NCBI GenBank assembly: GCA_017960985.1
Contig: JAGCYD010000021.1
Span: 1 to 44,647 of the forward strand
Reading direction: 5' to 3'
Length of the DNA stretch: 44,647 nt
From: Bacteroidaceae bacterium
GTDB lineage: Bacteria > Bacteroidota > Bacteroidia > Bacteroidales > Bacteroidaceae
In this document: piece by piece, positions 1 to 44,647 of the stretch
Layout: the number at the start of each line of letters is the position of its first letter
Position numbering within the stretch: position 1 is the stretch's first letter
Program-made: the position numbers and the translations under genes
The notes under the pieces: generated by a model
The model's database searches: none
What the model saw: the letters and a program-made list of their open reading frames with translations, nothing else
Told to the model about the DNA's origin: nothing

Positions 1-2
1 AG

Positions 3-110
3 GGCTCGGACAATACGCTGAAGAAGTACTGTACCAATAGTGTGTATGGCAACGAGGGCTTCACGGACGAGCCTGCGCTGACGGAGCTGGAGGCCGGGGA
101 CGATGTGGCA
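3..110 (+). pseudogene. Fragment of a FISUMP-like secreted-protein domain (remnant)
   Basis: Frame 3 from the window edge reads an open 36-residue stretch with KKYCTNSVYGNEGFTDE and LEAGDDVA. This resembles the middle of the 'Fibrobacter succinogenes major paralogous' type domain common in Bacteroidales surface proteins, where the text after DDAA normally goes on to a WGGxWRMPT-like block. Here the similarity stops at about base 110 and the frame runs on, without a stop, through promoter sequence into manC. I read it as the surviving end of a deleted or recombined gene. The family match is from memory of the motif, so confidence is limited. The rest of the gene, if any, lies outside the window. 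Confidence 0.4.
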
Positions 111-137
111 ATCTTCGGTCGAAAATTCTCAAACGAG

Positions 138-169
138 TTTGGTATTTTGCTCGCTTATTCGTATCTTTG
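138..169 (+). promoter_or_regulatory. Bacteroidetes sigma-ABfr promoter of manC
   Basis: TTTG at 138-141 and TATCTTTG at 162-169 are separated by exactly 20 nt, matching the -33/-7 consensus. Transcription would start near 174-177, about 15-18 nt before the manC ATG at 192. The spacer contains TGCTCGCTTA, which is also found in the DPP IV promoter. Confidence 0.75.
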
Positions 170-191
170 TGCACCACATTTAATCATAGCT

Positions 192-1253
192 ATGAAGGAA
201 AGAACCAACCATCTGGTGATTATGGCAGGCGGCATTGGTAGCCGCTTTTGGCCAATGAGTACGCCCGAACGACCCAAGCAGTTCGTGGATGTAATCGGAT
301 GCGGCAGGACTTTGCTGCAACTGACGATGGACAGGTTCGAGGGGATTGTACCGCCTGAAAATGTGTGGATTGTGACTTCCTCAGCATACGCTGATATGGT
401 GCATGAGCAGTTGCCGGAGGTGCCCGAGGGGAATATCCTGAAGGAACCGTGCCGACGGAATACGGCTCCCTGTATCGCGTATGTGAGTTGGCGTATCAAG
501 GCACAAGACCCGCGAGCCAATATTGTAGTGACGCCGAGTGACCATATCGTGATGGACAAGGCTGAGTTTCAGCGAGTAGTGCAGTCGAGTCTGCAGTTTG
601 CCAGCGAGTCGGATGCGATTGTCACCCTGGGTATGAAGCCTACACGCCCCGAAACGGGATATGGCTATATACAGGTGGACTTGAGTACGCACTCGGTACG
701 CAACAAGGAGATTTATCGTGTGGATGCCTTTCGCGAGAAGCCCGATTTGGAGAAGGCGAAGGAATATATCGCACAGAATAATTTCTTCTGGAATGCAGGT
801 ATCTTTATCTGGAATGTAAATACCATCGTGAATGCCTTCCGCATCTATGCGCCTGGCATTTCGGAGATATTCGAGAACCTATTGCCTGTATATGGTACAC
901 CTGAAGAGCAGGCTCGTATCGATGAGCAATTCCCCAAGTGCGACAATATCTCCGTCGATTATGCTATTATGGAGAATGCGGAGGAAATCTTCTGCTTCCC
1001 AGCTAGTTTCGGTTGGAGCGACCTCGGCACATGGGGCTCGCTGCGGGAGAACACGCCTCGCGACAGGTATGGCAATTCGCTGATAGGAAACGATATAAGG
1101 GCATTCGATACGAAGAACACGATTGTGCATGCCACCGAGGAGAAGCGTGTCATCGTACAAGGGCTGGACGGATACATCGTGGCAGAGCAGGATGATGTAC
1201 TGCTTATCTGCAAATTGGAAAATGAACAACTGATAAAGGAATATAGCAAATAG
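192..1253 (+). CDS. manC: Mannose-1-phosphate guanylyltransferase
   Basis: Makes GDP-mannose from mannose 1-phosphate and GTP in the cytoplasm, the first committed step toward GDP-L-fucose. The N-terminus carries the nucleotidyltransferase signature MAGGIGSRFWPMS (residues 11-23) followed by ERPKQF. A VVTPSDHIV block and FxEKP (FREKPD) follow in the usual order. At 353 aa it is the short monofunctional form, lacking the C-terminal phosphomannose isomerase domain. The frame is open further upstream to base 42 and beyond, but the ATG at 192 is chosen because it follows a consensus promoter and starts just before the family N-terminus. The gmd start is 3 nt after the stop, so manC-gmd-fcl is one operon. 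Confidence 0.93.
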   Translation: MKERTNHLVIMAGGIGSRFWPMSTPERPKQFVDVIGCGRTLLQLTMDRFEGIVPPENVWIVTSSAYADMVHEQLPEVPEGNILKEPCRRNTAPCIAYVSWRIKAQDPRANIVVTPSDHIVMDKAEFQRVVQSSLQFASESDAIVTLGMKPTRPETGYGYIQVDLSTHSVRNKEIYRVDAFREKPDLEKAKEYIAQNNFFWNAGIFIWNVNTIVNAFRIYAPGISEIFENLLPVYGTPEEQARIDEQFPKCDNISVDYAIMENAEEIFCFPASFGWSDLGTWGSLRENTPRDRYGNSLIGNDIRAFDTKNTIVHATEEKRVIVQGLDGYIVAEQDDVLLICKLENEQLIKEYSK

Positions 1254-1256
1254 ATT

Positions 1257-2351
1257 ATGGAAAGAAAAGTTGCACTGATAACAGGCGTAACGGGACAGGA
1301 CGGTTCTTACTTGAGTGAGTTCCTGCTGGGAAAGGGATATAGTGTACACGGACTTATCCGCCGTAGCTCGGTGGATTATCGCGAGCGTATTGCACATCTC
1401 GAGGGTACTCCGAACTTTCACCTGCACTACGCCGACATGAACGATTCGATGTCGCTGGTAAAACTGGTGGGGCTGGTGCAACCGACGGAAATATACAACT
1501 TGGCTGCGCAAAGTCATGTGCAGGTTAGTTTCGATGCTCCTGAGTTTACCGCCGATGTGGATGCTGTGGGTGTACTGCGTATCCTTGAAGCCGTAAGAAC
1601 CAACCATCTGGAGAAGTCTTGCCGTATCTATCAGGCTTCGACAAGTGAACTTTATGGCAAAGTGGAGGAGGTGCCCCAGAACGAGAAGACTCCATTCCAT
1701 CCCTATAGCCCATACGCGGTTGCCAAGCTCTATGGATATTGGATAATCAAGGAATATCGCGAGGCATATAACATGTTCTGCTGCAGTGGAATATTGTTCA
1801 ATCATGAAAGTGAGCGTAGAGGCGAAACTTTCGTAACACGAAAGATAACTTTGGCTGCCGCACGCATCGCTCAGGGCAAGCAGGATAAACTCTATCTGGG
1901 TAATCTTTCCAGTTTGCGTGACTGGGGATATGCCAGGGATTATGTGGAGTGCATGTGGCTGATACTACAGCACGAAACGCCTGAAGACTTCGTGATTGCC
2001 ACAGGTGTGCAGCATTCGGTACGCGAATTCTGCTATCTGGCATTCAAGCATGTCGGCATCGAACTGGAGTTTCAGGGCGAGGGCGAGAATGAGAAGGGTA
2101 TAGACAAGAAGACGGGCCGTGTATTGGTTGAAGTTAGCCCCGACTTTTATCGTCCGACGGATGTCGTGAACCTGTGGGGCGACCCCACAAAGGCTAAGCG
2201 CGAACTGGGTTGGAATCCAGCCAAGACAACTTTCGAGCAACTTGTGGCCTTGATGGTTGAGCACGACATGAAGAAGGTGGCTGCCGACGATGCTGCCAGT
2301 CGAGTGCATATGAACCTTGCTGAGTATCTGGAGAAAGGAGTCGTGAAATGA
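1257..2351 (+). CDS. gmd: GDP-mannose 4,6-dehydratase
   Basis: Converts GDP-mannose to GDP-4-keto-6-deoxy-mannose using bound NADP(H). It is an extended short-chain dehydrogenase of 364 aa, the usual family length. The Rossmann motif [10 protein letters not shown] is at residues 10-19. The catalytic region shows STSELYG (128-134) and the YxxxK pair Y153/K157 in SPYAVAK. The substrate-binding loop [16 protein letters not shown] is also present. It lies between manC and fcl and its stop overlaps the fcl start by 4 nt, consistent with translational coupling. Function is clear from motifs and context. Confidence 0.96.
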
Positions 2352-3490
2352 TAGACAAATCTGCAAAGATATATGTTGCTGGTCATCGAGGACTGGTAGG
2401 CTCTGCCATTTGGAACAATCTGCTTAGTAGGGGATATACCAACCTGATAGGGCGGACACATGCAGAACTGGATTTGCTTGACCCTGTGGCCGTAAAAGAG
2501 TTCTTCGACACGGAGCGTCCCGATGCCGTGGTGCTTGCTGCAGCTCATGTGGGCGGAATCATGGCGAACCTGCAGTATCGTGCAGACTTCATCTATCAGA
2601 ACCTGCAGATACAGCAAAACATCATCGGGGAGTCGTGGAAACATGGTGTGAAGAAACTTTTGTTCCTGGGTTCTACTTGTATCTATCCAGGCGAAGCACC
2701 ACAGCCGATGCCTGAGGATTGCCTGCTGACAAGTCCATTGGAATATACCAACGAACCATATGCCATCGCCAAGATTGCAGGATTGAAGATGTGCGAGTCT
2801 TTCAATCTTCAGTATGGCACGAACTTCATCGCAGTCATGCCTACGAATCTTTATGGGCCGAATGACAACTTCCACTTGGAGAACAGTCATGTGTTGCCTG
2901 CCATGATTCGTAAGATATATCTGGCTAAATGCCTGAACGAGAACGATTGGGATGCCGTGCGCAAGGATGTTGCCCTGCGCCCTGTATCTATCAAGGGCAA
3001 GGATATTGTTGTGGATGGAAACTCCTCGGAAGAAGACATCCTCAGTGTGCTGGCACACTATGGCATTCGTCCCGAAAGTGTGACGCTGTGGGGCACAGGC
3101 GCACCGCTTCGCGAGTTCCTGTGGAGCGAGGAGATGGCCGATGCCAGCGTACATGTCCTGCTGAATGTTGACTTTAAGGATGTACTGGATAAGTCTGATT
3201 TTGTCGTGAACCATGATGGCATCAAGGAAGTTCGTAACTGCCACATTAATGTAGGTACGGGCAAGCAACTGACCATCAAGGAATGTGCTGAGAAGATAAA
3301 AACGGAAATCGGTTTCAAGGGTAAATTGCTCTGGAATGTTGATAAACCGGATGGTACGATGAAGAAACTGACGGATGTTAGCAAACTACATCGTTTGGGA
3401 TGGCACCACAAAATAGAGATTGACGAAGGCATACATCGCCTATATGAATGGTACAAGCAGGGTATCTGCATTAACCACCAGTCACATTAA
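2348..3490 (+). CDS. fcl: GDP-L-fucose synthase (enlarged form)
   Basis: Epimerises and reduces GDP-4-keto-6-deoxy-mannose to GDP-L-fucose (GDP-fucose synthetase, WcaG type). Visible motifs are the NADP-binding [11 protein letters not shown] at residues 10-20, GSTCIYP (108-114) and the catalytic Y138/K142 in YAIAK. The protein is 380 aa, about 60 longer than the enterobacterial enzyme. The extra sequence forms two inserts: roughly residues 196-244 between the HVLPAMIRK and [10 protein letters not shown] blocks, and roughly 268-296. The catalytic core is intact, so activity is expected. The gene ends inside a symmetric terminator shared with the convergent peptidase gene. Confidence 0.94.
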
Positions 3491-3524
3491 AAAAGAGATG
3501 TAAGGTCACCTTACATCTCTTTTT
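3490..3524. terminator. Bidirectional intrinsic terminator
   Basis: A 17-bp perfect inverted repeat (3490-3506 with 3508-3524, one base between) begins with five A and ends with five T, so it can terminate both converging transcripts. The fcl stop codon ends at its left edge and the minus-strand peptidase stop codon (3511-3513) lies inside the right arm. Confidence 0.9.
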
Positions 3525-5712
3525 GGAACCATTGTGTTATTTGTCGGAAAAGGTGGTAGCGTGTGTTGCCACCATAAATGCTGTGATTGCGGTTGGTATA
3601 GGCCAGCATCTTGAAGTCCTTGTCGGCTTGAACCAACGCTTCTGCGTATTCCGCTGTGTGGCGGAAGTGGACATTGTCGTCAGCAAGTCCGTGACAGATG
3701 AGCAAATTTCCGCTCAATAATGAAGCGCGTGCAATTGCACTGACTTCGGCATAGCCATCGGGATTTTCCTTCGGCGTGCGCATGAAGCGCTCGGTATAGA
3801 TGGTGTCATAGTATCGCCAACTGGAGGTAGGAGCAACGGCAACGCCTGCGGCAAATACGGGACGCCCTTCGCTCATACTCATCAGTGTGCAGTAACCGCC
3901 ATAGGACCAGCCCCAGATACCGATTCGGTCTTTATCAACATAAGGCAGGGTAGCCAGATAGAGTGCGGTCTCTACTTGGTCGGTGGATTCTTTCTCTCCC
4001 ATTCGGAGATAGGTCTGCTTTTCGAAGGCAGCACCTCTGCCTCCTGTACCGCGACCATCTACGCATACGGTAATGAAGCCCAACTCTCCCATATACTGTT
4101 CATAGAGACAACCGCCCATATTTCCCGTACTCCAACTATCAAGTACCATCTGACTACCAGGACCACTATATTGATAGAGAATGACGGGGTAGCGTTTGGA
4201 CGGGTCGAAGTCGTAGGGCTTCACCATATAGCCGTTCAGTTCTGTTCCGTCAGGTATCCTGAATGTGAAGAACTCTTTCTGTCCGAGGTTCTTGGATGAG
4301 AGTTTCTGGGTCAGTTCCTTATTGTCGAGTAGCACCTTCAACGACTTTCCTGTATTGTCATAAAGGGAAGTCACGGGAGGCGTATTCATATTGCTATATA
4401 CATTCATAAAGTATTGGAAAGACTTACTGAATGTGGCGCTGTTTGTTCCTACTCGAGCCGAGAGTTTTGTAACCTTCCCCTTGGCATCGGTCTTATAAAT
4501 GCTGCGTTGCAGGGGATTTCCCTCGTTGCTGGCATAGTAGAAAGTCTGTGTCTTGGTATCGTAGCCGTAAAAGTCTGTCACGACAAAGTTGCCTTTCGTG
4601 ACTTGTCGCTTAAGTGTTCCGTTTAGGTCGTACTGATAGATATGGTTCCATCCGCTGCGTTCACTGCACATAGCAAACCCTCCGTCGAAGAACTTCATTT
4701 GGTTGTATGAATTCTCGCCGATGTACTTGTCTACCTCGTCGCGTACGGCAAGTCGGGCTTCCGTACTTCGTGGATTGGCCATATAGATGTCCATGCGGTC
4801 CTGATGGTGGTTGAGGGTTACAACGGCAATCTTCATCGGGTCGCTCGTCATGAATATGCGTGGGATGTAGCCTTCCTTTTCCAATGGAATCTGTAGGGTG
4901 CGTGTCTGGTGACTCTTGATATCATAGGAGAGAACGCTCACTTGACTGTTTTCTTCGCCAGCCATAGGATACTTGTATTCAAAACTGCCGGGGTAGGTGA
5001 GATACTGCTCTTTTTCTGGATTCATTCCCTTGTACCAGGGGAAAGAGTACTGACCAACACGAGTCTCGTCGTATCGAATCCAGCAAAGCATGGTATTGTC
5101 GGCATTGAAGACAAGGCTACGGTCGCTGATAAATTCTTCTTCGTTCACCCAGTCGGGCTTTCCGTTGAGGATGTGGTTGTATTCGCCGTCCTTAGTTACC
5201 TGACTTTCACTGTTATTGAACAGCAGTTTTACGAGATGGATGTTGTTGTCGCGGACGAAAGCGATCAAGTAGCCATCGGGGCTCCATATCGGGCATTCCT
5301 GAGGTCCGTTGTCGCTCAAAGGAATCAAAGTGCGGTTCTGTACATTATATATATAATAGATGGCCGTTTTCGAACGACGGTATATGGGTTTTGTCTCCGT
5401 TTGAATCAGGATGTTCTTCTCGTCGGGACTCATGATGTAGCCATCGATGTGGTTGAGTTTATTCTTTCCTTTCGTATTGGCTACATCGAACAGCACTTCC
5501 GTCTGTTCCCCGTTTTTGAAGGAATAGGCTATGATTTGTTTGGCGTCGCTGCTTAGTTGGGCATAGCGAAGCCCGTCATTCAATGGTGTGACGGATTGTA
5601 TGCGCTTCGCGGCATATACACCGTTGCACAGGTCCTTCAGGTTTAGGTTCTCGCCAGCATGTAGAATTGTATGAAGGGCTAGGATACATATTGCACAGAG
5701 AATTCTCTTCAT
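3511..5712 (-). CDS. Secreted prolyl dipeptidyl peptidase IV-like serine protease (S9B)
   Basis: Predicted to release X-Pro dipeptides from peptide N-termini outside the cytoplasm. The first ~19 residues form a signal peptide ending near LHAG. An N-terminal beta-propeller follows, including the DWVNEEEF segment that corresponds to the Glu-Glu motif binding the substrate amino group. The C-terminal alpha/beta hydrolase domain has the nucleophile S603 in GWSYGG, D678 in HGLADDNVHF and H710 in RNHSIYGG. These spacings are close to those of human DPP IV. Length (733 aa) fits the family. It is monocistronic, from a consensus promoter at 5738-5769 to the terminator shared with fcl. Confidence 0.93.
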   Translation of the reverse strand: MKRILCAICILALHTILHAGENLNLKDLCNGVYAAKRIQSVTPLNDGLRYAQLSSDAKQIIAYSFKNGEQTEVLFDVANTKGKNKLNHIDGYIMSPDEKNILIQTETKPIYRRSKTAIYYIYNVQNRTLIPLSDNGPQECPIWSPDGYLIAFVRDNNIHLVKLLFNNSESQVTKDGEYNHILNGKPDWVNEEEFISDRSLVFNADNTMLCWIRYDETRVGQYSFPWYKGMNPEKEQYLTYPGSFEYKYPMAGEENSQVSVLSYDIKSHQTRTLQIPLEKEGYIPRIFMTSDPMKIAVVTLNHHQDRMDIYMANPRSTEARLAVRDEVDKYIGENSYNQMKFFDGGFAMCSERSGWNHIYQYDLNGTLKRQVTKGNFVVTDFYGYDTKTQTFYYASNEGNPLQRSIYKTDAKGKVTKLSARVGTNSATFSKSFQYFMNVYSNMNTPPVTSLYDNTGKSLKVLLDNKELTQKLSSKNLGQKEFFTFRIPDGTELNGYMVKPYDFDPSKRYPVILYQYSGPGSQMVLDSWSTGNMGGCLYEQYMGELGFITVCVDGRGTGGRGAAFEKQTYLRMGEKESTDQVETALYLATLPYVDKDRIGIWGWSYGGYCTLMSMSEGRPVFAAGVAVAPTSSWRYYDTIYTERFMRTPKENPDGYAEVSAIARASLLSGNLLICHGLADDNVHFRHTAEYAEALVQADKDFKMLAYTNRNHSIYGGNTRYHLFRQITQWFQKEM

Positions 5713-5737
5713 GGTTATAGTTTTTGGTTTCTGAGGT

Positions 5738-5769
5738 CAAAGATACAATTAAGCGAGCACAATAGCAAA
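5738..5769 (-). promoter_or_regulatory. Promoter of the DPP IV-like gene
   Basis: On the minus strand, TTTG (5766-5769) and TATCTTTG (5738-5745) are 20 nt apart. The spacer shares TGCTCGCTTA (5750-5759) and 16 of 20 bases overall with the manC promoter spacer. A second TATCTTTG lies upstream at 5814-5821 without a well-placed -33 element. Confidence 0.75.
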
Positions 5770-5863
5770 TTTATTTGCATATTGTCGAGCGTGAGTATCT
5801 AAGACCGATAGGTCAAAGATACAAATTATTACCCAAAGATGGAAAATAAATAGAGGAAATGCG

Positions 5864-5871
5864 TAATTTTG
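5864..5871 (+). promoter_or_regulatory. -7 element of the radical SAM gene; near-leaderless start
   Basis: TAATTTTG matches TAnnTTTG and ends only 7 nt before the ATG at 5879, so the transcript should have almost no leader. I see no matching TTTG 19-21 nt upstream. Confidence 0.5.
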
Positions 5872-5878
5872 CACCCGT

Positions 5879-6757
5879 ATGAAGTACATCGAATATGGTG
5901 CGTGGCTGAAAGAGCAGTTGGGCACGAAAGTACAGAAGATATCCATCAATGCCGGCTTCACCTGTCCCAATCGAGACGGTCGGGTGGGGCATGGGGGATG
6001 TTCGTTCTGTAACAACCAGACTTTCAACCCTGAATATTGTCAGACGGAGAAGAGCGTGACGCAGCAGTTAGAGGAGGGCAAGCGCTTTTTCTCGCGGAAG
6101 TATCCCGAGATGAAATATCTTGCATACTTTCAGGCTTATACGAATACTTATGGAGATGTTAAGCGTTGCATCCGTTTGTATGAGGAGGCTTTGAGTGTGC
6201 CAGATGTGGTTGGGTTGGTTATCGGTACTCGTCCCGACTGTATGTCCGATGCCTTGTTGGACTATTTTGAGGAACTGAATCACCGTACTTTCCTTATTAT
6301 AGAATATGGTGTTGAGAGTGCGAACGACGATACATTGCGCCACATCAATCGTGGACATTCGTATGCCGATTCGGTTCGTGCCATTGAACGAACGGCACAG
6401 CGAGGTATTCGTGTGGGGGCGCATATCATACTCGGATTACCAGGTGAAGGACACGATGAACTGATGCGACAAGCGAAGCTTGTTGCACAATTGCCCCTAA
6501 CCACATTGAAACTTCACCAACTGCAAATTATCCGTGGAACGCGTATGCACGAAGAATGGCAGGCGCACCCTTGGCACCTGCCATCTGTTGATGAGTATAT
6601 TGAGCTTGTGCTCGATTATATTTCTCTATTACCGCCGTCGCTGGTTTTTGAGCGTTTTGTCAGCAGTTCGCCAGCCAATTTACTTGTCGCTCCCCAATGG
6701 GGATTGAAAAATCATGAGTTTGCCGACTTGCTACGCAATGCTGTCAAAGAACGGTAA
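5879..6757 (+). CDS. TIGR01212-type radical SAM protein (YhcC-like)
   Basis: A radical S-adenosylmethionine protein of 292 aa. Cysteines C29, C41 and C44 (FTCPNRDG followed by GGCSFC) form the [4Fe-4S] ligand set in the spacing typical of the YhcC/TIGR01212 group, not the plain CxxxCxxC. Further family blocks are YFQAYTNTY, VVGLVIGTRPDC, EYGVESANDDTL and GAHIILGLPGE. The barrel is complete. Substrate and reaction of this family are not established as far as I know, so no function is assigned. It is divergent from the peptidase gene and convergent with the coiled-coil gene, and therefore probably monocistronic. Confidence 0.88.
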   Translation: MKYIEYGAWLKEQLGTKVQKISINAGFTCPNRDGRVGHGGCSFCNNQTFNPEYCQTEKSVTQQLEEGKRFFSRKYPEMKYLAYFQAYTNTYGDVKRCIRLYEEALSVPDVVGLVIGTRPDCMSDALLDYFEELNHRTFLIIEYGVESANDDTLRHINRGHSYADSVRAIERTAQRGIRVGAHIILGLPGEGHDELMRQAKLVAQLPLTTLKLHQLQIIRGTRMHEEWQAHPWHLPSVDEYIELVLDYISLLPPSLVFERFVSSSPANLLVAPQWGLKNHEFADLLRNAVKER

Positions 6758-6766
6758 TATTTAGGC

Positions 6767-7435
6767 TTATCGTCCGCTTGTGCCGTCGGCACGAATGGTT
6801 ATGCCCTTTTCGATGACTTCTCTTGCGACGGCTTTTTTCTGCTCTGCCAGTTGGATGGCATCTTGATTAGCCTGTGCGTCGTTAGCGGCATTGTCGGCCT
6901 TGATGCGAGCCTGCTCTACGGCATTCTTCGCCTTGGTTACATCGTCCTGAGCCTTTACGACATTCTGCTTAGCCGTTTCAACCTTCTGCTGTGCCTTGGC
7001 TACAGCCTCTTCGGCCTTTATGACTTTGGCTTCGGCTGTCTGTACTTTCTTTTCAGCCTTCGTTACATTGGCTTCAGCCTTGGTGATTTCAGCATGGGCC
7101 TTGTTGGTCTTGTTGTGCAGTTTTGTGACATTTGCTTTTGCTTTAGCCACTTCCTTTTCGGCATTCTGCTCGTTCTTGTATGCAGCCTTTGCCACCTTCA
7201 AGTTGGCCTTTGCTGCTTTCAGATCTTCTTTCTTCTTCTTTACTTCGGCTTTCAGTTCGGTGTTGTTCTTGTCGGCACCTAACTTTACTTCCAGTGACTT
7301 GATTTCACTGCTCAACGAAACGACTTCTCTATCAAACTGATTCATCCAGTCAAGACTGCTTTTCTCGCTCTGTGCCATTGCGCTGCTACTGATGCACAGC
7401 AGTGCGGCTCCCATAATAAGATTGATTTTCTTCAT
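6767..7435 (-). CDS. Secreted alanine-heptad coiled-coil protein
   Basis: A 222-aa protein with a signal peptide (about residues 1-21, ending SSSAMA) and then almost nothing but helix. From about residue 99 to 197 there are some thirteen consecutive heptads of the form AxxxVxK, such as AEANVTK, AEAKVIK and AKQNVVK. Alanine every seventh residue four positions before Val/Ile gives a very narrow hydrophobic stripe, as in tightly packed (Alacoil-like) or rod-forming helices. It is rich in Ala and Lys and has no cysteine in the mature part. I recognise no enzymatic domain. A periplasmic structural or Lpp-like spacer role is only a guess. A -7 element lies at 7477-7484. Confidence 0.75.
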   Translation of the reverse strand: MKKINLIMGAALLCISSSAMAQSEKSSLDWMNQFDREVVSLSSEIKSLEVKLGADKNNTELKAEVKKKKEDLKAAKANLKVAKAAYKNEQNAEKEVAKAKANVTKLHNKTNKAHAEITKAEANVTKAEKKVQTAEAKVIKAEEAVAKAQQKVETAKQNVVKAQDDVTKAKNAVEQARIKADNAANDAQANQDAIQLAEQKKAVAREVIEKGITIRADGTSGR

Positions 7436-7476
7436 AGTTTATTGAATTAAAGTTCGGTTAATAGTTTTATTTTGGT

Positions 7477-7484
7477 CAAAGGTA
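7477..7484 (-). promoter_or_regulatory. -7 element of the coiled-coil gene
   Basis: TACCTTTG on the minus strand, about 42 nt before the start codon. No TTTG sits at the expected distance upstream, so only half of the promoter consensus is met. Confidence 0.4.
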
Positions 7485-7567
7485 CGCAAAATCTCCGACT
7501 AATCATACATTCGTGCCGCAATTTCTTGTCTACATTGTTTTACATCTGCATTTTTCATGCCCTTCAT

Positions 7568-7599
7568 TTTGCTGTTCCGCAAGCTTTTCGCTAACTTTG
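7568..7599 (+). promoter_or_regulatory. Promoter of the GH105-DUF4861 gene
   Basis: TTTG (7568-7571) and TAACTTTG (7592-7599) are 20 nt apart, a full consensus match. The start codon at 7611 follows 11 nt after the -7 element, so the leader is only a few bases. Confidence 0.75.
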
Positions 7600-7610
7600 T
7601 GTAAATTATC

Positions 7611-9932
7611 ATGAATACTATGAAGAACTTTCGTTTGACCATCTTTGCCTTATTTTTGGCTGTGAGTGGTTTGCTTCGTGCGAGTGAGGCGAGTGAGGTG
7701 CTATCCTTGATTGAGAAGGTGAATAATTATTGGCAGGCGAACAACTCGCCCAATCAGCGTGCCTTTTGGGACAATGCTGCCTATTACACGGGTAATATGG
7801 AGGCGTACAGACTGACGGGGCGTGCCGAGTGGTACGAATATGCGGACCGCTGGTGTCGTCACAACGAGTGGAAGGGTGCGAAGTCGAACGATAAACAGAA
7901 CTGGAAATACCAGTGGTATGGCGAAGGACAGGATTTTGTACTATTCGGCGACTGGCAGATATGTTTCCAAACTTACATTGATATGTATCGCTTGGTGCCG
8001 ACTGCATATAAGGTGGAGCGAGCCAAAGAAGTGATGTCCTACGAATGTAGTATGGCGGACAATAAGTTCTGGTGGTGGGCTGATGCACTTTATATGGTGA
8101 TGCCAGTGATGACGAAGATGTATCTACTGACGGGGGACGAAATGTATTTGGATAAGTTGTATGAGAACTTTCTGTGGAGCGATTCGCTTATGTGGGACGC
8201 TGATGCGCAGTTGTACTACCGAGACGGAAAATATATCTGGCCGAAGGTGACTACCTCGTGTAACGGCGGAAAGAGTTTCTGGGCGCGTGGCGACGGATGG
8301 GTACTGGCGGGACTGGCGAAGGTGTTGGCGGACATGCCGAAGGACTATCGTTACCGCGAGATATTCGTCACTCGTTTCCAGCAATTGGCGGAGGGCGTGG
8401 CGCGCTGTCAGCGTCCTGACGGGTACTGGAGCCGTTCGATGCTTTGCGAAGAGGATGCTCCGGGGCCAGAAACAAGCGGTACTGCTTTCTTCTGCTATGG
8501 TCTGGAGTGGGGCGTGAATCATGGTTATCTGGACAAGGCGAAGTATGGAAAGACGATTGAGAAGGCGTGGAAGTATCTGAGAGATGTGGCTCTGCAGGCG
8601 GACGGAAGCGTTGGTTTTGTACAGCCCATCGGCGAGAAACCGGACCCAACGAAGATAGTCGATGCGCGCAGTCAGGCTCCTTTCGGTACGGGGGCGTGGC
8701 TGTTGGCGGCTTGTGAGCGGGTGCGCTATGTGGACGGAACGACGGCCATCGGGACGCGACCTGGTGCTCCAGCCGTTGCGCAGAAGGCGAGACGGATGAC
8801 TTTCACCGTGAAGAACCCGACAGAGGATAATCGTCAGGATGTGGTGGAGTTGGATGCGCAGAGCGTGTTCCGCAAGTTGGATATCGGCGGTGGACGCCAG
8901 TTTGTTGTGCTGGACGGTGATTGTGTGGAGGTGCCTTACCAACTGACGCGCAACGGCAAGATTCTAGTACAAGTATTTGTCGCTCCGAAGTCTTCAGCGG
9001 TGTTCACCATCGTCACGGGCGAGCCCGGGGTGTATCGGCTGGATTGCAACGGGCGCGTGTATCCCGACAGAGAGGACGACCTGACCTGGGAGAATGACAA
9101 GAATGCGTGGCGTTTCTACGGCCCGAAGATGTATGGGCGGGGCGTGTCTGGCTTTGATATATTCACGAAGAATGTCCCGTATCCTGTGCAGGATGCACTG
9201 TATCACAACGAACTGACGAGTTACGGAGTGAACGAACGACTGAAGCGGCAGGGGCGCGGTGGCGAGTGGGCGCAGATTCATCGCGATGTGTACACCTATC
9301 ATCGCGACAAGGGGCAGGGCATGGATGCCTACACGGTTGGCGCTACGCTGGGCGCGGGGGCTCCTGCGACGGTAGACGGTAACGGCCTGGTGATGTCCGA
9401 TGTGTACGAAAAGGCGGAGATTATGGAGAATGGTCCGCTGAGGTTTGTCGTGCGCGAGACGATGTTCCCGGGTGCCGACGGGGTGGTGGAGACGCGCCTC
9501 ATCAGTCAGGACCGCGGTTCACATCTGGCGCGTTGTGAGGTGAGTTTCGATGCGGAGCAGACGCGGCAGGTGGCCGCAGGTATCGTGGTGCACAAGAGCC
9601 AGCCGGCGACTTACACGATAAACAAGCGGATGGGCTATGTGACTTACGCCGATGCGCTGGACACGCCCGAGGGGCAGAACGGACAGTTGTACATCGGTTT
9701 GCTGTTCCCAGGACGGATGAAGTCGATTAAGTACCAGTCGCTTGACAAGGAACGGGCGGGCGGCATCGGTCATGTACTGGGGCAGACGACCTATTCGCCT
9801 GGCGCACCTTTTGTTTACTACTTCGGCACGGGATGGAGCAAATACGATGTACCCTCGCAGGGCGTGTGGGATGCTCTGATGCAGGACTATGTCAAGAGGC
9901 TATGTCACCCGCTTGTAGTCGAGATAATGTAA
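7611..9932 (+). CDS. GH105-like unsaturated rhamnogalacturonyl hydrolase with C-terminal DUF4861
   Basis: A secreted two-domain protein of 773 aa with a signal peptide of ~24 residues. Residues ~25-395 form an (alpha/alpha)6 barrel of the GH88/GH105 type. The acid/base aspartate is probably D158 in WWWADALYM, and FWARGDGWVLAGL (224-236) is the conserved RG(N/D)GW block. This family hydrates and cleaves the unsaturated uronyl end left by pectate or rhamnogalacturonan lyases. Residues ~405-773 match my memory of DUF4861, which often accompanies pectin-degradation enzymes. No SusC/SusD genes or lyases lie next to it, so it stands outside a recognisable PUL. The gene is noticeably richer in G+C than its neighbours. 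A second ATG at 7620 is an alternative start. Confidence 0.85.
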   Translation: MNTMKNFRLTIFALFLAVSGLLRASEASEVLSLIEKVNNYWQANNSPNQRAFWDNAAYYTGNMEAYRLTGRAEWYEYADRWCRHNEWKGAKSNDKQNWKYQWYGEGQDFVLFGDWQICFQTYIDMYRLVPTAYKVERAKEVMSYECSMADNKFWWWADALYMVMPVMTKMYLLTGDEMYLDKLYENFLWSDSLMWDADAQLYYRDGKYIWPKVTTSCNGGKSFWARGDGWVLAGLAKVLADMPKDYRYREIFVTRFQQLAEGVARCQRPDGYWSRSMLCEEDAPGPETSGTAFFCYGLEWGVNHGYLDKAKYGKTIEKAWKYLRDVALQADGSVGFVQPIGEKPDPTKIVDARSQAPFGTGAWLLAACERVRYVDGTTAIGTRPGAPAVAQKARRMTFTVKNPTEDNRQDVVELDAQSVFRKLDIGGGRQFVVLDGDCVEVPYQLTRNGKILVQVFVAPKSSAVFTIVTGEPGVYRLDCNGRVYPDREDDLTWENDKNAWRFYGPKMYGRGVSGFDIFTKNVPYPVQDALYHNELTSYGVNERLKRQGRGGEWAQIHRDVYTYHRDKGQGMDAYTVGATLGAGAPATVDGNGLVMSDVYEKAEIMENGPLRFVVRETMFPGADGVVETRLISQDRGSHLARCEVSFDAEQTRQVAAGIVVHKSQPATYTINKRMGYVTYADALDTPEGQNGQLYIGLLFPGRMKSIKYQSLDKERAGGIGHVLGQTTYSPGAPFVYYFGTGWSKYDVPSQGVWDALMQDYVKRLCHPLVVEIM

Positions 9933-9951
9933 ATCCTTTTTGTGAAAACCT

Positions 9952-9980
9952 TGCCGCCTGCACAACCAAAGTAGGCGGTA
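9952..9980. terminator. Weak hairpin between convergent genes
   Basis: CCGCCT (9954-9959) pairs with AGGCGG (9973-9978), with possible extension by a G-T and a T-A pair, around a 13-nt loop. No T-run follows on either strand, so terminator function is uncertain. It is the only structure I see between the GH105 gene and the histidine phosphatase. Confidence 0.3.
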
Positions 9981-9983
9981 CAT

Positions 9984-10544
9984 TCAGTTTGCCGTGGTGC
10001 CGACCTCCTGCGTGACGACCGTGAACTCCTGGCCTGGAGAGAGCGTCAGTGTGCGGATTTCGGCATTGTCCATGCGCGGAATGTCGTGGATGTCGGCATG
10101 GTGAAACACGCTCTGCAGCACGCGCAGGAACAGCCCGTGGCTGACTGCCAGAATGGTTTCCCCATCGTGCTCGCGGGCAAGTTTCGTCAGGAATCGGATG
10201 GCGCGGTCGGACACCTGCTCCATCGTCTCGGCGTTGGGGTCGTCGATGGCGCGGCTGATGTTGATGTACGGCTCGCCCGTGTATTTGCCGAAATCGCGCT
10301 CGCGCAACAGAGGTTCCGTAATGAAGTGCCCGCCGTGCGGCTCGCTGATGATGGCGGCCGTGTCCGTAGCACGCTTCAGGTCGCTGCTGACAATGAGGTC
10401 AATCCGCGTGTCCTTCAGTTGCTCCCGCATCTGCCGGGCCTGACTGATGCCTTCCTCCGTGAGGTGTCCCGGAATCTGTCCCTGTAGGATGCGGGCGACA
10501 TTCTCTTCCGTCTGCCCGTGTCTGGCAATGAGAAGCGTAATCAT
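9984..10544 (-). CDS. Histidine phosphatase superfamily protein (phosphoglycerate mutase-like)
   Basis: A 186-aa phosphatase of the RHG superfamily. The phospho-accepting histidine is H9 in LLIARHGQTEEN, and a second catalytic histidine is in ILAVSHGLFLRVL. Between them lie the usual GxLTEEG, SDLKRATDTA and LLRERDFG blocks. The superfamily includes phosphoglycerate mutases, alpha-ribazole phosphatase and broad-specificity phosphatases. No cobalamin genes are adjacent, so the substrate is left open. The start is set at 10544 because MITLLIARHG is the family N-terminus; the frame's longer extension lies inside the preceding gene. It follows the DUF4270 gene by 1 nt, in the same operon. Confidence 0.85.
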   Translation of the reverse strand: MITLLIARHGQTEENVARILQGQIPGHLTEEGISQARQMREQLKDTRIDLIVSSDLKRATDTAAIISEPHGGHFITEPLLRERDFGKYTGEPYINISRAIDDPNAETMEQVSDRAIRFLTKLAREHDGETILAVSHGLFLRVLQSVFHHADIHDIPRMDNAEIRTLTLSPGQEFTVVTQEVGTTAN

Positions 10545-10545
10545 G

Positions 10546-11982
10546 TTAATTCTGATGGAACTTGCTGTACACCACCTGCATCTTGATTTTCGTGTCGCCA
10601 CCGACTAGTCGAATGCTGTTTAGGCTCAAGTCGTGGGTCACACTCACCTGCGCTCCGCTCGTGTTCGTACTCGTGACGACGGGGACAAGAACCACTTTGT
10701 TCCAGTCCTCGAGATAGGTGTCTAACTCTGCCTGCGAGATTTCGCCTTGTGCAAACTTCTCTTCCATGGCGGCCTTCTCGTGTTTGCAATAACTGAGCAA
10801 GCGGCAGATGTTGCTGAATGTGTATGAATTGTATGCGCTGCTGAACGAAGTCGTGTAACTGGTGCGGCTGTTCGAAACGCGATGCTCCGTGAAGAAGTCG
10901 CTCATGTCGCCCTTCCTCACCATCAGCAGTTCGCTCGGCGTCCCCAGCTGGTACTCGTTCTGCTCCTTGTTGTATCGCGTCAGCGTGACGCTCGCCAGGC
11001 TGATGCTGTCCGAGGCGTGTTCGTCGGCAAAGAGTTCGTCGATGGGCAGCGTCATCTCCGTGCAGATGCCGGCGGGTGTCTTCAGATAAGTGCAACTGTT
11101 GTCCGCCAGCAGCGTCTCCATATTGGCATTCGCGAAGTGCGTGCTCTGCAAAACCTCCGGCGTGGCAGCGAACCGCGTCACCGCATCATACACCTCGCCG
11201 TCGCCGTCAGCATAGCGGAAGAACAGGTTTATCGTACCCACATATACCGACAGCATCGTCCCCTTTCCGCCAGTAGTCCTGAAATAGAAGCCGGGGAATA
11301 CATTGCGGATGAAATAGTACGAGTTCTTGAAGTATTCGGGATGGCTGTAGTAAGCCTCCATGATGCGCTGTCCAAAAGACTTGGGCAGAACCACGCGCAC
11401 ATTTTTGCTGTATCCGTCGCCCGACAGCGTTTCCTCATCCATGTTGTAGTCGATGGGCGTGAACACGCGCGACGCTATAGGCTTCGCATCGGCAGGCAGA
11501 TACTGAGACAAGTCAATGTCCGTGTAATACACCTCGTCTTCCGATAGTATATTCTCGTTCGACAACTCGTACACCTCCACTTTCATGGGATTGTTCCCGT
11601 CACCGTAGTAGTCGCTGAAGAATAGGCGAACTTCGCACGAGTCGCATTGAACGATACCCGTCTTCTCCTCGCCGTCCTCGTCTCCCACCATATCTTCCTG
11701 CAGGGGGAAACTATAGTTCTCCAGTACATAGAACTGCGCGGCAAAATCTGCGGTAATATTTGTCCCTGTCTCGGGGTCGGTGATGCTGCCTAGGTAATTA
11801 ACCGTACTGCTGGCAAGCACAGGCCCCATCTCGATAGAGCGCGTAGTCAATTCGTAGGTCTCGGATGAGTTTGTGATGCCGTCAGACTCAGGGAATATAC
11901 CGATGTCCGAAGTATTGTCGTCGCATGCCGTCAGCGACAGCATGGTCAGCAACAGGGCTATACCTTTATATACAGGGCGCAT
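10546..11982 (-). CDS. DUF4270 family lipoprotein
   Basis: A 478-aa predicted outer-envelope lipoprotein. The first 20 residues, starting MRPVYKGIALLL, form a signal peptide with lipobox LTAC and lipidated C20. The mature start CDDNTSDIG, the text TYELTTRSIEMGPVLASS, and later FPGFYFRTTGGKGTML fit DUF4270, a Bacteroidetes-specific family of unknown function. The ATG at 11982 is chosen because upstream in-frame sequence has no signal peptide and overlaps the end of the GT5-like gene. The order GT5-like, DUF4270, next to divergent panC/panD, is one I recall as recurring in Bacteroidales. No enzymatic motif is visible. Confidence 0.8.
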   Translation of the reverse strand: MRPVYKGIALLLTMLSLTACDDNTSDIGIFPESDGITNSSETYELTTRSIEMGPVLASSTVNYLGSITDPETGTNITADFAAQFYVLENYSFPLQEDMVGDEDGEEKTGIVQCDSCEVRLFFSDYYGDGNNPMKVEVYELSNENILSEDEVYYTDIDLSQYLPADAKPIASRVFTPIDYNMDEETLSGDGYSKNVRVVLPKSFGQRIMEAYYSHPEYFKNSYYFIRNVFPGFYFRTTGGKGTMLSVYVGTINLFFRYADGDGEVYDAVTRFAATPEVLQSTHFANANMETLLADNSCTYLKTPAGICTEMTLPIDELFADEHASDSISLASVTLTRYNKEQNEYQLGTPSELLMVRKGDMSDFFTEHRVSNSRTSYTTSFSSAYNSYTFSNICRLLSYCKHEKAAMEEKFAQGEISQAELDTYLEDWNKVVLVPVVTSTNTSGAQVSVTHDLSLNSIRLVGGDTKIKMQVVYSKFHQN

Positions 11983-11989
11983 AGTGAAT

Positions 11990-12820
11990 CTATCCTTCGG
12001 GAGTGGGTGTCTGTCCTTCGCTCCACACTTTGTCGAAGAGGTCAGTATAATCTGTAAGTGTGTCGGAGGGCGCGTCCATGATAATCTTGTTTTGCTCCTT
12101 GGCGTAAGCAAGGATTTCAGGGTTCGGCTCCTTTGTGGTGAATGTCACGCCGTCGGAGTATTTGACGGCAAGTTTCAGCAAGTTAATAGGCGTAAGGCTC
12201 TTGCCGAACTCCTTAAAACACTTGCCGTCGGCATTCCTGAAAGCAAGTATATTGCCGAAGTCTTCGCTTGTGGGAAGGGTCAGTTTGTTGTCTGTCACCG
12301 TATAGACCACTTTGCTACTCTTGAAGTAAGGTTCTTCGGCGTAGGCCGTCTTTAGGTACACAGGAACAAGGGAAGAAATCCATCCTTGACAATGAACGAT
12401 GTCGGGCACCCAGCGCATCTTCTTTACGGTCTCCAGTACGGCACGGGCATAGAACACGGCACGGGCGGCATTGTCTGTATATTCCTTTCCTTCGCGGTCG
12501 CACTCAGCAGTGCGTTTGCCGAAGAATTCTTCTTCGTCGATAAAGTAAACCTGCATCCTTGTGCCCACAACCGACGCAACCTTCAGGATGAGTTGATAGT
12601 CGGTGTCGTTGACAATCAAGTTCATGCCCGAAATACGCTGTACGGGGTGCAGTTGATTCCTGCGCTCGTTGATACCTCCCCATTTGGGCATAAAAGAACG
12701 AATCTCCCGTCCTTGGTCGAGAGAGAGTAGGGGGAGTTCGTGTCCCAGACATGTCAAGTCAGATTTAGGGACATAGGGGTCTATTTCCTGAGTGACGAAT
12801 AATATCTTCTCCGCTTTCAT
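11990..12820 (-). CDS. Glycogen/starch synthase catalytic-domain-like protein (GT5 N-terminal half only)
   Basis: A 276-aa protein matching only the N-terminal Rossmann half of GT5 glycogen synthases: KILFVTQEIDPYVPKSD at the start, IRSFMPKWGGINERRNQLH, and DIVHCQGWISSLVPVYLK. Two things separate it from a working synthase. The C-terminal GT-B half is absent, and the KTGGL-type ADP-glucose loop expected after the first strand reads PKSDLTCLG. It is therefore probably a non-synthase relative conserved in Bacteroidales; annotation as glycogen synthase would over-call it. It is first in an operon with the DUF4270 lipoprotein, 7 nt downstream. Confidence 0.75.
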   Translation of the reverse strand: MKAEKILFVTQEIDPYVPKSDLTCLGHELPLLSLDQGREIRSFMPKWGGINERRNQLHPVQRISGMNLIVNDTDYQLILKVASVVGTRMQVYFIDEEEFFGKRTAECDREGKEYTDNAARAVFYARAVLETVKKMRWVPDIVHCQGWISSLVPVYLKTAYAEEPYFKSSKVVYTVTDNKLTLPTSEDFGNILAFRNADGKCFKEFGKSLTPINLLKLAVKYSDGVTFTTKEPNPEILAYAKEQNKIIMDAPSDTLTDYTDLFDKVWSEGQTPTPEG

Positions 12821-12842
12821 CAGTACACATTATTTAGCGTTG

Positions 12843-12850
12843 CAAAGTTA
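12843..12850 (-). promoter_or_regulatory. -7 element of the GT5-like/DUF4270/phosphatase operon
   Basis: TAACTTTG on the minus strand, 22 nt before the ATG at 12820. No good TTTG at the -33 position. Confidence 0.45.
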
Positions 12851-12986
12851 CGAAAAAAAACTGATATCATGCCCTTTGCCCTTGCTTTTATGGCTGCAAT
12901 TAACCTTTTTTGCTATTTAATGCCCTGTTTTTTTCACTATTTCGATATTTATGCGTTATTTTGCAGCGCTTAAAGGAGAATTAGCT

Positions 12987-13838
12987 ATGATACGTGTTGC
13001 TACGATAGCAGAATTGCAGACAATCCTCGACGGTGAACGCCAGCAGGGGCGGTCGATAGGTCTTGTCCCCACGATGGGGGCACTTCACGAGGGTCATGCC
13101 TCGCTTGTCCGTTGCAGTGTGAAGGATAATGATGTGACCGTTGTCAGCATATTTCTCAATCCCACTCAATTCAATGACCAGACGGATTTGGCAAAGTATC
13201 CTCGTACCCTCGAAGCGGATTGTGCCCTGTTGGAGCAATGTGGTGCCACGATAGCCTTCGCCCCGTCAGTCGATGAGATATATCCCGAACCCGATACACG
13301 CCAGTTCAGTTATCCCCCGACGGATACGGTCATGGAGGGCGCATTCCGTCCTGGGCACTTCAATGGCGTGTGCCAGATTGTCAGCAAACTATTTTTCATG
13401 ACAATGCCCGACAGGGCTTATTTTGGGGAGAAGGACTTCCAGCAGATAGCCGTCATACGCCGCATGGTGGAGGATTTAGGTTTCCCCCTTGAGATTGTTC
13501 CCTGTCCTGTTGTGCGCGAGGAGGGCGGCTTGGCCATGAGCAGCCGTAATACATTGCTGACGGCAGAGGAACGGCAGACGGCCAGCCAGATATATCAGAC
13601 GCTCTGCAAGAGCAAGGAACTCATGGGCGAAAAGTCTGTCGCAAGCCTCCACGACTGGGTGGTAGAAACCATCAATGCCGTATCGGGACTGAAAGTACAA
13701 TATTACAGCATCGTCGATGGCAAGTCGCTGGCCGATGTGCAGGACTGGAATGAAAGTGACGACATAGTAGGTTGTATCACAGTGTTCTGTGGCTCGCAAC
13801 CTATCCGACTGATAGATCATATTCGATACAAAGGTTAA
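12987..13838 (+). CDS. panC: Pantothenate synthetase
   Basis: Joins pantoate and beta-alanine with ATP hydrolysis to make pantothenate, the precursor of coenzyme A. The N-terminus has the adenylate-forming signature [10 protein letters not shown]. Family blocks [28 protein letters not shown] and MSSRN follow. The ATG at 12987 (283 aa) is preferred over the in-frame ATG at 12951. The upstream one lies directly at a -7-like TTATTTTG (12956-12963), while [11 protein letters not shown] is the family start. panD follows 4 nt after the stop and supplies the beta-alanine. An AGGAG lies 13 nt upstream, unusual here but perhaps coincidental. Confidence 0.95.
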
Positions 13839-13842
13839 TGAC

Positions 13843-14187
13843 ATGATGATAGAAGTTTTGAAATCCAAACTGCATTGCGTTCGTGTAACTGAAGCCAATC
13901 TGAACTATATGGGCAGCATCACTCTTGACGAGGATTTGATGGATGCTGCAGGGCTCATTGCCGGCGAGAAGGTACAGGTGCTCGACAATAACAATGGCGA
14001 GCGGTTCGAGACCTATGTCATTCGCGGACAGCGTGGCTCGGGTTGTGTCTGCCTGAATGGTGCGGCTGCGCGTAAGGTTCTGGTCGGCGACACAGTCATT
14101 ATCATCTCCTATGCCCTTATGGACTTTGAGGAGGCCAAGCGCTTTACGCCCAAGGTCGTATTCCCTGAGAACAACAGGGTGAAGTAG
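13843..14187 (+). CDS. panD: Aspartate 1-decarboxylase proenzyme
   Basis: Decarboxylates aspartate to beta-alanine for pantothenate synthesis. The pyruvoyl cofactor arises by self-cleavage between G24 and S25 in [10 protein letters not shown], numbered from the first ATG at 13843. KLHCVRVT before it and NGAAARKV after it are the usual conserved blocks. The 114-aa length is normal for the uncleaved proenzyme. A second ATG immediately follows the first; the first aligns best with known numbering. It is coupled to panC, and yraN lies 34 nt downstream. Confidence 0.95.
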
Positions 14188-14221
14188 GGGGATTCCCTCT
14201 TTTGTACAGTTATTTACGGGT

Positions 14222-14584
14222 ATGGCCACGCATAATGATTTGGGCAGATGGGGCGAGGAAGTGGCTGTGCATTATCTTGTGGATAATGGTTATCGCATAA
14301 TCCAGCGCGACTGGAAATCGGCTCATCGCGATATCGACATAATAGCCCAAAAGGGCAAGGTTCTTGTCTTTGTGGAGGTAAAGACGCGTCGCAATCGTCT
14401 ATATACCGAGCCGGAGACGGCTGTGGATTATAGGAAGATGCAGAACCTGAGGCTGGCCATGAACCACTATATTAAGTCTAATAGGATTGACAAACTTTGT
14501 CGCTTCGATGTGATAACCGTTATTGGAATGCCTGAAGACTCCAGTCCCGAGGTCAATCACATCGAGGACATACAATTGATTTAA
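14222..14584 (+). CDS. yraN: YraN family protein (UPF0102, nuclease-fold)
   Basis: A 120-aa protein of the UPF0102 family with a predicted PD-(D/E)xK nuclease fold. Visible conserved positions are GRWGEEVA (E12), HRDIDIIA (D39) and VFVEVKTR (E52, K54). The family is often near genes for RNA or DNA processing and its substrate is unclear. All catalytic positions are present, so it is not degenerate. It is last in the panC-panD-yraN run and converges on the DEAD helicase gene across the 23-bp repeat array. Confidence 0.88.
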   Translation: MATHNDLGRWGEEVAVHYLVDNGYRIIQRDWKSAHRDIDIIAQKGKVLVFVEVKTRRNRLYTEPETAVDYRKMQNLRLAMNHYIKSNRIDKLCRFDVITVIGMPEDSSPEVNHIEDIQLI

Positions 14585-14603
14585 TACTTTCTTTCTGGAT
14601 GAA

Positions 14604-14682
14604 CAATACTATTCCGTCGGCTCTCGCAATAGTATTGTAAGCCCCTTCGCAATAGTATTCCGTAGATACGCACAATACTATT
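14604..14682. repeat. Four-unit 23-bp repeat with palindromic AATA(C/G)TATT core
   Basis: The 10-mer CAATA(C/G)TATT occurs at 14604, 14627, 14650 and 14673, an exact 23-bp period with 13-bp spacers. The core differs only at its central base, which reads C, G, G, C, so units 1/2 and 3/4 can each fold as a hairpin. Spacers 1 and 3 both begin CCGT. The array fills the gap between convergent yraN and the helicase gene, and the helicase stop codon (14678-14680) is inside unit 4. It may serve as a transcription end structure or a protein-binding array. Confidence 0.8.
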
Positions 14683-15967
14683 GCTGTTTGTTGTTGTGCT
14701 GCTTTCCTCTGGGCTTGCCATTATTGGGCCGTGGCTTATTCGGCTTTTTGCCCGAAGGCTTATGACCTTTTGTGTGGCTGTTGAACTTACCGCCTTTGTG
14801 GGGCTTGCTATCCTTTTTGTATTCGGGCGTATCGCCCAGTTCGGCTGGAATGGGCTCGCGCGTGATGCTGTAGCCAAGGAAGTGCTCAATGGTGCGCCAG
14901 TAGGGCTGGTCCTTCTGACTTACGAGCGTGATGGCTGCACCTTCTGCTCCTGCACGGGCAGTACGCCCTATGCGGTGGACATAGTCCTCTGCGTCGTGGG
15001 GCACATCATAGTTGATGACAATCTGAATATCGTCAATGTCGATGCCTCGTGCCACAATGTCGGTTGCCACGAGAATGTTTATCTTCTGACTCTTGAAGCG
15101 GAACATGACATCGTCGCGCTCACTCTGTTGCAGGTCGCTGTGCATGGCTCCGACATTGAAGCCCTCGCGATGGAGAGAGATGCTAAGGTCCTTGACCTTC
15201 AGTTTGGAGCCTGCGAATATGATAACACGACGGGGCTCGCGCTGTTGGAATATGGACTTGATGATGCCGAGTTTCTGTCCTTCGTAGCAGATGTAAGTGC
15301 TTTGATGGATGCCGTCGGCTGGGCGCGACAGGGCAAGAGTTACTTCCACGGGGTTGCGCAAAATGGTCTTGGCAAGTTCGCCAATCTTTTCGGGCATCGT
15401 AGCAGAGAACATGATGGTCTGCCGTTCCGTAGGCAGGTATTTGGCAATCTGCATGATGTCGTCGGCGAATCCCATATCCAGCATACGGTCGGCTTCGTCG
15501 AGTATGAAGAAAGAAATGCGTGAGAGGTCGATATTGCCTAAGGCCAAATGACTGATGAGCCGGCCCGGTGTGGCAATGATAATACTGGCTCCCGTGTCGA
15601 AGCCACGCTTCTCTTGCTCGTAACGAATACCGTCGTTGCCGCCATATACCGCTACGCTACTGATGCCGTCGAGGTAATAGGCAAAGCCCTGCATGGCTTG
15701 GTCAATTTGCTGCGCCAGTTCGCGTGTGGGCGACATAATGACGCAATTGATGGCATCCTTAGGGTAGTTGCCCTCGCTGAGCATAGACAATACGGGGAGC
15801 AAATAGGCTGCTGTCTTTCCCGTACCCGTTTGGGCAATGCCCATCAGGTCGCGTCCCTCGAGAATGGGCGGTATGCTGTGTTCCTGGATAGGTGTTGTAT
15901 CAGTAAAATTCATGTCGTCGAGTGCATCGAGCACGCCGTCGCATAAAGGTAAGTCGTAGAAATCCAC
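14678..15967 (-). CDS. DEAD-box RNA helicase (RhlE-like)
   Basis: An ATP-dependent RNA helicase of 429 aa, likely acting in ribosome assembly or mRNA turnover. Motifs in order: Q motif (TPIQEHSIP), Walker A AQTGTGKT, PTRELAQQ, ATPGRL, DEAD in ILDEADRMLDMGF, SAT in FSATMP, then ATDIVARGIDID and HRIGRTARAG. The last ~55 residues are a Lys/Gly/Asn/Pro-rich basic tail typical of RhlE-type proteins and suited to RNA binding. It is the last gene of the lon-tgt-lptG-helicase run, 22 nt after lptG. Confidence 0.93.
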   Translation of the reverse strand: MDFYDLPLCDGVLDALDDMNFTDTTPIQEHSIPPILEGRDLMGIAQTGTGKTAAYLLPVLSMLSEGNYPKDAINCVIMSPTRELAQQIDQAMQGFAYYLDGISSVAVYGGNDGIRYEQEKRGFDTGASIIIATPGRLISHLALGNIDLSRISFFILDEADRMLDMGFADDIMQIAKYLPTERQTIMFSATMPEKIGELAKTILRNPVEVTLALSRPADGIHQSTYICYEGQKLGIIKSIFQQREPRRVIIFAGSKLKVKDLSISLHREGFNVGAMHSDLQQSERDDVMFRFKSQKINILVATDIVARGIDIDDIQIVINYDVPHDAEDYVHRIGRTARAGAEGAAITLVSQKDQPYWRTIEHFLGYSITREPIPAELGDTPEYKKDSKPHKGGKFNSHTKGHKPSGKKPNKPRPNNGKPRGKQHNNKQQ

Positions 15968-15989
15968 AGTTGTAACTATATATTGAGAT

Positions 15990-17093
15990 TTATCTTGGAG
16001 CCTTTTTGTAAAGATAGAAGGCTATAATGGCAAACACGATGTTGGGGAGCCATACGGCGAGCAATGGTGGTACATTGGCATTGGTGGCAAAGCCTGCCGT
16101 GATGGCTTGGAAAAAGACATAGGCTACGCTGAGTCCTAATCCTACACCTAACGAGAAACCCATGCCGCCCTTGCGCTTACGGCTGGATAGGGTAACGCCG
16201 ATAATAGTCATGATGAAGGAGGCAAAGGCCGCGGCGTAGCGCTTGTAATATTCGATGCGGAAGGGTGTAATATTACCTGTGCCTCGGATTTGTGCCCGCT
16301 CGATATGCTCGAGCAGTTCCTTGTTGGTCATGGTTTCCTGGAAATTCCGTGTAGCAAGGAAGTCGGAGGGCTCCATGATTAGTACGGAGTCGATGACGGC
16401 TTTGTGGGTAATCTTCTCACGGATACCGCGCATGTCGCGCATGGTAGCATTGTATATCTTCCAGTGAAAGCGTTCGTTGGAGAGTGTATCGTAGGTGATA
16501 CGCGTAGCGGTGAGGTGAGAGACGAGTTTCTTCTTTTCGAATTTATCGAGTTGAAAGCGGTAGCCCGTCTTGCTAGGGCCGTCGAAGTGCTCGATAAAGG
16601 CTATCACACCAGTATCCACCTGCATCTGTACATTCTCGGCATAGGTGGCGTCCTTCTTCCTTCGCTTGTATTGGTTCTCAAAGGCTAGTCGCTCGGCACT
16701 TCCACGAGGTATCACCTCGGAACTAAGCACAAAGGTGATGGCAGCAATCACAGCTGCGCTAATCATGTAGGGATGAATCAGTCGACGGAAACTGATGCCC
16801 GCACTGAGCATGGCAATGATTTCGCTGTTGCCTGCCAACTTACTCGTGAAGAATATGACGGCTATGAAGATGAACAGCGAAGAGAATAGATTGGCGTAGT
16901 AGGGAATAAAGTTAAGGTAGTATTGCAGTATTTCCTGCCAGGGTGCGCCGTTCTGCACCAGTTTGTCGATATTGTCGTTGTAGTCGAACACCACGGCCAC
17001 ACTGATGATAAGCAGTATGGAAAAGAAATAGGTACCTAGGAATTTGCCGATGAGGTAGGTATCTATTCGTTTGAGGAATGGTATTCGTCTCAT
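15990..17093 (-). CDS. LptF/LptG family LPS export permease
   Basis: An inner-membrane permease of 367 aa in the YjgP/YjgQ (LptF/LptG) family, which with the LptB ATPase extracts lipopolysaccharide and passes it to the Lpt bridge. Hydrophobic segments lie near residues 19-36, 62-88 and 109-127. A long polar periplasmic beta-jellyroll region follows, then three more segments in the last ~90 residues ending FYLYKKAPR. This six-helix plan fits the family. I cannot say whether it is the LptF or LptG partner; the other copy is not in the window. It sits 24 nt after tgt. Confidence 0.88.
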   Translation of the reverse strand: MRRIPFLKRIDTYLIGKFLGTYFFSILLIISVAVVFDYNDNIDKLVQNGAPWQEILQYYLNFIPYYANLFSSLFIFIAVIFFTSKLAGNSEIIAMLSAGISFRRLIHPYMISAAVIAAITFVLSSEVIPRGSAERLAFENQYKRRKKDATYAENVQMQVDTGVIAFIEHFDGPSKTGYRFQLDKFEKKKLVSHLTATRITYDTLSNERFHWKIYNATMRDMRGIREKITHKAVIDSVLIMEPSDFLATRNFQETMTNKELLEHIERAQIRGTGNITPFRIEYYKRYAAAFASFIMTIIGVTLSSRKRKGGMGFSLGVGLGLSVAYVFFQAITAGFATNANVPPLLAVWLPNIVFAIIAFYLYKKAPR

Positions 17094-17117
17094 TTGACTA
17101 TATGAATGTCACAGTTC

Positions 17118-18248
17118 TTACAATCTGTTCGTCACGCGGTTCATCATGAAACTCTTCCATGACGAGAAAGTATTGTCCATGATGTGCTTGCGTGCTTCGC
17201 CAACGAGCCACAAGTAGAAAGAAAGGTTGTGAATACTGGCAATTTCCAGTGCCAATAGTTCCTGTGCCTTAAATAGATGGTGGAGGTAGGCTTTGGTGTA
17301 TAGTGTATCCACGCTTGCCGTGCCATTAGGGTCGATGGGGGAGAAATCGTTTTCCCATTTCTTGTTGCGCATATTCAAGATGCCTTCTGAAGTAAACAGC
17401 ATGGCGTTTCGCCCGTTTCTGGTGGGCATGACACAGTCGAACATATCCACGCCGCGCTCGATGCTTTCGAGTATGTTGGCAGGAGTACCTACTCCCATAA
17501 GGTATCGCGGTTTCTCCTTGGGTAGTATCTCGTTGACGACTTCAATCATTTCGTACATTACCTCTGCCGGTTCGCCCACGGCCAATCCGCCTATGGCATT
17601 GCCGTCAGCCTCTTTAGAGGCGATGAACTCTGCCGATTGTTGTCTGAGATCCTTAAAAGTACAGCCCTGCACGATGGGAAATAGACTTTGATGGTATCCG
17701 TACTTGGGCTCAGTCTCATTGTAGCGTTTGAAACAACGGTCGAGCCAGCGGTGTGTAAGCCCAAGACTCTTCTTGGCATAGGCGTATTCACTGGTTCCAG
17801 GAGGACATTCGTCGAGTGCCATGATGATGTCCGCCCCAATGCTACGCTCGATATCCATTACCCGTTCGGGCGAAAAGAAATGGCGTGAGCCATCGATATG
17901 ACTTTGGAAGTAACATCCCTCTTCTTTCAGTTTCCGTATACCAGTAAGGGAAAACACCTGAAAGCCTCCGCTGTCAGTCAGCATGGGACGATCCCAATTG
18001 ATGAATTTATGCAGTCCGCCTGCTTGCTCAAGGATATCCGTGCCGGGACGAAGGTAGAGGTGATAAGTGTTGCCGAGTATAATCTGTGCCTTCACTTCCT
18101 CTTTCAGGTCGCGTTGCAATACTCCCTTTACACTGCCGACCGTGCCGACAGGCATGAATATAGGTGTCTCTATCTGCCCGTGTGCCGTTGTGATAAGGCC
18201 GGCACGGGCATTCGTTTTGTTGTCGGTATGTTGAAGTTCAAATTGCAC
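17118..18248 (-). CDS. tgt: tRNA-guanine transglycosylase lacking the zinc cysteines
   Basis: Exchanges guanine 34 for preQ1 in GUN-anticodon tRNAs on the way to queuosine. The 376-aa protein has the expected blocks: ILGNTYHLYLRPG, TDSGGFQVFSL with the catalytic Asp, GGLAVGEP, and MFDCVMPTRNGRNAMLFT. The zinc site is unusual. The family has CxCxxC ~30 residues before a His; here the equivalent positions are G309, A311 and D314 (DPNGTASVDT), while H340 in SIHNL is kept. All other catalytic parts are intact, so this is probably a clade variant rather than a dead enzyme. The gene sits 19 nt after lon. Confidence 0.92.
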   Translation of the reverse strand: MQFELQHTDNKTNARAGLITTAHGQIETPIFMPVGTVGSVKGVLQRDLKEEVKAQIILGNTYHLYLRPGTDILEQAGGLHKFINWDRPMLTDSGGFQVFSLTGIRKLKEEGCYFQSHIDGSRHFFSPERVMDIERSIGADIIMALDECPPGTSEYAYAKKSLGLTHRWLDRCFKRYNETEPKYGYHQSLFPIVQGCTFKDLRQQSAEFIASKEADGNAIGGLAVGEPAEVMYEMIEVVNEILPKEKPRYLMGVGTPANILESIERGVDMFDCVMPTRNGRNAMLFTSEGILNMRNKKWENDFSPIDPNGTASVDTLYTKAYLHHLFKAQELLALEIASIHNLSFYLWLVGEARKHIMDNTFSSWKSFMMNRVTNRL

Positions 18249-18267
18249 GACTCGCAGATTTCAAGTT

Positions 18268-20712
18268 TTAATCTTCAATTTCAAATGTAACGGCATTGTC
18301 CACTTTCTCGTCCAGCAGGGCGTAGGCGAAGACATCCTTCACGGTGTCCACATAATGGAAACTAACCCCTTCAAGATACATCTCGGGTATTTCCTCGATG
18401 TCCTTGCGATTGTCTTTACTGATTATGATTTCGCGAATGCCAGCACGCTTGGCTGCAAGTATCTTCTCCTTAATGCCACCAACGGGCAGAACTTTTCCGC
18501 GTAGGGTAATCTCGCCTGTCATGGCCAGATAGGGGCGTACCTTGCGCTGAGTCAACGCAGAGGCGAGCGAGGTAGCCATGGTAATACCCGCCGAAGGACC
18601 GTCCTTTGGCGTTGCTCCTTCAGGTACATGCAAGTGGATGTTCCAGTGTTCGAATATCTTGTTGTTGATATGTAGGGTGTCTGCATGCGCTTTGATGTAC
18701 TCGAGGGCTAGCATGGCACTTTCCTTCATAACATCACCGAGATTTCCCGTGATAGTCAGTTTGCCGTTCTGTCCTTTGCTAAGACTGGTCTCGATGAAAA
18801 GTATCTCTCCGCCCACGCTGGTCCATGCCAAGCCAGTAACAACACCAGCCGTTCCGTTGCCTTGATAACTGTCGCGATTGTAAGGTTCCTTGCCCAACAA
18901 CTGCTTCACCGTTTCGATGGTTATGCTTTTCTCTGTCTGTTCCGTGCGTGCTTTATTTAGGGCAATCTTTCGGAATACTTTATTGAGTTGCTTTTCCAAC
19001 CCGCGTACACCACTTTCACGCGTATAGTGCTCGATGAGAAATTCGATGGCGCCTTTGCTCATCTTGGTTTCCTTGCAGCCCGACAAGCCATTAGCCTCCT
19101 TGGCTTTCTTGATAAGGTGCTTGCGTGCAATCTCAATCTTTTCTTCTGTGCAATAGCCTGTTACCTCGATGAGCTCCATACGGTCGAGTAGGGGACGCGG
19201 TATCTGACTGACATCATTGGCCGTAGCAATGAACATGACCTTTGATAGGTCGTAGTCAATATCAAGGAAGTTGTCGTGGAAAGCAATGTTCTGTTCGGGG
19301 TCGAGAACTTCTAATAATGCCGATGAAGGATCGCCGTTCACTGTCTGGCCGCTGATCTTGTCAATCTCGTCGAGAATAAAGACGGGGTTGTTGGAACCAG
19401 CCTTGATAATGTTCTTCAGTATGCGTCCGGGCATGGCGCCAATGTAAGTACGACGGTGTCCACGGATTTCAGCCTCGTCGTGAAGGCCGCCGAGTGAGGC
19501 CCGGACATACTTTCGCTTCAGCGCCGCAGCAATACTGCGCCCTAATGAGGTTTTGCCGACACCCGGAGGACCATAGAGGCAAAGAATGGGTGATTTCATA
19601 TCACCGCGCAGTTTCAAAACGGCAAGATGCTCCAAGATGCGCTCTTTCACCTTCTCCATTCCGTAGTGGTCGCGGTTGAGCACCTTTTCGGCGTTATCGA
19701 TGTTCAGGTTGTCTTCAGTATATTCTTCCCATGGCAAATCCAGTATCGTTTGCAGATGGTTGAGTTCTACATTGTAATCAGGGCTCTGAGGATTGATGCG
19801 CTCTAACTTGCTTAACTCGTTGTAGAATACTTCTTTGGCATGTTCAGGCATCTTCTTATCCTGTGCTGCAGCGCGTAAGCGCTCGGAGTCCTTAGTCGGA
19901 GTATTGCCGCCTAACTCGTCTTGAATATTCTTCATCTCCTGCTGCAAGAACCATTCGCGTTGCTGCTGACTCAAGTCGCTATGGGTGCGTTGCAGAATGC
20001 GGTTCTTCATATTTACCAAGCTTTGTAGCGTATTTAGGCTTTGTATGAGTTTGGCGGTGCGTTCCTTGACAATTGCCATACGCAGCATTTCCCGCTTATC
20101 CTCAATAGAACAGGGAAGGCTAGTACATAGGAAGTTGATGAGGAATATGTCGTTGGATATATTTGAAATGGCGAACTTTGCCTCGTTGGGCATGTCCTCG
20201 TTCGTCTCGATATATCGGATAGATCGTTTGCGTGCAGTGTCGGCAAATACTTTGAATTCAAGGTCTTGCTGGTCGGGATAGAAGTCGTGGAGCTTCTCTA
20301 TCGTTGCGGTCAAAAATGATTGATTTGCGGCGTCTTCCCGATGCAATTTAGTTAGCAGTATGCGCTGGTTAGCCTGCAGTATCGCTGTGGTTTGTCCGTC
20401 GGGCATCTCCAATAGTTTGACAACCCGTGCGGCTACGCCGTATTCGTATAAGTCTAACTTGTTCAAGTCTTCTTCGTCAGCATTCAACTGACAGAAAGCA
20501 CCTATCAATTGACCCGTTTCGAAGGCTTGCTTGACGAGTTTCATCGAACTTGGTCGGGTAACTCTAATGGGGGTCATGACACAAGGAAATAGTATCAACC
20601 CGCGCATGGGGAGTATGGCTATCTCAGTAGGGACTTCCGTTTCGGAAACCTGCGAAATGTCGCCCTCGAAATCGGCAATAAAAGAGAATGGATTTTGTAT
20701 GTCTTCGTTCAT
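18268..20712 (-). CDS. lon: ATP-dependent protease Lon
   Basis: Cytoplasmic AAA+ protease that degrades misfolded and regulatory proteins. The 814-aa length is typical. The N-terminal substrate-binding domain begins near [17 protein letters not shown]. The AAA+ module shows Walker [13 protein letters not shown] and Walker B FILDEIDK. The protease domain has S707 in KDGPSAG and K750 in GGIKEK, 43 residues apart as in E. coli Lon. It leads the lon-tgt-lptG-helicase operon. A TACCTTTG -7 element is at 20742-20749. Confidence 0.96.
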
Positions 20713-20741
20713 TCCTGTTAATTAACGGGTTTAATAGCGCG

Positions 20742-20749
20742 CAAAGGTA
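20742..20749 (-). promoter_or_regulatory. -7 element of the lon operon
   Basis: TACCTTTG on the minus strand, 29 nt before the lon ATG. No TTTG lies at the expected -33 distance. I see no obvious heat-shock inverted repeat here. Confidence 0.45.
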
Positions 20750-20792
20750 CTAAAAATATGCGATACCTGCGTGCTTTATTAGATATTTTAAC

Positions 20793-20800
20793 TACTTTTG
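20793..20800 (+). promoter_or_regulatory. -7 element of trmN6-menA
   Basis: TACTTTTG matches TAnnTTTG and lies 25 nt before the GTG start at 20826. No clear -33 element. Confidence 0.4.
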
Positions 20801-20825
20801 TGCAACATTTATTATCTGTTATCCA

Positions 20826-21524
20826 GTGAGTACTCCATATTTCCGCTTCAAACGCTTTACAATCCATCACGACCGCTGTGCTATGAAGGTGGGTACGGAT
20901 GGCGTATTGTTGGGTGCGTGGGCAAAGGTTTGCGGAGAGCGCCTTCTTGATATCGGAACAGGAACGGGACTGGTGGCTTTGATGGCTGCTCAGCGTTGGG
21001 AAGAAGCACAAGTTGTTGGCGTGGAGATAGATGAAAAGGCTGCTCTGCAGGCTCAGGAAAATGTCAACAATAGTCCTTATGCTTCTCGCGTCAGTATCGT
21101 AAATGCTGATATTCGTGAGTTGGAAATGAAACCATTTGATTGTATCCTTTGTAATCCACCATTCTTTACGGAAGACACTTTGCCAGAGGATGCGAGTCGG
21201 GCTCTTGCCCGTAATGCTTCGGCGCTTGATACTGATGCTCTTTTGGCAGCAGTAAATCGTTTGCTATCGAGTAATGGACAATTTAGTGTAATACTTCCAT
21301 ATGATACACATAAGTCTTTTGTATCCACTGCATTTGTGAGTGGATTTAATTTGATTCGTCAATGCGAGGTACATACGCTTTCTCACAAAGCGCCAAAGCG
21401 CGTGTTGCTTACCTTTTCGCGAGACGGACAGATAGCGTGTACGACTGAAAAACTGGTACTGCAAAACCTGGATGGAAGTCGGACAAAGGACTATGAAGAA
21501 CTCACCAAGGATTTTTATTTATAG
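20826..21524 (+). CDS. tRNA1(Val) adenine-37 N6-methyltransferase-like (YfiC/TrmN6)
   Basis: A 232-aa SAM-dependent methyltransferase. The SAM-binding motif LLDIGTGTG lies at residues 40-48 and the adenine-N6 signature NPPF at 110-113. The N-terminal FRFKRFTIHHDRCAMKVGTDG is characteristic of the TrmN6 family that methylates A37 of tRNA-Val. No ATG exists near the expected start. GTG at 20826 gives MSTPYFRFKRF, the right family N-terminus; the next in-frame ATG at 20883 would remove part of the conserved segment. menA starts 22 nt downstream. Confidence 0.87.
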   Translation: MSTPYFRFKRFTIHHDRCAMKVGTDGVLLGAWAKVCGERLLDIGTGTGLVALMAAQRWEEAQVVGVEIDEKAALQAQENVNNSPYASRVSIVNADIRELEMKPFDCILCNPPFFTEDTLPEDASRALARNASALDTDALLAAVNRLLSSNGQFSVILPYDTHKSFVSTAFVSGFNLIRQCEVHTLSHKAPKRVLLTFSRDGQIACTTEKLVLQNLDGSRTKDYEELTKDFYL

Positions 21525-21546
21525 AATGTAAAAACAGTTTAAAGAT

Positions 21547-22461
21547 ATGAAGATACAAACAAATTCAGCGAAAGCATTATTTCTCAGTACGCGTCCTCAG
21601 TCCTTGTTTGGGGCTTTGATTCCCGTATTATTTGGTACAAGTCTGGCATATAGCCAAGGTGTGATGCATTTAACCTCGGCACTTTTATGTGCTTTGTTTG
21701 CGGCCTCTATGCAGGTTGCGACTAACCTATACAATGATTATTACGATTTGAAGATGGGGTTGGATACGGAAGATCAGGAAGATATGGCACGAGCGTATGC
21801 GAATGGCTGGATTACGCAACGGGCCTTGGTCTGGATTATCGTGGTGTCTCTCTTTATTGCTACGATAGTAGGTACGACAATATTCCTGATGCGCTACGAT
21901 GTGATGCCATATCATGGATGGGAACTTATGGCTATAGGCATTGCTTGTATGTTTACCTCGTTTTTATATTCTTGTTTCTTTTCCTACGCAGGGTTAGGGG
22001 ATGTAATGGTACTATTATTCTTCGGCCTTGTTCCTGTATGTGGGACTTATTATGTGCAGGCGGGTGGGCTCTCGTTTGCCGTAGTGCTTGTTTCCATTAT
22101 CAGTGGTTTGGTGATAGATACGATGTTGGCGATCAACAACTATCGCGATATGGAGATAGATGGTGCTAAGCAGAAAAACACCATCGTTGTACGTTTAGGC
22201 AAAGAATTTGGAAAGTGGTTTTACTGGACTTTGGGCTGCGTTGCTGCATTACTGACCTTAGTCTTGGCATGGATGGGAACTTTGTCGTGGATGAGTGCTA
22301 TTGTAGTCGCAGCAATATATTTAATACTTCATACGACAACTATGCGTAGAATGCTACGAATGGAAAAGATCTCGAATATCAGTGCGTTACTTTACGGAGA
22401 GAATGCCCGAAATATGTTGCTTATGGGGCTTATGCTTAGCATTGCTATCGTAATAGGGTAG
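21547..22461 (+). CDS. menA: 1,4-dihydroxy-2-naphthoate polyprenyltransferase
   Basis: Attaches the polyprenyl tail to dihydroxynaphthoate in menaquinone synthesis. A 304-aa polytopic UbiA-family membrane protein. STRPQSLFGALIPV near the start is the MenA signature. The first Asp-rich motif is in NLYNDYYDLKMGLD (residues 60-73) and the second in NNYRDMEIDG, binding the Mg-diphosphate of the prenyl donor. About eight hydrophobic segments are visible. No other men genes are in the window. Probably co-transcribed with trmN6; no terminator is seen before the tRNA-Cys promoter. Confidence 0.9.
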   Translation: MKIQTNSAKALFLSTRPQSLFGALIPVLFGTSLAYSQGVMHLTSALLCALFAASMQVATNLYNDYYDLKMGLDTEDQEDMARAYANGWITQRALVWIIVVSLFIATIVGTTIFLMRYDVMPYHGWELMAIGIACMFTSFLYSCFFSYAGLGDVMVLLFFGLVPVCGTYYVQAGGLSFAVVLVSIISGLVIDTMLAINNYRDMEIDGAKQKNTIVVRLGKEFGKWFYWTLGCVAALLTLVLAWMGTLSWMSAIVVAAIYLILHTTTMRRMLRMEKISNISALLYGENARNMLLMGLMLSIAIVIG

Positions 22462-22483
22462 AAATTAAAAAATACACAATAAT

Positions 22484-22515
22484 TTTGGTGGGCTCGGAAT
22501 ATTGTATTACCTTTG
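22484..22515 (+). promoter_or_regulatory. Promoter of tRNA-Cys
   Basis: TTTG (22484-22487) and TACCTTTG (22508-22515) are 20 nt apart, a full match. The predicted start lies about 7-9 nt before the tRNA 5' end. Confidence 0.75.
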
Positions 22516-22529
22516 CCCCTGAAAATGAT

Positions 22530-22601
22530 GGTGCCTTGGATGAGTGGCTTAGTCACCGGTCTGCAAAACCGTCTACAGCAGTTCGAATCTGCTAGGCACC
22601 T
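22530..22601 (+). tRNA. tRNA-Cys (anticodon GCA)
   Basis: A 72-nt cloverleaf. The acceptor stem GGTGCCT (22530-22536) pairs with AGGCACC (22594-22600). The anticodon loop CTGCAAA carries GCA at 22563-22565. The T arm includes GTTCGAATC. The discriminator base is U at 22601, the identity element expected for cysteine tRNAs. CCA is not encoded. It has its own promoter and is followed by a long-stem hairpin. Confidence 0.96.
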
Positions 22602-22606
22602 CGACT

Positions 22607-22654
22607 AAACACTCAGAGCCGTAGAATTTAGTATCTATTGTCCTCTGAGTGTTT
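22607..22654 (+). terminator. Hairpin terminator after tRNA-Cys
   Basis: A 12-bp perfect stem (22607-22618 with 22643-22654) around a 24-nt loop, ending GTGTTT then ATGTTTTAT. It lies 5 nt after the tRNA and ends 42 nt before the start of the downstream hydrolase gene. The loop is long for a classic terminator, so an attenuator or processing signal is also possible. Confidence 0.6.
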
Positions 22655-22696
22655 ATGTTTTATAAGAAAAGAACCAACAGAATAAACAAATATACC

Positions 22697-25372
22697 ATGA
22701 AGAAGATTCTTGCTATTCTTGTATTATGTGTGATGGCCGATGCGCTTTCCGCCCAAGTACTCAGTTGTGCTTCATATATGAAAGCGAGTCAAAAGCCAGA
22801 TGTCATGATACCTTTCCGTTATTTAGATGAAGGTGTTGCAACACCAATTGAGTGGGGACTTGACCTTGCCTGGTTAAGTGAAGACAACATTCGTCGAGGG
22901 GTAAACTTTGCAGGTAAGGACTTGATAGATATCGTCCGAACTTCCTATAGACCTACAGAAAGTGTGGAAAGCGGAAGTCTTTCAGATTCCCAGATTGAAA
23001 AGATTCAAGATCGTGTGAAGATTATTAAGACATATTTGAAAGATGGTATTTCCTATAATATAAACGACGATCATGAATCTGTTGATTCGTGGTATAATGA
23101 AGAAAAAATTGGAACTACGGGGCGCGGAAAACGCTGGGCAAAAGTTATAGACCTTCATATAAAGAAATACAAGGAACTGGGTCTGACAAATTTAGTGAGC
23201 ATAAGTCCTTATAATGAGCCAGACTTTGGTTGGGATCAGGGATTCTCGAGTGACACCCGTATGGCAGATTTCCTTGCAACGGTGAATAGTCTTAAAAATG
23301 ACTATGAAGGAGAGTATGATGGCGTGCGTATGTGTGGAGGGAATACATTGAACGATGATTGTGCATATGACTGGTGGAATTACTTGAAAGAAAAACTCGA
23401 CGAGGGAAATACACATCAGTTGGCTGGAAACTTCAATAATTATGCCAACTTCTTCCAGGCGGTACGCGCTTATGGTCATCATGCTACGGCTGACGAACTG
23501 CACAATACGATGGAAGCTATGGTGGGCGTAGAGTATGGCATGCAAACTGGTATCTGGTGGGGTACATGCGAGCATTGTCGTAGTCAGTTTATGAAAGCGA
23601 CTTATCATGCCAATCCAGGAAAGCGATTGGCTTATGGTGAACATCGGAATAATTGGACTTCGGCTTCTGTTTACCGACAGGTGGATGGAAGGGTTCAGGC
23701 ATTTGGTGGAACAAGTGAGCGTCAGGCTGTTACGACAACCTATGTTTTTGCGGCTCTCGATCGTCCTGTTTGGTACAATGGAGAATATGGAAGAGAGTAT
23801 CCGATGATTTTAAATGGCGGTACGGGTTATCAGCAAGGACAAACAGGAGCAGAAACGGTAATCGATATACAAAGTGGAACGGATATTATGCCCCATATTA
23901 ATGGAACCTACAAAGTGATGAATGTCAATAGTGGTCGTATTATGGGATTATCCTTTAATCCTTCGTCTGGATGGAATTCAGTATCTCAAAAGAATAACGG
24001 GACGGCAAAGTATCTACAATGGATTGTCACTCCGCAACCAATTACTGCAGAGGGCGATTTTAGTTACTATACCTTCACATTGAATACCGACAAAGGGATG
24101 ATGCTGGATATCTTAAATTGGAATTTGAATTCTGGTGCAAATGTGGGCGCTTATGCTGGTGGATTGGGTACGAATGAGTTGTGGTTCTTAGAATATGCAG
24201 GTGAAGGGGCTTTTTATATCCGCAGTAAGCATAGTGCACTTTATCTGGATGTTCAGGGTGGCAGTACTAATGCTAGTGCTAATATTCAAATGAATACTTT
24301 TACAGGAGAGAAGAGTCAGCAATGGCGCTTTATTCCTACGAATGTTACGCCAGACCTTACGGCACCTGCTACTCCAACAGAACTATCAGCCACAGGGCAG
24401 GGTAGTTCTATCCGTCTTGATTGGACGCCTTCTTCAAGTCGCGATGTGGCAAGTTATACTATCCTGCGTAGTGAGAATGGAGTGGATTACTATGCTATAG
24501 CCACCAATGTCACGGGAAATACATTCACCGACAACGAGACTTCTGACGATGCATCGTATTCTTATCGGATATATGCTGTGGACAAGAGTTATAACTATAG
24601 TGAGTATAGCGATGTGGCTAGTGCCTGCGTAACGGGTGAGAAGGACTGTGTGGTATATCTCCCCTTTGATTATACAGTGAATGATACAACGCAAAATGGC
24701 AATCATTCCGTGGTGTGTGGTACTCCTTCTTGGCTCGCGTCCAAGGTAGGTGATGCATCGTTTAAAATCTCAACAAGGAACTATATACAGTTGCCATATT
24801 CTGTGGCAAACCACGATGAGATTACCATTGCCTGCTGGGTTTTGTGGTCGGGTGGTGATCAATGGCAACGCATCTGGGACTTTGGTAATGGCACAGACCA
24901 ATATATGTTCTTGACTCCGAGGGGCGATAATGTGATGCGTTTCGCAATCAAAAATGGTGGTGAAGAGCAGCGACTGGATCATACCACGACATTGGGTACG
25001 CGTAATTGGAGACATGTGGCAGTAACGATGGCCGATGGTGTTACCACTCTTTATCTTGATGGCGAAGTCGTTGCAACAAGCCATTCGATAACCATTAAAC
25101 CAAGTGATATCAAGCCCGTATTTAATTATCTTGGTCGTAGCCAGTTTCTTACAGACCCTTCTCTGAATGGTCGTATCGATGAATTCCGGATTTATAATTA
25201 TGCGCTCAATGCAAGTGAGATACAGTCGCTTGTCGATTATGAAGATGCAATAGAGTACATTCATACCGATAAGACAAAGATAGGTACGACTTATACATTG
25301 AGTGGACGCCGTGCTACAAACCGCGATCACGGCATTCTTGTCCGTGATGGTAAAAAGGTTGTGATAAAGTAG
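22697..25372 (+). CDS. Large secreted clan GH-A-like glycoside hydrolase with ricin-B, FN3 and LamG domains
   Basis: An 891-aa secreted protein with signal peptide MKKILAILVLCVMADALSA (1-19). Residues ~20-395 look like a TIM-barrel hydrolase. SISPYNEPDFGW gives a probable acid/base E174 in an Asn-Glu-Pro motif, and LAYGEHRNNW a candidate nucleophile E315. It resembles GH30/GH39-like enzymes but I cannot place it in a family. Then come a ricin-type beta-trefoil (~400-548, with QQW), a fibronectin III domain (~555-645) and a LamG/jelly-roll lectin domain (~650-845). The last ~30 residues (YTLSGRR, DGKKVVIK) resemble a tail common on secreted Prevotella proteins. The ATG at 22697 is chosen because it starts the signal peptide; an upstream in-frame ATG overlaps the tRNA hairpin. 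Confidence 0.8.
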   Translation: MKKILAILVLCVMADALSAQVLSCASYMKASQKPDVMIPFRYLDEGVATPIEWGLDLAWLSEDNIRRGVNFAGKDLIDIVRTSYRPTESVESGSLSDSQIEKIQDRVKIIKTYLKDGISYNINDDHESVDSWYNEEKIGTTGRGKRWAKVIDLHIKKYKELGLTNLVSISPYNEPDFGWDQGFSSDTRMADFLATVNSLKNDYEGEYDGVRMCGGNTLNDDCAYDWWNYLKEKLDEGNTHQLAGNFNNYANFFQAVRAYGHHATADELHNTMEAMVGVEYGMQTGIWWGTCEHCRSQFMKATYHANPGKRLAYGEHRNNWTSASVYRQVDGRVQAFGGTSERQAVTTTYVFAALDRPVWYNGEYGREYPMILNGGTGYQQGQTGAETVIDIQSGTDIMPHINGTYKVMNVNSGRIMGLSFNPSSGWNSVSQKNNGTAKYLQWIVTPQPITAEGDFSYYTFTLNTDKGMMLDILNWNLNSGANVGAYAGGLGTNELWFLEYAGEGAFYIRSKHSALYLDVQGGSTNASANIQMNTFTGEKSQQWRFIPTNVTPDLTAPATPTELSATGQGSSIRLDWTPSSSRDVASYTILRSENGVDYYAIATNVTGNTFTDNETSDDASYSYRIYAVDKSYNYSEYSDVASACVTGEKDCVVYLPFDYTVNDTTQNGNHSVVCGTPSWLASKVGDASFKISTRNYIQLPYSVANHDEITIACWVLWSGGDQWQRIWDFGNGTDQYMFLTPRGDNVMRFAIKNGGEEQRLDHTTTLGTRNWRHVAVTMADGVTTLYLDGEVVATSHSITIKPSDIKPVFNYLGRSQFLTDPSLNGRIDEFRIYNYALNASEIQSLVDYEDAIEYIHTDKTKIGTTYTLSGRRATNRDHGILVRDGKKVVIK

Positions 25373-25408
25373 GCAAATGTTAGCGTGAGTCGGAATCTTT
25401 CACACTCA

Positions 25409-26635
25409 TTATGACAGGATGAGTATGCGATGTGTCTTCTCAGTCACACGATAATGGTGGTCGATACGCAATCCCTTTACCCAGATGATGTTATCCTCCG
25501 AGCAGACAAGCCATTGACTTTGCTTGTCAAAAATGGATAGTTTTTGGTCAGTAAGAAAGTCACTGATGAGCCGTGTACCTTGTTTCATGCCGAATGGATG
25601 AAAACGGTCGCCAGTTTTAGGGTGGCGAAGGGTTAAGGGGAATTTGACCTTGTCTGCATCGATGTAGGCATATTCGGGGAGAAGGTTGGATTCCTTGATA
25701 AAACCGAGAGCATCTTCCACTTCGATAATCTGTCCATAAAGAACTGGCGGAAGTTCAGTTTCTTCTTTATTCTTTAGAATAAATCCATTGCGATTGCGAA
25801 GCAAACGGTGTGTCTGACTTTCAAAAATTGCACCAGGCTGTCCCTGAATATGGGCCATTATATTTTGCTCCTGTGCTGCATTGAAACCATATTCCCTTAG
25901 TTGCTCATGTAGTGTGGCAGGGGTGATATCATTACTGTTCTTGATTCCCTTAAGATAATAAGGGAGTGCCTCGGCAATCCTATGGGCTGTTTCAGCAATG
26001 TGCTCTACTGCTTGGGGATTGAAGGACTGAAGCATAGGAATCAAATCCAGTCGAATACGGTTGCGTAGGGCATCTCGTTCGAGGTTGGTACTATCGGTAA
26101 CAAAATCTTGTCCGATTCCCTTTAAGTATTCTAGAATCTCTTGTTTAGAAACGGAGAGGAGCGGACGGATGATATACCCATTTTCGGCGCGCATTCCTAC
26201 TAGTCCACGGATACCTGTACCTCGCAATAAGTTTAAAATGATAGTTTCGGCTTGGTCTTCTCGATGATGTGCCACGGCGATGTAATCGGCATGAAGTTCT
26301 TCTCGTTGTTCTTCAAACCATTCATATCGCAGTTCTCGAGCGGCCATTTCTATACTGATACCTTTCTGCTGTGCATATTCTAAAGTATCAAACCGCTTGA
26401 TATACAGAGGAACATTCAACTTTTTACAAAGGGAGACAACAAATTGCTCGTCGCGTTCAGACTCTTCTCCCCGCAGTTGAAAATTACAGTGTAGGGCTGC
26501 TACGGGGGGGGGACCTTGCTCCAAAAGGGCACACAATAAGGCCACGGAGTCAGCACCGCCACTAATGGCGACGAGAATCTTTCCGTCTTTTACCTTTAAG
26601 TGTTTCACCTTTTTAATTCTAAAATTGAAACACAT
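25409..26635 (-). CDS. tilS: tRNA(Ile)-lysidine synthase
   Basis: Modifies C34 of the CAU-anticodon tRNA-Ile to lysidine so that it reads AUA. It is an N-type ATP pyrophosphatase of 408 aa. The PP-loop SGGADS is at residues 25-30, followed by ALHCNFQLRGEES, AVHHREDQAET and NLLRGTGIRGL. The C-terminal third has the TilS substrate-binding region (TLRHPKTGDRFHPFGMKQGTR in the text). The ATG at 26635 shares its A with the recN stop (TGATG), so the two genes are translationally coupled. Last gene of the dnaN operon. Confidence 0.94.
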   Translation of the reverse strand: MCFNFRIKKVKHLKVKDGKILVAISGGADSVALLCALLEQGPPPVAALHCNFQLRGEESERDEQFVVSLCKKLNVPLYIKRFDTLEYAQQKGISIEMAARELRYEWFEEQREELHADYIAVAHHREDQAETIILNLLRGTGIRGLVGMRAENGYIIRPLLSVSKQEILEYLKGIGQDFVTDSTNLERDALRNRIRLDLIPMLQSFNPQAVEHIAETAHRIAEALPYYLKGIKNSNDITPATLHEQLREYGFNAAQEQNIMAHIQGQPGAIFESQTHRLLRNRNGFILKNKEETELPPVLYGQIIEVEDALGFIKESNLLPEYAYIDADKVKFPLTLRHPKTGDRFHPFGMKQGTRLISDFLTDQKLSIFDKQSQWLVCSEDNIIWVKGLRIDHHYRVTEKTHRILILS

Positions 26636-28305
26636 CAAATTCCAGCAGCTAGAAGTGCTTTGGCGTTGTCTATCGCTGCTTGAGTAAGTTTACTACCAGA
26701 AAGCATCCGTGCCAATTCCTCTATGCGCTCTTCCTGCTGGAGTATTGTAATGTTACTTGTCGTGGTTGTAGATTTGTCAGTTTTATATACGTGATAATGG
26801 TGTTTCCCGAGGGCAGCGATTTGTGGTAGGTGAGTTATGGAGATGACTTGCTTTCCCACACCATTTCCCATCTCTTGCATAATCTGAGCCATCTTTTCGG
26901 CCATCTGTCCTGATACGCCTGTGTCGATCTCATCAAAGATAATGGTCGGGAGTTCCATAGTTTTACCTATCATGACCTTCAAGGCTAACATCAAACGGGA
27001 TATTTCACCACCGCTTGCAACCTGTGATAAGGGTTGCATGGGAATGTTCTTGTTGGCACTGAATAAGAGGATGACTTTGTCACGCCCATTGGCGGAATAG
27101 GGGTTGCCTGACGATAAATCCGCCTTAAACTGGACATTGGGCATCCCTAATATTACGAGCCTCTTACACATTTCTTTTTCGATGGTAATACTTGCCTTTT
27201 GTCGTAAGGAAGATAATTTTGAGGCAGTTGTGTCAAGAGACTTTTCTATTTGATCGAGATGTTCTTGTAATTCATGAAGCCTTTCATCATAATTTTCAAT
27301 AAGGGAAAGGCGTTGCTTCAATTCTTGCTGTATGGAAAGCAGGGCTCGTATATCTTCTGCATGGAATTTCTGCTTTAATGAATTTAGGGTAGAGATACGC
27401 TCACTTACATAATTTAATCTGTCTGGGTCGTATTCTATATTCTCCATATTGCCCACCAGTTCGTTGGCAATATCACGCATTTCTATTTGGCAACAGTCTA
27501 TTCTTTCTGCCAGTTTTTGTGCAGGAGAATAAAGTGTGGCAATGGACTCCAATTTCCGTTGTGCATCCTGTAGCATTCCTACAAGCCCATGCTCGTCGTT
27601 TTCGATGATTTCAGAGGCTTGATACATCCCCGACTTGATATCTTCGGCATGGGTGAGTGTGTTGAGTTCCTGAGAAAGTTCTTCTTCCTCATCTTCAACG
27701 AGATTAGCCTCCTCTAGTTGTTGAACCTGATAGGCGATATATTCTTGTTCGGTTTTGTCTCTTTCTGATTCTGCCTGTAGAGTAGCGAGTTCCGTCCGAA
27801 CCTGACAATAATTTTTATATGTTGCTTTGTAGGCTTCCAATATTTCATTGTCTTGTGCTATGGCATCAAGTACACGCAACTGAAAGTCGGCTTTGTTCAA
27901 CAATAAATTTTGATGCTGGCTATGTATGTCAATGAGTTGCTCGCCAAGTTCCTTGAGGTCTGATAGGGTAGCAGGTGTATCGTTGATAAATGCTCGTGAT
28001 TTGCCAGAAGAAGTCAGTTCCCGTCTGATGATACATTCTGTCCCGTCGAAATCAAGATCGCGCTCTGCAAAGTATTCTGAGAAATCATATTGTGATAAAT
28101 CAAACTCCGCCTCAATAATACAACGCGAAGCCCCAGCCTTTATCATTTTTAGGTCAGCCCGTTGTCCCAAAAGTAAACCTATGGCTCCCAGCAGAATAGA
28201 TTTTCCCGCTCCCGTTTCTCCTGTGATTACCGAGAATCCTTCATAAAAGTCTATATCAAGACTTTCAATTAGTACGTAGTTTTGTATGTGTAGGGATTGT
28301 AGCAT
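26635..28305 (-). CDS. recN: DNA repair protein RecN
   Basis: SMC-like ATPase that helps repair double-strand breaks by recombination. Walker A is at GETGAGKS (residues 29-36). The middle ~300 residues are coiled coil. The C-terminal half holds the ABC signature QVASGGEISRLMLALK, Walker B TIIFDEIDTGVSG and the H-loop in ISITHLPQIAA. The 556-aa length is normal. Start and stop each share one base with the neighbouring genes, indicating tight coupling with DUF4835 and tilS. Confidence 0.95.
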   Translation of the reverse strand: MLQSLHIQNYVLIESLDIDFYEGFSVITGETGAGKSILLGAIGLLLGQRADLKMIKAGASRCIIEAEFDLSQYDFSEYFAERDLDFDGTECIIRRELTSSGKSRAFINDTPATLSDLKELGEQLIDIHSQHQNLLLNKADFQLRVLDAIAQDNEILEAYKATYKNYCQVRTELATLQAESERDKTEQEYIAYQVQQLEEANLVEDEEEELSQELNTLTHAEDIKSGMYQASEIIENDEHGLVGMLQDAQRKLESIATLYSPAQKLAERIDCCQIEMRDIANELVGNMENIEYDPDRLNYVSERISTLNSLKQKFHAEDIRALLSIQQELKQRLSLIENYDERLHELQEHLDQIEKSLDTTASKLSSLRQKASITIEKEMCKRLVILGMPNVQFKADLSSGNPYSANGRDKVILLFSANKNIPMQPLSQVASGGEISRLMLALKVMIGKTMELPTIIFDEIDTGVSGQMAEKMAQIMQEMGNGVGKQVISITHLPQIAALGKHHYHVYKTDKSTTTTSNITILQQEERIEELARMLSGSKLTQAAIDNAKALLAAGI

Positions 28306-29201
28306 TATTTCTTTAGCTTATCCCATTGGTCACTTAGGGATGTGTTTATCCGGTATAAGATGTTGTAAGCCGTTTCTTTCTCCTTGTTCGTACCTTTCCC
28401 ACTATAAATATTGACCAGTTCGTCGCGTTTGTATTCGGTAAAGAGTACGGGCAACTGGCTCATGGTACGGGCATCTTGCGATGCATTTAATAGTTCTAAA
28501 GCCTCGGTAATATTCGCTCGTCCTGTAGATGCATTTTCTGCCATCATGTCAAGTCCCTCGCGATGATATTTATAGACCATCATGCGATAATCCTCCATCG
28601 AGCCATCAAGGTAGTCGTTTAGTAAACCGAAGCGGTTCTTGCTATCACTGAAAGAAGTCCAGCCAGGGAATCCTAAACTTTGTGCGTTGTTAACAATATT
28701 TTCTGCGGTTTGCAGGTAAGTGGTGCCACCAAGTGGTGACATGGAATCCATATCGTATCCGATAATCATATATGCATAATAGGCCAGCATAGCAGTCAGG
28801 TTGTTATCCACATACTCAGGATTCCATTCTAACTGGTCTGTAGTTTGAAACTTGAATTGAAAGTCACCATCCTTTACGCTGTATAGGGTTGTATTATAGG
28901 AGCTATTGAATACAGGACGACTACTTGTCATCAATAGAGTGCTCTTGATTAAACTTTCCGCCTCGTTCCAACTATTAACAGTAATGTTGAAGTTGCAATC
29001 TATCCGTTCGATTTCCTTGTATTGTAAACTCGTCCATTGATGGTCGTTGAGAAAGGCTTCTATCTTTTCACGCAGGGATTCAAACACTTCGGTTTTAGTG
29101 TTTGATAATTGTGCCGTATTCACCACTACTTTTGCATTGAGTTCCTGGGCAGATATGGCAGTGGAGAATAATAAACTGAGAAAAAACAGATAGATTCTCA
29201 T
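28305..29201 (-). CDS. DUF4835 family secreted protein (PorD-like)
   Basis: A 298-aa protein with a signal peptide (~1-18, ending TAISAQ), then AKVVVNTAQLSNT, FNITVNSWNE and YYAYMIIGYDMDSMSPLGG, which I recognise as DUF4835. Members of this Bacteroidetes family have been annotated as PorD-like type IX secretion components. I recall this annotation but cannot verify it here, and no other secretion genes are nearby. Its place between coaBC and recN is a typical Bacteroidetes arrangement, and both junctions overlap by one base. No enzymatic motif is seen. Confidence 0.8.
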   Translation of the reverse strand: MRIYLFFLSLLFSTAISAQELNAKVVVNTAQLSNTKTEVFESLREKIEAFLNDHQWTSLQYKEIERIDCNFNITVNSWNEAESLIKSTLLMTSSRPVFNSSYNTTLYSVKDGDFQFKFQTTDQLEWNPEYVDNNLTAMLAYYAYMIIGYDMDSMSPLGGTTYLQTAENIVNNAQSLGFPGWTSFSDSKNRFGLLNDYLDGSMEDYRMMVYKYHREGLDMMAENASTGRANITEALELLNASQDARTMSQLPVLFTEYKRDELVNIYSGKGTNKEKETAYNILYRINTSLSDQWDKLKK

Positions 29202-30394
29202 TATATTATAATTTCCACTAATTTATTGACAATTTCCTGGGCTACTTCAGCTTTTGACATCAAGGGGTATGCTGTTTTGTCTTTAGCCGAAATAATGGTT
29301 ACCTTGTTTGTGTCATACATGAATCCCGCATTTTTATCGTTTAGGGAGTTAAGCACGATGAAGTCAAAGTTCTTCTTCTTCAATTTTTCTTTGGCATTAA
29401 AGTCCTCATTGGTGGTTTCCAACGCGAAGCCAACCAATCGTTGTCCGTCTTGTTTTGTCTTACCCAAAGCCTGAGCAATGTCCTTTGTCGGTTTTAGGTT
29501 CAGTACAAGGTCTTCTCCATCTCGTTTGATTTTATTGTCTGCCACGGTCTCTGGCGTATAGTCTGCAACGGCAGCACACAATATACCGGCTTCACAGTTA
29601 GGGTAGAGCGCCATGGCTTTGTTATACATCTGTTGAGCACATTCAACCTTAGAAAGATGTATGTTGGGATGTGTTACTTGTAGGTATGTTGGACCGCTAA
29701 TAAGTTCCACTAATGCTCCTCTTTTGGCACATTCCTCAGCTAAGGCATATCCCATCTTCCCACTCGAATAGTTGCCAATAAAGCGTACGGGGTCAATTTT
29801 CTCGTAGGTTGGACCAGCTGTTAATAGAATTCGCTTTCCTAGAAGGTCTTTTTGATAGAAGAACTCATCCAGAATCTTCACAATCTTTTCTGGTTCCTCC
29901 ATGCGACCTTTGCCCGTAAGATGACTGGCTAATTCTCCGTTTGTGGGTTCAATAATTTGAACACCTTGTTGGCGAAGTGTTTTAAGGTTTTCCTGTGTGG
30001 CAGGATGGGCAAACATATCCAAATCCATGGCAGGTGCGACGAACACAGGGGCTTTCATCGAAAGATATGTAGTAAGCAGCATATTGTCTGCAATGCCATG
30101 GGCCATTTTCCCGATGGTGCTGGCGGTGGCTGGTGCAACGAGCATGGCGTCTGCCCATAGGCCAAGATCTACATGGCTATGCCACGAACCGTCGCGCTGC
30201 GAGAAAAAGTTATTGATTACGGGTTTAGAAGTTAGAGCACTGAGTGTAATAGGGGTGATAAATTCTTTGCCCGAAGGTGTGATGACAACTTGCACTTCGG
30301 CTCCTTGCTTGATAAGCATTCGGATAATCAGACAGGCTTTGTATGCTGCAATGCTGCCTGTTATGCCCAAAACTATCTTTTTCCCTTTTAACAT
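29201..30394 (-). CDS. coaBC: Bifunctional phosphopantothenoylcysteine decarboxylase/phosphopantothenate-cysteine ligase
   Basis: Carries out two consecutive steps of coenzyme A synthesis. The N-terminal ~180 residues are the FMN-dependent decarboxylase CoaC: GITGSIAAYKA, SHVDLGLWADAMLVAPATA and the PAMDLDMF block. The C-terminal part is the CTP-dependent ligase CoaB, with GPTYEKIDPVRFIGNYSSGKMG split over its nucleotide loop, AAVADY, and KPTKDI. Total 397 aa, as expected. panC and panD for the same pathway lie about 15 kb away in this window. Its stop shares one base with the DUF4835 start. Confidence 0.95.
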   Translation of the reverse strand: MLKGKKIVLGITGSIAAYKACLIIRMLIKQGAEVQVVITPSGKEFITPITLSALTSKPVINNFFSQRDGSWHSHVDLGLWADAMLVAPATASTIGKMAHGIADNMLLTTYLSMKAPVFVAPAMDLDMFAHPATQENLKTLRQQGVQIIEPTNGELASHLTGKGRMEEPEKIVKILDEFFYQKDLLGKRILLTAGPTYEKIDPVRFIGNYSSGKMGYALAEECAKRGALVELISGPTYLQVTHPNIHLSKVECAQQMYNKAMALYPNCEAGILCAAVADYTPETVADNKIKRDGEDLVLNLKPTKDIAQALGKTKQDGQRLVGFALETTNEDFNAKEKLKKKNFDFIVLNSLNDKNAGFMYDTNKVTIISAKDKTAYPLMSKAEVAQEIVNKLVEIII

Positions 30395-30405
30395 GTATCC
30401 AAAAA

Positions 30406-31221
30406 TTACTTCACGGCATATTTAAGCCAAAGTTTCTTGAACGCCTGTTTGGTGTTCAGGGTAAAGTCGGATTGCATAAGCCATCCGTAATATCCACTAT
30501 CCTTAGGAAAGACATCCTTCACCTTTACGCCTTTGTATTTTCCGAAATTGATGACCTCATCACCGTTTTCGTCATAAACCAGACGCCCGGCGAAATCCAC
30601 GAAAGGGCGTCCTATAATGCTGGCAGAAGCTAAGGCGTCTATGCTATTCTCCAATTGCCGTTCTGGCTCCTCTTGACGACCTGGTGCATACATATCCAAT
30701 TGTCCTTGCAGAACACGCCAAGTGGCTTCTGTATCTTGGTCTGCAAGGTGTGCCTGGAAGTCGTCTTCCATCTTGCGTCCACAGTAGAATTTGTATGCAG
30801 CGGCAAGATTTCGCTTCTCCATAGCCTTAAAGATGTTGCAGGCATCGATTAATTTTGCTTGTGAAAAGTCAAAATTAACGCCAGCGCGAAGAAACTCTTC
30901 ACAAAGCAAGGGTACATCATAGCAATTGGAATTGTACCCGGCAAAGTCGCATCCCTGAAATTTTTCAGCTAACCGGGGAGCCAGTAGCTTAAATGTGGGC
31001 GCGTCTTTTACCATCTCGTCAGTGATGTGTGTAAGATTTTGCACCTCCTGTGGAATCGGCATTTCTGGATTGACGAAACGATTGGCACGTTCCTCGCTAC
31101 CATCGGGATGGGCTATGATGTAGGAAATCTGTATAATACGCGCCGTAGCAATATCCAATCCGGTTGTTTCCAGATCGAATATTACCAACGGGCGTTTAAG
31201 GTTTAATTTCATACTAATCAT
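30406..31221 (-). CDS. DnaQ-like 3'-5' exonuclease
   Basis: A 271-aa DEDD-family exonuclease. ExoI is VIFDLETTGLD (D16, E18), ExoII is FAGYNSNCYDVPLL, and ExoIII includes AHLADQDTEAT, where a His precedes the last Asp in the DEDDh manner. The C-terminal ~65 residues (INFGKYKGVKVKDVF ... YGWLMQSDF) form a small domain often attached to such exonucleases. It could be the proofreading subunit for the polymerase or a repair exonuclease. The first ATG (31221) overlaps the dnaN stop by 8 nt; an ATG at 31212 is an equally good start without overlap. Confidence 0.87.
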   Translation of the reverse strand: MISMKLNLKRPLVIFDLETTGLDIATARIIQISYIIAHPDGSEERANRFVNPEMPIPQEVQNLTHITDEMVKDAPTFKLLAPRLAEKFQGCDFAGYNSNCYDVPLLCEEFLRAGVNFDFSQAKLIDACNIFKAMEKRNLAAAYKFYCGRKMEDDFQAHLADQDTEATWRVLQGQLDMYAPGRQEEPERQLENSIDALASASIIGRPFVDFAGRLVYDENGDEVINFGKYKGVKVKDVFPKDSGYYGWLMQSDFTLNTKQAFKKLWLKYAVK

Positions 31222-32335
31222 TCAGCATCATAGGCATGAGAAGCATCAAGGTTTCCTCATCCTTGGGCTGTTCAGCAGGAATGACAACACCTGGACGACT
31301 GGGGTCTGCTAATTGTATGGTCAGAGCCTCGCCGTCGATGATATTGGCAATCTCAACTAGGAAAATACAACTAAAACCAATACTGATGGGATCGCTGGAA
31401 TAGTCGCAAAGTAGATTCTCTTCTGCGCGGGTGGCATAGTCATTATCCTCGCCAGTCAAGCACATCTGGTTGTTTTCCAAATGTAATTTCATCAATCCGC
31501 TGCTCTGATTACAGAACACGCTGATACGCTTAAGTGCACTGATAAGGCTTGCGCGATCCACTGTCGCTACATAGGGGTTGTTGGTGGGTATCACACCATT
31601 GTAGTTGGGATAACGGCCCTCGACTAGACGGAAATACAGGTCAAAGTCTTCAGCGTGGATATGTCCCTTTTCGTTATCAAAACTGATACCGATAGTAGTT
31701 TCCTTCTGTAGTACATTCTTCAGTATGGCAGCAACTTTCTTGGGTAAGATAAAACTGGTCTCGATACCAGGCTTCACACTTCTGTTGATATAGCGTACAA
31801 GTTTTTTTCCATCTGTTCCAGCAAAGGTAATGTCTTCTGCGTGAATATCCACATAAATACCTGTCATGACTACACGAATTTCATCGTTTCCAGTGGCAAA
31901 TAGACAGCGGTTGATACCAGTCAACAATACATCACTGGGAATTTCCAAAGTTGTTTTCTGCTCACCGATAGACTGTGGGGCAGGGTAGGTGGATGGGTCA
32001 AGTGTCATCACGGAGAATACACCCGTTTGGTGCTTTCCCTGCAATTCGTGCGATTCGGGATTGAACTCAAAGGTCAAGGGCTGCTCGGCTACTTCCTTCA
32101 TCGAGTCCATAATAGTCTTTGCGGCTATGCAGAACTGTGCGTTGTTGTCACTGTCCACCAAGGGCACGGATGTGATGAAATACTTCTCTCCGTCACTGGC
32201 AGTGATAGTTACTTTGCCGTTCTTGATGTCAAATAGGAAACAGTCAAGGATGGGCATTGAATTTTTTGCTGACATAACCTTGCTGGCAGCAGCGAGACGG
32301 CTATACAAAGCCGTGCTTGAAACAACGAATTTCAT
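31214..32335 (-). CDS. dnaN: DNA polymerase III beta subunit (sliding clamp)
   Basis: Forms the ring that tethers the replicative polymerase to DNA. The 373-aa protein shows the three-domain clamp sequence: MKFVVSSTALYSRLAAASKV, FAGTDGKKLVRY, FRLVEGRYPNYNGVIP, and the C-terminal LMLPMML that contributes to the partner-binding pocket. The start at 32335 is used because the upstream extension to 32410 would include the -7 element at 32368-32375. It heads the six-gene operon dnaN, exonuclease, coaBC, DUF4835, recN, tilS. dnaA is 6 kb away, not adjacent. Confidence 0.95.
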   Translation of the reverse strand: MKFVVSSTALYSRLAAASKVMSAKNSMPILDCFLFDIKNGKVTITASDGEKYFITSVPLVDSDNNAQFCIAAKTIMDSMKEVAEQPLTFEFNPESHELQGKHQTGVFSVMTLDPSTYPAPQSIGEQKTTLEIPSDVLLTGINRCLFATGNDEIRVVMTGIYVDIHAEDITFAGTDGKKLVRYINRSVKPGIETSFILPKKVAAILKNVLQKETTIGISFDNEKGHIHAEDFDLYFRLVEGRYPNYNGVIPTNNPYVATVDRASLISALKRISVFCNQSSGLMKLHLENNQMCLTGEDNDYATRAEENLLCDYSSDPISIGFSCIFLVEIANIIDGEALTIQLADPSRPGVVIPAEQPKDEETLMLLMPMMLND

Positions 32336-32367
32336 ACGATATATTAGTTTAGATGTTTTCCCAACAA

Positions 32368-32398
32368 CAAAAGTAAGGATAAATATTCGTAATACAAA
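32368..32398 (-). promoter_or_regulatory. Promoter of the dnaN operon
   Basis: On the minus strand, TTTG (32395-32398) and TACTTTTG (32368-32375) are 19 nt apart. The dnaN ATG follows 32 nt after the -7 element. Confidence 0.65.
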
Positions 32399-32437
32399 AA
32401 AAACGGGCAAAAATTAGGGCATGTTAATATAATATCG

Positions 32438-32445
32438 TACTTTTG
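32438..32445 (+). promoter_or_regulatory. -7 element of the DUF3127 gene
   Basis: TACTTTTG, 36 nt before the ATG at 32482. No -33 TTTG at the right distance. Confidence 0.4.
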
Positions 32446-32481
32446 CGCTGCATAAACTAACAACAAAAGCGATAAAGAATT

Positions 32482-32877
32482 ATGGATATTACAGGAAAGA
32501 TTATTGCCGCATTGCCTGAGCGTAGTGGTGTGAGCCAGCGTAGCGGTAGCGAGTGGAAAGCGGCTTCGTATGTACTCGAGACACAGGAACAGTACCCAAA
32601 GAAGATATGCTTCGATGTGTTTGGGGCTGACCGTATAGAACAATTTAACATTCAAGTGGGCGATATGATGACGGTTTCGTTCGACATTGATGCTCATGAG
32701 TACAATGGACGTTGGTTCAACAGCATCCGTGCTTTCCGCGTCAATCGTGATGTACAGGCTGCGGCTCCTGCAGAAGTTCCTATGCCTGATGCTCCTGCTG
32801 CACCTTTCAATGCAGAACCTGCCCCTTCCTCTCCTTTTGAAGAGGCTCCTGCTGGTGACAGCGACCTTCCTTTTTGA
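32482..32877 (+). CDS. DUF3127 protein with an SSB-like acidic C-terminal tip
   Basis: A 131-aa protein. Residues 1-90 form a compact beta-rich domain (MDITGKIIAALPERSG, WKAASYVLETQEQYPKK, GRWFNSIRAFRV) that I recognise as DUF3127, an OB-fold-like Bacteroidetes family. Residues 91-122 are a flexible Ala/Pro linker. The chain ends GDSDLPF, very like the DDDIPF tip by which single-stranded-DNA-binding protein recruits repair and replication enzymes. The overall plan (OB-like core, Pro-rich linker, acidic-hydrophobic tip) is that of SSB. Single-strand binding is inference; the fold call is from memory. It is divergent from dnaN. Confidence 0.8.
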   Translation: MDITGKIIAALPERSGVSQRSGSEWKAASYVLETQEQYPKKICFDVFGADRIEQFNIQVGDMMTVSFDIDAHEYNGRWFNSIRAFRVNRDVQAAAPAEVPMPDAPAAPFNAEPAPSSPFEEAPAGDSDLPF

Positions 32878-32914
32878 TAATCTCTACTTATAGTAGCAAA
32901 TAAATCAATATTTA

Positions 32915-32938
32915 GGGGTACCTTCAAAAAGATACCCC
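32915..32938. terminator. Hairpin terminator between convergent genes
   Basis: GGGGTA (32915-32920) pairs with TACCCC (32933-32938) across a 12-nt loop containing a run of A. It lies between the DUF3127 gene and the minus-strand nucleotidyltransferase. The stem is short and the T-run poor, so the call is tentative. Confidence 0.4.
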
Positions 32939-32973
32939 ATTCTTGTATATTGTATTATTTTCAAATCGAATGA

Positions 32974-33687
32974 TTACTCTTTTAAGAAATCTTCAGCAGC
33001 GGCAAGCGTATCGAGTTTTCCAACATCAATTAGCCGAAGTCCAGACTGTTGATAAGCATATATGGGATAGGCGTCACAGATGGAAAGGTAGAAATCTATG
33101 ACGGAGAAACGCTCGGGCCAACAGTCCATTAGGGGGAAAAGTGAGGTGGACATTTGATGGATGCCAGCAAAGGCAAGGTGCTGACAATCTTCTATATTCA
33201 AGTTGGGGTAGGGTGACTTCACCTCGCCAGTTTTGATGTTTGTCCATCCTACAAGTCTATTTCCTTTGTTGAAGAGTAAATATCGTTGGGTGTCTCGTTG
33301 GCTGACAAGCAGGGTGGCAGCTTGTCCTTTACCTGCCTCGTAAAATTCGCGCAGGTTCACATTACTTAGAATGTCCACATTGTGTATTAAGAATCGCTGA
33401 CAGTCAGCAAGCAGAGGTCGGGCATGCCGGATGCCTCCTCCAGTTTCGAGCAACTGCTCGCGTTCGTCACTTAGGTGGATGTTTTCTCGTCCCTTGCACC
33501 ATTGCTCTATTTGGTCAGCAAAATGATGAATATTGATGACGATATCTTCAAAACCTTCGTGTGTCAGTTTCTCCAACAGGATTTCGAGCAAAGGACGACC
33601 GCCTACGGGTACAAGTGCTTTTGGCATGGTGTCGGTCAGGGGTTTCAACCGAGTACCGAGTCCAGCGGCAAATATCATGGCTTTCAT
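32974..33687 (-). CDS. MurU-like sugar-1-phosphate nucleotidyltransferase
   Basis: A 237-aa nucleotidyltransferase. The signature MIFAAGLGTRLKPLTDTMPK (residues 4-23) is followed by ALVPVGGRPLLE, then ETGGGIRHARPLL, and HNVDIL where the metal-binding Asp sits. The size, and the sugar kinase gene overlapping it by 4 nt upstream, match the AmgK-MurU pair that turns free N-acetylmuramate into UDP-MurNAc, bypassing de novo synthesis. A mannose- or glucose-1-phosphate substrate is possible from sequence alone. It is the last gene of the operon. Confidence 0.82.
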   Translation of the reverse strand: MKAMIFAAGLGTRLKPLTDTMPKALVPVGGRPLLEILLEKLTHEGFEDIVINIHHFADQIEQWCKGRENIHLSDEREQLLETGGGIRHARPLLADCQRFLIHNVDILSNVNLREFYEAGKGQAATLLVSQRDTQRYLLFNKGNRLVGWTNIKTGEVKSPYPNLNIEDCQHLAFAGIHQMSTSLFPLMDCWPERFSVIDFYLSICDAYPIYAYQQSGLRLIDVGKLDTLAAAEDFLKE

Positions 33688-35123
33688 GCGAATCTCTGGT
33701 GGATATTCTGCTCTCGATGGCAGAGTTCAACTTGAATATCGTACTTTTGGTGCAGATGCTCGGCAAGATGTTGTGCGCAATATACACTGCGATGCTGTCC
33801 GCCCGTACAGCCAAACGAGAACATAAGGTCCGTGAAGCCTCGCTCGATATACCTCTCGACATGAGCTTCTGCCAGACGATAAACACTTTCAAGGAAAGTG
33901 AGAATCTCGCCGTCATCTTCCAGAAAATGAATGACGGGCTCATCCAATCCAGTCATCTGCTTGTATGCTTCATATCGTCCAGGGTTATGTGTAGAACGGC
34001 AGTCAAAGACATATCCGCCACCATTCCCACTTTCATCCTCAGGGATGCCTCGCTTGAAACTGAAACTGAAGATCCTAACCTTTAGTGGAGCATGTTGCAG
34101 ATGCTTTTCTTTTTCTATGTTGTCCTTAAAATTATCAACGATATCCGTAAGGACTTGCCTTAGGTATGAATAGGGACATCCATTGCTGGCTAACAATTTA
34201 CGGAGATTGTCAATGGCGGGTGGGATGCTTTGTAGAAAATGATTTTTGCGTTCGAAATATCCGCGGAATCCGTATGCCCCAAGCACCTGAAGTAGGCGGA
34301 ACAACACAAATAGTGAAAGCCGTTGGCGGAATAAGGCTTCATCCACCTTGATATATTTTCGCAAGGAGTTCAGATATATTTGAATGAGTTCCTCTCGCAG
34401 CGAATCGGGATACTTTGCTGAAGCTTGCCATAAAAACGAGGCTACATCATATTGCACAGCCCCTTTTCTTCCTCCTTGAAAGTCGATGAACCAGGGATTT
34501 CCTTCCTTGTCTAGCATCACATTGCGTGCCTGAAAGTCACGATACAGGAATGCCTGCTCATTGTCAGAAGTCAGATCAGTCGCCATTTGCTGAAAGTCCT
34601 CCTCTAAACGCATTTCATGGAAGTCCACTCCTGTAGCTTTTAGAAAGCAGTATTTGAAATAGTTAAGGTCGAAAAGTACATTCGTGCGGTCCATTTCGGC
34701 CTGAGGATAACATTGGGTGAAGTCGAGGCCCTTTGCTCCGCAAATTTGGATATCAGGCAGAAGGGAAATGGTTCGGCGTAAAAGTTCTTTTTCCTTCTCG
34801 GAATAGTTACCACCTGCCTTTCGCCCTATTTCTAAGGCATCGAATAACGAAGTGGTGCCCAAATCTGTTAGAATGTATCGTGATTCATCTTCACTTGCAA
34901 TCAATACTGTTGGTACAGGAATCTTTTGTGCCGCAAAATGTTTCGCTAAATAGATAAAAGCATGGTTTTCCTCTTTAGAGGTACCGACTACACAAATCAA
35001 ACTTTCCCCCTCGTCATTATAAAGGCGGAAATATTGTCGATTGCTGCCACTGCCCTTGATGGGTTCACATCGTGTAGCATCTTTTCCCGTTAGTTGCCTG
35101 TAAAGTTGCTTCAGCCCGTCCAT
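33684..35123 (-). CDS. AmgK-like amino-sugar kinase fused to the RapZ C-terminal domain
   Basis: A 479-aa two-domain protein. Residues ~1-340 are an aminoglycoside-phosphotransferase-fold kinase: GSGSNRQYFRL loop (24-34), catalytic loop YRDFQARN with D196 and N201, and metal-binding D214 in FIDFQGG. This is the pattern of AmgK, the N-acetylmuramate/N-acetylglucosamine anomeric kinase. Residues ~348-479 match the C-terminal half of RapZ: FSFSFKRGIPED, YVFDCRSTHNPG, MTGLDEPV, FGCTGGQHRSV and the CHRE near the end. In E. coli that half binds glucosamine 6-phosphate. The RapZ P-loop half is missing, replaced by the kinase. The 4-nt overlap with the MurU-like gene supports joint action. Function in sensing is inference. 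Confidence 0.85.
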   Translation of the reverse strand: MDGLKQLYRQLTGKDATRCEPIKGSGSNRQYFRLYNDEGESLICVVGTSKEENHAFIYLAKHFAAQKIPVPTVLIASEDESRYILTDLGTTSLFDALEIGRKAGGNYSEKEKELLRRTISLLPDIQICGAKGLDFTQCYPQAEMDRTNVLFDLNYFKYCFLKATGVDFHEMRLEEDFQQMATDLTSDNEQAFLYRDFQARNVMLDKEGNPWFIDFQGGRKGAVQYDVASFLWQASAKYPDSLREELIQIYLNSLRKYIKVDEALFRQRLSLFVLFRLLQVLGAYGFRGYFERKNHFLQSIPPAIDNLRKLLASNGCPYSYLRQVLTDIVDNFKDNIEKEKHLQHAPLKVRIFSFSFKRGIPEDESGNGGGYVFDCRSTHNPGRYEAYKQMTGLDEPVIHFLEDDGEILTFLESVYRLAEAHVERYIERGFTDLMFSFGCTGGQHRSVYCAQHLAEHLHQKYDIQVELCHREQNIHQRFA

Positions 35124-35144
35124 TGAGTTCTGTTTTCCTGAAGT

Positions 35145-36671
35145 TTATTCCCACTCAATGGTTGCTGGTGGCTTGGAGGAAATGTCGTAACAAACGCGGT
35201 TAACTCCTTTTACCTTATTGATGATGTCGTTCGATACTTTGGCCATGAACTCATAGGGAAGATGCGCCCAATCGGCCGTCATGGCATCACTACTGGTGAC
35301 AGCTCGTAGCGCAATAGGATTCTCGTAGGTGCGTTCATCGCCCATCACGCCAACGCTGCGGACATCGGAAAGTAGTATGGCACCAGCCTGCCATACTTGG
35401 TCATAAAGTCCCCAGTCACGCAGACCTTGTATGAAAATGTCGTCGGCATCCTGAAGTACACGCACTTTCTCTGGTGTGATTGCACCGAGTATTCTCACGG
35501 CAAGTCCTGGACCAGGGAAGGGGTGGCGTGTGATAAGATGCTCTGGCATACCTAACTGCCTACCCACACGGCGAACTTCGTCCTTGAATAACCAGCGCAA
35601 TGGCTCGCAAAGGCTGAGGTGCATTTCCTCGGGTAGACCACCCACATTGTGGTGGCTTTTGATAACCTTACCTGTAATATTCAAGCTCTCAATACGGTCT
35701 GGATAGATAGTACCTTGGGCAAGCCAGCGCGCATCGGTAATTTTCCGTGCTTCAGCATCGAAAACTTCAATAAAGTCCCTGCCGATAATCTTACGCTTCT
35801 TCTCAGGCTCACTTACCCCTTCAAGGTCGGCAAAGAACTTGGCGGAAGCATCAACACCGATAACATTCAGCCCAAGACATTCGTAGTCGCGCATAACATT
35901 CTGAAATTCGTTTTTGCGTAACATACCATGATCCACGAATATACAGGTGAGTTGATGCCCAATGGCGCGGTTGAGCAAAACGGCTGCCACACTGCTGTCC
36001 ACACCGCCAGAGAGTCCAAGTATAACACGGTCAGAACCTATCTGCTGACGAAGTTCGGCTACTGTGGTTTCCACAAAGTTGGCAGGACTCCAATCCTGAT
36101 GCCCTCCACAAATGTCCACCACAAAGTTCTTCAGGAGCAATGTACCCTGTAGCGTATGGAACACTTCAGGATGGAATTGCACACCGAACATCTGGCCATT
36201 ATCTGCCTGGTAGGCTGCAAAACGGACATCGTCGGTGGACGCTATGGCATGATAGCCTTCAGGTAGGGCGGTGATGGTGTCACCATGACTCATCCATACT
36301 TGACTATTTGCTTCAAATCCTTTAAACAAAGGACTGGTGGCATCAATCGTCGTCAAGTTTGCACGGCCATACTCGCGACTACCTGCTGGCTCAACTTTTC
36401 CACCGAGTGTGTGGCTGATAAATTGTGCTCCGTAGCAAATGCCTAACACGGGAATCTTTCCCATAAACTGTGTTAAGTCCACTTTGAAAGCCTCGGGGTC
36501 ATAAACACTATAGGGCGAACCGGCAAGAATGACACCGATAACACTCTCGTCGCCTATGGGAAATTTGTTGTAGGGTAGAATCTCGCAGAAGGTATCCAGT
36601 TCGCGCAACCTGCGTGCAATAAGTTGCGTGGTTTGTGAACCGAAGTCGAGAATAATAATTTTTTCCTGCAT
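35145..36671 (-). CDS. guaA: GMP synthase (glutamine-hydrolysing)
   Basis: Converts XMP to GMP using glutamine and ATP. The N-terminal class I amidotransferase has the nucleophile Cys in GICYGAQF and the His/Glu pair in FGVQFHPEV. The central ATP-pyrophosphatase shows [10 protein letters not shown]. The C-terminal dimerisation domain ends [15 protein letters not shown], the canonical GuaA end. The 508-aa length is normal. It lies 12 nt after folB and 21 nt before the kinase-RapZ gene in one operon. No guanine riboswitch-like structure is evident upstream. Confidence 0.97.
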
Positions 36672-36683
36672 GTTGTAGTAGTA

Positions 36684-37040
36684 TTATGTGTTCAGGAGAG
36701 TAAATTCTACCCCAGCACCCTTGCAAGCCAGTCCTAAAGGAGGATTTTGCTTGGTAATCCTAACCGTGATTGTTGTGATGGCGGGGTAGAGAAATAGTAT
36801 TTTTTTTGCAATTCTGCCAGCAGCATGCTCCAGCAGTTTGCTGGGGATAGCCATTTCCGTCTGTACAACTTTTGCGATATCAGCATAATTTATAGTGTCG
36901 TCCAGATTGTCTGACTCGATAGCTATGGGGTCGGGGAGCTCAACTTCAACAGAAACAATGAAATCTCCCCCAACGGATTGTTCTTGGGGCATTACGCCAT
37001 GGTGGGCGTAGATGCGGATATCATGGATAAAAATTTTCAA
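36684..37040 (-). CDS. folB: Dihydroneopterin aldolase (TTG start)
   Basis: Cleaves dihydroneopterin in folate synthesis. The 118-aa product begins KIFIHDIRIYAHHGV after the initiator and includes NYADIAKVV and LLEHAAGRIAKKI, the usual FolB blocks with the catalytic Lys/Glu region. No ATG fits. The only upstream ATG in frame lies deep in the preceding gene and would add an Arg-rich, unrelated leader. TTG at 37040 overlaps the upstream stop codon by 2 nt and gives exactly the family length, so translational coupling to the NrdJ-like gene is likely. Confidence 0.88.
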   Translation of the reverse strand: MKIFIHDIRIYAHHGVMPQEQSVGGDFIVSVEVELPDPIAIESDNLDDTINYADIAKVVQTEMAIPSKLLEHAAGRIAKKILFLYPAITTITVRITKQNPPLGLACKGAGVEFTLLNT

Positions 37041-37537
37041 CTTTCTTGTTCTTCTTCGTCTCCTCCGGGGAGGTATTTCTTTAGGGCACGCACAACACCG
37101 GCCTTCCAAGTATTGATGCTTTCATCTTCAAGCGAAAGGGAACTGACAAGGCGTACGACATTCTCAAGGGGCATACGATAGCGAAGCACACCACTGATAA
37201 GTTTAGCGTAGTTCCAGTATTCTTTGTTGAATTTCTCGCTGAGCCCCTCAACGGTAATCTTGTAGCCACGCTTGTTCTCAAACTGGAAGTCGTAACGCTT
37301 TCCTGTGGGGGTGATGGCCTTGACGATTCTACCGCGACTGACACTCTTGGGAATCATGATACCCTCATCGTCATCCATCAGTCCAGTGAATATTTCATAG
37401 GGTCTTCCATCGAGCAAGCCGACAAAGGCCACCCACTTCTCCTTATTGTTCTGGAAGCGTACTACATCACATTCTAAGACCTCAGGTCGCACCTCTACAA
37501 CTTCGGATTGTGTTTCTGTGTTGTTTATCTGTTCCAT
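37037..37537 (-). CDS. Stand-alone NrdJ-type (TSCPD) C-terminal domain of ribonucleotide reductase
   Basis: A 166-aa protein that matches, from memory, only the C-terminal region of adenosylcobalamin-dependent (class II) ribonucleotide reductases. Recognisable stretches are DVVRFQNNKEKWVAFVGLL, GRPYEIFTGL, NKRGYKITVEGLSEKFN and LISGVLRYRMPLENVVRLV. The catalytic barrel is absent, and the terminal zinc-finger CxxC tail is also missing; it ends YLPGGDEEEQES instead. It could be an accessory or regulatory subunit, or a domain split from a full enzyme elsewhere. The ATG at 37537 is chosen because a longer start would include the -7 element. It heads the operon with folB and guaA. Confidence 0.75.
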   Translation of the reverse strand: MEQINNTETQSEVVEVRPEVLECDVVRFQNNKEKWVAFVGLLDGRPYEIFTGLMDDDEGIMIPKSVSRGRIVKAITPTGKRYDFQFENKRGYKITVEGLSEKFNKEYWNYAKLISGVLRYRMPLENVVRLVSSLSLEDESINTWKAGVVRALKKYLPGGDEEEQES

Positions 37538-37556
37538 GTTGTTTTGATAACGAACA

Positions 37557-37588
37557 CAAATATACAATTCTTTGCCGATGTACCCAAA
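37557..37588 (-). promoter_or_regulatory. Promoter of the NrdJ-like/folB/guaA/kinase-RapZ/murU-like operon
   Basis: On the minus strand, TTTG (37585-37588) and TATATTTG (37557-37564) are 20 nt apart. The ATG at 37537 follows 19 nt after the -7 element. No other promoter is seen within the five-gene run. Confidence 0.7.
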
Positions 37589-37603
37589 TATAAGAACGGG
37601 AAT

Positions 37604-37634
37604 TTTGCGGTCTCGGTGGGAAATGCTAATTTTG
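37604..37634 (+). promoter_or_regulatory. Promoter of the nitroreductase gene
   Basis: TTTG (37604-37607) and TAATTTTG (37627-37634) are 19 nt apart, 22 nt before the ATG at 37657. It is back-to-back with the divergent operon promoter, only 15 nt between the two -33 elements. Confidence 0.7.
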
Positions 37635-37656
37635 TGGAAACGAAAACAAAAAGATT

Positions 37657-38406
37657 ATGACTTTAATAGATTCAATAAAGACACGGCGCAGCATCCGTAG
37701 ATACAGTGATAAGGAAGTGACGGACAGTTTGCTGAACGAATTACTGGACTTATCTGCAAGGACACAGACGATGGGCAATTTGCAACTCTATAGTGTGGTG
37801 GTGACGCGTGATAAAGAAATGAAGCAAAAACTTGCACCAGCTCACTTCAATCAGCCAATGGTAACTGGGGCTCCCGTGATGCTTACCATTTGTGCCGATT
37901 GGAATCGCACAACTCGATGGTGTCAGGAACGGAATGCTCAACCCGGGTACGACAATTTATTGAGTTTTCTTAATGCAGCAAGCGATGCGTTGCTGTATGC
38001 ACAGACTTTCTGCAATCTGGCAGAAGAAAGAGGTTTGGGTGTTTGCTATTTGGGCACTACACTATATAACCCCGATGCAATCATTGATACTCTGAAGTTA
38101 CCTCGTTTGGTAATGCCCATAGCCACATTGACAGTGGGATGGCCCGACGAACAACCTGCATTGAATGATAGGTTGCCACTGGCTTCATTTTTGCATAAAG
38201 AAACTTATCGGGATTATTCAGTGAAGGATATTAATCTTTACTATAACCTCAAGGAAAGTTTGATTGAAAATCAGGAATTTGTAAGAATAAATAAAAAGGA
38301 GAATCTGGCACAAGTTTATACGGATTGTCGCTATACTAGTACTGACAATGAAGCGATATCAAAAACGCTTCTTGCAGCACTTTGTCGACAAGGTTTCTTG
38401 GATTGA
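37657..38406 (+). CDS. Nitroreductase family flavoprotein (NfsA-like)
   Basis: A 249-aa FMN-dependent oxidoreductase. The FMN-binding KTRRSIRRYSDKEV lies at residues 8-21, and GLGVCYLGTTLYNP and ATLTVGWPDEQPA in the second half fit the NfsA/FRP branch (NADPH-linked nitro- and quinone reductases). The C-terminal ~70 residues, which extend across the partner in the dimer, are present. The physiological substrate is unknown. The gene has its own promoter and ends 1 nt from the convergent dnaA stop, with no terminator between them. Confidence 0.87.
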   Translation: MTLIDSIKTRRSIRRYSDKEVTDSLLNELLDLSARTQTMGNLQLYSVVVTRDKEMKQKLAPAHFNQPMVTGAPVMLTICADWNRTTRWCQERNAQPGYDNLLSFLNAASDALLYAQTFCNLAEERGLGVCYLGTTLYNPDAIIDTLKLPRLVMPIATLTVGWPDEQPALNDRLPLASFLHKETYRDYSVKDINLYYNLKESLIENQEFVRINKKENLAQVYTDCRYTSTDNEAISKTLLAALCRQGFLD

Positions 38407-38407
38407 T

Positions 38408-39823
38408 TTATTTTCTCCGTTTCAGGGCGGTTTCCAGTTCGGTTATATGGCGGGCAAATTCCTTATCCGTTGAAATACGGTCACGAATTTGTCCGATGGC
38501 ATGGAGTACAGTGGCATGGTTGCGACCTCCAATAAGTAATCCTATGCGACTGGCAGTCATTTTAGTGTGCTTTTGTGCCAGATACATGGCTGTCTGTCGT
38601 ACTGTGACTATATTGGCCTTCCTGCTTTTAGAGAAGACTTCTTCTTGAGTTACCCCCCAGTGTAGGCAGGCTTCCTCAATGATGCGTTCAATCGTAATGG
38701 GAGTTGCTTGGAACTTAATGGCTCGTTTTACGATTTGTTCTGCCATCAAAAGGTCTATATCGCGACTATAAACCACAGACGAGGCCATGAGCGAATTTAC
38801 GATACCCTCTAAGTCGCGGATGCTGTTGTTTACATTAGTCGCAATGTATTCTACAACATCTTCTGGTATAGAGAGCCCGTCGTGGCGTATCTTGTTTTCC
38901 AGTATCTTACGGCAAAGTTCCTGATTGGGACGCTCGAGTTCTGCCATCAGTCCCCATTTGAAGCGTGTCAACAGACGCTCTTCCATGCCTTTCATCGAGG
39001 CAGGGTCGCGGTCACTGGTCAAGATAATCTGCTTGCCATTCATCTTCAAGTGGTTAAATATGTGAAAGAAGGCAAGTTGAGTCTTTTCCTGCCCAGCCAA
39101 TTCCTGTATGTCATCGACAATCAGCGTGTCAATAGTCTGATAGAAATTGATGAAATCATTAAAACTATTGTTGCGAATACTATCGGTGTATTGCACGGTA
39201 AATTGATGCGCTCCTACATATAGAACACGCATCTTAGGGTGCAACTCTTTTAGTTTAGTGCCAATGGCATTGACAAGATGTGTCTTGCCCACACCAGATG
39301 CTCCGAAGATAAATAAGGGGTTGAATGTCGTTTGCTTGGGATTCTCCGCAATGGCCTGACCAATAGAACGGGGGAGTTTGTTGCTTTCTCCTTCGATGAA
39401 GTTCTCAAAACGATATTCAGCATTCAGATTTGAATCGAGTTCTGCAGGCTGTATCTTACTGCGGCCAGTAGGAAGGAAAACGCCGTCCTTACTCAATCGC
39501 TGTGACTCTACGGCTGTTGGGGTTGTATCGACATCAGTTGCAATGTTATTGGTACTATCAGTCAGAATTCGATACATGATGTGGATGTCCTTACCAAAGG
39601 TTTTCCATACCACACTATACATCAATTTCTTGAATTGTCCATCGAGAATCTCAAAGAAGTAATTTGATGGCACGCTCAGCAGCAACTCTTTTTGCTCACG
39701 GTTGAATGAAACAAACTGGATAGGCATGAACCATGTACGGTAGTCCTGCTTATTTACAACATTGACCTCGATGATCTCGAGGCAACGCTTCCATTGCTTC
39801 ATTCCTGCTGTTTCGGTCGCCAT
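38408..39823 (-). CDS. dnaA: Chromosomal replication initiator DnaA
   Basis: Binds DnaA boxes and opens the origin. Four-domain layout in 471 aa: N-terminal helicase-interaction domain (MKQWKRCLEIIEVNV), a variable linker (~90-140), the AAA+ domain with Walker A GASGVGKTHL, Walker B TLIVDDIQ and sensor TSDRDPASMKGM, and the C-terminal DNA-binding domain with the signature IGLLIGGRNHATVLHAIGQI. It is the last gene of an amidase-mlaD-dnaA run, 8 nt after mlaD. No DnaA-box cluster or AT-rich unwinding region lies beside it, so oriC is probably elsewhere. Confidence 0.96.
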   Translation of the reverse strand: MATETAGMKQWKRCLEIIEVNVVNKQDYRTWFMPIQFVSFNREQKELLLSVPSNYFFEILDGQFKKLMYSVVWKTFGKDIHIMYRILTDSTNNIATDVDTTPTAVESQRLSKDGVFLPTGRSKIQPAELDSNLNAEYRFENFIEGESNKLPRSIGQAIAENPKQTTFNPLFIFGASGVGKTHLVNAIGTKLKELHPKMRVLYVGAHQFTVQYTDSIRNNSFNDFINFYQTIDTLIVDDIQELAGQEKTQLAFFHIFNHLKMNGKQIILTSDRDPASMKGMEERLLTRFKWGLMAELERPNQELCRKILENKIRHDGLSIPEDVVEYIATNVNNSIRDLEGIVNSLMASSVVYSRDIDLLMAEQIVKRAIKFQATPITIERIIEEACLHWGVTQEEVFSKSRKANIVTVRQTAMYLAQKHTKMTASRIGLLIGGRNHATVLHAIGQIRDRISTDKEFARHITELETALKRRK

Positions 39824-39831
39824 CTTCGTGC

Positions 39832-40716
39832 CTACTTAGCTTTCTTGCCAATTAAAGAGAAGTGAACATATCGGTGCGGGTTTTCCTTTAAGTCCTGCAA
39901 CAGATATGTCGCACTATTAACAGTGGTGTTCAAGTTGCCATAGAGCGAAGTGTCATTGAGTAATAGTCCAAGACTCCCGTCAGTACTATTCAGTTTGTCC
40001 GTGGCCGCTTGTACATTATCCATCGTCTTATCCACCTTGTTTAGGGTGGTTTGTATGTCTAGCTTATTTAAGTTGTCTGTTAGAGCGATAGCATTCTCGC
40101 CAACTTTGTTAAAGGTGGTGGTCATTTGTGGAATTTGGTTACTCAACAAGCCGTTCAATTGTTGTGAACTTTGATTCAAACTTGCGGTAATCTGTTCTGC
40201 GTTCTGTAGGATTTGGGGCAAATTAGGACTATTTGCCAGTGTGTTAAGTGTAAGAATGAGGGAATCTACATGAGCCAGCACTTGTTCCACCTGTGGCATT
40301 ACATTGGCGGCAGCCTCCATCAGTCCATTGGCAGCATTGCCCACAATAGTGTCGCCTGGCATAAAACGGTCTGCAGGATTGGCACCCATCGTCAGGTTCA
40401 GTGTACAACCGCCTAACATACCTTCGTCCAAAGCAGCAATAGTTCCATGCGGAATCTTCACATTGCGATTAACGCTGATTTCCACAATGACATTCCCTGG
40501 CCTGTTGTAGTCGTAGGAAACATTGCTGACAATTCCGATATTGAAACCATCGGCATACACCGTACTGCTTTTTGCCAGTGCTTTAGCATCTTTGAACGAG
40601 ATATAGTAGTTGTCATTGGTGTTGAACAATTTCATTCCTTTTAGAAATTTCATACCAAAAAACAGCAACACCAATGCTATAATACCCGTTAGTCCTATTT
40701 TGATTTCACGCTTCAT
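39832..40716 (-). CDS. MlaD/MCE family lipid-transport protein
   Basis: A 294-aa inner-membrane-anchored periplasmic protein. One N-terminal helix (about residues 8-24, LTGIIALVLLFFGM) is followed by an MCE domain (~38-115, with FNIGIVSNVSY and PGNVIVEISVNRNVKIP). The rest is mostly helical with repeated hydrophobic positions, compatible with a hexameric lipid tunnel as in MlaD/PqiB-type systems. The MlaE and MlaF partners are not in the window. It sits between the amidase and dnaA, with gaps of 27 and 8 nt. Confidence 0.87.
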   Translation of the reverse strand: MKREIKIGLTGIIALVLLFFGMKFLKGMKLFNTNDNYYISFKDAKALAKSSTVYADGFNIGIVSNVSYDYNRPGNVIVEISVNRNVKIPHGTIAALDEGMLGGCTLNLTMGANPADRFMPGDTIVGNAANGLMEAAANVMPQVEQVLAHVDSLILTLNTLANSPNLPQILQNAEQITASLNQSSQQLNGLLSNQIPQMTTTFNKVGENAIALTDNLNKLDIQTTLNKVDKTMDNVQAATDKLNSTDGSLGLLLNDTSLYGNLNTTVNSATYLLQDLKENPHRYVHFSLIGKKAK

Positions 40717-40743
40717 ATCTTAGATATTCTCTAATCCCTAATC

Positions 40744-41502
40744 CTAATTCTTGTAATAATTCTTGAAAGCATTGAATATGCTTCGACTCATTTTAGCCAC
40801 ACCGTCTGCTGTGTTCAGGAATGCCTCCTCGCTTCGATTGTTGATATATCCCAATTCCACGAGTACGCCTGGCATCGAGGTGTTCCTTAACACAAGCAAC
40901 CCAGCTTGATGAACACCGCGGTTGGCACGCCCAGCATAGGTGGTAAATTGGTCTTGTATGAGTCCAGCAAACTGAACGCTTTGTTTCATATGCGTGTCCT
41001 GCATCAATTCGAATATGATGTAACTTTCACTCGACTTGGGGTCGAAGCCTTCATAGCGTTCTTCGTAATTGCTTTCCAGCGTAATAACGGAGTTCTCTCG
41101 CATGGCCACGGCTAAATTGGCTGCAGCGTTGTGCATACCCAAGGTGTAGGTCTCAGTTCCGTGGGCAGCAGTTCCGGCGCGTCCTGCGGCTGTACTGTTT
41201 GTGTGTATGCTGATAAACAGGTCGGCCTTGTTACGATTGGCAATACAGGCTCGTTCATCCAGTTCTACGAACACATCCGTCTTGCGCGTATAGACGACCT
41301 TTACATCGGGGCAATTTTGTTCTACCAGTTTGCCAAAGGCAAGTGCCACATTTAGATTGATGTCTTTTTCTTTCGATGTCAGCCCTAAAGCCCCAGCGTC
41401 TTTACCTCCGTGTCCTGCGTCTATCACAAGCGTAAAGGCGTTTGCTCCCTGCAAAACAAACAGGCAGATAAACGACAGGATATAAAGGGCTTTCTTATTC
41501 AT
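40744..41502 (-). CDS. N-acetylmuramoyl-L-alanine amidase (AmiC-like)
   Basis: Zinc-dependent amidase_3 hydrolase cutting stem peptides from peptidoglycan in the periplasm. The 252-aa protein has a signal peptide (~1-22, FVLQGANAF). The first zinc His is H31 in VIDAGHGGKDAG, the second is in LFISIHTNS, and the catalytic Glu is in PGVLVELGYINN. The ATG at 41502 is chosen because the longer frame to 41556 would span the -7 element. It leads the amidase-mlaD-dnaA run. Family members act in daughter-cell separation. Confidence 0.92.
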   Translation of the reverse strand: MNKKALYILSFICLFVLQGANAFTLVIDAGHGGKDAGALGLTSKEKDINLNVALAFGKLVEQNCPDVKVVYTRKTDVFVELDERACIANRNKADLFISIHTNSTAAGRAGTAAHGTETYTLGMHNAAANLAVAMRENSVITLESNYEERYEGFDPKSSESYIIFELMQDTHMKQSVQFAGLIQDQFTTYAGRANRGVHQAGLLVLRNTSMPGVLVELGYINNRSEEAFLNTADGVAKMSRSIFNAFKNYYKN

Positions 41503-41519
41503 GCATACAATATTTCGTG

Positions 41520-41550
41520 CAAATTTACACAAAAAAGACGAATAGGCAAA
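41520..41550 (-). promoter_or_regulatory. Promoter of the amidase-mlaD-dnaA run
   Basis: On the minus strand, TTTG (41547-41550) and TAAATTTG (41520-41527) are 19 nt apart. The amidase ATG follows 17 nt after the -7 element. It is the only clear promoter I see upstream of dnaA. Confidence 0.7.
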
Positions 41551-41581
41551 GCACAAAGGGAAACATTTTGAGTCCCAATGC

Positions 41582-42640
41582 TCAGAACTTTTTTACGCGC
41601 AGATGACAATAGGGTTCTCCGCCCGTCTTTTGGTAGTATTGCTGATGATATTCCTCGCCAATCCAAAAGGCAGGGGCAGGGCGCAGGAGCGTGTTCACTT
41701 GATAACCACGACTGCGGAGGTCTTCCATGACGGCTATGGCTTCTTGTTTTTGCTCGCGGGTTAGGTAGAAGATTTCGCTACGATATTGAGGACCGATATC
41801 TGGTCCGACACCATCTGTTTGCGCAGGGTCGTGTATCTCGAAAAAAATCTGACAGAGTCGGGTGTAGGATATTAGTTTAGGGTCGAACTCAACTACAACG
41901 GCTTCCACATGCCCCGTTTCGTGTGCCTTAACTTCTGGGTAGGTGGGATGCTGTTCTGCTCCCCCTGTATAGCCAACCAAAGTGCGGATAACACCTGTCT
42001 CTTTTTCAAACTGGTATTGGACGCCCCAGAAACATCCGCCTGCAAAGATGGCCGTGGCATTGGGATTCCCAATTTGATATAGTCCTTGCTCGCGGGGCGT
42101 TTTCAGCATAAAGTATTTCCAGAGTGGGGCTGCCATTAGGGCTTGGTGGAACTCGTCGTTGCGGAGTTTCTTCCATACTTCTTCCTGTGACATTTCTGTG
42201 ACGGCAATGTCTTCAGTCGGTTCAAGGTGTTGGCTGCTAGTGCGTTCTACGCCTGTGGCGATGAATGTCGTGCTGTGGTTTGTACAGGCACCAGCGTTAG
42301 GACTGATGGTCATGAATTGTTCCCATTCGCCTCCTGTATATCCAGTTTCTTCGTACAATTCGCGTTGTGCGGCCTGTAGGGGCGTTTCTCCCTCTTCGAT
42401 TACGCCTGCGGGGATTTCGTAACCGACAATCTGCTGTGCATGGCGATATTGGCGTTCAATGAGCATCTTGCCCTCTTTGGTCAGGGCAATAATGTTGCAC
42501 CATTCGGGATATTCCAATACATAATATTCATCCATTTCCCTTCCGTTGGGAAGACGAACACGGTCACGACGGGCTGTAAGCCACGGTCTTTTTATGAGAT
42601 ATTCACTATCGAGTAGTGTCCATTTTTTTATATCGTCCAT
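41582..42640 (-). CDS. Nudix hydrolase-MsrA fusion
   Basis: A single 352-aa frame with two complete enzymes. Residues ~1-180 are a Nudix hydrolase of the ADP-ribose pyrophosphatase type. The Nudix box spans residues 79-101, with GxxxxxE, REL and EETGY in exact spacing. Residues ~193-352 are methionine sulfoxide reductase A: IFAGGCFWG with nucleophile C203, then GYTGGAEQHPTYPEV, GHVEAVVVEFDP and GPQYRSEIFY. C345 in EPYCHL is a candidate recycling cysteine. The linker is only ~12 residues. It is last in the operon, 8 nt after the FHA gene. A link between nucleotide clean-up and oxidative damage is inference. Confidence 0.92.
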   Translation of the reverse strand: MDDIKKWTLLDSEYLIKRPWLTARRDRVRLPNGREMDEYYVLEYPEWCNIIALTKEGKMLIERQYRHAQQIVGYEIPAGVIEEGETPLQAAQRELYEETGYTGGEWEQFMTISPNAGACTNHSTTFIATGVERTSSQHLEPTEDIAVTEMSQEEVWKKLRNDEFHQALMAAPLWKYFMLKTPREQGLYQIGNPNATAIFAGGCFWGVQYQFEKETGVIRTLVGYTGGAEQHPTYPEVKAHETGHVEAVVVEFDPKLISYTRLCQIFFEIHDPAQTDGVGPDIGPQYRSEIFYLTREQKQEAIAVMEDLRSRGYQVNTLLRPAPAFWIGEEYHQQYYQKTGGEPYCHLRVKKF

Positions 42641-42648
42641 GGAATGAA

Positions 42649-43176
42649 TTAGGATTCGTTTGCCACACGGAGAATTAGCGTGGTTGCACCGATGGTGATG
42701 ATACTTCCTTCCTCAAGTCGGATACGGTCTTGGTCTCTGAGGATTTCGTTCATATAAAAAGTTCCCGTATTACTTGGTGCATCTCGTAAAATGTATTGTA
42801 ATTTTCCGCGTTTATTTCTTTGTACGCGGATAATGCAATGCTTGGTATCTACGCTCGGGTCCACCGTCTCTATGGGGGTGTTGATGTCTGTTCCCTTAAC
42901 ATACCTTCCGATGACATTGTCGCCCATGTGTAAGGGGATAACTTGTTTATAGTGGAAAACATTTTCCACGACTACAATACTGCCGTACTCCTTGGCGTTT
43001 TCTTGCTCGTCGAAGGTTTCTTCCTTGTGTGTGGCATGGAGTTTGCTTTTGCCGATGCGTATGCCGAATTGCTTATGGCATTGGTCGCATTCAAACACCA
43101 ATTGCTGTCCTTCGGCATATTGGGTCTCGTCAAAAGTGATGTAACTGTCACATTTGGGACAACGAATCCTTTTCAT
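42649..43176 (-). CDS. Zinc-ribbon and FHA domain protein
   Basis: A 175-aa cytoplasmic protein. The N-terminal zinc ribbon (CPKC at 6-9, CDQC at 30-33) is of the MJ0042/zinc-finger type. The C-terminal FHA domain (~85-172) shows IGR (89-91), a SVDTKH block and SNTGTF, the conserved phosphothreonine-binding positions. It should therefore read phosphorylated partners. No Ser/Thr kinase gene is in the window. The ATG at 43176 begins MKRIRCPKC; the longer frame would run into the upstream gene. It is 14 nt after the HU/SPOR gene, in the same operon. Confidence 0.87.
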   Translation of the reverse strand: MKRIRCPKCDSYITFDETQYAEGQQLVFECDQCHKQFGIRIGKSKLHATHKEETFDEQENAKEYGSIVVVENVFHYKQVIPLHMGDNVIGRYVKGTDINTPIETVDPSVDTKHCIIRVQRNKRGKLQYILRDAPSNTGTFYMNEILRDQDRIRLEEGSIITIGATTLILRVANES

Positions 43177-43190
43177 AAAATTACAATGAT

Positions 43191-44162
43191 TTAGATGCGG
43201 TGTACCCAAGCGTTCTCGTACTCGGACGAACGACGATGAATCTCTCGAACGGCCTCTGTTGCGGCTTCTTGGTCTTGAAAATGCCCAACAACAACGCGGA
43301 CAATATTTCCGTTATCTACAACTCTGGCACTGAGGAATCCTCGTTTCGTGAGGGTTTCTGCATACCTTTCGGCATTACTCTTGGTGATGGCACTTGCCAT
43401 TACAATGCAATATTCCTCTAACGCATTTTCGATAGGCTCTGCTGTGACTTGTGGACGAGGCATTTCTTCCTTGGCGACCGTAACTTTCGGTTCTTGAGCC
43501 TTCGTCTCTGCAACTGGGACCTCGGCTTGGGTGTTTGCTTTGGGAGAGAGGAGTTCTTGTATACTACTCTTTACACCAAAGTTGCTCGTTTCTTGATGTG
43601 GTAGGTTAAACACCACAAATAGCAGAATGGCGGCACATGCTGCGAAGAAGAAATTGGCTATGCGGCGATTGATGCGTATGGTTATTTCGTCCTCATTTGC
43701 TTCCATTGCTGCAGTCAGTGGAACAACCTTAGCCGTGGCCTTTGGTTCGATTTCGTCGAAGTGGAAGGCATCTAAACCATAATATTCTGGGGTCGTCACA
43801 CCTGATTCCTTCGAGGTGAAGCGTATGCTCTTGTCTTCTTGGGTAAATACACCAATTGAACCAAATTCCAGATATCCGTCGTCTTCCATGCTCTGCTTGA
43901 AATCCATAAGCCAATTTCCTAACAGTTTTTCCGATTGCTCTGTGGTGTAATGGAAGATTTTGGCGATGGAGGAGAGTAGGGTGTGGTCACCCTGCTTTAA
44001 CTCCGAATTGAAACGGACAGAGCGATAGGGAGGGAGAAACACTTCTTCCTCGTCATCCCATCTGGCATCCATCTGTTGAACAATGAATGTTCCCAAACCA
44101 GGTATAACTACATAGTCGTGACTAAGTAGTAGGTACTCAACTAAAGTGGGAAATTGATTCAT
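43191..44162 (-). CDS. HU-CCDC81 and SPOR domain membrane protein
   Basis: A 323-aa single-pass protein. Residues ~1-140 form two small HU-like domains of the bacterial CCDC81 type (VEYLLLSHDYVVIPGLGTF, LGNWLMDFKQSMEDDG, YGLDAFHFDEI). One membrane helix follows (168-187), then a low-complexity linker, then a C-terminal SPOR domain (~249-323, YCIVMASAITKSNAERYAE) that in other proteins binds glycan-stripped peptidoglycan at the division site. The plan suggests a link between the cytoplasm and the septal wall. The start at 44162 coincides with the predicted transcription start. Confidence 0.85.
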   Translation of the reverse strand: MNQFPTLVEYLLLSHDYVVIPGLGTFIVQQMDARWDDEEEVFLPPYRSVRFNSELKQGDHTLLSSIAKIFHYTTEQSEKLLGNWLMDFKQSMEDDGYLEFGSIGVFTQEDKSIRFTSKESGVTTPEYYGLDAFHFDEIEPKATAKVVPLTAAMEANEDEITIRINRRIANFFFAACAAILLFVVFNLPHQETSNFGVKSSIQELLSPKANTQAEVPVAETKAQEPKVTVAKEEMPRPQVTAEPIENALEEYCIVMASAITKSNAERYAETLTKRGFLSARVVDNGNIVRVVVGHFQDQEAATEAVREIHRRSSEYENAWVHRI

Positions 44163-44166
44163 GCTA

Positions 44167-44174
44167 CAAAGGTA
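44167..44174 (-). promoter_or_regulatory. -7 element giving a leaderless HU/SPOR transcript
   Basis: TACCTTTG on the minus strand ends 4 nt before the ATG at 44162, so transcription should begin at or beside the start codon. The in-frame ATG at 44189 lies upstream of the element and is unlikely to be transcribed. No -33 at standard spacing. Confidence 0.5.
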
Positions 44175-44236
44175 ATGTAAAAAATACAAATGGCATATAA
44201 TACTTCGCCATATTTTATAAACTTTTTTTAGGTACC

Positions 44237-44267
44237 TTTCTTAATCCAATAAATATCAGTATATTTG
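44237..44267 (+). promoter_or_regulatory. Probable promoter of rfbC
   Basis: TATATTTG (44260-44267) is preceded at 19 nt by TTTC (44237-44240), one base off the -33 consensus. The ATG at 44297 follows 29 nt after the -7 element. Confidence 0.45.
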
Positions 44268-44296
44268 CAGTTGGAAATCCTTAATTGCACATTATT

Positions 44297-44647
44297 ATGG
44301 AGTATTTAATGACGGAAATAGAGGGTGTGTGGATACTTGAACCGAAGGTTTTTGGCGATTCACGCGGTTATTTCATGGAGTCATATAAAAAGATTGATTT
44401 TGAACAACATATTGGACGAGTTGATTTTATTCAGGACAACGAATCCAAGTCTTCTTACGGAGTGCTTCGTGGGCTCCACTACCAAAAAGGTGAAGCCAGT
44501 CAGGCCAAACTCGTTCGTGTCATTCAGGGACGCGTATTAGATGTGGCTGTGGACCTGCGAAAAAGTTCACCTACTTTCGGAAAGCATATTATGGTAGAGT
44601 TGAGCGACGAGAATAAGCGTCAGTTCTTCATTCCCCGTGGTTTTGCC
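44297..44647 (+). CDS. rfbC: dTDP-4-dehydrorhamnose 3,5-epimerase (truncated by window end)
   Basis: The first 117 codons of RmlC, which epimerises dTDP-4-keto-6-deoxyglucose in dTDP-L-rhamnose synthesis. Visible blocks are TEIEGVWILEPKVFGDSRGYF with its substrate-contacting Arg, QDNESKSSYGVLRGLHYQ with the catalytic His, GRVLDVAVDLRKSSPTFG and FFIPRGFA at the edge. The reading frame is open to the last base, so the gene continues outside the window. ATG at 44297 is preferred over the one at 44309 because it gives the usual distance to TEIEG. Other rhamnose genes may follow downstream. Confidence 0.94.
   Translation, partial: MEYLMTEIEGVWILEPKVFGDSRGYFMESYKKIDFEQHIGRVDFIQDNESKSSYGVLRGLHYQKGEASQAKLVRVIQGRVLDVAVDLRKSSPTFGKHIMVELSDENKRQFFIPRGFA

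Follow-up and report, generated by a model that had tools for sequence, protein, structure and literature searches.

Introduction

AnmK makes MurNAc-6-phosphate and MurQ cleaves it, and loss of murQ in E. coli is reported to cause MurNAc-6-phosphate to accumulate (PMC5371407). The AmgK-MurU route is described as requiring this same compound to be dephosphorylated, a step performed in Pseudomonas by MupP, which was discovered by seeking a companion of amgK where murQ is absent (PMC5371407).

RapZ of E. coli and YvcJ of B. subtilis share their C-terminal domain, with its Cys-x5-Arg-Ser loop, with the protein described here, which passes the Pfam cut-off for it. Loops of the form C-x5-R-[ST] are the pattern of cysteine phosphatases. 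In E. coli RapZ this loop is reported to bind sulfate or malonate, the anion pocket being formed by H190, T248, G249, H252 and R253, and the domain is described as phosphofructokinase-like in fold and as self-associating via a YVFD strand (PMC5737377). Substitutions C247A and C247S abolish activity, for which a catalytic thiol has been suggested, and the crystal with GlcN6P is described as holding a likely transformed product (PMC9841335). Earlier work has noted that the loop of E. coli RapZ resembles those of phosphatases and that GlcN6P may be hydrolysed (PMC7199280), and phosphatase activity has been reported for YvcJ (PMC7525490).

Here we describe a Bacteroidota locus in which the RapZ C-terminal domain is fused to an AmgK-like kinase beside a MurU-like gene. 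Comparing it with its relatives, we propose, with slightly more doubt than conviction, that fusion and MurU constitute the Bacteroidota form of anabolic MurNAc salvage, in which the RapZ C-terminal domain would free MurNAc from MurNAc-6-phosphate. Our literature search found no papers describing an AmgK-RapZ fusion of this kind.

Results

One frame joins an AmgK-like kinase to the RapZ C-terminal domain

The window, a stretch of 44,647 nucleotides from a Bacteroidaceae bacterium, holds a 479-aa open reading frame with an ATG start at positions 33684-35123 of the minus strand, on which all features given below also lie. A first-pass annotation of the DNA had read this frame as an AmgK-type kinase fused to the C-terminal half of RapZ, and profile searches bear it out: Pfam APH matches residues 19-253 (E 1.9e-15), and the RapZ C-terminal family PF22740 (hereafter RapZ_C) matches residues 347-472 (33708..34085; E 3.2e-33; score 114.9 bits, threshold 27 bits), a span also returned by the genome search. 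All four motifs on which that reading had relied, YRDFQARN, FIDFQGG, FGCTGGQHRSV and MTGLDEPV, are present in the translation, and a phmmer search of the PDB matched E. coli RapZ at residues 350-460 (E 1.1e-14). The RapZ P-loop half, likewise noted as missing, is indeed absent from the window protein (PF03668), and the whole-protein NCBIfam RapZ equivalog is not reached (100.5 of 244 bits). We also considered a full-length RapZ elsewhere in these genomes and rejected it, since the P-loop half is over cut-off in 0/198 genomes of the phylum, with one sub-threshold match of 32 residues (genome G130). Within its own genome the window protein matches only itself.

The kinase domain spans residues 19-312 (34188..35069), as delimited by Pfam APH, by NCBIfam AmgK at residues 27-310 and by PDB 3csv, an aminoglycoside phosphotransferase, at residues 20-309. 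Among NCBIfam models it comes closest to AmgK (NF045759; E 1.7e-18), at 66.9 of 550 bits and so below the equivalog cut-off, and a second AmgK model is likewise below cut-off at 22.6 of 500 bits; the canonical AmgK models (324 and 360 positions) contain no RapZ_C, and the window protein scores far below both. In an alignment of 42 relatives, the catalytic loop YRDFQARN (residues 194-201, 34521..34544) has R195, D196, Q198, R200 and N201 invariant and Y194 in at least 90%, and the metal-binding DFQGG (residues 214-218, 34470..34484) has D214, Q216, G217 and G218 invariant, such that the AmgK catalytic residues D196, N201 and D214 are kept throughout. A variable linker (residues 313-346, 34086..34187; 21.9% median identity over 41 relatives) leads from the kinase to RapZ_C.

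The stop of the fusion overlaps the start of a MurU-like nucleotidyltransferase gene (237 aa, 32974..33687) by the four nucleotides ATGA (33684..33687), an overlap noted at first reading and found directly in the sequence. The best NCBIfam match of this gene is MurU (NF045761; E 1.6e-33, 116.4 of 250 bits, far below cut-off), and Pfam NTP_transferase matches at E 6.1e-14. The locus resembles AmgK-MurU of Pseudomonas and Tannerella forsythia in its kinase with an overlapping MurU-like gene, and differs from RapZ and YvcJ in having an AmgK-like kinase in place of the P-loop half and a GNGGG insert.

The fused architecture is widespread in the order

Of 45 relatives found in named genomes by a species genome scan, 41 share the same single frame, by which a chance open reading frame or assembly join was ruled out; two more (the MAG loci L038 and L049) extend it in frame into MurU, and the remaining two are cut by contig ends. 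Loci L072 and L076, truncated at contig ends, give no domain row. Their sources include Prevotella, Phocaeicola, Petrimonas and T. forsythia ATCC 43037. Among 198 genomes of the phylum, 24 hold a RapZ_C that passes the cut-off: 20 are fused (window included), three have separate neighbouring genes for kinase, RapZ_C and MurU, and one (G180) has RapZ_C and kinase on different contigs. A sample of the order, in which each genus is represented once and so is each family except that of the window, has RapZ_C in 84/99 genomes. Its frame is at least 398 aa long in 79 of these 84, of which 30 are sequence-confirmed fusions (28 loci of L123-L152, the window, and G200 as L153) and the rest are assigned by frame length; in the other five, the kinase is encoded separately, no more than 226 nt away. 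By these counts in relatives, phylum and order, the architecture is widespread and the fusion in the window is typical of it. One copy, Bacteroides finegoldii WP_237923178.1, bears the RefSeq name 'RNase adapter RapZ' and is followed by a 'nucleotidyltransferase family protein' gene.

MurU lies on the same strand within 600 nt in 17/22, 21/43 and 16/30 loci of three locus sets with short flanks, both triple fusions being counted among the 43 loci and outside the 21 that are MurU-adjacent. Beyond MurU, a scan of ten flanking genes from T. forsythia, Phocaeicola and Petrimonas revealed no shared neighbourhood; in Petrimonas, a HAD gene lies two genes upstream.

A quick tree of 108 kinases has the fused state as the default across the main Bacteroidota clade, with six changes to the split state, at least four of them forced by well-supported branches, and a single change to the triple fusion. 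Splitting has thus recurred, and after the splits the RapZ_C gene stayed beside the kinase. RapZ_C is also the better conserved part: median identity to the window over 41 relatives is 78.6% for RapZ_C and 62.3% for the kinase, and RapZ_C is closer to that of the window than the kinase is in 41/41.

For the kinase and MurU, indirect functional evidence comes from T. forsythia, whose AmgK and MurU, when expressed in E. coli, have provided a positive control for MurNAc-probe labelling (PMC13041923). Each of the two T. forsythia genomes we searched holds one relative, the fusion, which is ~60% identical to that of the window; the AmgK expressed in E. coli is therefore presumably the fused locus. 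With the fusion as the sole relative and T. forsythia AmgK and MurU working in E. coli, MurNAc salvage is the likely role of the operon.

RapZ_C retains an invariant cysteine loop and loses the RNA-binding tail

We counted conservation over 101 distinct Bacteroidota RapZ_C rows and 10 separate rows from other sources, which comprise canonical RapZ and YvcJ types, two Streptomyces plasmid proteins and two phage proteins. The window loop CTGGQHRS (residues 439-446, 33786..33809), equivalent to the anion pocket of E. coli RapZ, follows the pattern C-T-G-G-x-H-R-S, in which C, T, G, G, H, R and S are invariant in 101/101 Bacteroidota rows; in the rows from other sources, C, G, G, H, R and S are kept in 10/10 and T248 in 7/10. 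Residues D182, R184, N188, P189, G200 and H276 (E. coli numbers) are also kept in 101/101 Bacteroidota rows. Judged by conservation, D182 (101/101) and D202 (97/101) would be possible candidates for a general acid. No other C..G..R[ST] occurs in the 35 ORFs of 150 aa or more in the window, and the motif, with the Gly, is expected by chance ~0.003 times in a protein of such size.

Searches for a phosphatase family matching the window protein returned none in Pfam to E 1 or NCBIfam to E 1, HAD families included, and a profile search of the PDB, taken to E 10, raised only RapZ above chance and no cysteine phosphatase. The likeness to cysteine-dependent protein tyrosine phosphatases thus lies in the C-x5-R-[ST] loop, with no detectable sequence relationship, which weakens a phosphatase reading.

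The pocket residues T248, G249, H252 and R253 are kept in 101/101 Bacteroidota rows; H190 is replaced by Gly in 98/101, window included, where the segment NPGR (residues 380-383, 33975..33986) has Gly at the E. coli His190 position and Arg at the Trp191 position, the latter being Arg or Lys in 98/101. Position 190 varies outside Bacteroidota too, being H in four, Y in three and F in three of the 10 canonical or stand-alone rows. The GNGGG insert (residues 366-370, 34014..34028), absent from canonical RapZ, is found in 78/101 Bacteroidota rows, with close variants in most others, and in none of the 10 other rows. It is at the insert and at position 190 that the fused form departs from E. coli RapZ.

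These features bear on whether RapZ_C might be a sensor, as the first-pass annotation suggested; it would bind an amino-sugar 6-phosphate (e.g. GlcN6P) and switch the kinase so that salvage keeps step with de novo supply, with no catalysis. Domains fused to enzymes are often regulators. Four of the five E. coli pocket residues are kept, and the E. coli RapZ C-terminal domain alone is reported to bind GlcN6P by SPR (PMC7073468); however, the fifth, H190, is Gly in 98/101 rows with the GNGGG insert adjoining, and a sensor would have no need of the invariant Cys, whose replacement in C247S kills E. coli RapZ even though Ser keeps its size (PMC9841335). Moreover, RapZ_C is a separate gene in 8/101 Bacteroidota rows and lies on another contig in G180, and tethered gating is impossible there. 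We therefore think a sensor unlikely and doubt a pure sensing role: given the invariant Cys beside the pocket, catalysis appears at least as likely as sensing.

The basic RNA-binding tail of E. coli RapZ (K270, K281-K283) is not conserved in the 101 Bacteroidota rows, and YvcJ is likewise described as being without conserved basic tail residues (PMC7525490). An E. coli-type RNA mechanism is therefore unlikely, in keeping with the suggestion in the first-pass annotation that the protein may act without the E. coli RNAs. This loss also counts against the RNA-binding form of a non-catalytic role, in which RapZ_C would be an RNA binder or else a module for oligomerisation or MurU docking. The self-association strand YVFD is largely kept (67-row alignment, L025 left out), and kinase, RapZ_C and MurU share one frame in the two triple-fusion MAGs, as a docking module might suggest; yet an invariant Cys-bearing anion pocket would be superfluous for docking, and the two T. 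forsythia genomes hold the fused copy only, such that the kinase half is not separable for judgement. We consider a non-catalytic role improbable.

AnmK without MurQ goes with RapZ_C

If RapZ_C frees MurNAc from MurNAc-6-phosphate, as we propose, its distribution should be read against those of AnmK and MurQ. MurQ was scored as present at a best E below 1e-40, which gives 140/198 genomes of the phylum and 20/99 of the order; the curated cut-off would give 134 and 15, and the remaining genomes are all at 5.5e-12 or weaker. AnmK occurs without MurQ in 7/198 phylum genomes, from five families, and 7/7 carry the kinase and RapZ_C, whilst in the order 61/99 genomes have AnmK without MurQ, of which 59 carry RapZ_C. 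Over both samples, RapZ_C is therefore carried by 66/68 genomes with AnmK and without MurQ, an association that is new here; the two exceptions (G273 and G294) are fragmented assemblies. None of the 119 phylum genomes that have AnmK and no RapZ_C is without MurQ, and AnmK without MurQ is found in 0/131 phylum genomes with neither kinase nor RapZ_C and in 0/43 with the kinase alone, although the absence of AnmK from these kinase-only genomes amounts to about one event, since 42/43 belong to one family. Fisher tests, which ignore relatedness in both samples, give p 8e-8 for the phylum and 5e-5 for the order, and among AnmK genomes of the order RapZ_C is present in 59/61 of those without MurQ vs 5/7 of those with it (p 0.05). 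We also tried AnmK alone as a predictor of RapZ_C and rejected it: AnmK is present in 16/24 RapZ_C genomes and in 119/174 others, with no signal until MurQ is added.

Other RapZ_C genomes follow different patterns. MurQ is present in 10/24 phylum and 13/84 order genomes with RapZ_C, and both AnmK and MurQ are absent from 7/24 and 12/84, the window genome being in both samples. In that genome, 83.8% complete, neither AnmK nor a strong MurQ was found, and its family mate G250 has MurQ and no AnmK; these cases weaken MurNAc-6-phosphate as the substrate. They suit a phosphatase acting on another sugar phosphate (e.g. GlcN6P or GlcNAc-6-P), which would feed GlcNAc to the kinase or drain GlcN6P, as would the transformed GlcN6P in the E. 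coli RapZ crystal (PMC9841335) and the description of AmgK as an anomeric MurNAc/GlcNAc kinase (PMC7670621). Such a substrate would however leave the link of RapZ_C with AnmK in the absence of MurQ (66/68) unexplained, and we rate it as quite unlikely.

The MupP model is over cut-off in 0/99 order genomes, where its best score (107.6 bits) does not exceed the 108.9 of E. coli phosphoglycolate phosphatase, and at E 1e-3 it has no match in 18 of the 59 order genomes that have AnmK and RapZ_C and no MurQ. The model also missed our Caulobacter control, an organism said to possess MupP (PMC11980594), so its silence counts for little.

Discussion

Taken together, these comparisons lead us to favour, tentatively, a MurNAc-6-phosphate phosphatase within an AmgK-MurU operon. 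The kinase part would make MurNAc-1-phosphate, and probably GlcNAc-1-phosphate too, from which the MurU-like enzyme would make UDP-MurNAc. RapZ_C would be a cysteine-dependent sugar-6-phosphate phosphatase, in which the invariant Cys of C-x5-R-S may attack a 6-phosphate held by the loop amides, His and Arg; the MurNAc released would pass to the adjacent kinase, and RapZ_C would do in Bacteroidota what MupP does in Pseudomonas. MupP, a HAD-family enzyme, would then share the proposed step and pathway and belong to an unrelated family. It is the chemistry in the window protein, the substrate and any channelling that we infer.

In favour of a phosphatase are the invariant C-x5-R-S loop, the requirement for Cys247 and the transformed GlcN6P in E. 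coli RapZ, and the activity of YvcJ, although this last could reside in the other half of YvcJ. The retention of RapZ_C beside the kinase after splits and its greater conservation point the same way, and the co-occurrence with AnmK in the absence of MurQ (66/68) supports MurNAc-6-phosphate as the substrate; the profile speaks to the pathway that the operon serves, not to the domain doing the chemistry. Against a phosphatase, AnmK is said to be missing from T. forsythia, where loss of murK helps growth on little MurNAc (PMC7670621), a loss that a strong phosphatase would make less useful; the Petrimonas HAD gene likewise weakens RapZ_C as the enzyme of the MupP step. E. coli has RapZ, and MurNAc-6-phosphate accumulates there without murQ, so E. 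coli RapZ at least does not perform this step; the fusion differs from it by the insert and Gly190.

A broader proposal, which we hold to be possible but rather doubtful, is that RapZ_C fused to AmgK without its P-loop half could be a new, non-HAD cysteine sugar phosphatase replacing MupP, and that sensing by E. coli RapZ could be the same chemistry repurposed or slowed; the E. coli half of this idea has already been suggested in print (PMC7199280).

RapZ_C is carried in this setting by most sampled genera of the order, to which dominant human gut bacteria belong. RefSeq names at least one copy as an RNA adaptor although it has neither the RapZ P-loop half nor a conserved RNA tail. Were RapZ_C a phosphatase, it would supply a missing step of cell-wall recycling where genomes produce MurNAc-6-phosphate without having the etherase, and it would offer a fully metabolic homologue with which the suspected hydrolysis by E. 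coli RapZ may be tested.

Domain arrangements around the kinase, RapZ_C and MurU

In two Bacteroidaceae MAGs, kinase, RapZ_C and MurU all lie within a single frame, of 791 aa in a sheep rumen MAG (L038, 3896-6271) and of 756 aa in a goat reticulum MAG (L049, 4001-6271); the domain content of this triple fusion was read by domain search for L038. A frame of 736 aa in genome G200 (L153, 2573-4783, minus strand) places a B3/4 domain ahead of the kinase and RapZ_C, and is followed by a MurU-like gene.

RapZ_C and the kinase are also found apart. In genome G180, RapZ_C occurs as a stand-alone protein, 133 aa long (L102, 7935-8336, minus strand), and inspection of this locus revealed neither kinase nor MurU beside it. 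The G180 kinase (31% identity) is located on a different contig, and the genome has AnmK and lacks a strong MurQ, a strong match being defined by a best E below 1e-40. In the phylum sample, family f17 includes 42 genomes with a distant AmgK-like kinase, and none of these contained RapZ_C, AnmK or a strong MurQ. The MurU-like gene overlaps the kinase by 4 nt at four of the five family f17 loci fetched (L027-L031), and is adjacent to it at the fifth.

RapZ_C on plasmids and phages

Two Streptomyces plasmids bear RapZ_C without the P-loop half (L117, 1504-2385; L118, 1501-1986), one joined to a Nudix domain and the other stand-alone; both proteins are annotated as RNase adapter RapZ. The genome of Rhizobium phage RHph_TM16 has a RapZ_C gene (L120, 1498-1827) whose 109-aa product is stand-alone and contains the Cys-Arg loop. 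A sugar epimerase-like gene lies close to it. In Microcystis phage MaAM05, a YvcJ-like gene (L119, 1018-1977) adjoins an annotated gluconeogenesis factor gene, the same arrangement as in bacteria.

Genomic neighbourhood of the kinase-RapZ_C/MurU pair

In the window, the pair is flanked by dnaN (31214-32410) and guaA (35145-36671), and a DUF3127 gene (32482-32877, plus strand, E 3.1e-32) sits between dnaN and MurU on the opposite strand. Given this position between dnaN and guaA, with dnaA nearby (38408-39823), the pair is probably close to the replication origin.
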